From: Bolinopsis microptera
Taxonomy: Eukaryota; Ctenophora; Tentaculata; Lobata; Bolinopsidae
DNA length: 64,000 nt
Assembly (NCBI RefSeq): GCF_026151205.1
Contig: NC_087077.1
Span: 17,468,475-17,532,474, forward strand
Direction: 5' to 3'
This document shows, in pieces, positions 1 to 64,000 of the stretch. Every line of letters starts with the position of its first letter. Within the stretch, counting starts at the first letter, position 1. Below the pieces are notes generated by a model. That model ran no database searches. It had not been told where the DNA came from and worked only from the letters and a program-made list of their open reading frames with translations. The position numbers were made by a program, and so were the translations under genes.

Positions 1-444
1 ACATTTTTGATTGATGCATTAAGTCAGAAATGGGAGATTTAAGTCAACATACATTATTAATAAGCAAAGAAGACAATTGCATTCCAGAAACTATATTAAT
101 TAACATGGGCATGAGAAATAATGTATAAGCTACAAAATTGTGTCTAAGATGATATGAAAGTTTTTGAAATTATTTTATTCGACAAGTTATTCCCAAATTC
201 AAATATCTAACTACTGAAAACGATAGATTAAAATTAAAGACTCTAGTTATTCATCGTATTTTAAAACAACACTTCAGATGTTCAGATAAAATTTATCATT
301 TTAACACGTGACACAACATCATTAAAGTTATAATATTTAGTGAATATAGTGAAGAGAATGGAATAACTCAGAATAAAGATTTTAATGATTTTAATTCAGC
401 ATGCATTTTCTGGTGACTTGATATAATACTCGATTTCCGAGCTG

Positions 445-1590
445 TTACATACGAACAATCTGGACATTGAAATGGTTCTCTCCCGAGTGAGTCTTGAGTG
501 AACACTCAGTCTTCATATGTACTTTGAGGCATGATTGATAAGCTGTTGCATACGAACAATCTGGACAATTAAATGGTTTCTCTCCCAAGTGAATACTCAT
601 AATATGTACTTTGAGGTATGATTTCCGAACTGCAGCATACAAACATTCTGGACATTTAAATGGTTTCTCTCCAGAGTGAGTCTTCAGATGATTTTTGAGA
701 TCTGATTTCCGAGCTGTTACATACGAACAATCTGGACATTGAAATGGTTTATCTCCCGAGTGAGTCTTCAGATGTACTTTTAGGTTTGATTTCCGAACTG
801 TTGCATATGAACAATCTGGACATTTATATGGTTTCTCTCCAGAGTGAGTCTTCATATGTACTTTGAGGTATGATTTATTAGCTGTTGCAAACAAACAATC
901 TGGACATTTATACGGTTTCTCTCCAGAGTGAGTCTTCATATGTTGTTTTAGGGTTGATTTCCGAACTGTTGCATATGAACAATCTGGACATTTATATGAT
1001 TCCTCTCCGGACTGAATTGTTACATTATATTGGAGAGTAGCACGGATCTTTTCTTCAGGATCACAATTTTCCAGAGGAATGCAACCACTGTCCGATCTAT
1101 TCCTGATTCCAGATCCTAGACTACTAATATTATCAATATCATTTTGAAATTCATCACATTTTGGTATTTTTCGTTTGCCAGAGTTTTCTACGTGATATTT
1201 GATATGTTTAATGAAACTATCCTCCTCCTGAAACTTTTCCCCACAAACTGAGCAGAGAAAGCTACCAGACATGCCATTAATTTCTATCTGCTCCGTTTTT
1301 ACTTCTGATTTAACAACATCACATCTATTTTGAACACAACAACCATCCTGTTCTGTAACGTAACCATTTTCATGAACAGACCCTCCAGTAAATTCACTGA
1401 ACAAACTTTGTTCCTTATCCTTTTCTAGTACTTGTAGGTCAGGCTTATAATGACGTTCCCTGACATGTTCAATAAAATACTTCTCATAGAAAAGTTGTTC
1501 ACCACATGCTGGACACAGAAAACCTCCAGTTTTGTTTCTCAAAACATCTTCTTCAGTCTTTACTTCGCTTTTAATGTGAGGACATGACAT
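445..1590 (-). CDS. C2H2 zinc-finger protein, tandem copy 1
   Basis: Probable DNA-binding nuclear protein of 381 residues, on one open frame beginning MSCPHIKSEVKTEE. Two N-terminal C2H2 units (FLCPACGEQL... and FLCSVCGEKF...) are separated from a C-terminal array by an acidic, low-complexity linker. The array has six readable fingers of the form CPDCSYATVRKS...H...H joined by THSGEKP linkers, the classical Krueppel-type arrangement. The last finger is damaged: after LKVHMKTE a short insertion is present, and one T is missing near 473-477, so the frame leaves the finger and ends in NVQIVRM. Two more copies lie just downstream on the plus coordinate. I see no KRAB, BTB or SCAN domain. The family level is secure; target and function are unknown. 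Confidence 0.8.
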   Translation of the reverse strand: MSCPHIKSEVKTEEDVLRNKTGGFLCPACGEQLFYEKYFIEHVRERHYKPDLQVLEKDKEQSLFSEFTGGSVHENGYVTEQDGCCVQNRCDVVKSEVKTEQIEINGMSGSFLCSVCGEKFQEEDSFIKHIKYHVENSGKRKIPKCDEFQNDIDNISSLGSGIRNRSDSGCIPLENCDPEEKIRATLQYNVTIQSGEESYKCPDCSYATVRKSTLKQHMKTHSGEKPYKCPDCLFATANKSYLKVHMKTHSGEKPYKCPDCSYATVRKSNLKVHLKTHSGDKPFQCPDCSYVTARKSDLKNHLKTHSGEKPFKCPECLYAAVRKSYLKVHIMSIHLGEKPFNCPDCSYATAYQSCLKVHMKTECSLKTHSGENHFNVQIVRM

Positions 1591-2222
1591 CTGAAGATTA
1601 TTGTGGTTAAATTAATAAAAGAATTCAAGAGGAATTTAAAATCAGTATTAATGTTATCATGAATCAGGAGTACCGTGCATCTATTATAAATTTGGTACTA
1701 TACAGTGTTTTACAGGATAAGTTTTTGATGGATGCATTTAGTCAGAAATGGGAGATTTAAGTCAACATACATTATAAATAAGCAAAGAAGACAATTGCAT
1801 TCCAGAAACTATATTAATTAACATGGGCATGAAATAATGTATAATCAAGGTAATATAGTTAATGTTTCTGTAAACTATTTCGTATATAAATTATCATCAA
1901 TTATAGATATTGTTACATATCTATGTATATAATATCCTATTAGGTACATCCAATTAAGGCTACAAAATTGTGTCTAAGATGATATGAAAGTTTTTGACTT
2001 TATTTTATTCGGCAAGTTATTCCCAAATTCAAATATCTAAATACTGAAAAAGATAGATTTAAATTCTAGACTATAGTTATTCATCGTATTTCAAAACAAT
2101 ACTTTAGATATTGAGATAAAATTATTCATTTTAACACGGGACACAACATCATTAAAGTTATACTATTTAGTGAATATATAGTGAAGAGAATGGAATAACT
2201 CAGAATAAAGATTTTAATGATT

Positions 2223-3420
2223 TTAATTAGCATGCATTTTCTGATGTCTTAATAACTTTGATTTTCGAACTGCTGCATACGAACAATTTGGACATTTAAA
2301 TGGTTTCTCTCCGGAGTGAGTCTCCATATGTTCTTTGAGGTGTGATTTCCGAACTGCAGCATACAAACAATCTGGACATTTATATGGTTTCTCTCCAGAG
2401 TGAGTCTTCATATGTACTTTGAGGTATGATTTATTAGCTGTTGCAAACAAACAATTTGGACATTTAAATGATTTCTCTCCCAAGTGAGTCTTTATATCTT
2501 TATATGTACTTTGAGGCATGATTGATAAGCTGTTGCATACGAACAATCTGGACAATTAAATGGTTTCTCTCCCAAGTGAATACTCATAATATGTACTTTG
2601 AGGTATGATTTATTAGCTGTTGCAAACAAACATTCTGGACATTTAAATAGTTTATCTCCAGAGTGAGTCTTCAGATGTACTTTTAGGTTTGATTTCCGAG
2701 CTGCTGCATACAAACAATCTGGACATTTATAAGGTTTCTCTCCAGAGTGAGTCTTCATATGTTGTTTTAGGTTTGATTTCCGAACTGTTGCATATGAACA
2801 ATCTGGACATTTATATGGTTTCTCTCCGGAGTGAATTGTTACGTTATATTGAAGAGTAGCACGAATCTTTTCTTCAGGATCACAATTTTCCAGAGGAATG
2901 CAACCACTGTCCGATCTATTCCTGATTCCAGATCCTAGACTAAAACTATCATTTTCATTTTGAAATTCATCACATTTTGATCTTTTTCGTTTGCCAGAGT
3001 TTTCTACGTGATATTTGATATGTTTAATGAAACTATCCTCCTCCTGAAACTTTTCCCCACAAACTGAGCAGAGAAAGCTACCAGACATGCCATTCATTTC
3101 TATCTGCTCCGTTTTTACTTCTGATTTAACAACATCATATCTATTTTGAACACAACAACCATCCTGTTCTGTAACGTAACATTTTCATGAACAGACCCTC
3201 CAGTAAATTCACTGAACAAACTTTGTTCCTTATCCTTTTCTAGTACTTGTAGGTCAGGCTTATAATGACGTTCCCTGACATGTTCAATAAAATATTTCTC
3301 ATAGAAAAGTTGTTCACCACATGCCGGACACAGGAAACCTCCATTTTCGCTTCTTAAATCCTCTTCTTCAGTCTTTACTTCGCTTTTAATGTGAGGACAT
3401 GACATCTGAAGAGAATTCTG
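2223..3420 (-). pseudogene. C2H2 zinc-finger gene, tandem copy 2, frameshifted twice
   Basis: Near-identical second copy of the gene at 445-1590, starting with the same MSCPHIKSEVKTEEE at 3405. Three open pieces (3405-3115, 3097-2492, 2555-2223) together cover the N-terminal fingers and the finger array. Break 1: one C is missing at about 3180 compared with copy 1 (gtaacgtaac-att versus gtaacgtaacc-att), which destroys the frame before the second N-terminal finger. Break 2: an 8-bp tandem duplication of CTTTATAT at 2490-2505. Downstream of break 2 the frame contains three good fingers and ends RHQKMHAN, probably the ancestral C-terminus that copy 1 has lost. The breaks could be assembly errors, but both are indels away from long homopolymers. 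Confidence 0.75.
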
Positions 3421-3935
3421 GATAAGAGTATGATTATGAATCGCTTGCTAAATTTTGTTATTTGAAAATTCGATTAATTATCATAAACAAAAATCAAGCG
3501 TTACATTTCAGCCATGCTAAGTTACATTGAAATTATTTTGATATAAAACTTATTATGTATAGGCTATGGTATTCAGTATTGCAATATATGTTGCGCTATT
3601 ATATGTGTTATATGGCCAGATGTATAATGATGACTAAAACTAGAAAAATAAACTTGAATATATAACAGATCGATTGGGAATCGGGTTTTGGTTCCCCGAT
3701 AAATGTTTACTCGAAAAATAATTGAATTACAGAGAATATTTATGATAAATATTAATACCAGTAAGACATACCAAAATATCCAAAAATCAAATGAACAAAA
3801 AAACAAAGTACTATAGATAACCAATGCACTGAATGTTACACCTTGGTGACAGTAACGTTCTTATTCACACTTAAAATCCTGTTACAAGCTAATGTTGCTT
3901 TTACCGGTCTCGCCTTACCGCTGCCTGCAGGTTTT

Positions 3936-4037
3936 TTAGTCCCGATCGAACATGCGGCCTTTAAGAGCATACCCTGATTTCCAAATCTCTTTGAGTACTT
4001 CTTCTGTCATGTCGTGTGCATCCTTGTAGTAATTCAG
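3936..4037 (-). CDS. Possible orphan terminal exon
   Basis: On the minus strand a good acceptor (TGTTGGTTCAG) is followed by 33 codons, LNYYKDAHDMTEEVLKEIWK... ending GRMFDRD and then TAA. The peptide is amphipathic and compositionally protein-like, unlike the surrounding DNA. I do not recognise the family and found no partner exon upstream before 4464. It may be the last exon of a gene whose other exons I cannot see, a relic left by the zinc-finger duplications, or chance. Confidence 0.3.
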   Translation of the reverse strand: MNYYKDAHDMTEEVLKEIWKSGYALKGRMFDRD

Positions 4038-4463
4038 CTGAACCAACACATATCATGATCCACATTAACATTAGGGCCGTCAAGAATGATAATATTTAGG
4101 AAATGACAATGGTAAAATGAGTGAGAAGGACTGTATAATATCCAATTTCAAGCCCAGTCCCGATTAATCAACAATTAGCGCGCGCCGCGTAAAATTCAGT
4201 CGATGATGACGATTATGACTTTGCATGAGTACACGGGACTGTTCGGAGTGTTGTCAAAATTTGCTTTATCGAAGCCGCGCATTCGCGTTTGAATGCTAAC
4301 TTAGTGTCATCGATCCTACCAATTATAATTCCCGATTACGTGAAGCCAAACGATTACTATTTTAAATAGGATCGGAACGAGTAACGGATAAATTATCATT
4401 CAAGATACTATAGCTGGGTTCAACTATAATCGTTAGAAATACAACGAACAGACAAAGTGTTGG

Positions 4464-5320
4464 CTACCTCGTGAAACTGATCTGGTTACAATCTAGACAT
4501 TTAAATGTTGTCTCCCCAGTGTCAATCTTACCAATCTTCAGACGAACATTAAAACGTGCTTTCTTAGCAGACTCATATAAACAATCTGGACATTCTGGAC
4601 ATTTAACCCCCATGTGATTCTTGAGATGATTTTCGATGTGAACGGTACGAATATTTAGACGGTTTTCCACCGTTGTAAAAACTGACAGATTCGTATATAC
4701 TATATATATACTATATACCCTATAGTATTACCATCACTTTCGTTTTGAAGTTCACTACAGGGCAGTGACCGAGCCTGGCCATTTTCCAACGGTTTGTCGA
4801 CTATTGTCCCATATTGTCAAACTTGTCATATCTCGTCATTCATTGTCATATGTTGTCTTATATTGTCATATATGGTCAAATCTTGTCGTATATTGTCATA
4901 TATTGTCATATATACTGTCACATATTGTCAAATTTTGCCGTAAAATTGTCATGACATTGGGCACTCTCGGTTCCTGCCCATTACATCTTGATGTTTTAGT
5001 TTTCACGTGATACGCTTAATAATATTATCGTCTTCCAGAAACCTTTCCCCACAAACTGAGCAGAGAAAACCTTCATTCACTCCAATTTCTATCTACTCAG
5101 TTTTTACTTCTGAATTAAGGACAGCACATTTATTTCCGACACAACAACCATTTTGTTCTGTAACATGCGTTTTAGATTTATAATGACGTTCCCTGACATG
5201 TTCAATAAAATACTCCTCGTAGAAAAGTTGTTCGCCTCATGCTGGACACAGAAAATCTCTCCCTTTTCAAATCCGCTCCTTCAGTCTGTACTTCGCTTTT
5301 TGATGGAGAACATGATATTA
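4464..5320 (-). pseudogene. C2H2 zinc-finger gene, tandem copy 3, decayed
   Basis: Remnant of a third copy. Positions 5017-5320 align by eye with the N-terminal part of copies 1 and 2: the same stretches around the FLCPACGEQL finger, the Lys/Glu-rich linker and the second finger, with many substitutions and an in-frame stop in the first finger. Positions 4464-4670 keep one recognisable finger-like unit (CPDCLYESAKKARF) and part of a second (FKCLDCNQ). The two parts are separated by a TTGTCATA-type simple repeat at about 4800-4935. No continuous frame survives. Confidence 0.65.
4800..4935. repeat. Simple repeat, (TTGTCATA)n-like
   Basis: About 15 imperfect repeats of TTGTCATA/TTGTCGTA. The small plus-strand open frame across it is a by-product of the repeat. 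Confidence 0.8.
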
Positions 5321-5375
5321 TATCTGGGAAGTATTTTGAATAGCATTATTGGGGATTAGGCGTGCTTCGTGACTG

Positions 5376-5640
5376 TTGAGAATATTTGGAATAAATTGCA
5401 CTAAATTAAAATATTTGCACACCGCCTATTATTACGATGGCCCAATCATGGAGTTAGGAGTGGTGGAAACTTATGTGGAGAGCCTTCGATCTGATACAGG
5501 AATGAATTATATCGGAGAATTTGGAGGACTTATGGCGGATAGGTTGCTATGGAGACAGCGCATCAATACTTGGACGCTGAAGCCGCCTTAATTATAGGTC
5601 AAGTGGGGACTGGGGTGAATAAAAGAAAAAAAATCTAAAA
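5376..5640 (+). other. Weak open frame followed by AATAAA and A-run
   Basis: A 71-residue frame ends ADRLLWRQRINTWTLKPP, faintly like the last residues of LINE polymerases (a basic Arg/Trp tail). AATAAA and an A8 run follow at 5617-5635. It may be a truncated LINE or retrocopy 3' end. The flanking 5640-6046 is otherwise featureless. Confidence 0.25.
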
Positions 5641-6046
5641 TTTTACTCAATTCCTAATGCGAAAATAAATATACAAATTGAAGTACATTATTAATACCAA
5701 GAGCAAAGATTAACAGCAGATACATTATCACAACACCGAAGTATTTAACTACATTAACGAAATATGATATGCATTTATATACATCGAATATCGAATACTG
5801 GTGCTTGATAACATTTAAACATTATAGCGTAATGAGGAGGTTACAATCATGCGATGCAAATGTTATCATAAAATTAGAAATTGCTACCCGGACGTCAATT
5901 TTAAAACACAAAAACGTAGCTCTCAGCCATAGGCATTCACAAAATGTTGTAGACCGATGCCAACTCAATATAAGCATGTCGACTGTCGAGTGTCTCACAA
6001 TCTCACCATTACAAGACATGGAGTTTCAAATTACACAGAGGAACAT

Positions 6047-7135
6047 TCAAAAGAACTGGACAAGTGCAGAAGTAGACCCATCCCTCCAGACTGGGGGAGC
6101 AGTGGTGATCCTCGCGCGGCACATAGGACACGTGGGGTGTCTGTCAAACCACGAGGTTATACACTCGTCACAGAATACGTGCTTACAGTGCAACATTATA
6201 GGCTCATCCAGGTCCTCCTGACAGATGGGACACTGAGTGTCCGACAGCACGGACTTGTCCACCAGGCTGCCGTAGTACTGATCCCTGAAGAAGAAACGGA
6301 CCACTGCCCATAGTTCTGACATCTTGGAAAACACTTGGAATAACTTGATGCTGACATAAATACCACAGAGGAGGAGGCCCATGATAAGGCCCTGGTTATC
6401 TTCCATGAAAAATGAGATCCACCGTGGAAAGGGCAGGAGAACTCGATAAAAATGGGATAAATTCTCCAGTAACATGTACCATTTACCACGTGACTTGTAC
6501 GGGACAAGACATCTCCACTGTATGATACAAATACACTTAACGAACATCACCCCGAACCTAACCATGAAATCAGTTATACCCACCGCCCACAACACATCCC
6601 ACACCGTGTTCTCTAGCTCAGGAGGCATGAAATACAGACACCGATACAGTCTTTCACTGTAAAACACGTAGTAAACAATGTGGACGTTCAGGGCCAGGAA
6701 CAACATGTTTGCCACGACGGTGGAGACGTGACGTCTGTCTCGGAGTGAGACGTGCCTCCGTATAGTTTTATTAAAGTGTAGGAACGCCAGGAAAAGTCCG
6801 ATAAGTACGAAAATCCCAGTTCTGTGTTCCCAGACCCATCTCAACAACATCAGCACAACAAACGGGAGGACCTTCTTAGCGAGACTCAAACAAGCCGTGA
6901 AGTCCAGATACCCAGGAGAGTTGTTGTTATTGTGTTCCCTGTCATCCTCCTCATCACCCATGTTAACAGTGGCCGTGTTTTGGGAGGAGCTGTTGTTTTC
7001 ATTGTTCTGTATCAGGGCTGACGGCACGTATTCTCGGAGGACGTTGCGGAGTGGCTCGCTAAGAGAGGATTCTAGTAGATCCCGCTGGGGAGACCAGGAT
7101 GCTGAGCGTGTGTGCGTCATTCTGTAGTGGGTCAT
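6047..7135 (-). CDS. RNFT1: RNFT-type RING finger, multi-pass membrane E3 ubiquitin ligase
   Basis: A 362-residue protein on a single intronless frame. The C-terminus carries a C3HC4 RING (CPICQEDLDEPIMLHCKHVF... CPMC) followed by a short tail. The centre has several hydrophobic segments (LLRWVWEHRTGIFVLIGLFL, ANMLFLALNVHIVYYVF, GVMFVKCICIIQW, GLIMGLLLCGIYVSI), matching the topology of the RNFT1/RNFT2 family, ER-membrane E3 ligases linked to ER stress. The N-terminus is hydrophilic (about 95 residues). The first ATG (7135) lies in, and is identical to, the ATG of the 32-bp minisatellite unit immediately upstream. The second ATG, five codons later (MTHTRSASW), may be the original start. The lack of introns beside intron-rich neighbours leaves open a retrocopy, but the frame is intact. 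Confidence 0.85.
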   Translation of the reverse strand: MTHYRMTHTRSASWSPQRDLLESSLSEPLRNVLREYVPSALIQNNENNSSSQNTATVNMGDEEDDREHNNNNSPGYLDFTACLSLAKKVLPFVVLMLLRWVWEHRTGIFVLIGLFLAFLHFNKTIRRHVSLRDRRHVSTVVANMLFLALNVHIVYYVFYSERLYRCLYFMPPELENTVWDVLWAVGITDFMVRFGVMFVKCICIIQWRCLVPYKSRGKWYMLLENLSHFYRVLLPFPRWISFFMEDNQGLIMGLLLCGIYVSIKLFQVFSKMSELWAVVRFFFRDQYYGSLVDKSVLSDTQCPICQEDLDEPIMLHCKHVFCDECITSWFDRHPTCPMCRARITTAPPVWRDGSTSALVQFF

Positions 7136-7136
7136 G

Positions 7137-8020
7137 CGCTAAAATAGTGTTAGAATTAGTGGGTCATGCGCGAAAATAGTGTTAGAATTAGTGGGTCATG
7201 CGCTAAAATAGTGTTAGAATTAGCGGGTCATGTGCTAAAATAGTGTTAGAATTAGTGGGTCATGCGCTAAAATAGTGTTAGAATTAGTGGGTCATGCGCT
7301 AAAATAGTGTTAGAATTAGTGGGTCATGCGCTAAAATAGTGTTAGAATTAGCGGGTCATGTGCTAAAATAGTGTTAGAATTAGTGGGTCATGCGCTAAAA
7401 TAGTGTTAGAATTAGTGGGTCATGTGCTAAAATAGTGTTAGAATTAGTGGGTCATGCGCTAAAATAGTGTTAGAATTAGCGGGTCATGTGCTAAAATAGT
7501 GTTAGAATTAGTGGGTCAAGCGCTAAAATAGTGTTAGAATTAGTGGGTCATGTGCTAAAATAGTGTTAGAATTAGTGGGTCATGTGCTAAAATAGTGTTA
7601 GAATTAGTGGGTCATGTGCTAAAATAGTGTTAGAATTAGTGGTTCGTGCGCTAAAATAGTGTTAGAATTAGTGGGTCATGCGCTAAAATAGTGTTAGAAT
7701 TAGTGGGTCATGTGCTAAAATAGTGTTAGAATTAGTGGGGACATGTGCGAAAATATTGTTGAATTAGTGGGACATGTGCTAAACTAGTGTTAGAATTAGT
7801 GGGTCATGTGCTAAAATGGTGTTAGAATAAGTGGGTCATGCGCTAAAATAATGTTAGAATTAGTGTGTCATATGCTAAAATGGTGTTAGAATTAGTGATT
7901 CATGCGCTAAAATAGTGTTAGAATTAATGGGACATGTGCTAAAATAGTGTCAGAATTAGTGGGACTGGGGACATGTGCTAAAATAGTGTTAGAATTAGCG
8001 GGACATGCGTTAAATAATTG
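7137..8020. repeat. 32-bp minisatellite, about 27 units, at the RNFT start codon
   Basis: Units contain GTGTTAGAATTAGTGGGTCA followed by TGCGCTAAAATA. The main variation is gcgct/gtgct. Units near the gene are nearly uniform, and those from about 7740 onwards are increasingly diverged and end in a G-rich run (8031-8056). On the gene's strand each intact unit reads ATG ACC CAC TAA, that is, a three-codon open frame. Confidence 0.95.
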
Positions 8021-8056
8021 TCCGAATTATTGGGGAGGGGGGGGGGTGGGGTTGTG

Positions 8057-8489
8057 GTGAGAGTGCCATTGCTATTTCCCCAAATTGACTTAGGGATTTC
8101 TCCATGCAATTCTTTAATACATTTAATCATCTATCATTAAATTGGAATAATGTAACTGAAATATCAAATAATTGAGGAGATTTTAGTTATGGGACATGTC
8201 AACAGAGAGCAGAAGTTCTCCCGGCTAAGAAAACACAGTAAACGGTGTTTTCGAGTTGACAAAAAACAGCTCTTCTTACGGACTACTACTCTCTATGGAT
8301 AAGCTGATAGTTCTCACTGAAATGTATCTCTCTGTGTATGAAGTAATGTACAAGAATTGAGACAATATTATATGCGCAAACGATACCTACTACCTAGACG
8401 AATTTTGATTGAAATAATAAATTTTGTAATTTTAAAGATAAATTTTAAAGTTTTATTTAACCTTATAAACATATATAAAAGATATTGAC
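8057..8489. other. Non-coding flank; 3' side of F-box/LRR copy A
   Basis: AT-rich with no exon visible. From about 8300 it matches 10360-10500 by eye and forms the 3' flank carried along in the F-box/LRR duplication. Confidence 0.6.
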
Positions 8490-10290
8490 TTAAGGGCCAT
8501 AAAAACCAGGCAACTTAACGTCATAAACATTATTATCTTTATTAATATAATCACTACTGGAGACGCAAACATCCTCATAAAAGTCACAACAAAAAGATTC
8601 GTCTCCAAAAAAGAGAACAAACTTAGGAGCCAGTTTGTTATAGTATGAACGAGATAAAGAAACCTCAGTCTGCAATGGATTGTCACTCTGGAGTAGATCG
8701 TCAAGCTGGCATGCACAGCGTTGGCCAATCAGCAAAGAAGGTTCAGTCACAATACATGACAGTGTGTGTAACATAGAAAGGTTAACAACTCGTATCCTTA
8801 TCAAATCCTTTCTCGATATAGAATGGCATTTCATTGCTACTTCTTCTATAAGGTTTCTTTTTCTCGGACTCGAGGAATATCTCCAATGCCATAAGTTTGC
8901 CCTTATATAAAGGTATTTGAATTTCGGGCTAGCATTGCCAATAAACGACACAATGTCATCTGCACTCAATTCTATACCACTGTTTTCCATTTCGATTGAC
9001 AAATACTCTAGCTCCTTCAAATGAGGCAAGACCTTAAAAACAATGCATTTGAAGTTGGCAACAATATCGATACTGTGGTTTCTATAGCCATAACTTAAAT
9101 CATCAAGACAGATTCGTTTTAAAACTGAAAGTTTCTTCAGATTCACTAGATGTTGTGCGGGCACTCTGCAATTCGATAGATTCAATTCTTCTAACAAGGG
9201 ACAATTGTCTGATAGAACTCTGATTACATCCACACCTTCAGTGGTGAGGTATCGATTATATGAAAGATCTAGAACTCTGAGGTTGGGCATCAACTTTAGA
9301 ACAGCTGCTAGCTGACGAATGTAGAGGGAGGGAGATGGAATTTTAGCTTTTTGAAAAACAGAACACGTGTTGCAGCCTGCAAGGAATATTTTCATCTTTT
9401 CCAGTTTGGGTAAGGAATCAGTTGCTACATTGAGGCATTGAATATTTGTTCTTGAGATATTCAAATACTCTAAAGTACCAGAAAATTCTCTTAAAACAAA
9501 CTCTAAAACACATGGTTGCAATTTCATAAAATCTTTACAGGAAAATGAAGTCAAAGGGTTGCATGTTGACAGGATCTTTGGAATACACGATCCATCGACC
9601 TCATACTCAAAGTGACCGTTTGATATCATTTCATTGTCGTGTGTTATACTAAGGTAATTGAGCTTTGTGCAAATATTTGAGAATACTTTCTAAGTTTTCA
9701 TTGATTGAAACAAATGATATGCTCAAAGCTAAACTTTCCAGATTAGGGCAAATTTTCTCTCCAATAACCTTTGACAGATTTCCATGGTCTATGGACATGA
9801 AATGGTTAGAAAGGTCCAACTCTTTGAGATTCGGTAGCATGTCCCCCAATATGGCCATGTTATCAGGTGTCAAACCATCAATGTCAGTCAATCTTAAACA
9901 AGTCAGGCTTCCACAATTGATGGATAGAATCGACATTACTTCCTTCATTGAGCTATTTGATCTTCCACAAATGTAACTTGAACTACAAGAAAATTCGTTG
10001 ATCCTCGATATTATAGATAAGCAAACATTGTACCACCTTCGACAAACCCGACTAAGCCCAAAAATGTCAATGATGCCAAATTCATGAGATAAGATGTGCT
10101 CCAGACGATCATCATTTAACAAATGAATGGTAGGAAGTGAGGCATCTTCTGCAGCAATTTCAACATTATCAAACATTGGATGGTGGTAATTGTGAGGATT
10201 GCTGGCTGAAAGATGCCGTTTTTTGGTAACGAGTTGGTGGTCAGCTGGACTGTTTGGAGGTCTCTTCTTTTCTACTTCCGACTTCTCCAT
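8490..10290 (-). pseudogene. F-box/LRR protein gene, copy A, one-base frameshift
   Basis: Substrate-adaptor type protein of SCF ubiquitin ligases, judged by an F-box near residues 55-95 (TIHLLNDDRLEHILSHEFGI ... VCRRWYNVC) followed by leucine-rich repeats (LRVLDLSYNRYLTTEGVDVI, LEELNLSNCRVPAQHL). The gene reads 10290 to 9649 (ending HKAQLP, stop) and continues in another frame 9629 to 8490. At 9671-9673 copy A has AAA where copy B has AA. Removing that base restores the frame seen in copy B. Copy A is therefore a recent pseudogene, or else a sequencing error. Otherwise very similar to copy B. N-terminus: MEKSEVEKKRPPN. Confidence 0.75.
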
Positions 10291-10665
10291 TTTCTTGAAA
10301 AATAATAATATAATCAGAATAAATACCTTTTGAAAAGAACTATCATTTACTCCAGTTAATCTTACTGAAATGTATTTCTCTGTGTATGAGCTTATGTAGA
10401 AAAATTGGGGAAATATTATGTACTTAAACGATATCTAGACGAATTTCGATTGAAATAATAAATTTTGTAATTTTAAAGATTAATGTAATTTGAATTTTAT
10501 TTAACGTTAAGAACAATAAACATATTAAAGATATTGTAACTAATAGTAATGTAGGAATTAAAGACCTGACATAAAATGTGCAAGCGTAAAATTTAAAACA
10601 TATGAAATAATTCACCACGATAAAAAGCTGTTATATATAATATCATGAAGATGATGAAAGATAAT

Positions 10666-13600
10666 TTAAGGGGAAGTAAAACTAGGCAATTTTACGTCAT
10701 AAACATTATTATCTAAGTTATTAATATAATCACTACTGGAGACGCAAACATCCTCATAAAAGTCACAACAAAAAGATTCGTCTCCAAAAAATAGAACAAA
10801 CTTAGGAGCCAGCTTGTTATAGTATGAACGAGATAAAGAAACCTCAGTCTGCAATGGATTGTCACTCTGGAGTAGATCGTCAAGCTGGCATGCACAGCGT
10901 TGGCCAATCAGCAAAGAAGGTTCAGTCACAATACATGACAGTGTGTGTAACATAGAAAGGTTAACAACTCGTATCCTTATCAAAACCTTTCTCGATATAG
11001 AATGGCATTTCATTGCTACTTCTTCTATAAGGTTTCTGTTTCTCGGACGCGGACGGGAGGAAAATCTCCTTGGCCATAAGTTTGCCATAATATAAAGGTA
11101 TTTGAATTTCGGGCTAGCATTGCCAATAAACGACACAATGTCATCTGCACTCAATTCTATACGACTATTTTCCATTTCGATTGACAAATACTCTAGCTCC
11201 TTCAAATGAGGCAAGACCTTAAAAACAATGCATTTGAAGTTGGCAACAATATCGATACTGTGGTTTCTATAGCCATAACTTGAATTATCAAGACAGATTC
11301 GTTTTAAAACTGAAAGTTTCTTCAAATTCACTAGATGTTGTGCAGGCACTCTGCAATTCGATAGATTCAATTCTTCTAACAAGGGACAATGGTCTGATAG
11401 AACTCTGATTACATCCACACCTTCAGTGGTGAGGTATTGATTATATGAAAGATCTAGAACTCTGAGGTTGGGCATCAACTTTAGAACAGCTGCTAGCTGA
11501 CGAATGTAGAGGGAGGGGGATGGAATTTTAGCTGGAAAAGACCACGTGTAACAGCCTGCAAGGAATATTTTCATCTTTTCCAGTTTGGGTAAGGAATCAG
11601 TTGCTACATTGAGGCATTGAATATTTGTTCTTGAAATATTCAAATACTCTAAAGTACCAGAAAATTCTCTTAAAACAAACTCTAAAACACATGGTTGCAA
11701 TTTCATAAAATCTTTACAGGAAAATGAAGTCAAAGGGTTGCATGTTGACAAGATCTTTGGAATACACGATCCATCGACCTCGTACTCAAATTGACCGTTT
11801 GATACCATGCCATGCCATTGTCGTGTAACACTAAGGTAATTGAGCTTTGTGCAATATTTGAGAATTAGAATTAGAATTATTAGAATTAGAATCAAATTTA
11901 CACAGCAATACAATAAGAATAAAAAATAATTTAAGAAGCTTCAATCTGCTGTGCAGGACATTCAAGTCAGTCGAAAACTGTTAGCAGAACACCCTTCTAG
12001 GGACATAAGGATATAGTATGTAAAACATAATGAGTAATAACTTAATGAGTGATAAAATAAGATATGATTTAACAGTGAACTGTGGGCATGAAGGTAACAA
12101 TTAAGATTACATAGATGCCCACTTTGGGATTACGTTAGTAATGTTATTTACAGTTATATACAGAGAAGTATAGAACAATAATAGATTGGCAATGATAACA
12201 AATGGGAACGAATAAAGGAGATGTTTAAAGTTCTATACTTCTGTAAATAGGTCATATATAACGCAGGGGGCCTTTCCACCCGACAAAAACTCCAGCACCA
12301 TAAAATTTGTTTCAGTTGTCACATAGCTAGAGTGTAGAAATAGTCGAAACTATTGTTTATTTCATAGGATGAGACTCCTTGAATTACATCTGACATAAAT
12401 TTAGATTTCATACATTGTGAGAATTTTACACTACATTCTATAGTCCTTATGTTCTCTGGAATTGTATTCCAACATTTTGCACCTAAATATGTAAAGGTTT
12501 TGTGTGTTCTGGATTTGTGAATATAAAGGTTGCACCTCTCAGCATCACGTGATCCTCCGGATACATAAGAAAATTTATCTGTGAATGATGATGGTGCAGC
12601 CTCATTAAGAATTTTATACATATACGTTGATAGATGGAGTTGTCTTCTTAAGTGTAAGGGTAACCACTTCATATTTCGATATACATTTACTGATGGTTCC
12701 TGCCAATGAACATCCAGAGCAATTTTTGCTACTTTCTTGTATAATATATCAAGAGAATTAAGTTTGGTTTTGGCAGCCCTACACCATATTATATCCAGGT
12801 AGTCAAATTGGGGGATCATAAGAGCATTTACAAACATTTTTCTATATTTCAGTGGAAGAAGATTTTTCGACCTGTATAATGCCCCTATTCTTTTAGCAAT
12901 TTTTGATTTCACATAATCAATATGGTCTTGAAAGTTCAATAAATTGTCTATCATGAGACCTAAATATTTTTGAGATTTAGTTTCTTCTATAAATAGGCAT
13001 TCTTTTTCCAAATCCAGAGGGATTGACAACGTGTCCAGATTAGGTGATCTATCAAATACAATGAATGAAGATTTTGCAGCATTTAGTCTCAGCTTGTTGA
13101 TTCTAAGCCATTCATGAGAATACTTGAGAATACTTTCTAAGTTTTCATTGTTTGAAACAATGGATATGCTCAAAGCTAAACTTTCCAGATTAGGGCAAAA
13201 TTTCTCTCCAATAACCTTTGAGAGATTTTCATGGTCTATGGACCTGAAACGTTTTGAAAGGTCCAACTCTTTGAGATTCGGTAGCATGTCTCCCAATATG
13301 GTCATGTTATCAGGTGTCAAACCATCAATGTCAGTCAATCCTAAACAAGTCAGACTTCCACAATTGATGGATAGAATCGACATTACTTCCTTCATTGAGC
13401 TATTTGATCTTCCACAAATGTAACTTGAACTACTACAAAAAAAGTTGATCCTTGATATAATAGATAAGCAAACATTGTACCACCTTCGACAAACCCGACT
13501 AAGCCCAAAAAGGTCAATGATGCCAAATTCATGAGAAAAGATGAGCTCCAGACAATCATCATTTAAGATATGGATCGTAGGAAGTGAGGTATCTTCTGCA

Positions 13601-13728
13601 GCAATTTCAACATTATCAAACAATGGATGGTGGTAATTGTTGGCTGAAAGATGCCGTTTTTTGGTAACGAGTTGGTGGTCAGCTGGACTGTTTGGAGGTC
13701 TCTTCTTTTCTACTTCCGACTTCTCCAT
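10666..13728 (-). pseudogene. F-box/LRR protein gene, copy B, interrupted by a LINE
   Basis: Second copy of the F-box/LRR gene. The N-terminal part with the F-box is at 13728-13132 and the LRR part at 11857-10666. Between them is a 1258-bp LINE fragment (11866-13123) flanked by TTGAGAAT at 11858-11865 and 13124-13131. At the join, copy B's LRR side reads through continuously (KYCTKLNYLSVTRQWHGM), so before insertion the gene was one frame. The F-box half is now fused in frame to reverse-transcriptase residues, giving a 469-codon open frame (13728-12319). The LRR half can be read only from a chance ATG in the LINE tail (11913). Whether the chimeric frame is translated is unknown. Confidence 0.8.
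11866..13123 (-). mobile_element. 5'-truncated CR1/L2-like LINE, polymerase C-terminus
   Basis: Encodes the palm-end/thumb part of a non-LTR reverse transcriptase (WLRINKLRLNAAKSSFIVF, QKYLGLMIDNLLNFQDHI, the tail LYIHKSRTHKTFTYLGAKCW). The frame ends at 12319, then a 3' UTR, and the element ends at 11866 in TTCTAA-type hexamer repeats, a 3' end style typical of CR1/L2 clades. Flanked by a perfect 8-bp target-site duplication TTGAGAAT. The 5' end is truncated at 13123. No upstream catalytic FADD motif is present, so it is dead on arrival. Confidence 0.85.
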
Positions 13729-13784
13729 TTTCTTGAAAAATTATAATTTAATCAGAATAGATACCTTTTGAAATATACTATCAT

Positions 13785-13930
13785 GATAAAGTAAAACCCT
13801 GATTTAGCGGGCTCTGATTTACCACAAAAACTCCAATTTAACATGGCCATTTCCTTTCCCAAATTAAAACGAAACCCTGATTTACAGTAAACCATGATTT
13901 ACTGCAGCCGTTTTCTTTCTCCCAAACAAC
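13785..13930. repeat. Pogo-like terminal repeat debris
   Basis: Several imperfect copies of AAACCCTGATTTA, the motif also forming the ends of the short element at 44540-44634. Looks like decayed pogo/Tigger-type termini. Confidence 0.45.
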
Positions 13931-13989
13931 ATGGAAAATCGAGATTTAACTATACTTCATTTACGTTAGATTCGCTTAAAATGGTTTAA

Positions 13990-16066
13990 AGGACCAGTTA
14001 ACTCAAAAATAAGTTATCCTCATATTTTGACAGATTGTGACAAATAGCAAACTGAGCAACGAGTCGAAATTCCTAAATCTCTAACTGCTCTCTAACGCGT
14101 GTAATTAGCGTTTGTATTATTTTGGCGATGACGTCATAAAGTCCCTTGCGCGCACAGAAGAGCTCGTGAGACTGTATTTTACAGGTAAAAATGGACATAA
14201 TACAATGTTTCTCCCCCAAATAACTCGAAAAGTAAGTGTTTTAGGGTACTTGTTGCTTCATAAGTTGTATATAAACATGGCCATTCTGCACAATTTGCAC
14301 TCATTTAAAAATTTGTAGGGCCTTCATAGCCCAATTTACAAGATACTCATATTTTTGCATGATTTCTGGAACCGGAAATCAGTTTTTCGCCAATAACTGA
14401 AAAAGTAAGCACTTTAATGCATCTGTTTCTTCGTAAGTCATATATAAATATGCTAATTGTGGTTCTTTTGAACCCTGTCTAAAGACTCTATCACGATCCT
14501 ATCGAAAATGGGCTCAGCACCACGCCCAAAATGGTTTTTTGGCAAATTTCTCGAAGAGTAAGGATTTTAGGCCATGTTTTGCTCAGTAACTCCTATATAA
14601 ACATGCATATGCTGCTTCGTTTAAGCCTATTTAGAAGTCTCTACGACCTTCAGAAGCAAAGGGTCGGTTACGTTATTGGGTCAATATCGGCGTGGTCAAT
14701 ATGTCTCCAACCGAAAATCGTTTATTCATACTTTTGGGAAGGTCTTTGCAAAATTTCGTGAGTATACGAAAATTTGCAGGTTCAATTCCATAAATGTCCA
14801 TAAATGACTGGACTACACAAGTTTAGAGTTAACTTTAGAGAAACTCATAAATCATTATTATCTAAAATTAAGCTGTCAGTGTCCATGATGAACCTATGGC
14901 TACAATGTTTTACGTGAAAATTGAAATGTAAAAATCAGGAGTAATATAAAAAGTGTATTTTTAGATTAAAGTGCTATCTCATAGTTTAAGAATTGTATAG
15001 ATTAACGTTTGTCGTTTAGCCATCTAAGAATCGATCGTGCCGCAATGTACATATATGTATTATATGGCCAACGAATTATAGGGTCTTGGAAATCCTATAG
15101 TTGTTCAGTGGGTCGATTGACTGAACACGTTTGCACTTGGTATTTAATTTTACCAGTAGTTTATTTATGGTAAGTACCGATGATCATACAAGTAGGACGA
15201 TAACTAGGTAAGTCAAATTCAAAACACTCCGCACACTGTACACTCCAATCAGTATTTAGTAGACCGGGTATTTTTCAGTTCCCACGGCACCGTTCTGATA
15301 GGAGCTACTTCTACTAATGGTCCCATGGGAACGGCCGTAAAATAGCCAGACTTCTTGTCTCCTGTACTGCCTGGCACGTGTGGATTAAAGTAAGAAATTT
15401 CGCTATGCTAAAAATATAATTGCTCTCGGAACTATGTCTTTTAGGATAGCGAACCATTTGACTGCTCGCATTCTTCCGAACAACTGTAATATTATATTAC
15501 AGAGTTACACTCTGATCAGGTATATTTAATATATAGCACATTATTTTGTGTAGTAGTTTCATGGACTGGGGAAAAATAATCGGTACAGTCTCCCTTCGTT
15601 TTAATGAAGCAATGAAAACAATCCAAAATTATCACATATGACATAACTTGTAATAGCAGAAACTTTCTAACCGTACATTCACCCGCCACTGTTCAAGAAC
15701 TTATGTCACTGTTTAAAATCCTGACGTGAGCACTGTACATCCAATCAGCTATTCATATAGTTAGGGTGATAGCCAAAACTATAAGGATTTTGGAGAACTA
15801 GGGAAATAGTCATAACTCTAAAATTTGAGTGAGTTACACGTGTTTTATTGACGATGATAAACATTTGTGCATTGTATTACGCTATGCCAGCGCGCACTGA
15901 GGGACTTTATGACGTCACGCGGCCACAGCTTATTATTGCAGTAACACGCGTTACACGTAAGCTAGAGAGTTGGTTCTTTCGGCGATACAATTTTTTACCA
16001 GTTTGTCACAGCTGATTTAAATCTTAGCCAAATTGGAGACTACAAATTTTTCAGTTAACTGGTCCT
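13990..16066. mobile_element. Non-coding TTAA-flanked DNA element with long imperfect TIRs
   Basis: Begins AGGACCAGTTAACT and ends AGTTAACTGGTCCT, each abutting TTAA (13986-13989, 16067-16070), as expected for a piggyBac-like 4-bp target. Homology of the ends extends patchily for about 170-190 bp and includes TGACGTCATAAAGTCCC on both sides. The interior has no transposase frame. At about 14220, 14394 and 14549 it holds three diverged repeats of about 160 bp (each with a cga/gaaAAGTAAG... core followed by TATATAAA.ATG). Confidence 0.7.
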
Positions 16067-16317
16067 TTAAAGACAATTTATGGAAAATTCAAGATTGATA
16101 ATGGAATTTTAAAAGGTTTTTTGTTGTGGACATCACTGTAAAGTCTACTATACATTATATATAAATATATGTATATCACTAATGATAAAATTAATGCAAA
16201 CAATTGCAATAAACACTAATATCACAATGACCCTATTTTAAAATTCAATAAAAATCTGAGTAATTTTTATAAAAACCCTTTAAGAATACAAATTTTTTAA
16301 GAATAAAAATTTGAATT

Positions 16318-17177
16318 TTGATCTTTATTACTGGCACCTCCTCTAAGAGAGCACTACTAGCAGCAAGAGAAAAGGGAGCGTCCAGTTGGCTTAACACATT
16401 GCCACTTCAGCAGTATGGCTACACTCTGAACAAAGAGGAGTTTCGTGACAGTGTCTGCTTACGCTACAGCTGGTGGATACCAAACACTCCCATCACCTGT
16501 GGATGTGGGAAAACAAGTGATCTTTCGACCACCTTCTCACCTGTAAGCTAGGGGGTTATGTGATAATGACCCACAACAACATCAGAGACACATTAGCAAA
16601 TCTCCTTCGTGAGGTATGTCATGATGTGAAAGTCGAACCCCAGCTACAGAAGGTAAATGAGGGTGACTGCCTCAACCCCAAAACTATAACAGGTGACCAA
16701 GCTCGGCTTGACGTATCTGCTAGAGGAGTTTGGACTCCATTTGATAAGACCTTTCTTGACATAAGGGTTTCACACCCCAATTGCTTATCAAACAGGACCA
16801 AAACTCTTCAAGAAGTATACGAAGAGAACGAAAAGGAGAAGAAGGATGAGGAAAACAAATTTTTTTTGTTTGAGTACTTGGAGAGAGTGTTGCACGTAGA
16901 GAAGGCCACTTTCACCCCAGCCGTATTTCTCACAACTGGAGGCATGTCCAAAGAATGTAAGCGGTTTCTAAATAGAGTGGAAGACCTCAACGCCAGGAAA
17001 AGAAAAGAGAGGTATTGCGATGTGGTAAGACATGTAAGGACAAGAATAAGATTCGCTATGTTAAGAACCACACTCATAGCTCTACGAGGGTACAGAGGAA
17101 AAAAAATGGACAGCAAATATGAGACACCACTATCAGAAGTCTCTTATAACCTCATCCCTGCCCCTATGATGGAGTAG
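16318..17177 (+). pseudogene. Non-LTR retroelement C-terminal domain with restriction-like endonuclease signature
   Basis: Two adjoining frames (16318-16551 and 16560-17177) encode the end of a retroelement polyprotein: a Cys-rich knuckle (CGCGK), then after the break CKLGGYVI.THNNIRD, then GDQARLDVSARGVWTPFDKT and FLDIRVSHPN. The spaced acidic residues resemble the PD-(D/E)xK-type endonuclease region that some LINE-like elements carry after the reverse transcriptase. The frames join if one T is restored at 16521-16525, which also completes a C-x-C...H-x3-C knuckle. 5'-truncated near 16310, with no reverse transcriptase present. Class assignment is from recognition only. Confidence 0.6.
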
Positions 17178-17511
17178 ATGTGTATATATCTTTGTTTTGT
17201 TGATATTTCTTTGATTGTTGATATTTCATATTATATAATATTGGTAGCAGTGGACAATTTCCGTTACCTCTGTATTGTGCTCTGCCAATTGCAACACTTG
17301 AATTACTTTATTGTATATAATATACTGTTTGACACACATTTCCACTAATATTTTAAGATTTAAAGGAAAATTATATTACAGATTATACATATCATAGATG
17401 ACCATAAAATCCGTGCGTCGGCTGATTGCCTTAACTTGGATTAATAGTAATTTCAGTTGACAGAAGCTGAAGGATGGTAGTTCAAAAGGCCCAGTGCACC
17501 ATCGACAAGAT
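17178..17511. other. Non-coding, probable 3' tail of the preceding retroelement
   Basis: AT-rich, no open frame of interest. The 3' end of the retroelement at 16318-17177 is probably in here but no terminal repeat or tail marks it. Confidence 0.4.
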
Positions 17512-17799
17512 CAGTGGCGTAACGAAGGGCCCTGCTGACCCCGCTGTGCAGGGGGGCGCCGTCTTAGGGGGGCGCCAAATCGTCGTTTGAATGTGGGACA
17601 ATTTCGAAAACTTAACTAAAGTACTAGCAAAACTGCGCGTTTTGCTCTAGATACACACTTTTTTAGAGATTTTACCGGCGTATCCTCTAAAATCACCTAA
17701 TTTGTTCAATTTTAGGGAGGGGCACCAAAAGGGGAGGGGGCGCCAACAGGGGGGCGCCTTTTCGGCAGGGGGGCGCCAACAGGCAACGTTACGCCACTG
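17512..17799. mobile_element. hAT-type MITE, copy 1
   Basis: 288 bp with terminal inverted repeats CAGTGGCGTAACG / CGTTACGCCACTG and a perfect 8-bp target-site duplication GACAAGAT (17504-17511 and 17800-17807). Interior is G-rich (ggggcgcc repeats) and non-coding. The two small overlapping frames here are artefacts. Confidence 0.9.
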
Positions 17800-17807
17800 G
17801 ACAAGAT

Positions 17808-18420
17808 CAAGGACTCGAGTGTCAATAATGGCTTTTCCGAACCCATTTTCGCCGATTTGCTCAGTGGTCCTAGTGAGTCGCATTCTACTGCTAAATGGCA
17901 CATGATGGCACTTTAAGTAGTATAGTAAAAGTAGCCAATTCAATGTACTGGCTCTAAATTTATATCTAAGTCTGCTATTTTTACTGCATTACTACTTTTC
18001 AAATTATTTCTCCTCTAAAAACTTATGACTGTTGTTCTCAATAGGTCAAATCTTACTCTTTTCCTGATAAAAATCATTGCCTCACAATATCTTTGACCCG
18101 ATTTTCTAGGAATTTTATCAGCTAACTTTTTGGAGAAAGTATTTGCTTCTTCCCATTCCACTTGTTGTTGATAGAACTATTGGTGTAAATGTTCCATGTT
18201 CCATGTACATCACTTGTGTGCTAATTTTCATTCGATAAATATCGATAAAAATGTGTTGAAACCCTGGGTGTGTACTTAAATCAGGTAACTTATAAGTTTG
18301 TCAACGGTGTCACTTTACCGCCCGACAACAATATATTATAGTGTAAACCAGGGCGAAAATTAATTTGACCGTTCTGTGTACTAATTTCGATTTTAATGGT
18401 GAATGGTAAGCATTTAAATA
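17808..18420. other. No gene seen
   Basis: Non-coding AT-rich DNA between two MITEs. No splice-bounded coding segment recognised. Confidence 0.5.
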
Positions 18421-19278
18421 GTAGAGGCTCTTACGGGCATTGTCTGCTCGATACGCTAGGGACCCCAGATACACCTTACTAGACGTATTTTTGACCGTAG
18501 AATCGATTAAAAGTAGTTTCAAAATGATTGGACTGAGTTAGCACCGTTAAAATTGCAAAAAAACCGATTTTGGGGCCAAAAATAGGCCAAAAAAGCATGT
18601 TTTTTGATAATTTGAGCAAGTTAATTTTGTTGGCATGTCAGCAAAATTTGCATGAAGGTAGCTAAAAGACAGCCGCACAAGATGGTTAAAAAATTTTAAA
18701 AATCCCTCTATTTTAGTGCAGGCAAAAACCCAAAAAAGTGGTAAAAATTTTGACTTTTTTGCTTGAAGTTTGAATAATTTTTTGCAGTTGTATTAAATCA
18801 ACCCAAAAATAGTCACATCGTGTTTGCCTAAATTTTTCCTTTCCGAGAAGTACCCACTTCATATACTTTATCGAAGTTTGAATATTGTCACTCCGCAAGC
18901 GTTTTTGCCAAATTTACGACGCGCACTACGCGCAAAAGTATTTAGTTGTTATCAATTGGCACCCGCGCGTTCATCATAAATTTCAAACAGCTATAACTCA
19001 GCGAGATTATGTCCGTTCTAGCTCATATTTTCACACCAAATAGAAAATAATGTGATCTTATTGCTGACAAAATATGAATATAATTACTCTATTTGCCTTA
19101 GAGAAATAGACTGTCAAAGTTTAAAACGCGCATTGGTATAGCACGTGACTAATAAGGCCTAATTTATACTTCTTAACATATTATCGATCCTTAGACATCA
19201 TACTATTGTGTCCAATTAGCGGTTAGGTCTCTAAACTCGTAGCAGAAAACACTTCTTTTTGCCCGTAAGAGCCTCTTC
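18421..19278. mobile_element. TA-flanked non-coding DNA element
   Basis: 858 bp with ends sharing AGAGGCTCTTACGGGCA as an inverted repeat (18423-18439; 19260-19276), each adjoining a TA (18419-18420, 19279-19280). This fits a Tc1/mariner-like non-autonomous element. No transposase frame. Confidence 0.65.
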
Positions 19279-19280
19279 TA

Positions 19281-20480
19281 AAAGTTAAAACAAATACTTT
19301 GTACTTTAAATTAATCTTTGTATTATCTTCACGATAACTTTAAAACCGATTAACTAACTTTAATCCTATTACTCGAATCCTAAACACTAAAGCATGTTTT
19401 ATTTTGTATAAATTTTGTATTGAGAAGAAATAAGAATGCAACAAATAAAAATCAATTTTGCATGCAATTTTGCGACAAAATTATGTTGTTTGATTAACGA
19501 TGTCAATTCTTCGCATTTCGCCGATTTGCATACTGCACACGGTGGTTGCAAAAAGATGCGCGGCGCGGCCCAGTAGTGCATCGCGCTACAATTATTTTGG
19601 AGGACTTCGCCGCTTCGACGCGCCGCGCAAACTAGCATTCTTGCTTCGCATCGTCGATCGCTACCTGGGGACCTCAGGCTATTATGATTAGGCGGAATGA
19701 CAGACTGAGCGCGGCCCAGTAACGTCGATCGTTGCTCTGCTTACGGTTGATTACGGTGCAGGGGTTTCGGTTGACCATTGTTAATGATCAGGCCCGGCGC
19801 GCGCTACTTCGTAGCACTTGCCATCGGGCCATTTCGAGAAGAAAGCGGCGCGCGCTACTATACTTCGAAGAAATTCAAACGAGTAACATCCGTCAAGGGT
19901 TTCGGTTTCACATAGCCATGTGCCTACGGCGGTCGCGCGCTACTGCAAGCGAGAGGGCTCTGGTTAGAGCAAGGTTTCGGTCGTTGATTACGTTTTCTTT
20001 TTTAATTATAACAATTTGACAATATTTTTATTTTACTATTAATTTCACTCTAATAGTAATAAAATTTAGAAATTGATCGAATATCCGTCTATCTTATGCT
20101 AGCCTCATAAAAGAAACAGCAAGATTCCTGGTGAGAGCAAACAACAGGCGTTTCCCGAAGAAGGAAGTTGCACTATGCATATGAAGGATCTGCCGACAGC
20201 CGAAGTCCCAGTTTAAAGTCCCCACTACACCTCAACAGAACTCCTTTGCGGAAACGTGACGGTAAAGTCGAGCTTCATTTCATTTTGACACTAAACTGTT
20301 AATATTCGGTTATTAATTCATATCATCATATCACATCATTATGGAACATGCTCCTGGGAAATGAGTTTTTAAAATTTTTACCTTGCACATTATTTATTAA
20401 TTCCCTAAATTGATGAATACTTATAGTCGAGATTTGATTCACGATGTCAATCCTTCGCAAGTCGCCAGGTCGGTGAGGCA
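19281..20480. other. GC-rich patch in AT-rich surroundings, no gene recognised
   Basis: Between about 19540 and 19990 the DNA is rich in CGCG words (gcgcggc, cgcgccgcgc) and short inverted repeats, unlike its flanks. The open frames here (19500-19691, 19732-20019) show no family resemblance. Likely transposon-derived foldback DNA. Confidence 0.4.
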
Positions 20481-20499
20481 TTGACACACGCTGTAACCC

Positions 20500-21950
20500 C
20501 CTTTTTTTAGGACGGGGCTTTTCTGTTAATATTAGTTGCTGCTAGTCTGTGCTTAATGTGTTCTGGTTTTTTTGTATGCAAATATATAATTATAGTATCG
20601 ATATAATAGTTTATATTGTAATGTCATATATATTATACGTAATAATTACTTAAAGAACTCCCCTGATATCTTTTGATTTATTGAAACACGGGTACTAACT
20701 CTGCTAAACTGAACAAATTCTGAAACTTGGGTGAATAAGTGTACAACGTGCTAAACTGAAGTTCAGACTGACCAGTGAAAATGGGCGAGCGTACCAAGTG
20801 TCATTTTAATTAGAAGTTTTAGTCAGTGATTTATTATTGGAGCCTGTAATTACAATATCTAATGCTCCTATAAATACTTTAATTAATTGTTTGTTCCGTT
20901 ATTCTTTTTCCTTCCTCTTTTCCTTGTCATCCCCTTTAGTTTTAAGATTCTTGCTATAAATGGCTACAGCTAACACTATTAATGCATAAGGGTTAAATTT
21001 AAATTATTTAACCTTTTGGTGCTGTATCAAAATAACATTAATTTATTATTATTATTATTAAGTACCAAACAACAAGTGGGAGGTGGATCGTTGGTATACC
21101 ATTAAATCGATTTAACACCGCAATTCCAGTCGCAAGCCTGGGACCACTACTAGCATAGTCACAACATCTACAAAGCTGCCATATAGCCTGACTGACAATT
21201 TTCTCGACTGACTGACAATGTTTCTTCTTTTTCCCCATTTAGAATACAAAGATTAGTACATTTTAGCTTATGATTAATATTATATTTTTACCTATAGTTT
21301 ACCTAGATTGCATATGACTCATAACTAAAATTACCGTTATATCCAATTACTAGTGCTGTCATATCCGTTGTGATCTTCTTAGTCCTTAGTTAGTGCTAAG
21401 TAAAAGGAGGTTGGTGTTCGGACAAACAATTTGGTATTCATGAATACCAAATTTTCCAAATTTTTATGAATACGACTGATCAGTTCAGCTTTCGGGGTTT
21501 TCTTGATTCCAGACTGAAGAGGAACAGGATCTGTTCATCCTTTCTGATTAATCACTCATTCTGAACACGAGCAAGCTCTTTGAAACTGTTTTCTGGCTTG
21601 AGTGAATCGACTTCCAAACAGCTTCAATAACTTTAAACCCAATCCAGAGAACAGTTAAAAATTTTAAAAACTTGAAAATATTTTTGGGTCCTCCATTCTT
21701 TTCGATCGGATCAGCCAAACGCTGAAAAGCTCCACATGATCCATTCTCTCCAGCTTCTTATACAGCTTCTGTTGCCCTTATCTGTTTCATCATGGTAAAA
21801 ACTGCTATACGGGCCCCTCTTTACACGTACAGCAAAAAAACTTAACTGATAACAGAGCTCCAAAATGAACACGTGAGCAAGGTAACTATTATAATTTTCA
21901 TTTCGCTGATCAACCATCAGTGACAACAAATGATAAACGTTTTGTCATTG
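20500..21950. other. Non-coding stretch with a LINE 3' tail
   Basis: No exon recognised. At 21044-21240, minus strand, a short frame (MGKKKKHCQSVEK...) ends in a TAA-repeat tail (21043-21060), suggesting a fragment of a LINE or SINE 3' end like that at 59571-59671. Confidence 0.4.
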
Positions 21951-23369
21951 TTACCCATATCCAAAAACCCGCATTCTCGTATTCTAAGAATGTAGGAAAT
22001 TTTAAAAAGTAGGAAATTTTTGACAAAAAGTAGGAAATTCGAGAGCCAACTCTGAGAATTTTCGATAATATTTCAGTAGGAATTTAAGTGAAAGAGCAGA
22101 CTAAAAGTTGCTGGACCGTTATTTAAATGTCCTCAGTCAGGGATCCACTGATCCAGTCTATCAAATTTCGTTTCACAGACCAAAGTTTGTTGCTATTAGC
22201 TACAAAATCTGTGCATCAAGTAACCACTAACCAGATGCTAATTATTGGGGCATTTTCGCGTACACGACATAAATAGTTGTCATTATTACTTTATTAACAT
22301 TTTACTATCTACTTATCTAGTCTATGAAACCGGATATGTCTACAGTGTCACCCCAGTGTCACCCAGGGCATCAGCAGGCATGTAGACAGGGGGGGGGGGG
22401 CCGGGGGGGGGGGGGGGGGGGGGTTAGGGGGGAAAAATCGGAATAAATCGAACCCCAGAAAAAAAGATAAGCCCCCTAGTCCCCATGGTCGCCTGGTAAC
22501 TGGGCTGTGTTTATGACTGCAGTCAGTCAAAGATTTGAACTGTGGATTAGTAAATATCTGTCATAACATCCAAGCAAACATTCTAGAAGACTTCTATAAA
22601 TAGTCAATAGTGTCCCCTAGACCGTAGGAAATGTAAAAATCTTAAGACGATGAGGTGAAGTTACCAAATTTACGTGAGTACTTGATTCTTTTCAATCCCA
22701 GTTTATTGCTGTCCTACAAATTTCTTTAATGCCAAATGTCGTCTAAAACACCCTTTTTCGCAAAAATTTTCCGGGGGGCTACGCCCCCCTAGCCCCCGCC
22801 AAGGGGCTCCGCCCCCAGACCCCTGCCACAGCTTGCTCGCTTCGCTCGCTGCGCAGCTGGATTGGAGACAGCCCCCCTCAAAGAAAAATCCTGGCTACGT
22901 CCCTGGGCATCAGCCCTATGAATTCATACCGAATCAACCTAAGTTGAGGTAGCTATCACATTAAGACATTAATCGGGTGGAAAACATTTTTGCCAAAATT
23001 ATAAACTCTTGATACTTCATGCTGTCTCCTATTTTGTGCTTTAGTTAAGCCAAGTGTTCAGACAATTTATCCCAATAAAAATTGAAATCAGAAAATAGTA
23101 TACTAAAATCGTTCTCCATTGTCAGATTCGTTCCAGGAGGCCAAATCTAGTTTAAATTTCCAAAATTTTCGGGGGCTTCGCCCCCAAAAGTAACCTAGGA
23201 TTATCTATTAAAAAGCATTCCGGGCCCTAAAAAAGTAAAATCGAGAATCTGGAATCCGCCATGAAAAATCTTTGAACCGCGCGAATACAAAGACTTTTTA
23301 TGCGAGCGGGCCACAGAAAACGAAAAAATTGAGAATGTAGGAAATTAAAAATTTTTTGGATATGGGTAA
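21951..23369. mobile_element. DNA element with TTACCCATATCCAAAAA ends, hosting a nested hAT element
   Basis: Inverted ends at 21951-21967 and 23353-23369 are identical for 17 bp. Internal motifs around gtaggaaatt also recur near both ends. Non-coding. It contains the hAT element 22375-22905. Target duplication not clear. Its right end abuts exactly the 0.9-kb repeat that starts at 23368. Confidence 0.6.
22375..22905. mobile_element. Nested hAT-type element, 531 bp
   Basis: Ends CAGGCATGTAGACAGG and CCTGGCTACGTCCCTG are imperfect inverted repeats. A perfect 8-bp target-site duplication GGCATCAG lies at 22367-22374 and 22906-22913. Contains long G runs (22390-22433) and self-complementary GGGGCTCCGCCCC-type hairpins. 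Non-coding. Confidence 0.85.
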
Positions 23370-24300
23370 ATAACTCTTTTGCTGCTAAGGCGCGGCACCG
23401 CGCTGGGTCCACATGTTATACAGCGTGTAGCAACACAGCGCTGAAAATATAAGATGATTGAGCTATATCATATAAGCGGTGCGCCGCGCCTAAACCTAAA
23501 ACCATAAACATTAAATTGTAAATATTGTCAAGATATTTAAACGAGTTTTGCGAAATAATATGACATGCTGACTTCGTAGGATATTACAATTATACCCGTG
23601 CCAGTTCCAAATGTGAGTCAGCGCTTAAACCAAAAGCAGTTGGCAAAAGGAGCCAGTTGCCTGCAAGAGCTTTACTAGCACCCGATTTACCACTTTTGGA
23701 GCACAAACTCAAACCTAAAACCGGCCAAGCACAAAAGTATGTTATCGCCACGATTGGGTGGATTGATTCCCAAAATATTTATCAGCACGCGGCACTAATA
23801 ATACGAAGTTCATTATCGAATTTTAGATATGCCATGGATCGTTTAACACATATATAAAAGGTTATTAAAGAATAATTAATGTTTGGTTGTTGGTATAAAT
23901 CGATATTAATCAATTATTTAAAATAGTATTTGTGTTTGTTATTATTAACTATTGAGTTACCTTCGATTTAAATATTAAAACACTATTACAATACATTTCA
24001 CAAAACAAAACGACGGGGACACAGAAAGGAGAAGGACAACACATCACACGGACGGAAACTGCTGCTGTTGACGAGTATCTGATTATATTAATTATGGGTC
24101 TCTTGTTCATTAAAATAGGGTTGATCATACTTCTAGAGTATATTGGGCTGACACAGTTGCTGCAAGGTTAACATTGGGGTCCAAAACCGGGAGTGTGATA
24201 CAACTTATTTTCGCGTTACGTAGTAAGAGATACAAAATATAAAATATAAGATATAAATGCAAAATGACTGCAAGTTTACGGATATAGCGCGGCGCCATTT
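23368..24300. repeat. 0.9-kb interspersed repeat, copy 1
   Basis: Matches 48401-49390 almost base for base from aaataactcttttgctg to gcggatatagcgcgg-like sequence, including the ggcgcggcaccgcgc palindrome. Non-coding. The family's nature is unknown. Confidence 0.8.
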
Positions 24301-24734
24301 CATTATTCTGGCGCGGTAAATCACGCTGGGTAATGAAATGATAAAGTTATACAATGTTTAAGTTTCGCGCGCTACGTTTACACAATATATTTGTGAGTCC
24401 GTCCCACGTTCCAGACGAACACTCCAGACAAGTCCAGACATCAGTGTAAAGCGGATGAGCTGATCAGTGTTCTGTGTAATATGCGTGAATATATAGTTTC
24501 TATGTTTGAATGTGGTGTGTATTGTGTGTGTTATTTTGTGTGTGTAGTATGAAATCTATATGGACTAGTTTGTGTGTTCTTATTATAGGCACATGTCATT
24601 TCCATGAAAGTTGAGTTCTGACCATTCATCAGTGTTTCCAGCTTTTTGAGCATTGAGACAAGCACATAACTTTAATGATTCATTTCACTTTTAGGGAAAT
24701 GTTAATCAGAAAATCACAGTGAGTTGAGAAGAGA

Positions 24735-27700
24735 ATGGCAGCAACATCTGGCCAGTTTCTAGAGTCCATTTTAAACTACCCCCCTCCGGCTTATCTGTAA
24801 GTTTTGAAATATTGCATTGAATTGAATTTTAAAGAAAGTTTGCTGTACGCAGTGATGAGCTGCTGTAGCGATCCAGTTTAGACTCAACAAGAAATACTCG
24901 TTTGAGTTATTGACTTCTTACTTACTTCATGTATGCTCATTGGTAATAACTTCGGTGCTGGTTATTGGATAGTGCCAGTGTGAGGTTCTTGTAGTTGTAC
25001 TTATTCAATGAAACCAGGTAATGAATGAGGAACAACTTACAATGAACTGTATTACATAGAATAACCTAAAGGGGGATGTCGTTAGATAATAGTATATAAA
25101 ATAGGCTGACATCACACCCTCTCTTCAAAAGTTGAAAAACCCAATTCTATATGAAAATTTCAAGCCCAGTTAAAATCGTATAAGGTTAACAATGTTCAAT
25201 AAATTAAAAGAATTAATAAATAGCATCAGTTAGTTTGAGTCTATTTCAAATACCCTACAGATATCGAAAAAATAAAATAATTTTAAAATATGAACTTGAT
25301 AAATCTCTCAAAAACAAAAGTGTTCTCATACATTCTCGAAAACATTTTCAATAAACACCATATCAAAATAGGTCAAGAACAATCATAAATAATTCAATAA
25401 CTCCCCTAAAAACCATATAAATCTGGCGGTACAAACGTGTTTAGAAAACTATCAAGGTATCAACTAATAACATTAAACACTAATGATTACAGTCATAATA
25501 AAAAAGTGTTTATAAATTCAAAAGTCTATTTAATCTGGTCAATGAGTCTATTACCAATTACAGCTTTAGAGACTCTGCCTGAGCGTGTAGCATTAGATGA
25601 AGTAGGTATAACCTCTGCAGTAGCGACCTCTTCCGTAGTTTCGGTACTCTCCTCAGTAGCAATCTCTATCTCATCAATGGTATCCTCAGGATCCCTTAGG
25701 CAATCCTCTATTGCTTCAGGGCTTTCTGACAGAACATGTTCCCTAAATCTCTGCGTATCAAGGGTGTCTTTTAGTGTCTGATCCAAAAGGTTTTCTACCG
25801 GCGATGTAGGTGTAGTAGATATCAGTAGTGTAGGATCAGGAGCCTTTATAAAACTGGTAGTGGGTAACGATGGCATGATGATCTCATGGAGTCTTGGTGT
25901 GTTTGTTGATTCCACCTCTTCAGTATCTGTTGATGTTCTGCTTGCAACAGGTTCTTTTCTGGTGCCTGCGTCCATCATCAGGTTACTGTGATAAATTCTA
26001 TGTTTACCCTTAGAATCAGTGATTTCCCAGTTGACATTGCTGAGTTTCCTAACAATGTGGAACGGTCCATCAACCCATTTGGGCGAGATCTTTTTATGTT
26101 TACCATGTGTACGCTTTATTAGCACTCGGTCTCCTTGCTTCCATTCCTTACTCTCCTTTGAGGCATTCTTGTCATGTTGAATCTTGTATGCTTTCTTGGC
26201 CATGTCACGGTTGTGATTAGCTGCTACTAAGATCTCTTCTTGACTGAGCTCATTGGTAATACTTGGTAGTTGGAAGAAATTATCAACTGCTAGTCTAGCA
26301 TCTTTACCAAAAGTACACGAGAATGGTGATGCCTTAAGCGACTTGTTCATTTGACTGTTCATCTCTAACACAGCTTCTGGAAGAAGGGTATCCCAATCTG
26401 TCACAGGCGTCTGCCTGGCTATTATCATAGCACGCAGTCTGTCTTTAACGGTTTGAATTGATCTTTCAGCCGATCCATTCCCCTGTGGGTGGTATGGGCT
26501 TGAGTGGCGCTTCTCGATACCAAGCTCATCACACAGTTCTTTGATGGCTGATTTGTCTACATTAGGGCCTTGGTCAGAGACTAGAATCTTAGGTACTCCA
26601 TAATAGGCAATATGTTTCTCCCAAAATGCTTCTTTGAGGACCTTAGATGTCTGATTGGGCAAAGCCGTAGCGTTTATCATTTTGGTACATAGGTCGACAC
26701 ACAGTATGAAACAACAATTACCTTTGGGCGATTTAGGCATTGAGCCTATATCAAAGGAAATCATCTCGTGGGGTTTAGGGACATCAGTGATAATCATTTC
26801 AGCCTTATCAGGTCTACTCTTGGCTTGAATACAGGTTCTACAGTCTTTGGTGAAAGCATCTACCTGTTTAGATAAACTTCTCCACCAAAACCTAGCCCTG
26901 ATTTGGGTTGCGGTTATTTCTGGCCCGGGATGGCTTTGACAGTGGTACTCCTGAATTATTTTATCTTGAAGGCTTGGTGGCACTACAATACGTCTTCCCT
27001 TATACAACAGCCCTGAGCTGTCGACACTTAGATATTTAGTGTTTTTATAAGGTCCTCTAGAGATAACCTTGTTGTTCCGTATTCTAGATGTAGTCCACTT
27101 GATCCAGGCATCGTTGTCTTGGGCATTTTTCAATGAGCTGTCATTCTCTCCACCTTTACTCAACTCAGCATAAATGTGACTTTCTGCTTCTGCATCGCTT
27201 CTTTCCGTTTTAATGTCAGTCTTTACCACAATTCTGCTCAGACTATCAGCTACTCCATTCAATTCTCCAGGGATGTACCTAACTTCATACTCGACAGCCT
27301 CGAGTTCATTTAACCATCTCATTATCTTGTTCCGGGGGTCTTTTCGGTTGCGGATATTTTTCAGTGGCTCGTGGTCTGTATGGAATGTTACTTTTCCTTC
27401 ACAGCAATACACTCTCCATTTCCTTAGGCAGCTGATAATAGCCCAAAGTTCTCTATCAGTAGCGTCCCATCTTGTCTCCGCCTTGGTAAGTGTTTGGGAA
27501 TGGAACGAGATGGGGCAGGTTTGACCAATTTTATCCATCTGATAGAGCATACCTCCCACCGCAATGCCAGAGGCGTCAGTCTGTATGTGAAACGGTTCCT
27601 TCCACTTTGGTAGGTAAAGGTTGTTCACATTGCCGAGCTTATCCTTTAACACTGTGAAAGCTTCCTCTTGAGTTGCACCCCACTCGAATTGCACTTTCTC

Positions 27701-30700
27701 TGAAACAAGGGAGGTTAATGGTTTAGCTAGTGTGGAATAATTCTTGATGAATCTTCTGTTGAAATTAGCTAACCCCAGAAATCTTTGGATTTCTTTCTTG
27801 TTTTTGGGTTTAGGGAACTGCTTGACTTTATCTATATTAGTTTCAGAAGGACCCACACTAACTCCGTCAATAACAAATCCCAAGAAGTCAATCTTAGTGT
27901 AGCCAAATTCGCATTTGTCAACTCTGAGTGACATGTTCATTTTCCTCAATTCATTCATGACGATCTTAAGCATACTCACATGATCTTCCAGATTCCTGGA
28001 GAATAGTATCAGGTTGTCAGAGTAATCGTCCAATCCAGAACCATCTTGAGTCTGCTCCTTAGTCATGTTCTTCTTAGCACTCTTCACAATAGCATCCATA
28101 TTCCTCTGAAAAGTAGGACCTGAGTTTTTGAGTCCAAATGCCATTCTTAAACATTGGTATTTACCGCGCGGCACGCTAAATGCTGTTTTATGTCTATCTT
28201 CTTCAGCGATAGGCACACACCAGTAACCAGCCGCAAGGTCAAGTTGCGTAAAGTATTTTGCGCCTTGGCATTTGTCTATAAGCTCGTCTATGTTAGGTAA
28301 AGGATACGAGTCTTTAATAGTGCCCTTATTTAATGAACGATAATCAATTACAAAGCGTTTATCCCCACCCTTTTTATCAACTATGATTACATTGCTGTTG
28401 TATGGCGATGCAGACGGTTCAATGATCCCATTCTCTAACATTTCGTCAATTTGGCGGTTGATGTGTCCCATCCATTTTTCAGGGACTCTCCTGGGCTTAT
28501 CAAAGCTAACTCTATTAGTTTCGCTTACAATATAGTGTTGAGGACCCTTGTATTTGCGAGGGGCTTTGGGGTTAGATGCAAAAACATTTTTGAATTCATC
28601 TACCACATTTTTAAGATTACCTACTTCTTCATTAGAAAGCTCCGGGTTGATGTTGTATGTAGGTTGTTTGTCCTCGCTGAGTAGGCAGTATACCCACTGT
28701 TCGCCCAGCTTAACGCGACCCTTTTCCCAATCAAATCCGGTCTTCCCAAACTTCTGCATAAAGTCCGTACCAAGGATAACCAAGTCCGGCTGGGCGGGTA
28801 AGAATGTAGGTTTCATCCAGTGAGTCTGGGTCCATCCCGAGTGAAACATCACATCACATTGCACTGGGTCCCCTGTTTTCTGCTTACCACCAATCCCATT
28901 AATAGAGCCCCCATCTTTAATTTTATCTTCTAGTTCAGGAAGCAATTCAGCACTGATGAGAGATGTGTTTGCTCCACTATCCAGGAGTATTCTCGCTGCA
29001 ACTATTTTACCATTGTACTGAATCTGTCCGTCTAGTCATAAGTTTGCTCTTCTCCCATTGTCTTTCTGCTGCGGACGTTGTTTGTTTCCTCTAGACTGCC
29101 CCTCTGGGTGTCCCATTGAGCTTGAGGATCCTCTCGAGTATCCTCCTGATCCTGAGTATCCTCCTGAGTATCCTCCTGACTTCTTCTTCTCACATTCATG
29201 AGTACTGTGACCCAGCTTACCACATGCCTTGCATTTACGTTTAAAACATTGAGTGGCAATGTGACCTTGCCTGTCACATGTATAGCATCTTTTTGTGCTT
29301 CTTTGCCTGTTCTCTGTTCCATAATACACCTCTTCAGTTTCATCCCATTCTCTTTCCTCTGTCCAGTTCTCTTCATGCTGGTCTAACAGGTAGTGCTTAA
29401 TGGAGTCCAATTCACCTTTCAAGGCATCTAACTCTCCGGTGTAGTCTGTGGGTCTCTGATTCTCTTCCAAATCTGCTGCGAAGACGAAACCGTCCTCTTT
29501 CTCTTGCTTTATGTTAATTTGCAACTCCTGCTTAGTATGGTTTTGGGCTTTGTCTAGTTGTGGCTGTAGCAACGCAAACATTTCCAGTAATTCCGCATCC
29601 GTCATATCCGCTTTTATCTTTGCCTTGTTATCTTCATGAAACTTAACTCCTGAGGGTATGAGACTTAAGAATCTCAGCAGTACAACATCATTTGAAAATA
29701 CTGCTTCTTTCCCTAATTTCTTCAAGATGAAGAATGTAGTCTTGAGCTCCCCAGTAACAGGACAATCAAAGAATTTTTGAGCTGCTAGAACCCGTGATGG
29801 TTTACCATCCACAAGCTCGCTCAACCTTTTGAGTGCTTTATCTAGATCATCATCAGTATTTTCTTCTACAACCAGTAATGCGATCTCCACTTCTCCTTCA
29901 TTTCTGCAAACGTAAACCGGAAGAGAGTCAATTTTCTGTTTCTCTGATGCAAATAGTGCCGTTGCTCGCTTAAACAGTCTTCCCCAATCTTGAATAGACT
30001 GACCCGGCATCAGCGCTGGAATAACGTTGACTGGTGCCATATCTCAACACTTCTGTAGGATAGATGTTACAAAATAATTTGAGGTTATTATGTGAGGTTC
30101 TTGTAGTTGTACTTATTCAATGAAACCAGGTAATGAATGAGGAACAACTTACAATGAACTGTATTACATAGAATAACCTAAAGGGGGATGTCGTTAGATA
30201 ATAGTATATAAAATAGGCTGACACCAGTACCGAAAAAACGATCTCCCTAGTTTCTTCGTTTTTTTTTTGTTTTTTTAAGAGAGGCTGGGCCAAGATAGCC
30301 CACGAGAGGATAGCATTGAGATGCTCTGCCTACCTCTGGGGTATGATGAAATCAGAGTGAATGGTGGAGGATAGTGTAAAAAGTGACATGAGTCAAAATG
30401 ATACGCTTAAGTGCCAGCTGGGTTTGGAACAGTAAAACGAGACGAGACAGCATATGAGATAATACTTTAAGTCACCCCGGTCTGATCCAGCTCTTCCGGC
30501 GCAATCAAGCGTTTGGTGCGGTTTGCGAAATTGACAATCGTGGTGATGTGTTGGTTGTCGAATATGTCATTGACAGAGAGGTAGTAGTCCTGGAAATATT
30601 GACCTCTAATTTGGGCAATAGCCGGACACTGTCCAAGGAAGTGTGAGACAATTTCCTCTCCGTCGTTTCTTTGTTTTGTTGCCATAACAAATGTTTTTCA

Positions 30701-33700
30701 GGATTGATCCAAACACAGTATTTGAGGAAGATCATGAATATGATCCTGACAGTCCCACTCCAAAAAGACACCGTAAGATAATACATATCTATACTAATAA
30801 TCTCAAGATGTGTGTTCGTTCGTTCGTTCGTTCGTGTATAATTTGAAATTTCCGAACGGCTTAATCAAGAAAACGGTAAGAGTTACGGGGCTGGTTTTTT
30901 CGGTATAGTACCGACAAAACTCTGACCAAGCCAAATGATTAAGGTTTTTTAAATCGGCCGGTGGTAAGTGGTTTAATTGATCATTTTTTTACCCAAATGT
31001 GATACTAATTACTAAAGTGTCTCACGTACTCTCCCATTCTCGCTCTCTCCCCCCCATAACAGATTTGCGATATAATTATGTAATTTGGCAGTGGACCTTA
31101 TTAAGATTGGCTATCAAGTATTACTAATTGTGGTGTGTTTGGACAGAGCGAGTTCATACTTTCGCACCGTTTCAACAAAAATGCAATGTGTGTTTTCGAA
31201 TATAATAGACGGGTTTATACTTTTGCATTTCAACTGCGATAGTGATGTCCCGGCCGTAGGCACGGGTTACACTAGTATTATATACTTTAATTTTTTCTGT
31301 TGTGTGGCTTTGTAATTACTTTGAACCTTCTCATTTTTATCCAAAAGTTAATTTGCATATTTTGATATTTTGCTTAAATATACATGTTTTGTATTAATAC
31401 TATAAAGAATATTTGAACATTGCAGTAAAACCTATCGAGGTGCTAAAAGAAGAGCTGCTTCCAACTGTGATGCCATGCATTAACGAGCTTCTGCAAATAG
31501 TAAAGAATGATAAAGAGTATGAGGTTAGTCAAAATTGTTCATTCTAAAGTTTTTGTATTTTGCTCCTTCAACATGGTATTTGAAATGTGAACAACAAATT
31601 TTATAATTTCTGATATCACTTGATTTGTTTATGCAGTGTACTAATAACATGTTAACATAATTGACCCAGAGGGAAAAATTAAACTCGATAAACTGGATGG
31701 TCGAATTCCTGTACCGTAACAACCCCCGGTACAAGGCTCAGAGACAAGATATGGAGCTTCTTGACATTCCTTTCGTACAGAAAATACTCGCTAAAAGGTA
31801 TGTTATTTATTTGTTACTTATTTGTTTCAGTTGTTTGTAGACTGATTTGATAGACAGTTTTTCAGAGCTTTACAGCTGACGTTATACATTCAGAACCTGT
31901 TTTGATCTGAAACATGGAGCTCACAATAATGAACCTTGATATAAAAACAATCCATCCTATTGTCCTCCACAATGTCCACCACAGGCCACAACCTCCACTG
32001 CCACTACACCTGCGTCTTACAAAGAACGATGCAGCAACTCTGATCCAGGCTGGTGTGCGAGGCTACATGGCCAGACAACTACCTCGAGTCCAGGGTTTTA
32101 GGGACAAAGTCAGGAGAAAGGTGAGAACACTCACATCAATCTTTGTAATCTATCGGAATTGAAGGTATTCCTAATAATAGTTTGGAGAAGGGCTCCTTAT
32201 TAAACAGATTTGACATTTCAGCAAGTTTGGGTTCTTTTTTGTGTGGTAGCTTATAGCTTTTGAACGCAATTTTCTTAATTTCGGTGGGTGCGTGAGTGCA
32301 AGGAATATCGACAAAGTGTGCTGTGTTTGCACATATTTAATTGCAAACTCTTATCCGGGTGCCAGGCTATGTGACTCTACAAATACTCGGTCCGGCATGG
32401 GTTCCTAGGTTAGAGTTAATTAAAGGTGATTTTAGAACTTAGAAAGAAGACCATAGGGTATGTCAGGAGAGGTCAGAGTAAAACAAATATTCAGAATAAA
32501 ACAAATATTATATTCAAATCTCTTTATTCAACAATAATGAATCATTATAGGGACCTAATTTGTGACTTGATCGTTATGTTAGGGCTATTCTGTTAGCTGA
32601 TGCTGACAGGCACCGCATGGGGCAGAGACTTAGGACCATTACGCTGGAGGCTTACAATGACCCTTTTTGAACCCCATGGCAGTGCTAGTTTTATTATGGT
32701 ACAAATTGTAAAGCGAAGTTATGAAAACGATCAGGTCACTCCTGTTTTACACTATCAACAGCTACTTAAAACAACCTAGATTGTACAACTCACTTTGAAG
32801 ATTAAACTACGTTAAGTGATGAGTGATTGGGCTCATTAAACATTTTAGTAGCGGAGACATGCGGATCAGCTTCTTGAGGTTCTAATAGTTCATTTAGACA
32901 AGAAGTTTTACTTTTCAAATTTAGTCGTTCAAGCTGCCTGAGTTCAGGAAGTTTGCCAAAGGGGCCCAGGTATTCTGGTCACCTTTACACTGGGACGAGA
33001 GAATAACTTTTTTAACTTTTTTTTTTGTCGAAAACAAAATTTGCTTTCCTTCTAATCTTCGGTATTTTGGTGGAAACAAGATCCGTGTCCTAGACTGAAT
33101 CAAACAGTTTTATGGAGGAGTATCTGTCTCTAGTCAGTCACCTGATAAAGTCGTTAACTAATCAGACGGAAGTTGAGATTTGCTTACCTCCACCTGTGAT
33201 ACTGTGATTACTTAGATTTGAGCCTCGTGAGATTTCCACAGGAGATGATATTATTGAACACTGCACATTTTCAGCATTTCATTCTGATACAAAGGGATTT
33301 TAACGCATGCGATTATCGAAGACCGCACATTTTCAGCATTTGTGCAAAACAAATGAACACTATAGATTCTAAATTTTTGAAAATGATCCAAATCACACAA
33401 TGACTAATCTAAAAGCTTCTGAAACAGCATCAAACCTGTCTCTAGAATCTCCCTCCAAATAAATAGATGATATTTCAGCAAGCCGCAGCTACAGTGATAC
33501 AAAGCGGCTGGAGGGGTTACAAGATTAGAATGGCCATCAGAGACGAGGACCTTTCTAGCAAAGACTTCTGTAAACTTTACTATGGGGTAAGGACACCATA
33601 TTCTACTTTAAATTGAAGCTAACCTTGTTTAAAGTGCTATTATAACAGCTATTATAGCTGTGAATTGTAAAGATTGGTTTAGATCTAATTATAGCAATTT

Positions 33701-33821
33701 AAAAACTATATCAAGACGCAATTATGGATATTATTACTTCATCAAAAATTTAATGATTGTCATATCATAGAGCAAGAAGACACCTGACGCTGAGCCAGAA
33801 GAGGAAGAGGTTGAACAGTAG
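24735..33821 (+). CDS. IQCK: IQ motif-containing protein K homologue, seven coding exons
   Basis: Coding exons 24735-24796, 30702-30772, 31426-31523, 31670-31797, 31985-32120, 33479-33586 and 33771-33821. All junctions are GT-AG and in phase, giving 217 residues with stop TAG. Exon 1 starts MAATSGQFLESIL. Exons 3-4 give LLPTVMPCINELLQIVK and WMVEFLYRNNPRYKAQ, matching the conserved IQCK block (LLPGM...EWLYNQNP). Exon 5 has an IQ motif (AATLIQAGVRGYMARQL), and exon 6 a second (AATVIQSGWRGYKIR), predicted to bind calmodulin. The C-terminus is short and acidic. IQCK is a poorly known protein usually associated with ciliated cells. Intron 1 (5.9 kb) contains an antisense Gypsy element and a LINE fragment. 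Exon structure is inferred by eye from splice signals and homology, and exon 1 is the least certain. Confidence 0.8.
24979..25111 (-). repeat. Gypsy 3' LTR (133 bp)
   Basis: Left-hand LTR on the plus coordinate. TG...CA ends, identical by eye to 30091-30223. Confidence 0.95.
25526..29035 (-). CDS. pol: Gypsy pol: protease, reverse transcriptase, RNase H, integrase
   Basis: Open from the codon after the gag UGA to 25526, about 1169 codons. Order: aspartic protease with DSGANTS (about 28980-28997); reverse transcriptase (LDLAAGYWCVPI, FGLKNSGPTF, then YSDNLILFS at about 28005-28030); RNase H (QTDASG, then RELWAI and HTDHEPL); integrase with HHCC-type finger (H...HPG...CRTC), the D, D, E catalytic set (SFDIG, SDQGPN, GSAERS) and a C-terminal GPF module (WVDGPFHIV). 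The RT active site reads YSDN where most elements have YxDD. No independent ATG near the start, so the product is best read as a gag-pol fusion. Confidence 0.92.
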   Translation of the reverse strand, partial: LDGQIQYNGKIVAARILLDSGANTSLISAELLPELEDKIKDGGSINGIGGKQKTGDPVQCDVMFHSGWTQTHWMKPTFLPAQPDLVILGTDFMQKFGKTGFDWEKGRVKLGEQWVYCLLSEDKQPTYNINPELSNEEVGNLKNVVDEFKNVFASNPKAPRKYKGPQHYIVSETNRVSFDKPRRVPEKWMGHINRQIDEMLENGIIEPSASPYNSNVIIVDKKGGDKRFVIDYRSLNKGTIKDSYPLPNIDELIDKCQGAKYFTQLDLAAGYWCVPIAEEDRHKTAFSVPRGKYQCLRMAFGLKNSGPTFQRNMDAIVKSAKKNMTKEQTQDGSGLDDYSDNLILFSRNLEDHVSMLKIVMNELRKMNMSLRVDKCEFGYTKIDFLGFVIDGVSVGPSETNIDKVKQFPKPKNKKEIQRFLGLANFNRRFIKNYSTLAKPLTSLVSEKVQFEWGATQEEAFTVLKDKLGNVNNLYLPKWKEPFHIQTDASGIAVGGMLYQMDKIGQTCPISFHSQTLTKAETRWDATDRELWAIISCLRKWRVYCCEGKVTFHTDHEPLKNIRNRKDPRNKIMRWLNELEAVEYEVRYIPGELNGVADSLSRIVVKTDIKTERSDAEAESHIYAELSKGGENDSSLKNAQDNDAWIKWTTSRIRNNKVISRGPYKNTKYLSVDSSGLLYKGRRIVVPPSLQDKIIQEYHCQSHPGPEITATQIRARFWWRSLSKQVDAFTKDCRTCIQAKSRPDKAEMIITDVPKPHEMISFDIGSMPKSPKGNCCFILCVDLCTKMINATALPNQTSKVLKEAFWEKHIAYYGVPKILVSDQGPNVDKSAIKELCDELGIEKRHSSPYHPQGNGSAERSIQTVKDRLRAMIIARQTPVTDWDTLLPEAVLEMNSQMNKSLKASPFSCTFGKDARLAVDNFFQLPSITNELSQEEILVAANHNRDMAKKAYKIQHDKNASKESKEWKQGDRVLIKRTHGKHKKISPKWVDGPFHIVRKLSNVNWEITDSKGKHRIYHSNLMMDAGTRKEPVASRTSTDTEEVESTNTPRLHEIIMPSLPTTSFIKAPDPTLLISTTPTSPVENLLDQTLKDTLDTQRFREHVLSESPEAIEDCLRDPEDTIDEIEIATEESTETTEEVATAEVIPTSSNATRSGRVSKAVIGNRLIDQIK
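29030..29038 (-). promoter_or_regulatory. Programmed stop-codon readthrough signal (UGA CUA GAC)
   Basis: On the element's strand gag ends TTA TGA and continues CTA GAC with no frame change into pol. UGA followed by CUAG is the best-known leaky stop context in animal and viral mRNAs. No frameshift site is needed. Downstream RNA structure could not be evaluated by eye. Confidence 0.75.
29036..30040 (-). CDS. gag: Gypsy gag polyprotein
   Basis: 334 residues from MAPVNVIPALMPGQSIQDWG. The N-terminal two-thirds is a capsid-like helical region. The C-terminal part has two CCHC zinc knuckles, CYTCDRQGHIATQC and CKACGKLGHSTHEC, used for RNA binding and packaging, then a Gly/Ser-rich tail. Translation stops at TGA (29036-29038), directly followed by CTAG in the same frame as pol, so a fraction of ribosomes would be expected to read through into pol. 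Confidence 0.92.
   Translation of the reverse strand: MAPVNVIPALMPGQSIQDWGRLFKRATALFASEKQKIDSLPVYVCRNEGEVEIALLVVEENTDDDLDKALKRLSELVDGKPSRVLAAQKFFDCPVTGELKTTFFILKKLGKEAVFSNDVVLLRFLSLIPSGVKFHEDNKAKIKADMTDAELLEMFALLQPQLDKAQNHTKQELQINIKQEKEDGFVFAADLEENQRPTDYTGELDALKGELDSIKHYLLDQHEENWTEEREWDETEEVYYGTENRQRSTKRCYTCDRQGHIATQCFKRKCKACGKLGHSTHECEKKKSGGYSGGYSGSGGYSRGSSSSMGHPEGQSRGNKQRPQQKDNGRRANL
30091..30223 (-). repeat. Gypsy 5' LTR (133 bp)
   Basis: Right-hand LTR, carrying the presumed promoter for the minus-strand transcript. Followed inward by about 50 bp of leader before the gag ATG at 30040. Confidence 0.95.
30260..30690 (-). mobile_element. 5'-truncated LINE fragment with poly-A tail
   Basis: Minus-strand frame (30685-30467) includes GEEIVSHFLGQCPAIAQIRG, the Cys/His C-terminal segment typical of LINE polymerases, then a 3' UTR and a T-run on the plus strand (30259-30277) that reads as a poly-A tail. 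It ends within about 15-40 bp of the splice acceptor of IQCK exon 2. Confidence 0.65.
30786..31287. mobile_element. Possible MITE in IQCK intron 2
   Basis: Starts TATACTAATAATCTCAAG with a TTCG microsatellite (30812-30834) and ends TACACTAGTATTATATA, imperfectly complementary to the start. Non-coding. Assigned from appearance only. Confidence 0.4.
32121..33478. other. IQCK intron 5, no further exon recognised
   Basis: Contains a short coding-like stretch on the plus strand at about 32583-32671 (LLADADRHRMGQRL...) ending in TGA. Its phase does not fit the gene and it may be a transposon scrap. Also a direct repeat of gcacattttcagcattt near 33260 and 33320. Confidence 0.4.
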
Positions 33822-34600
33822 ATGACACCACAAACTGGGAAATGAAGGAATATCGACAAAAGCTGTTCGGACTTCGGCAATATCAGAACATTTTATCGGA
33901 TTATGACTGATGAGTTGTATGTCACTGCAATGCAAACTGGACTGTTTAAGCTTTTAAGCACATGTGTGACGAGCTATCGTGCAAATAATCTCAAGTTTTG
34001 TTCACAGAATCACGATTTAAGGTTTTGTGAAAATCTGATTAATCCAAATCAACTAATAATGAAAATTTCCTCGTGAAATGACCTTCCTTGCTTGTGTCCA
34101 TGATGATTGTAATAATAATACTTTAATTTTGTGATAGAAGATATTCATTTATATTTTTAATGGCATGGTAGATATCCAAGTCAAATCCGGCAAGGACGCT
34201 TTCAGAAGATCTGAAATGTGGGACAGAACATGTTGAGTCGTGGACGGAGATTTGACGATATTCGTTCACCGAATTATGGAACACGCGCTTGAATATATGT
34301 TGAAATTGCGGCGCGTTGTCATGACAACATGTTCACTATTTTGCAGAAACGTCTGTTTACATGCATGCTGGTCACTGGAGCCTGGAGGTCTCATCTATTC
34401 GACCGGATTTACCCAATTTTTGGTACCCACAACCCAGCCAGCGGGGTTTTATGAGTCTATAATATTTATTGAGTATAAACCTGCACTAATTCAAGATCAT
34501 GCAAAATCTCATCGCTACAAAGGTAGGTGAACCTGTTGAACTAAAATCAACTTTGTAGCCATACTACATACATACATGTTACATGGCGAGATCTCCATCC
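33822..34600. other. 3' flank of IQCK, no gene seen
   Basis: Holds the probable 3' UTR and polyadenylation region (AATAAT-rich near 34110-34125). The frame at 34240-34530 has no recognised similarity. Confidence 0.4.
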
Positions 34601-34607
34601 AAAAGGA

Positions 34608-35220
34608 TTAGTCTGCGTCGACTGCGTCATTACTTTGTATTATACAACTTCGGCAGGTAACATTTCTCCATCCCTTTCGGTCTGCAGCTAATCTTCTCAT
34701 ACAATCAATCGTGAGTCCATTACGATCCAATCTCTGCTCAGCATCCTCAATGAATACATCATTTAAGCTCTTCCTAGGCCTGCCTCTTGATCTCTTCCCA
34801 TGCTTGGGTTTCCATTCAAGTAAATAATTGGGTAACCGATCTTCAGGCATTCTACTGACATGTCCAAACCAACGCAGCCGTTTTGTTGTTATTATGTCAG
34901 CAAGGGCAGTTATTGATGCCCTTCTTAAAACATCCTCATTACTTACTCGATGGAACCACCTCACTCTCAGGATTCTTCTTAAGCAGTACTGATGGAAAGA
35001 CTCCAATCTTCTTGTCTGCACTTGAGTCGTGTTCCATATCTCACATCCATAGGTCAGAATGGTAAGAACAGCTGCAATGTAGATTCGCACTTTGTTGTTA
35101 ATGCTTATGTTCTTATTCTTCCAAATGTTGTTGAGTTGGTTAAAAGCTCCGGTTGCTTTTCCAATCCAGCCATACTGCTCTCTAAATATTGACGGAAACA
35201 ATTCAAAATCTGTATTACTT
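34608..35220 (-). mobile_element. 5'-truncated LINE, polymerase C-terminus
   Basis: A 197-residue frame reads KVRIYIAAVLTILTYGCEIW ... RLRWFGHVSRMPEDRLPNYL ... GKRSRGRPRK and ends VDAD. This is the characteristic thumb/C-terminal region of RTE/CR1-like non-LTR polymerases, with the common FGHVxRMxxxRLP motif. The catalytic domain is absent. No tail or target duplication was identified with confidence. Confidence 0.75.
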
Positions 35221-36484
35221 CAGAAGTATCATATCATAATTACGAATGAATTGATCTATAGTGAAAAATATCAATATTTTATAATTTAAGAAGAACCAGA
35301 ATCTACTTTTACACCGAAGATATTTTAACAACTGTAATAGTGTCTTTACAGACGTATTCAGAAAAGCTATCTTAATTATCACAATGAATAGATCAGCAAA
35401 ATCCGAGAAACTATTTTAGTATTTTGCAGAGAGCATTTTTGTTTTATTGGAGTGTAAATATACAGTATTAGTCGTTGCGTGACATTATACATATTAAGGG
35501 TTTAGCCAGCTATTTTGCCAACACAGTTAATCCCCTATCCAAATAAATCATCATTTATCTAAAGAATTTCAAAAAACAGTATTATTTCAATTTTCTACAA
35601 AGTTCTCCCAACTCAATAATTTAAGCAACTTTATATATTGACGCGCAGTATAACTTTTATTTCAAATCTAACAGCTCTTTAACGACTCATAAAGTCGACA
35701 GTTAGCGTGGTATTACCGAACAAATACATGTCAGGTGTCAGAGGGCAATTCTCTCAGCAATAGTGGAAAAAAGTACATAGCACTCATTTAAGCACAAATA
35801 AACACTCAAAACAGCCTCATCATTTCACAATTTCAAATTAAATAGAATTTCGCATTCTCAGATAATTTTAAATTTATTACTTGGTGACTTGAATCTGATA
35901 GATATTTGTGCACATGTGCCGTTAAGAGTGGCCGAAAATGTATGTCTTGATAAAAACCTTGTTTGCAATGGCTGTTTAAAGAGATAATCCAGATTTGAAT
36001 TGACGAATTTTATACTTACTTCTACTACATTGATTACACGTTCGTTCTAAGTAGTGAATTAAATTATGGATACAGCCCTCACATTTGCAACATAACACTG
36101 AACATATGATATAGAAGATATTGCTAAAACCATTAAGAAACCTTGAAAAGTCTACAACTATTACTAATTACATTAAATATGAGTTCGACATGTAAGTTAA
36201 GAAGGCATTCTAGAGAAATAATGCAATAAATAATTTTCAAGACCCACGCCACAATATCATACTAAAGTAAATTAAAATATCATACATGTTATATATCAGA
36301 GCTTAAGCTAACCGAAGTTTTATCTTAAATTGACATAAATGCGTTATAATTTTGATCACACGGCAATGAAAGTTAGAAGAAAACTGAAAATTCGGTTAAA
36401 AACTCTTCAAAAAATTCAGTTAACCAGCTCTTTTGTCCACTCAGTGGTTTTGTCCCAGATTTAACCTACTCAGCACTGGTCGGG
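35221..36484. other. Intergenic, no gene seen
   Basis: AT-rich (about 70%) non-coding DNA between the LINE fragment and the 3' end of AMMECR1. It should include the AMMECR1 3' UTR. Confidence 0.5.
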
Positions 36485-43904
<7,420 letters not shown>

Positions 43905-44539
43905 ACATCACTAACAATGTCTAATGAATTGATAACTAATGGCACTTTTTCTAGATAACAACAATTCAGATGTCAAGATATTCAAAAGTAAATTCTCATT
44001 GGCAAAATTAAAATTATAAGGCTAATTATAATGCTTACCATGTGATTCTATAATTGAGGCCACATTCAATACGTGATTTTCTATGATTATATTGTTTACA
44101 CTTGTGGAAGTCTGGGAAATGTGTACTCTCAATAGCTAATTAAATTGATAGCGTGCTACAGGGAGGGTACTTTACTTTTAGAGAGGCAGAATGAGATGAG
44201 AATCAACTGGAATTGTACAAAATCTTTTTTTACAATCAGAATCTCTTACATTTTTACATTTTGAAATATCATATTTATAAACAGTATTAAAAGATCTAAA
44301 ATGATTTCGTAACATTACACATGTCAATTACACAAATTTAATTTTAAAAATTGTTCTGAATTATGTAAAAATAAGGCTTAAAAATACGGTAAATCAATAC
44401 ATTTTAAATTACAAACATGGTTAAAGGGTCATATGATTGACTTTAGGATTCCTTCAAAACCAATTATGGTGATCCTAGAATGCAGACTTTTAAAAATTCT
44501 GATTTTTGATGTTAAAGTTAATTTCATAATCTCATGATA
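43905..44539. other. Intergenic between AMMECR1 5' end and the membrane-protein gene
   Basis: No exon seen. Should hold the AMMECR1 promoter (minus strand). No clear TATA box assigned. Confidence 0.4.
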
Positions 44540-44634
44540 CAGTGAAACCCTGATTTACCATCGAGTTTATGGGAAGGCAAACAGAAGCGGTGAATTGTGG
44601 TTTGCTGTAAATCTGGGCATAGTAAATCAGGGTA
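44540..44634. mobile_element. Short pogo-like MITE
   Basis: About 95 bp, starting CAGTGAAACCCTGATTTACC after TA and ending in GTAAATCAGGGTA. These resemble pogo/Tigger ends and share the core of the debris at 13785-13930. Confidence 0.6.
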
Positions 44635-44865
44635 TTAGAATGTTCACTACAATTACATACATTATATCAGACAAGAAAACTAGAATGGTTCAAATATAGG
44701 CTAGCCTGGTGTAAACTGTATCCGTAAAAAGCAGACACATTTAAAAACAAACTGTATGTAAGTGAATTAAAAAGTAAAAAATCAAATTTCTGAAATCACA
44801 TTGTCATAATGCACATAATATTCTTTTGACAGCATTTTCCATTTCCAAAATGACAAAATTCGTTT

Positions 44866-45477
44866 TTAGGTAAGCTGATTGTAGTGTGGGTTAACAGGAG
44901 GGTTGTAGAATACAGGAGCAGTGACCTGGCTGTATGAAGGCGGAGGTGCGTTAGCTGGGAAGTTGCTGTCTCCTGGCTCTGAGGGAAGTAGTGTATCTAT
45001 GTCAGTAGGGAAGACACTCACCCCTCCAGCTATATATAGGCCATCTCTTGTACCACCGTAATTTGGTTGTTCAGCAGCAGCTGTCTGGTTAGTCGTGGAA
45101 TGACTGGTTGAACACTTTACTTTACAAAAGTAACATGCCAACCACAGCTGCACTATCAAGAACAAAGAACTTACAACACCAACCACAGACCAAAATACCA
45201 ATGCACCCATGCAGTCACAATAGGCTTGACCATAGTTATCTTGCTGACAAGCACAATGGTAATACTTGTTGGTTGTATTGCACTTAACACCAAACTCAAC
45301 AGAGCCTGTCACACATTTAGGGTTCCCAGATACGTCCAATTGGCAATGGTAAAAGTGCTGATCACATGAGATATTTCTGGAGTGATCATGTGACCAACAC
45401 ATGGTGTCAAAACACTGCTCCTGGATAGTTCCAGAAACCATCATCAACACTATGACACATGCAAGCAGTGCCGCCAT
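44866..45477 (-). CDS. Cys-rich single-pass membrane protein with PPxY cytoplasmic tail
   Basis: 203 residues from MAALLACVIVLMMVSGTIQ, a good signal peptide. The extracellular part (about residues 20-90) has around 11 cysteines and NxS/T sites (RNIS, CNTT). One transmembrane segment follows (VFWSVVGVVSSLFLIVQLWL), then juxtamembrane cysteines and a tail with APPPSYSQV, a PPxY ligand for WW domains of NEDD4-type ubiquitin ligases. This layout recalls Shisa/WBP1/VOPP1-like adaptors, but no family signature is certain. The same frame stays open upstream to 45735 through a MITE. The sequence before the ATG, TCTTACAG/GTATGG, looks like a splice acceptor, so the upstream residues are probably intron or UTR, not protein. 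Confidence 0.65.
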   Translation of the reverse strand: MAALLACVIVLMMVSGTIQEQCFDTMCWSHDHSRNISCDQHFYHCQLDVSGNPKCVTGSVEFGVKCNTTNKYYHCACQQDNYGQAYCDCMGALVFWSVVGVVSSLFLIVQLWLACYFCKVKCSTSHSTTNQTAAAEQPNYGGTRDGLYIAGGVSVFPTDIDTLLPSEPGDSNFPANAPPPSYSQVTAPVFYNPPVNPHYNQLT

Positions 45478-45527
45478 ACCTGTAAGATTGACAGTTACTC
45501 GAGACCAACACAAAAAAGGCACTATCT

Positions 45528-45564
45528 CAGTGGCGTAACGAAGGGCCCCGCTGACCCTGCTGTG

Positions 45565-45598
<34 letters not shown>

Positions 45599-45810
45599 AT
45601 CTTAGGGGGGCGCAAAATTGTCGTTTGAATGTGGGACAATCTTGTAAAACTTAACTGAGGTACTAGCAAAACTGCACGTTTTGCTCTAGAAACACACTTT
45701 TTTAGAGATTTTACCGGCGTATCCTCTAAAATCACCTAATTTGATCAATTTTAGGGAGGGTTGCCAAAAGGGGAGGGGGCACCAACAGGAGGCCAACAGG
45801 AGGCGCATCT
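45528..45810. mobile_element. hAT-type MITE, copy 2, damaged right end
   Basis: Starts CAGTGGCGTAACGAAGGGCC exactly like 17512 and follows that element to about 45800, but the terminal CGTTACGCCACTG is absent. Contains a poly-G run of about 30 (45567-45596), longer than in copy 1. It lies 50 bp upstream of the membrane-protein ATG. Confidence 0.8.
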
Positions 45811-46229
45811 CCTTCCAGACAGTACAATTAGTATTTTAAATATAACTTCACATTTTCAACATGATACTTAAACTTCTTTCATTTAATAAATAAAGCTCAT
45901 TGGCTTCAGAACAATGTTTGAAGCAAGCAACTAAATTCCTACTCTTACCCACGAGCAAATTAAGTAAACAAATACAAGTTGTGTAGTAACCATAGTAAAG
46001 GTGTTGAAATGCGCACATGTAAATATTTGCGAGCGATATTTTGATTGACTTAGTAGTAATTACGTTGTATTTATTGCGGGCTACATTTTAATCGGCTGTA
46101 TCTTCAGTTGCAACGGGTAGTTTTTGATGCGATAACAACTGACTTCAATTGGTACCAAAGAATACTATTACTTTTCTCCCTATGACCACGGGCTTTCTAG
46201 TACTATAATAAAACAAATGTTTGATATTA
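45811..46229. other. Upstream flank of the membrane-protein gene, nothing recognised
   Basis: Non-coding AT-rich DNA. A 5' UTR exon for the minus-strand gene could lie here. Confidence 0.35.
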
Positions 46230-46231
46230 TA

Positions 46232-46976
46232 CAGGGGAGGCCAAAAGTCAGTACCCATACGTTGGGTCTTATACCACGCCGTGTTTTATATTTGAGAGTT
46301 GTTGATTTGCAGATGGATGTACCTACTTGTTCGAGGATTCCATCACCAAAATTTGAAAATTTGATTTTTGGGGGCAACACCCAATCAACATAGAATTGCT
46401 TATACTCGTGTTTGTGAACATGTTAGAGACTCGGTTGTAACACATTGCAATAGGTCATTTAACCCGGAATATAATCTGAAAAGATGGCGCAAAACAGATT
46501 TAAAATGACGAAGTTATCAAGCAATTTGTTAATCTTGTTAAATCAAAATTGATTGGGTACTCAATGATTACCCAATTACGACACCGTAATTGGGCTCTCT
46601 GCACGATTCCCATAATGCAGATCTAGCCTCAACCTAATCACCTGATCACACCTAATGAACAAACTTGTTATGCGTCATATCTCGGTCATCTGAGAAGCTA
46701 GAACTCTCATTTTTTCAGGACAAACAAAGTAATTTAAATGACCATTCGATAACATTTGGCTCGATCCGACTATCCAAACTATCAAATAAATGCGAAAATG
46801 AACCTTCATTTGAAAAAAATGAACACAAATATTTTTCGATTTGACAAATTCCTCGAACCAGTGGTGGTAGTAAGTTATACCAGAAAGAATTATTTCAATT
46901 GGGCACTCAGTGACTGAGCTATAAAGGCCAACGTTTGCGGTTTTGGTACCGACTTTTGCCCTCCCCCTCCCCCCTG
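46232..46976. mobile_element. TA-flanked mariner-like non-coding element
   Basis: 745 bp between TA dinucleotides (46230-46231, 46977-46978). Left end CAGGGGAGGCCAAAAGTCAG is an imperfect inverted repeat of the right end (GACTTTTGCCCTCCC...CCCCTG). No transposase. Confidence 0.65.
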
Positions 46977-46978
46977 TA

Positions 46979-47359
46979 TAGATGTATATTTATTGATTGA
47001 TCAGTAACAAGATGTGAGAAAGTAATTGGCTTTTGTGTTTCAATCCTACTAACTGTTCTGTTATGCATTTAGACTTTAACGATAGCCCGAAAATCAAATT
47101 ATTCTATTTGTGGAGTTATTCTAGAAGAATCTGCACAACAAAAGACTTCGGGGTTACGACCCATAAGTTCGTGCGGTGGGGTGAACAGATTAAAGCTTCA
47201 GTATCCGTAGTAAACAAAATGTTATGTTGGATTGTTAGCAATTTGTTTACAAGGGAGAATTTGTGATGATAGCCTACTTGCTACTACAAAGTATTAAAAA
47301 GACCGAAGAAATGTCAAACAGTATATATACAATAAATTAAATCAAGTGATGCAATTGGC
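46979..47359. other. No gene recognised
   Basis: A 77-residue frame at 47033-47266 (+) has LINE-like composition (CSVMHLDFNDSPK...) and may be a polymerase scrap. Otherwise empty. Confidence 0.3.
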
Positions 47360-47959
47360 CAGAGGCGGCTATTGAGGGCGTCCAGGCGTCCGTGGACGCC
47401 CTAAAATTATTATCTGGTGGCTGGTGCTTAAAATAGAAATAGTAATTAGTAATAGTGTTAGGAAATAACAAATCGCAATATAAAGCTCTTTATTCACTAT
47501 CATACGTTTTAATGTAAGCGCACGCATGATCTCCGTGAAATTTTGTGTTGTATGGAGTCCAACCCTACCATTGGACTACTCAGCCGCGCAGTTTTAACAC
47601 ATAGTTAATTGTAAACGTTACAAAGCACATCGTGCGCATCCCACTACAGGTAATCTATTATGATTTGCCTCGATTTGAGGGTCCAGGACCCTTTGCAGTT
47701 TGAACTATTGACTGCTATGATACTGCGCGGCTAAGATCGTACACGTGTGGTGTCCTGTTTCAACCATGTTATAAGTTTTTGTTTTTGTTTGCTGTCGCCT
47801 GTAAAGTGTTACACATTACATATAACAAGGCCCTGTGTGTAATGTAATCGGTAGTTTGGAGGGATCAGCTTGAGCCGGCTCCCAAGCCCCCCTCCCCCAC
47901 CCAGTCCATCGATTGAACCCCCAACAAAACTGCCAGCCAGCTCCCACGAGCCGCCTCTG
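47360..47959. mobile_element. hAT-type element, 600 bp
   Basis: Inverted ends CAGAGGCGGCT / AGCCGCCTCTG with 8-bp flanks CAATTGGC (47352-47359) and CAATTAGC (47960-47967), one mismatch. Non-coding. Confidence 0.8.
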
Positions 47960-48400
47960 CAATTAGCGTATTAATAAGACCACATTGTGTTCAATTGGGG
48001 AATCAAATTGGTGGATCATTTAGCTCTTAGTAGATAGAGATTGTCCAAAGGTGGTTTACCCGGCTAATTGATGAGCTATGGGTACGTTTTTATATAACAA
48101 TACAAGTAAGTAAAACAAAATTTAAGTAAAACAAAATTTAAATTTTATTGCCATTACAATGAATAATGATATCATAATAAATATAAGTAGACATCCGATA
48201 ATAAACTTGTTACATCCAGTACAACCCAAGATGTCAGCCGACGCGACTTACAAAATAAAGAAAGCTAGCATGTTATGTTCATTGTTCATAGTTTTTCTAA
48301 CGAGCATGCTTAGCACTTAGGCTGTACGGAAATAGCTTTAATTCTTCGTCATATTAAAAACTTTACATCATTTTTGAGATACAAAAATAAATTTTAAAAT

Positions 48401-49400
48401 AAATAACTCTTTTGCTGTTTAGGCGCGGCACCGCGCTTGACCCACATAGCAACACAGCGCTGAAAACAGAAGCTGAATGAGCTATAACATATAAGCGGTG
48501 CGTGCGCCGCGCCTAAACCTAAAACCATAAACTTTAAATATTGTCAAGATATTAAACGAGTTTTGCAAAATAATAAAGCATGATGACTTCGTAGGATATT
48601 ACAATTATACCAGTGCCAGTTCCAAATGTGAGTCAGCGCTTAAACCAAAAGCAGTTGGCAAAAGGAGCCAGTTGCCTGCAAGAGCTTTACTAGCACCCGA
48701 TTTACCACTTTTGGAGCCCAAACTCAAACCTAAAACCGGCCAAGCACAAAAATATGTTATCGCCACGATTGGGTGGATTGATTCCCAGAATATTTATCAG
48801 CACGCGGCACTAATAATATAAGAAGTTCATTATCGAATTTTAGATATGCCCTGGATCGTTTAACACATATATAAAAGGTTATTAAAGATTAATTAATGTT
48901 TGGTTCGTATATAAATCGATATTAATCAATTATTTAAAATAGTATTTGTGTTTGTTATTATTAACTATTGAGTTGCGTTCGATTTAAATATTAAAACACT
49001 ACTACAATACATTTCACAAAACAAAACGACGGGGACACAGAAAGGAGAAGGACAACACATCACACGTAAGGAAACTGCTGCTGTTGACGAGTATCTGATT
49101 ATATTAATTATGGGTCTTTTGTTCATTAAGATAAGTGTGATCATACTTCTAGAGTATATTGGGCTGACACAGTTGCTGCAAGGTTAACATTAGGGTCCAA
49201 AACCGGGAGTGTGATACAACTTAATTTCGCGTTACGTAGTAAGAGATACAAAATATAAAATATAAGTCACTGTAGGTTCACGGATATTAACGGGTGATAC
49301 TCGTAAAATATCTGTTCCATATACCGTCGACGAGTCCAACTCGGCGCACGTCCTGGTAGGTTGTAAACCTACAACACGGATATAGCGCGGCTTCATTTAA
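48401..49400. repeat. 0.9-kb interspersed repeat, copy 2
   Basis: Same orientation as 23368-24300 and closely similar, but interrupted at 49288-49375 by an 88-bp element with its own target duplication. The preceding 47968-48400 is non-coding. Confidence 0.8.
49288..49375. mobile_element. Tiny 88-bp structured mobile element, copy 1
   Basis: Starts TAACGGGTGATACTCG and ends TTGTAAACCTACAAC. Flanked by perfect ACGGATAT duplications (49280-49287, 49376-49383). The empty site is visible in the sister repeat near 24289 (acggatatagcgcgg). No terminal inverted repeats. Internal hairpins: GTAGGTT-GTA-AACCTAC at the 3' end, and ACTCGT pairing with ACGAGT. Confidence 0.85.
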
Positions 49401-49848
49401 GATCTTCAAAGCCGTTAAATAAGATCTTAATCAATTTTACAACGATGTCATGGCATTGGCAAACACTTCAATTTTTTGTGTGCTAAAAAATAAATTTATA
49501 TTTACGGTAAAATCTTAAGCATACGAATATTTTTAAAAATACAATTTTAAAAATTTTGTTTAAAATGAATAAAATTTTAAATCAAATTAATGCAATTATT
49601 GCAATATTGAGCTTTAAAACTTACTAATTGCAAAAATGAGCATTAACAGTTTAATTGATTATGTTTATGATATTTTTATGCGATGTCGATCCTTTCATGA
49701 TCAATGATGCGCGCAACTCAGCACGGCTCAGAACACATTTATGAATTCTATTAACATATAGTATACAATTTGTAACACAATTAATTTGTTAACACTTAAA
49801 TTACATAAAAATATTAACCAATAAAAATAAAATAAGACCAGTCCTTAA
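49401..49848. other. AT-rich non-coding DNA
   Basis: No gene. Contains a short inverted pair AAGATCTT near 49398 and 49422. Confidence 0.4.
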
Positions 49849-50207
49849 GTGAAACAAATTTTAGTGAAACAAATTTAAAATTTTATCCTTTATTTTACAA
49901 TCATAATATAATAATATTTATAAGCCTCCGTTTTGAAAGTTTTAAATTTTAATATATTCACATTTCTATTTAAAATTCAATTTAATGTATAAGTCAGTAA
50001 CTGGCCGCCAAAGCCGCGCATTCTTGAAAACATGATTAAATTGTTTATGATTATACGACAAACAAATTTTAGTGAAACAAATTTAAAATTTTATCCTTTA
50101 TTTTACAATCATAATATAATAATATTTATAAGCCTCCGTTTTGAAAGTTTTAAATTTTAATATATTCACATTTCTATTTAAAATTCAATTTAATGTATAA
50201 GTCAGTT
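49849..50207. repeat. 150-bp direct repeat upstream of the LINE
   Basis: A block of about 150 bp (gtgaaacaaattttagtgaa onwards through aatgtataagtcagt) occurs at 49849-50008 and again at 50060-50207, separated by about 55 bp. The opening motif, two tandem TTAGTGAAACAAATT units, has relatives at 48106-48150 and inverted at 57150-57190. Confidence 0.75.
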
Positions 50208-50360
50208 TAAACTAATTACAACACTACAAATCTATTACATTTATTGAGTTCAGGGAAAGTATGTCGTAATTCCCTCAAAAGGGTGTCGTAAGTTTACACG
50301 TTGCTTTAACAGCTGATTGTTTTGACTTTTGCTTGCTGTTTGTGTTAACTTTTGCTGAGT

Positions 50361-52589
50361 ATGGGTGACAACAACAAGAGTAACAAGAGAGCCTCATCTA
50401 TCACCAATAACTCTCGGATTCCTTCCCCTGCGGACAAAAAGGCAAAGTCCCGAATCAAGAACAACACTCCAGGACCAGAGGCGAAGGGAAAGGATGTATC
50501 TTGTGAAACTATTGTTGTAGACAGTGATGTAACACCCCCAAAGTTTGACAGTTCACACAGGGACAAGACGAAATGTCCATGTAGTAAGTCAATATCGTCA
50601 TGGAAGATTGACTGTGTAAAGTGCAAGCAATATTGGCACATAGACTGTCTAACTATGAATGGACTCAACCAGAAAAATGTCAACAGCATGACCAATTGGC
50701 ACTGCCCTTTTTGTTTGGTTTCACCAATCCCCACATTCGAAACTGCTGAAGATGTGTGTTATGTGTGTAGGAACACTCTGACACTTCAAAAATCTAACAG
50801 TCAGTGTGAGACAGCTATTGCCACAGAGAAGCTTAATACCATCACAGCTTTTGGTGAAAAGCTTGCAAAGGTTGACTTTGACAGTCTAAACGACAGCATT
50901 GCTGCCATCCAGAACCTTGACCTCCATATCAAGCACCTACTGGTAAGTGACAAGGGCACTGCTCCAGCATGGGTTGAAGTGATGGAAGGAGATCTAAAGC
51001 AGCTGAAAACTTCAGTTGACTCTTCACTCGGAAAGGTTTCTGAGTCTGATAGTGGCCTAACAGAACAGATTAAAGTGTTGAACAAGCAACTGCAGGACTT
51101 TTCTACTCCTCAAGTAAGTGCTCAATCTTCCTCCAAGACCAACGATCTCATGGAAAAAATAGAGAAGAATCTCCAGGAGCTAAATTCCAAGCAGTCTCTG
51201 GAGACGAATCAGGAGCTAACAGCCATTAGACAGTCTTTGAACACTCTTGAGCGAAATTCTTTGGCTTCTTCTGACCATTTAAACGTCCAAATTACCAGTT
51301 CTTCACTTGCCCCTGGCCCAGACCTAATAGCTAATGAGCATCTCCAATCAAAAGAAGAACCAGTTGTAGGCGCTATAGAAGAGTTTATTACCACAGAAGA
51401 GCAGGAAACTCTCCTCCTTGCCTGCCAATCACTTGACGAGGATTTTGTTGTGGAGGGAGCTCGTGCTGTGTATTCTTTGGGAGAACCATACAAGTATAAT
51501 GGCTCCAAGTCATCCAATGGCCAACTAGCTTCAACTAGCTTCTCCAATCTAGTGGACAAAATCAATGGTGCATTCTGTAGTGGTGAAAAACCGAAGATCA
51601 ATAGCCTGCTGATCAATCGCTTCAAAGAGGATGGCTCCCTACCGAAACACTCGGATGATGAAACTACCATCCACCCTGAATCCGAAATTTTCACTGTTTC
51701 TATTGGAGGCCAGTGCAACATCAAATTCTTTGATAAGAAGACGGATCATATGGCTCATGACCATACATGTGTGCCAAGATCCATGTATCGCATGACTCGA
51801 CGCAGCCAAGAGTTCTACAGCCACTGTATCGAGGATGGGGCAATAACTGGTGGGGTGAGATACAGCCTAACTTTTCGTTCAGTTAGCTTTAGAAACAGGA
51901 ACTCTACATGTATCATCGGAGACTCGCATACTGGTGGTCTCAAATTCGGGCTGGACCCCAAAAAATCATTTGGGCAGTGGCTCCCCGGAAAACAGTATTT
52001 TGCTCCGGTAGTGGGGGATATAAATCCTACAGTTTCATGTGGATACAGGAATGTTCTCTTGATGTGTGGTATAAATGATATCAGGAAACCTGAGATCAAA
52101 AATACCGCTGATATAAAGAACAATGTTTTTAAACCATTTGTTCAGAAAGTAGAAATGATCCAAGCGCTTAACCCCAAAGCAAATATATTTGTGTGTCCGC
52201 TGCTGCCAACCAAACTCGTTGAGCTAAATCGTAAAGTTGCACATTATAATGAATTAATTTTTAAGGAGCTGCTCCATTCCAACTTTGGTGTGACTTTGGT
52301 ACCTGGTTTTGACATGTTCTGTGATGAGGCTGGGCTCCTAAGCCAGCAATTCTCTAGGAACATTGGACGAAACCAGAGACCGGACTATTTACACCTCAAT
52401 TGGAGTGGTACAGCAAAACTGGGGGTTCTTATACGTAATACAATACTTTTAAGGATGAATGGAGGGACTGATAGAAGGAAGAAGAGATCGGATAAAGTTG
52501 ACAATCGCTTATACTCCCAGACGATGGGTGGTTCCTCTCCTGCTGCTGCTGCGACTCAACATGGGGAAGGTTACGTACCGTACCCATGA
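50361..52589 (+). CDS. LINE ORF1: PHD finger, coiled-coil region, AlkB-like oxygenase, SGNH hydrolase
   Basis: 742 residues from MGDNNKSNKRASS. Basic N-terminus, then a PHD-type zinc finger (about 70-120: CPCSKSISSW...CVKCKQYWHIDC...WHCPFC). A long polar helical region (about 150-340) may form a coiled coil. Residues about 375-508 match AlkB-type 2-oxoglutarate/Fe(II) oxygenases: INRFKEDGSLPKHSDDE supplies the HxD metal pair (H430, D432), the distal His is in SHCIED (H488), and RYSLTFR supplies the 2OG-binding arginines. Residues about 515-695 are an SGNH/GDSL hydrolase: IGDSH (Ser522), MCGINDIR (GxND block) and DYLHLNWSG (Asp675/His678). PHD and esterase modules are known in CR1-type ORF1 proteins; the AlkB module is the unusual part. 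The product probably binds the element's RNA. Confidence 0.88.
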   Translation: MGDNNKSNKRASSITNNSRIPSPADKKAKSRIKNNTPGPEAKGKDVSCETIVVDSDVTPPKFDSSHRDKTKCPCSKSISSWKIDCVKCKQYWHIDCLTMNGLNQKNVNSMTNWHCPFCLVSPIPTFETAEDVCYVCRNTLTLQKSNSQCETAIATEKLNTITAFGEKLAKVDFDSLNDSIAAIQNLDLHIKHLLVSDKGTAPAWVEVMEGDLKQLKTSVDSSLGKVSESDSGLTEQIKVLNKQLQDFSTPQVSAQSSSKTNDLMEKIEKNLQELNSKQSLETNQELTAIRQSLNTLERNSLASSDHLNVQITSSSLAPGPDLIANEHLQSKEEPVVGAIEEFITTEEQETLLLACQSLDEDFVVEGARAVYSLGEPYKYNGSKSSNGQLASTSFSNLVDKINGAFCSGEKPKINSLLINRFKEDGSLPKHSDDETTIHPESEIFTVSIGGQCNIKFFDKKTDHMAHDHTCVPRSMYRMTRRSQEFYSHCIEDGAITGGVRYSLTFRSVSFRNRNSTCIIGDSHTGGLKFGLDPKKSFGQWLPGKQYFAPVVGDINPTVSCGYRNVLLMCGINDIRKPEIKNTADIKNNVFKPFVQKVEMIQALNPKANIFVCPLLPTKLVELNRKVAHYNELIFKELLHSNFGVTLVPGFDMFCDEAGLLSQQFSRNIGRNQRPDYLHLNWSGTAKLGVLIRNTILLRMNGGTDRRKKRSDKVDNRLYSQTMGGSSPAAAATQHGEGYVPYP
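52586..52589 (+). promoter_or_regulatory. ATGA stop/start overlap between LINE ORFs
   Basis: The ORF2 ATG shares two bases with the ORF1 TGA. This arrangement fits termination-reinitiation coupling, as reported for some non-LTR retrotransposons. Confidence 0.7.
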
Positions 52590-55500
52590 ATAAATTGACC
52601 AAAGAGGTATGCCCTGTCTGTACAAAATTCATTTCCATTGGCCAATTCATTGCTGAATGTTGTAGGTGTGACTGTGCTATGCACCATAAATGCTATACTA
52701 AATCCAGTACAAACAAAATATATGAAGATTTTTACTGCCCTAACTGTGTACACTTAGCAAGTACTCGTTACAATCCGTTTATATATGAAGATACTGACTC
52801 TGAAAATAATAGTACTGACATTGATGAAACACTTGTAAACATCAACCGATTACTCAATAACTGTAACCCATATAGTGTTAAAGAATTTAATAAAACATTT
52901 TGCAACCAAATGAACGAGTACTCATCATTATTATTTCAAAATATCGATGGTAATAAATCTAACTTTGATACTCTGGCAATAGAACTACAGAGATATATGA
53001 AATTTTCGATCATTGCTTTAGCAGAAACAAATGAAGGCCCCGAATTAAGTGACCTTTACCAACTGACTGGATACAATAGTTTCTACCAAAACACTTTGCA
53101 AGATAAAAGAAAAGGCACTGGAGTCGCTCTTTATGTATGTGATACCCTCAGTGCTACAGTAAATGGCAATTTGTCCCATATATCTGAAAACCTAGAAACT
53201 CTATTTGTTACGATAAGCAGCAAGAATACTCCGGTCACTGTTGGTGTAGTGTATCGCCCTCCAAGTGGTGATGTAAATGTTGCATTATTAGAACTCTCAG
53301 CAATTCTCGATAATTTGCCGAAATGCAGTTACCTGGCAGGTGATTTCAACATTGATCTACATAATAAGGATAATGCGATTGTAAAACGTTATGAGGAAGT
53401 CCTGTTCAGTAGAGGATTTTTTCCCCTAATATCTCTGCCAACTCATGAGAAGCCAGGTTGTAAAGTATCGTGTATTGACAATATTATAACTAACGATGTA
53501 GAGAGTATAATAGCCTCAGGCACACTTACTGATCGTATATCCCACCACTCACCAGTCTTTCAAATATTTGAAAAGAGTATGGGATCCACTAAGAGTAACC
53601 TAAAATATAAACAATATTACGACTACTGTAAGTCTAATGTTACCTCTTTTGTAAAGGACTTGGAACATGAATTAGAGAATAAAGTAATTGACAACTTCAC
53701 GGTATTTCATGATGTTTTCAAAAGTAGTATCGATAAAACGTGTAAGTTGGCAACCCCTAAGTCTTCCAAAAGAACTACACAAAATAACCCATGGATCACA
53801 CCTGGGCTTATAGCCAAAATCAAGCATCAGCACCAACTCTATGACAATTGGGCTAAAGTTAGAAAGAAAAAATGTAAACTCGGTGAAACTGATTATAAAG
53901 GTGGAACATGTCAATGCTTGAAATGTTGTGAAAAACGTTCTAGATACAAAACTTATAAGGATTATAGAAGGATGGTTAAAAAAGATCGCAAAGATGTTCA
54001 AACTAAGTATTTCATGGGAAAATTTGCAGACACAAACGGTAATAGTAAGAAGACATGGGAACTGATTAATCAAATACGGGGCAAACAGAAACGGCAAATA
54101 AAACCACTGTTTACTATAAACAATGAGAAGATAACCAATCGTAGAGTAATAGCCAATGAATTTAATAAGTATTTTGTTTCTCTAGCGTCTAATTTAAACG
54201 GGGCATATAATGAAATTGGAGAACTAACTATTAACAATCTTCCTAGTTTTTATGACTACCTGCCTAGAGCAAACACGTCCAGTATTTTCATTAATGACTG
54301 TACAGCTGACGAGGTTAGAATGATTATATCTGAACTGAAGAATGGGAAGTCATCCGACATCCCAATACATGTAGTTAAAGAATCGTCTAAAGTGATCTGT
54401 CCTATACTATCTTTATTATACAGTGAATGCATGAGGAATGGAGTATTCCCAGATGATTTAAAGACTGGGAGAATCAGTCCGATCTATAAGAAGGATAATG
54501 AGGAATTGCTGGAAAACTATAGGCCAGTATCAACTTTAGCTGTTTTTGGTAAGATATTTGAAAAAATTATTTACAACAGACTGTATAGCTTCTTTCAGTC
54601 CCAGAAAATGATTTACGAGAACCAGTACGGATTTAGAAAAAATCACTCCACAAGCCATGCCCTCAACTCCTCAGTGAATTACATAGAATCCTGTCTTAGT
54701 AAAAAACTGCATGTACTTGGAATATTTATTGATCTATCTAAAGCGTTTGACACGATCTCACATGAAAAACTACTTAATAAACTAGACAACTATGGAATAC
54801 GTGGAAACGCCAATAGACTCATCGCTAGTTATCTCTCTAATAGATATCAATATGTCTCTGTACTGGGCGAAGAGTCTGACAAGCTGCCTGTTCTCTTTGG
54901 AGTTCCTCAAGGCTCTTGTCTCGGACCCTTGCTATTTATAATATATGTTAACGACTTATTTAGAACAACTGATCTGGGCAAGTTCATACTATTTGCAGAT
55001 GACACAAACATATTCGTAGTAGATGAATGTAGAAAAAAACTGTATGCAAGAGCAAACGAAATTCTCCGTTTGTTACACCAGTACATGAAATGCAATCTAT
55101 TACATATAAATATAAAGAAATGCTGCTACATTCACTTCAATCCGTCACGTACAGCTACTGATAATGAGGCAGATAACGAATCAGAATATATACTAACTCT
55201 AAATAATACGGTAATAAAGCAAGTTAAAGAGACCAAGTTTTTAGGTGTTATTATTGACGAAAAGCTAAAATGGGATGTTCAAATAAGAGCCCTCAACTCG
55301 AAACTTAGGTGTGAGATCGGAAGACTCAGTAGAATACGACACGTTATCCCGAAAAAACACCATAAAGAATTGTACCACACGTTATTTGAGTCACACCTAA
55401 GATTTGGAATATCGGTATGGGGTGGGTCGAGTAATAATATGCTTCAACCTATCTTCATCACTCAGAAAAAATGTATCAGAATACTATTTGGTGACCTTGA

Positions 55501-55954
55501 AGCATATCTAGATAAATTTAGAACATGTGCCAGAACACGTTGTATAGATGAACAAATCCTAGGAAGAGAATTCTTTGAAAAAGAGCATACAAAGCCGTTG
55601 TTTAACAAGAACGGCCTTCTTACCGTCCACAACCTGTACAAATACACATGTCTATTAGAACTGTTCAAAATTGTCAGATTAGAATCTCCAATCTCACTCC
55701 TATCTTTACTCCACAGATCACCATCACAAAGACGTTCAGACCAGTTCATCACCCCAAACCCATCCTCCTCTTTCATTTATCAATCAACAAAAATGTGGAA
55801 CGACTGTCGAAAAATTGACAGTATGATAAGCTTTACTAAGTCAACGAACTTAGTTAAAGTAACACTGAAAAGTGAGCTACTCAAGATACAGTCCAGGTAC
55901 GAAGATTTAGAATGGACAGAATTAAACTTCGATAAGAATGAGCTTGTATTTTAA
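52586..55954 (+). CDS. LINE ORF2: PHD-like finger, AP endonuclease, reverse transcriptase
   Basis: 1122 residues. N-terminal C4HC3 PHD-like cluster (residues 9-54: CPVC...CCRCDCAMHHKC...FYCPNC). AP-type endonuclease about 112-330, with AETNE (Glu147), VVYRPPSG, GDFNID (252-257) and a final motif SHHSPV where most family members have SDHxP. A Cys-rich insert (C430, C442, C444, C447, C448) precedes the polymerase. Reverse transcriptase about 575-880: YRPVSTL, FIDLSKAFDT, GVPQGSCLGP and the catalytic FADDTN (803-808). Then TKFLGVIID and a long C-terminal thumb region. Start ATG overlaps the ORF1 stop. It would nick target DNA and prime reverse transcription there. Confidence 0.92.
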   Translation: MNKLTKEVCPVCTKFISIGQFIAECCRCDCAMHHKCYTKSSTNKIYEDFYCPNCVHLASTRYNPFIYEDTDSENNSTDIDETLVNINRLLNNCNPYSVKEFNKTFCNQMNEYSSLLFQNIDGNKSNFDTLAIELQRYMKFSIIALAETNEGPELSDLYQLTGYNSFYQNTLQDKRKGTGVALYVCDTLSATVNGNLSHISENLETLFVTISSKNTPVTVGVVYRPPSGDVNVALLELSAILDNLPKCSYLAGDFNIDLHNKDNAIVKRYEEVLFSRGFFPLISLPTHEKPGCKVSCIDNIITNDVESIIASGTLTDRISHHSPVFQIFEKSMGSTKSNLKYKQYYDYCKSNVTSFVKDLEHELENKVIDNFTVFHDVFKSSIDKTCKLATPKSSKRTTQNNPWITPGLIAKIKHQHQLYDNWAKVRKKKCKLGETDYKGGTCQCLKCCEKRSRYKTYKDYRRMVKKDRKDVQTKYFMGKFADTNGNSKKTWELINQIRGKQKRQIKPLFTINNEKITNRRVIANEFNKYFVSLASNLNGAYNEIGELTINNLPSFYDYLPRANTSSIFINDCTADEVRMIISELKNGKSSDIPIHVVKESSKVICPILSLLYSECMRNGVFPDDLKTGRISPIYKKDNEELLENYRPVSTLAVFGKIFEKIIYNRLYSFFQSQKMIYENQYGFRKNHSTSHALNSSVNYIESCLSKKLHVLGIFIDLSKAFDTISHEKLLNKLDNYGIRGNANRLIASYLSNRYQYVSVLGEESDKLPVLFGVPQGSCLGPLLFIIYVNDLFRTTDLGKFILFADDTNIFVVDECRKKLYARANEILRLLHQYMKCNLLHINIKKCCYIHFNPSRTATDNEADNESEYILTLNNTVIKQVKETKFLGVIIDEKLKWDVQIRALNSKLRCEIGRLSRIRHVIPKKHHKELYHTLFESHLRFGISVWGGSSNNMLQPIFITQKKCIRILFGDLEAYLDKFRTCARTRCIDEQILGREFFEKEHTKPLFNKNGLLTVHNLYKYTCLLELFKIVRLESPISLLSLLHRSPSQRRSDQFITPNPSSSFIYQSTKMWNDCRKIDSMISFTKSTNLVKVTLKSELLKIQSRYEDLEWTELNFDKNELVF

Positions 55955-57319
55955 AACAGAGTCCTTTGACTTTATTATTTTGAAATTGAAGAATCGTCTG
56001 GCCATAACTCATTTCGTTCGCATTACAGATTCACATTCACTTTCATTTTCACTATCACGCACAGTACAGGGTCATACCTCAATACCAAATTATTATAGGG
56101 CACAAGAACAAATTTGTTTACAATTATCAAAATTTGTTGAGCCCAGCAGCTTACTTCCTATCCTCTCTTCCCCCGTCGTCTGGAGCGTGTGATTTTTGTT
56201 GATATCCGAGCTCTTGTTTTTATCTTTTGGTTAACTTTCTGTGATTGGACTCGGTATTTTCGTCCCCGCCGAGTGGACGATGCTTGCTCGCCAGTTAAGC
56301 TATACTTTAGATGACACTAATTTCTACAAACCACAAAATATTAAATATAAAATGTGTCCAGTATGGCGCAAATGCATCATTTGATAATTTCTCGACGCTG
56401 TCGTCGGGGTGAGAGTTATCTGAACCAACTGCATGCCCCTACGATTGCGTCACCACTGGTGAGCAAGCATTTGTTTGTTGTTTAGTTGTGTTGGAAGGGA
56501 ACATTACTTGATTAATTCATCCATTAGGATTTTAATAACGATGAGCTAAGATATACCGTTCATCTTAGACTATTGGATCAATCTTATTATATGATTAGAT
56601 TTTATAAACGAACCTGGCATACAAAAGATTGTAATGCGGAGGTTGGCTGGCTCTTCTATAATAAATACGACACTCCAACTTACAGAATGCTTGCTAGAGA
56701 TAAAACAAAATATTATCAGACTATACATGCAGCATGAGTAACTGGTGGATAAGCCTTCGGTAAAAACGGATCCGGAAAAGTCAATGCGGCACTCGGGTCC
56801 TTGGTATTGTCGTCGGTATATTGTCCATTATTTACGTTCTGCTTTCATAGTTCAAACAATAGTGAGCTCTAAATATACAGCTTTAAACCGATTAAGTATG
56901 AATGAATGAAATACATGACAATCCGCACTCCTATAATTCAAAAGCATGAGTAACTCGTAGTGATGTACGATTTCTAGAAAGTTTAAATTAAATTTGGCGC
57001 TCACAGGTCCTCGTGATCATGTGATCGCCGCATAATGTTCTGTAAATGCGCAGGGCACCTTCAAGCTTAAATTATTCACCATACTGAGGCAGTCACCCAA
57101 CGCGCGGCTTTATTTTTATGATATGATATGTTTTGATTGTTATTAATAAATACCAAAATTTAAATTTGTTTTACTAAATTTGTTTTACTAAAAATAAATT
57201 TAAACTATCCGTGGTTTTTTTAAAATAAATTATAATCCTACCTAAATCCAAAGCCAGCTTTGTAAAATTTATTATTAGATCATAATATATCGTCAATTCT
57301 CAATAATTTTTCCACGTTG
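55955..57319. other. LINE 3' UTR and intergenic DNA
   Basis: The first 300-400 bp are probably LINE 3' UTR. After that no gene is seen. At 57150-57190 there is an inverted copy of the AGTAAAACAAATTT doublet found at 48106 and 49849. Confidence 0.45.
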
Positions 57320-57691
57320 CCCAGCAAACCTTACTGGCTAGCGATATTACTACAGAGTGATCGCCTTTTCACAGCATGTTGAACTCCGCGCGCGCTCGCT
57401 AGTTCATTGCATTTGCACGCTTCAAATATTCCAAGAATGCAATTGTACCGCGTACCACGTGATACGATTCAGCCAATCAGAGAACAACAATCTGCAAAGT
57501 TAAAGCTACGCAGTTTTATAAGCGATAAGGCCTAAAATATGACTTTTCGCGATAATTCAAAATCTACGTTGTTTTCAATTTTCCCCCTGGGGGGAAACGT
57601 TATTTTTGCGAAACGAACATTTTGCAAAAAACCGGAAGACGCTATCTCTTTTACTTTCAAAGTTAGGCTCCAGCCAGTAAGGTTTCCTGGG
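57320..57691. mobile_element. MITE with CCCAGCAAACCTTACTGGCT ends, copy 1
   Basis: 372 bp. The right end is the complement of the left with one mismatch. Nearly identical to 58176-58538. Contains CACGTG and CCAAT motifs (accacgtgatac, agccaatcag). No clear target duplication. Confidence 0.8.
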
Positions 57692-58175
57692 CCCAGTTGA
57701 CGGCGCAGCAGGGTATTTTGGTCATTGGTTCAAGACTTTAAAGAATCGCAAAATTAGCCGTATTATGCCTCCAAACTTACGACTTAGATGGACTGAGATT
57801 AGCCCTTAAAATACAGCCTATACATTTCACCTTATGATTGGGTCGTTATTCTAAACAAAATTTGTCAAGAAGTGTGGCTCAACGGTCACTTAATGTCACT
57901 TAAAGCTCAATTATAGCGACCAAGGTCTGCGACCGGCTGCAACAGGTACATATGATCTGTTCACGAGATATCCTTGTGTTTGGCTTGTACTAACTCTAAT
58001 TGGGTATTTCGTCACAAGTCATGCGAATCGATACTTATACATAAAACCAACACAACTCGCAGTTTAAAGACTTTCGGTTTCATTTTAAAAAGCATCCACT
58101 TTGACAAAGCATAACTCGCCATCAACTCCCCCCTTTGCAGCCTCTCGGCTATCTCATACTTCGTAGCACTTGCCA
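57692..58175. other. Spacer between paired MITEs, no gene seen
   Basis: Non-coding. No recognised exon or repeat. Confidence 0.4.
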
Positions 58176-58538
58176 CCCAGCAAACCTTACTGGCTAGCGA
58201 TATCACTACAGGGTGATCGCCTTTTCACAGCATGTTGAACTCCGCGCGCGCTCGCTAGTTCATTGCATTTGCACGCTTCAAATATTCCAAGAATGCAATT
58301 GTACCGCGTACCACGTGATACGATTCAGCCAATCAGAGAACAACAATCTGCAAAGTTAAAGCTACGCAGTTTTATAAGGCCTAAAATATGACTTTTCGTG
58401 ATAATTCAAAATCTACGTTGTTTTCAATTTCCCCCTGGGGGAAACGTTATTTTTGCGAAACGAACATTTTGCAAAAAACCGGAAGACGCTATTTCTTTTA
58501 CTTTCAAAGTTAGGCTCCAGCCAGTAAGGTTTCCTGGG
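58176..58538. mobile_element. MITE with CCCAGCAAACCTTACTGGCT ends, copy 2
   Basis: 363 bp, same orientation as copy 1, a few substitutions and two small deletions. The complementarity extends outward by two bases (CA...TG). Confidence 0.8.
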
Positions 58539-58728
58539 TGTATTTTACGACGCGCAAAATTTTGGTTGAAAATACATTGCTACAAGTTGTGTACTTCTCA
58601 TTCTCGTGCACGCGAAGCCGGCCGGCGCGCGATCAAAAGGGGTTACAGCGTCATGTGTCAAAAAATGTATCGCTATTAAGTCTAATGACAGAAAATGATA
58701 CTTACATATAAAAATCGAACACCAATAT

Positions 58729-58820
58729 TAACGGGTGATACTCGTAAAATATCTGTTCCATATATTGGACCGTCGACGAGTCCAACTCGGCGCGCGTCCT
58801 GGTAGGTTGTAAACCTACAA
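58729..58820. mobile_element. Tiny structured mobile element, copy 2
   Basis: Same sequence as 49288-49375, with a 4-5 bp insertion in the middle (tatattggacc for tatacc). Flanked by ACACCAATAT direct repeats (58719-58728 and 58821-58830), different from those of copy 1, so the two are independent insertions. Confidence 0.8.
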
Positions 58821-59251
58821 ACACCAATATTGACCAAAATAAATTATCGATAAAGTATTATAAGTTCATGAAGGGGCACTTTAAACAAAAAAGTTTTTAG
58901 AAGAGCTTTATTCTTTAAATGATTTCAATTATTGCGCCGATGAAATGGTATTAGGTAGACGATTGTAGATCTTTGGAACCACGACAGAGAAGCTACGCTC
59001 ACCAAACTTAGAGTTCTTATAGTTAAAAGATGGTACAATTAGTTTTAATGTGTGACCATACAGCTCAAAGCCATTTTTTCTTTCTAAAAAATTTCTTTCT
59101 TAAATGGTTTTTATAAAATTTATTCTGATTTTTATTGAATTTTTACATAGGGTTATTGTTATATTATGTATATATTGTTCAAAACTAGTGTGACGATACT
59201 TATGTGTGACCATACAATATGTGCCTAATAAGATATAGTTACAAAGTATAG

Positions 59252-59671
59252 GTTAGGGTTAGGGTTAGGGTTTTACCCCTATGTCTGAGCGTGCTGAGTT
59301 ATCTAGGTGGAAGATGCTAGGACACATACTGAGGAGCGATGAAAGATCACCAGCTCAAGCTGCGCTGTGCTTTGCTGTCGAGATGTGTAGTGAAGTTGGT
59401 AGACTCGGGGCTCACAGACGTAACCTCCTACACCACCTGAAGGTTGACCTCTGGAAGCGTTTCATCTTGCTGGAGTCGTATGATGATATTCTTCATTTGA
59501 GAGAACTTGCTAGTAACCGTGGTTATTGGAGTAAATTGTTCGACTTTATACTTGAGTACAAGTCAATTTGACTTTTGGGACATATAATCTTACAAAGGAT
59601 CACGTTTAGGTTCTAAATTATTTTAGGATTGTTGACATTTGTAAGATTGACATGTTTGATAATAATAATAA
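59252..59671 (+). mobile_element. 5'-truncated LINE joined to TTAGGG repeats
   Basis: A 12-bp target-site duplication TACAAAGTATAG (59240-59251, 59672-59683) bounds the insertion. It opens with three TTAGGG units (59253-59272), then coding sequence (59281-59571; RAELSRWKMLGHILRSDERS, a LINE polymerase C-terminus), a short 3' UTR and an ATA/TAA-repeat tail. Truncated, inactive. Confidence 0.8.
59253..59272 (+). repeat. Interstitial telomere-type repeat (TTAGGG)3
   Basis: Three perfect TTAGGG units plus flanking GG and TT, placed exactly at the 5' junction of the LINE insertion. Confidence 0.9.
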
Positions 59672-59683
59672 TACAAAGTATAG

Positions 59684-60960
59684 TCACTCAACGTTTTTAC
59701 CATAAACTTTGAAAATTTTCTTGGCCTGGTAATAATAATAATAACGGGATAGGATCAATACAAATTTTACCCAAGAAACAATAGTATAATAATAAATCTA
59801 CACAGTCACATAATTGATACACTTATGGGCCCTTATTGAGGGCAGAATATGTACCTTGGTATGCAATATTCATACTATTTATAAATTGTACTTTATTTGG
59901 CTTTTCAATATCATCTGCATGTTTTAAGTATTGTTTTATTATCGAATACAGCCAAATATAATATCAAGAATTGTATGCTCAGAATCATTTAATGCTTGCT
60001 CCTCTTATCACATAGAATAAGAAAGGTGAGAAAGTTCAGAAGTCAGACTTGAGTAAAAGAAAGATTTTAATGGGAGAAATCGAGAAATTTTAGTGAAGTA
60101 GAACGATTCTTTGGAAGTAAGTGATTCCATGAACTGGTACCCACAATACAAATATTATATAAGTAATCTAAATAGGCTGCTTACTGTTTAGATTAAGTCC
60201 TACATCTCCTTATGACATCACTCCCCCTTCAGCCTCTACTACTCCTTTACTACTCCATCTACTGCCTCATCTTCTGGACATCATTATCTTCTAGTTTAGT
60301 TGAGAATTCTCAACACCCACTTCCAAGTCGAGTACTCTCGACCCACTTAGTCCACATACCTTGCAAACTTACAGCAGGGTATTTGTAATGGTCTAAGTCC
60401 GTAATACACGCCAAAGATGGTTCCTCTATAATACTCAACCGTAGCAGAAGAGAATTAGGTGATTGTATTTTGTTCTAATGTTGATATTAATATAAGTATG
60501 TTCTAGTTGTCACTCCTTTTGTTTTAACGTTTTTATGGTACTCTCCTTAAATTATTTCAATGCAGTCACTCAGATGATTTTAAATCAGGACACTTAAATA
60601 AAGACACATACTCTGCCCACAATAAGGGGCCATAATTTTTAAATTATGTAACAGTATAGAATTATTATTATTATTAGATTAAGTCCACTGCGTGCAGTGA
60701 TAAGTGAGCAACAAAGTTGAATGTTACTGCATGACTGGTTCTATATGAGAATAAGATTTAGAGGGTAAATAAAATGTACACAACAAGGAGAATTGTCCAG
60801 AGCTGTGGGGTAACAAACCTATGTGCTGCCCCTGCTAAATATTTTTGCTGCCACAAATAATTTTGCTTATGTACTAAAAAAGGTCAGGCTTACATATTAG
60901 CTTATCATGTACTTCAAACATCTATTGATTAAAATACAAAACAAACACATTATTTTTAGG
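59684..60960. other. Upstream region of the riboflavin kinase gene
   Basis: No coding exon recognised. It should contain the promoter and possibly a 5' UTR exon, because an acceptor-like TATTTTTAG precedes the ATG at 60965. Confidence 0.4.
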
Positions 60961-60964
60961 TCAC

Positions 60965-61100
60965 ATGGCGAGATTACTTTCTCCTCTTAGACTGACTGGT
61001 ATTGTTACCCAAGGCTTTGGTCGTGGTGGCAAAGAGTTGGGTTGTCCTACTGCCAACATGGACCAAAAAGCTGTGGATACAGCAAAAAATCTTTCTACTG
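60965..61100 (+). CDS. RFK: Riboflavin kinase, first coding exon (gene continues beyond the window)
   Basis: Reads MARLLSPLRLTGIVTQGFGR then GGKELGCPTANMDQKAV and ends ...NLSTG at a GT donor (61101) in phase 1, where animal RFK genes continue with IYYGWA-type sequence. The G-x-G-R-G...LG-x-PTAN segment is the nucleotide/Mg-binding signature of flavokinase, which phosphorylates riboflavin to FMN with ATP. No second exon was found up to 64000, so intron 1 exceeds 2.9 kb or the gene is broken. A longer open frame overlapping it (61002-61259) is in a different frame and is not the gene. Confidence 0.85.
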
Positions 61101-61377
61101 GTGGGTGTTGCTACCTTTGAGTTCTTTTGTTCTTTTTATGTATGTTCTTTTAATAATACCTTCCATTTTACATTTTGTGTATGTTTGATGTCATATTGGC
61201 AGATTCATCTGTGTTTATGTTTGGTCCTCCCTTCCTCACGGTCTGAAGTGTTTTTTTAAATGTATTAAGTTTGTACATTTGACATTACTGATTGTACAGA
61301 AATTAAACAAATTAGGCGTGATTATAGATAATATGATTTATATAATAATATCGTTTCTGTTATGATTTATATGATTA

Positions 61378-62684
61378 GGACACGTTTTTTTTTAAGTGTG
61401 GTGAAAATGACTTTGAGTGCCATGACACTTTTGACAATGAAAGTAAAATGACTATTAACTAGAAAGTGTTGCACAGAAATGCCTTCAATCTTAACTGCCC
61501 CTGTAAGGAAAATCCATTAGTTAGTTAATATGTCATAATATAGTACCAAGGTAGTGCCAGTTTTCAGCATTTTGGACTATAATGTTTAAAACGCCCGTAA
61601 AAAACTGAATTTTGCGACTTTTCTGTTCAAAATTCAGATTATGTCTCAGAATTATTCAAAGAATATTTGGATTGGGGTAGGAATACTTGAACTGTGCTCA
61701 AAATAAGCATAAAGTCATTTGTTTGGTAAAATTTCTAGTTTGGTTGAAGGGGTTGTACAAGGCCCATACTTTCGATCAGCTTGTGAATGAACTGTAACAA
61801 CTTTCAAGAAACGTTGGTCTGTAATAATGTAACCTAGGAAAAACCTATTGTGTGCCTGTATTCAGTAAAAAATCACTCACAAAATTACAATTGAGTTTTT
61901 TTACATTGCAGTAGCTAGACAGCAACAAATTAGAACGTTTTTCAATCATACTGTCGAGATTAAGTCTGCTCAACAGCATTCTGTTCGAAAATCAATTTAA
62001 GAGTGTGTCAGTTTTCAGTAAAAAGTCATTTTAAGGTCAAATTCATCACGATTAAAAATTCGAAAGAAATGACTCTTTGCTGAATATTGGCACTATACAA
62101 TTGATGTCTGACAGCATAAGCAGGTTCATCAAGATGATTCTTTACAAAATCTAACGATGGCTGATGGCTCGCACATAGACATGTAAGAATAAGTTTAAAG
62201 ACACAACCAAACATTATCTTATCCAGAAAATAGCACAGTCACGCCTTGATCTTTTTAATATTTTGACAAGAACCATCAATAGAGCAGTCGTATTCAGATA
62301 TAAAAATGACTTTTTGCTGGATTCTGTCACTTACTGGAATTGCTAATAATGACTAAAATGCTGAAAACAGTTACTCGCTCCAATCTACTAGTGTTATGTG
62401 AACAATATTTGAGCAAAATATGGCGAAATCAATGGAATTAGTCAATTGGAGGTTAAAATGGTTTGCTGATTTTTGGCACTCAGTTTAATTGCTCATAAGT
62501 CATATTCTGCTTGAGCCTGGCACTTCGTTTTTTCAAATCACAACTGCTGAATATTTTCACTTCATCTTATGTACAAATGTATGGTTGCACTTTAAAAAGC
62601 ATTGCGACTTTTTCCTCATTTTGTGCACTCTACTTTGAAAAAGGTGAAATCAGCAACTCACCACACTTAAAAAAAAACGTGTCC
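61378..62684. mobile_element. 1.3-kb DNA element with long perfect TIRs in RFK intron 1
   Basis: Ends begin GGACACGTTTTTTTTTAAG and are complementary for about 27 bp. Flanked by ATTA (61374-61377, 62685-62688). No transposase frame. The interior repeats short phrases such as gactttttgctg/gactctttgctga several times. Confidence 0.75.
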
Positions 62685-62974
62685 ATTACTATGAATTAGT
62701 TTTTTATAACATACTGTCCATTTTGCTTGACTGTTTTGATGGTTTTAAATTTCCTTCCGATTATTCATAAAGCACATGTCTCCGTCTACTGCTCTCTGGG
62801 TCGTTCTTGGGTAATTAGATAAAATAAGATATCTCCAATTCATTTAATAGAACACAGAGCAAGGAAAAAAGAAAATCGCGATTATTTAGGCCAAAAATCG
62901 CGCCAAACTGGGCAAAATCGAAGCGAAAATCTCGAAAATTGCGTCGAAAGATTATGCATTTGCAGAGCAAAGTT

Positions 62975-63245
62975 ACTGTAGATGTCATATATTCGTTAAC
63001 TAGCTTGTTAGTCTAGTTAGATTAGCTATAAATACTGAGCAGAGCTTGCTTTTAGATCAGCCCTTCCAGACGATCTCGAAAGTTCCTCCCAGCTCGCCAG
63101 ACCTTGCCAGAACAGAGCTCGATGTTCCACTTCGAATCAGTACTCATAAACATAATATTATTAGTTAACTTGTGTTAATACTTTACCATACAACAAGTAA
63201 TCAAACAAATAAACCCTGTTTACAATGAGATAACATCACGTAATC
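62975..63245 (+). mobile_element. Possible solo LTR
   Basis: Contains a TATA-like GCTATAAATACTGAGCAG near 63020 and, about 180 bp later, AATAAACCCTGTTTACA, the spacing expected of an LTR U3-R-U5. No partner LTR and no clear target duplication, so this is tentative. Confidence 0.3.
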
Positions 63246-64000
63246 TAATCACATGTTTTGATAACAAAGCTAGGGACTAAGCGGTATGGAGCACACTGCT
63301 TTTCATGTGTTTTATAGACTGACCATGAGTTCTAAAGTTTATAGTTCTAAAGATTATCTTTTGTGGGGACCAAGGGCTCATCGTCCGAGTATAAAGCAGA
63401 CACTCCTGATCACTATGTTCGTAGAAATATTCCCTTCACCCTCATTCTAGCTGTTGCCGGCATAGATTGTCTTAACAATTGATCAATGTTCTCATGGTTC
63501 CAAATATCATGATTCAACTAACCTTATGCCTAACCAACCTTTTCCAACACATTACACATTAATTTATTTCCTTATCTTTGCCTTTGTTCATCTTCTCGCA
63601 CAATTCCTTAAGTGGGGTGAGTCATCGTCATGTGAATGTTTGCAGTTTTCAATACATTGATTGGGGTGTTTAGTGATAAAGTTTATGTCTAGTGTCAAGT
63701 TTTAGGGACGTTTTTGGCTAACAATGTTACGTCAGCAGACGAGTGGGTTAAGAAATGCTTGTGAACGTGGATTCCTGGAAACCAATTGTTTTCCACGGTT
63801 TATGCTACCCTGATCATTATGAGCCTAACATATTTTTTCGGTTTACTTTACTGGCGTCCGTACCTTTTAGTAGTACATACCTCTCGATGTACGATTTTTG
63901 ACTCAAGGCTTCCCCCTTGTAATGCGATCTTGGAATGCAGGCGGGAACTTATTATCGACATTTTTTCAAAGATTTTCTGGAAACTACGTTTGTTCATATT
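63246..64000. other. No gene recognised
   Basis: Non-coding as far as can be seen; presumably still RFK intron 1. Confidence 0.4.

What the first reader, a model, noticed from the sequence alone, without database searches (positions are those of the whole stretch)
50361..52589. LINE ORF1 carrying an AlkB-like oxygenase next to an SGNH hydrolase and a PHD finger
ORF1 of an intact LINE has a complete AlkB-type residue set (HSD, distal His in SHCIED, RYSLTFR) followed by a complete GDS/GxND/DxxH hydrolase. PHD and esterase modules have been described in CR1-type ORF1 proteins. A 2OG/Fe(II) oxygenase of the nucleic-acid-demethylase type would give the element its own RNA or DNA repair/demethylation activity, for example to remove host-imposed or damage methylation from its RNA. 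Both enzymes look catalytically competent, which implies selection.
Basis: partly seen in the sequence, partly recalled or inferred. Interest (0 to 1): 0.8.

Follow-up and report, generated by a model that had tools for sequence, protein, structure and literature searches.

The report
Jumping gene carrying a demethylase-like enzyme
A recently active jumping gene in a comb jelly carries, inside its first protein, what looks like a working enzyme of the kind cells use to strip methyl groups off DNA and RNA, and related jumping genes of other kinds in the same animal carry one too.

Summary

Following it outwards: an AlkB+SGNH pair recurs in two further LINE lineages of the same genome (RTs 25-27% identical) and in a Helitron, in reversed order. 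The tree does not settle the number of captures.

Ten searches of an open-access library (partial listings) showed no AlkB in a non-LTR retrotransposon; an orchid Ty3/Gypsy AlkB and fungal TET-carrying DNA transposons are the nearest precedents.

Most likely work: ALKBH2/3-type reversal of Watson-Crick-face methylation (m1A, m3C) on the element's single-stranded intermediate before copying. Identity is well supported; substrate and role are inferred.

The parts
50244..57192 (+). LINE copy (5'UTR, ORF1, ORF2, 3'UTR, tandem-repeat tail)
   Evidence: alignment of copies; 5' end at 50244, where 10 of 13 other copies checked continue for about 32 more nt; 3' end from loci L031 and L032
50361..52589 (+). 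ORF1, 742 aa: PHD - coiled coil - AlkB - SGNH
50574..50714 (+). PHD-type zinc finger (residues 72-118, C4HC3 pattern)
   Evidence: searches (PF00628 E=0.1, below cut-off; 1wem 5.4e-3), AlphaFold confidence 85-92 over 71-110 and 79 over 111-120
50769..51263 (+). coiled-coil region (helices, residues 137-301)
   Evidence: secondary structure of the model
51342..51896 (+). AlkB-type 2OG/Fe(II) oxygenase domain (residues 328-512)
51648..51662 (+). HSDDE (residues 430-434): iron ligands H430 and D432, conserved E434
   Evidence: H, D and E each in 110 of 111 rows, the other row a gap; D433 is D in 73 and N in 31
51822..51824 (+). distal iron ligand H488
   Evidence: 110 of 111
51858..51878 (+). RYSLTFR (residues 500-506): 2OG-binding R500 and R506
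   Evidence: R500, S502, T504, R506 in 111 of 111
51900..52460 (+). SGNH hydrolase domain (residues 514-700)
51918..51926 (+). GDS with nucleophile S522
   Evidence: S522 in 111 of 111
52068..52079 (+). GIND with N572
   Evidence: N572 in 111 of 111
52383..52394 (+). DYLH with D675 and H678
   Evidence: D675 109 of 111, H678 110 of 111
52586..55954 (+). ORF2, 1122 aa, overlapping ORF1 by ATGA
52610..52747 (+). second PHD/RING-like zinc finger at the ORF2 N-terminus (residues 9-54)
   Evidence: sequence pattern; PF14446 0.028, below cut-off
52940..53401 (+). APE-type endonuclease
   Evidence: PF03372 5.7e-4, below cut-off
54488..55255 (+). reverse transcriptase
   Evidence: PF00078 1.4e-37
57161..57192 (+). 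3' tail of 14-nt tandem units

Best explanation
It is a ctenophore APE-type LINE whose esterase-type ORF1 protein has gained an AlkB-family 2OG/Fe(II) oxygenase of the ALKBH2/ALKBH3 kind. Shown here by computation: domain identity, a complete and conserved active site, purifying selection in the one pair of subfamilies that could be tested, recent copies, and recurrence of an AlkB+SGNH pair in two further LINE lineages and a Helitron. Inferred: ORF1p multimerises by its coiled coil on the element RNA; the AlkB domain, with Fe(II) and 2-oxoglutarate, oxidises methyl groups from the Watson-Crick face of exposed bases (m1A, m3C) of the bound RNA, and perhaps of the new cDNA, so that the reverse transcriptase is not stalled during target-primed reverse transcription; the SGNH domain tethers the particle to membranes, as proposed for the zebrafish ZfL2-1 esterase.
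Against: No activity, expression or RNA-binding data. Base-pocket residue D433 is N in 31 of 111 rows, so substrate range may vary. Z differences between ALKBH3 and ALKBH5 are only about 3, and Foldseek ranks ALKBH6 (6.4e-12) just above ALKBH2 and ALKBH3. In deep comparisons, with pS saturated, AlkB changes more than SGNH (pN 0.35-0.44 against 0.27-0.28). The profile ranking compares with solved structures only. An orchid Gypsy AlkB was reported as an m6A demethylase (PMC9289625).
Confidence: 0.45

Rival explanations
1. Counter-silencing: the AlkB removes a host-applied mark (m6A on RNA, 6mA on DNA, or m1A) that marks element transcripts or copies for repression, as proposed for the orchid Gypsy AlkB and for fungal TET/JBP transposons.
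For: Direct precedents: orchid Ty3/Gypsy AlkB with in vitro demethylase activity (PMC9289625); TET/JBP in many fungal DNA transposons (PMC12730594). High copy number and presence in several element kinds fit an arms race.
Against: Resemblance is to ALKBH2/3 more than to ALKBH5; FTO and ALKBH5 are absent from the profile list, which does not exclude m6A activity. I have no evidence that ctenophores use such a mark against transposons.
Confidence: 0.28
2. The AlkB fold serves mainly as a nucleic-acid-binding module that replaces the missing RRM of esterase-type ORF1 proteins; oxidation is secondary.
For: Esterase-containing ORF1ps in Repbase (2013) had no structural RNA-binding domain (PMC3905857).
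Against: A pure binding role does not explain why the iron and 2OG ligands are among the most conserved positions of the domain.
Confidence: 0.12
3. The oxygenase acts on a protein or lipid rather than a nucleic acid, in a two-step pathway with the neighbouring SGNH hydrolase.
For: The two domains recur together in different orders in three LINE lineages and a Helitron; some AlkB homologs have protein substrates (ALKBH4, table in PMC11431407).
Against: Closest to the nucleic-acid repair members ALKBH2/3 by profile and by VIA-align. SGNH domains are reported in such elements without AlkB (PMC3905857, PMC4021074; 'oxygenase' and 'alkb' 0 times in either text).
Confidence: 0.12
4. A host AlkB gene fragment caught by chance, or an assembly artefact.
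For: None beyond the general possibility.
Against: Near-identical and divergent copies, homologs in Mnemiopsis, constraint.
Confidence: 0.01

Closest known systems
Type IV (esterase) ORF1 of CR1 and L2 LINEs, e.g. ZfL2-1 (PMC4120745, PMC3905857)
   Same: Coiled coil followed by SGNH esterase; the SGNH part hits 4c1b, an ORF1-encoded esterase structure; PHD fingers occur in the same superfamily.
   Different: An AlkB oxygenase sits between coiled coil and esterase; 'oxygenase' and 'alkb' occur 0 times in the main text of either paper.
Orchid Ty3/Gypsy elements with an AlkB ORF (PMC9289625)
   Same: A retrotransposon carrying an AlkB-type 2OG oxygenase.
   Different: LTR element of plants, AlkB in a separate ORF2, reported as m6A demethylase; here a non-LTR element of an animal, fused in ORF1 with SGNH.
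Human ALKBH3 / ALKBH2
   Different: Only 19-20% identity in the best structural alignments; S502 stands where ALKBH3 has N (RVNLTFR); fused in a transposon protein.
Fungal DNA transposons with TET/JBP dioxygenase (PMC12730594)
   Same: Mobile elements, Helitrons among them, that acquired a 2OG base-oxidising enzyme several times.
   Different: TET/JBP rather than AlkB; fungi; that paper notes no retrotransposon with TET/JBP.
Fish texim SGNH genes beside Helitrons (PMC4021074)
   Same: SGNH hydrolase associated with a Helitron and related to CR1 esterases.
   Different: No oxygenase named: 'alkb' and 'oxygenase' have 0 occurrences in that text.

Membership tests
AlkB family of 2OG/Fe(II) oxygenases | Profile match above the curated cut-off | tested here: met
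   PF13532 47.3 bits against 31.2
AlkB family of 2OG/Fe(II) oxygenases | AlkB fold (double-stranded beta helix with nucleotide-recognition lid) | tested here: met
AlkB family of 2OG/Fe(II) oxygenases | HxD...H iron ligands and 2OG arginines | tested here: met
   110 of 111 rows with the full set; the other row is a fragment without the domain start
AlkB family of 2OG/Fe(II) oxygenases | Oxidative dealkylation activity | not testable with these tools
   needs purified protein
ALKBH2/ALKBH3-type repair enzymes | HxDDE motif | tested here: inconclusive
   present in the window protein; in the family D433 is D in 73, N in 31 of 111
ALKBH2/ALKBH3-type repair enzymes | Groups with ALKBH2/3 in a tree | tested here: inconclusive
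   tree of 28 domains had no named ALKBH references apart from three presumed host genes
Esterase-type (Type IV) LINE ORF1 | SGNH domain with catalytic S, D, H | tested here: met
   S522-D675-H678 in 109 of 111; 4c1b hit; single-sequence Pfam match below cut-off
Esterase-type (Type IV) LINE ORF1 | Coiled coil before the esterase | tested here: inconclusive
   long helices 137-301 in the model; no dedicated coiled-coil program was run
APE-type non-LTR retrotransposon (CR1/L2/Jockey or RTE group) | APE endonuclease and RT in ORF2, no RNase H | tested here: met
   RVT_1 1.4e-37, Exo_endo_phos 5.7e-4 (below its cut-off), no RNase H family listed
CR1 or L2 clade | RT phylogeny with reference elements | not tested
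   no named reference RTs were at hand; clade left open
Helitron (L038/L049) | Helitron-like Rep and PIF1 helicase | tested here: met
   PF14214 3.1e-22, PF05970 2.8e-22

The most novel reading that the evidence does not exclude
AlkB plus SGNH is a transferable accessory cassette of ctenophore mobile elements: carried by three deeply diverged LINE lineages and, in reversed order, by a Helitron, it gives both RNA- and DNA-based transposons their own direct-reversal repair of the single-stranded intermediate that they all pass through. This would be the first transposon-encoded nucleic-acid repair system shared across transposon classes.
Probability: 0.35. Interest if true: 0.88.

Novelty: new variant of a known kind. 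Interest (0 to 1): 0.76.

Why it matters
LINE ORF1 proteins are poorly understood. An ORF1 with a conserved, testable base-oxidising enzyme makes two questions concrete: whether chemical damage or host methylation of the RNA template limits retrotransposition, and whether transposons carry their own remedy. The recurrence in a Helitron of the same genome separates readings that are specific to RNA from readings that concern single-stranded nucleic acid in general. It may also matter for annotation: AlkB-domain proteins of ctenophores named hypothetical (9 Mnemiopsis rows) are likely transposon ORFs.

Tried and rejected
Chance motif match: rejected by Pfam, profile, fold and conservation. Simple dN/dS over whole ORF1: rejected as misleading, because window and L011 differ as mosaics: pS 0.021 over residues 1-360, 0.277 over 361-513, 0.771 over 514-705; I used the AlkB segment alone. 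Over 1-360 no constraint is detectable (5 synonymous and 13 nonsynonymous differences, ratio 0.72, p=0.57). SGNH dS is saturated, so no ratio is given there. The other loci compared (L013, L015, L016, L020, L023, L026, L028) show nearly the same differences over AlkB and SGNH as L011, so they are not independent tests. L030 (46% family) fell out of the codon comparisons because my script required the letters GDS and this copy reads SDS.

A claim that I drafted and dropped: 'at least two captures'. In the tree (midpoint-rooted, two long branches) the three presumed host genes lie on one side of a branch (97/84), so a single origin of all the transposon AlkBs is not excluded, although lineage 3 is nearest to the host genes (99/95). 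That these three are host genes is itself presumed from short frames without SGNH.

RT clade assignment: not possible with what was held. Target-site duplication of the window copy: looked at by eye in the flanks, none convincing. ALKBH5 and FTO are absent from the profile list; this does not exclude m6A activity. The fold search used a 742-residue model, so query-normalised TM is low (about 0.2); I quote Z. Taxonomic range: among names that state an organism, and the listed 120 of 292 rows, only Bolinopsis and Mnemiopsis occur; most rows are unnamed, so other hosts are not excluded.

Results against: 9 of 280 held proteins lack the full active-site pattern: five lack the region or most of it (P0053, P0054, P0148, P0175, P0180) and four carry changes but keep an HxD (P0149, P0159, P0198, P0211). 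PHD cysteines and histidine are kept in 69-87 of 96-100 rows; 27 of 97 have a gap at the central ones. words came from the AlkB+SGNH part, which favours relatives that keep it. The SGNH matches of the window ORF1, lineages 2 and 3 and the Helitron are all below Pfam's cut-offs.

Literature: (open-access PMC only; seven of the ten held more papers than were listed) showed no non-LTR element with AlkB; Repbase, subscription papers and preprints were not searched.

Full report
WHAT IS THERE. The window lies in a 264.7-Mb genome at G000:C6:17468475-17532474. A database protein 98% identical to ORF1 over the searched part is annotated LOC134813758 of Bolinopsis microptera, so the genome is very probably that ctenophore. 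ORF1 spans 50361-52589 (742 aa) and ORF2 52586-55954 (1122 aa), overlapping by ATGA. ORF2 has RT (1.4e-37) and a weaker endonuclease match, and no RNase H was listed. The copy runs from 50244 to about 57192 and ends in a 14-nt tandem tail. Of 13 other copies checked, 10 carry about 32 further nt at the 5' end (L006, L009 and L011 do not), so this copy is slightly truncated. Copy L001 is 99.84% identical over 3843 bases: recent activity.

ACTIVE SITES ARE KEPT. In 111 aligned rows (110 of the 114 homologs plus the window protein), H430, D432, E434 and H488 are each in 110, and R500, S502, T504, R506, S522 and N572 in 111; the SGNH triad is complete in 109. The one row without the iron ligands, P0053, is a fragment. 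Position 433 is D in 73 and N in 31. Of all 280 proteins held, 271 match the wider pattern; the nine others are told under Tried and rejected.

SELECTION AND MOSAICISM. Against the 88%-identical subfamily L011, synonymous difference is 0.021 over residues 1-360, 0.277 over 361-513 and 0.771 over 514-705. The steps fall near the borders of the AlkB domain, which suggests exchange of modules between subfamilies, in line with the reticulate ORF1 evolution described in PMC4120745 (passages, abstract among them). Within 361-513, dN/dS is 0.137 (27.5 synonymous differences on 99.2 sites, 16.5 nonsynonymous on 359.8; Fisher p=2.5e-10). This is one independent comparison. In deeper ones pS is saturated, and AlkB (pN 0.35-0.44) changes more than SGNH (0.27-0.28).

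BEYOND THE WINDOW. A search with the distant homolog P0115 found 103 proteins (itself included) of a second lineage, 9 of them named Mnemiopsis leidyi; a joint AlkB+SGNH profile found 292 (120 listed). In the window's own genome PF13532 gives 151 matches from the 150 scored of 587 first-look candidates; every listed row is over the cut-off, presumed host genes included, and the window's own locus is not among them, so this is a lower bound. I read some of these. Lineage 2 (L037): ORF1 624 aa with AlkB 3.6e-18 and a sub-threshold SGNH match, ORF2 1006 aa with endonuclease and RT. Lineage 3 (L043 with L048): AlkB 5.7e-22, a coiled-coil-like region and an SGNH-like part that is weak (E 0.007, below cut-off), then an ORF2 of 1177 aa with endonuclease and RT. 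The best BLASTP alignments between the ORF2s of the three lineages are 25-27% identical. L038/L049 is a Helitron: its long ORF carries a sub-threshold SGNH match (8.1e-6) and then AlkB (4.5e-21), followed by Helitron_like_N (3.1e-22) and, in the adjoining stretch, a PIF1 helicase (2.8e-22). I read one such Helitron; five other hits lie in frames of 2225-3366 aa but were not read.

A tree of 28 AlkB domains puts lineage 1 on one side of a branch (98/96), lineage 3 beside three presumed host AlkB genes (99/95), and the Helitron on a long branch among lineage 2 (92/74, not starred). The three host genes are themselves on one side of a branch (97/84), so a single capture of all the transposon AlkBs is not excluded; the number of captures is open.

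HOW IT PROBABLY WORKS. Published ALKBH2/3 substrates are m1A and m3C, formed mainly in ssDNA and RNA, and these lesions block polymerases (PMC11431407, passages). LINEs copy an RNA template; Helitrons have single-stranded transposition (PMC12730594, passage). A direct-reversal enzyme on the ORF1p particle would keep the template readable; the same activity would serve the Helitron. This is inference. The rival with the best precedent is counter-silencing, as in orchid Gypsy elements (PMC9289625, passages) and fungal TET/JBP transposons (PMC12730594, passages).

NOVELTY. Five ORF1 types are described for the Jockey superfamily (PMC4120745, passages); the words oxygenase, alkb, 2og and demethylase do not occur in that main text. 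A study of esterase ORF1 proteins found no structural RNA-binding domain among them (PMC3905857, abstract and sections 12 and 13) and does not name AlkB. Ten literature searches showed no non-LTR element with AlkB in their listings, several of which were partial. I file it as a new variant of a known kind: an esterase-type LINE ORF1 with a new enzyme.

Noticed in passing
L038 (G000:C10:16871000-16880900) and L049: A Helitron whose long ORF carries SGNH then AlkB ahead of Rep and PIF1 helicase; five other AlkB hits lie in frames of 2225-3366 aa.
   Followed up: partly
L042, L043, L046, L048: A third LINE lineage with AlkB at the front of ORF1, a coiled-coil-like region and a weak SGNH-like domain behind it; its AlkB lies nearest to presumed host AlkB genes.
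   Followed up: partly
window 50361-52589 against L011: Mosaic ORF1: three segments of very different synonymous divergence, with steps near the two borders of the AlkB domain.
   Followed up: partly
window 52610-52747: A second PHD/RING-like zinc finger at the N-terminus of ORF2.
   Followed up: no
window 49852-49998 and 50060-50206: Exact 147-bp direct repeat just upstream of the LINE, beside a short tandem array that resembles the reverse complement of this LINE's tail.
   Followed up: no
L030: In the 46%-identical subfamily the SGNH motif GDS reads SDS, so its hydrolase may differ.
   Followed up: no
L036: A gag-like frame with zinc knuckles lies on the same strand as a lineage-2 AlkB ORF1, possibly a nested element.
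   Followed up: no
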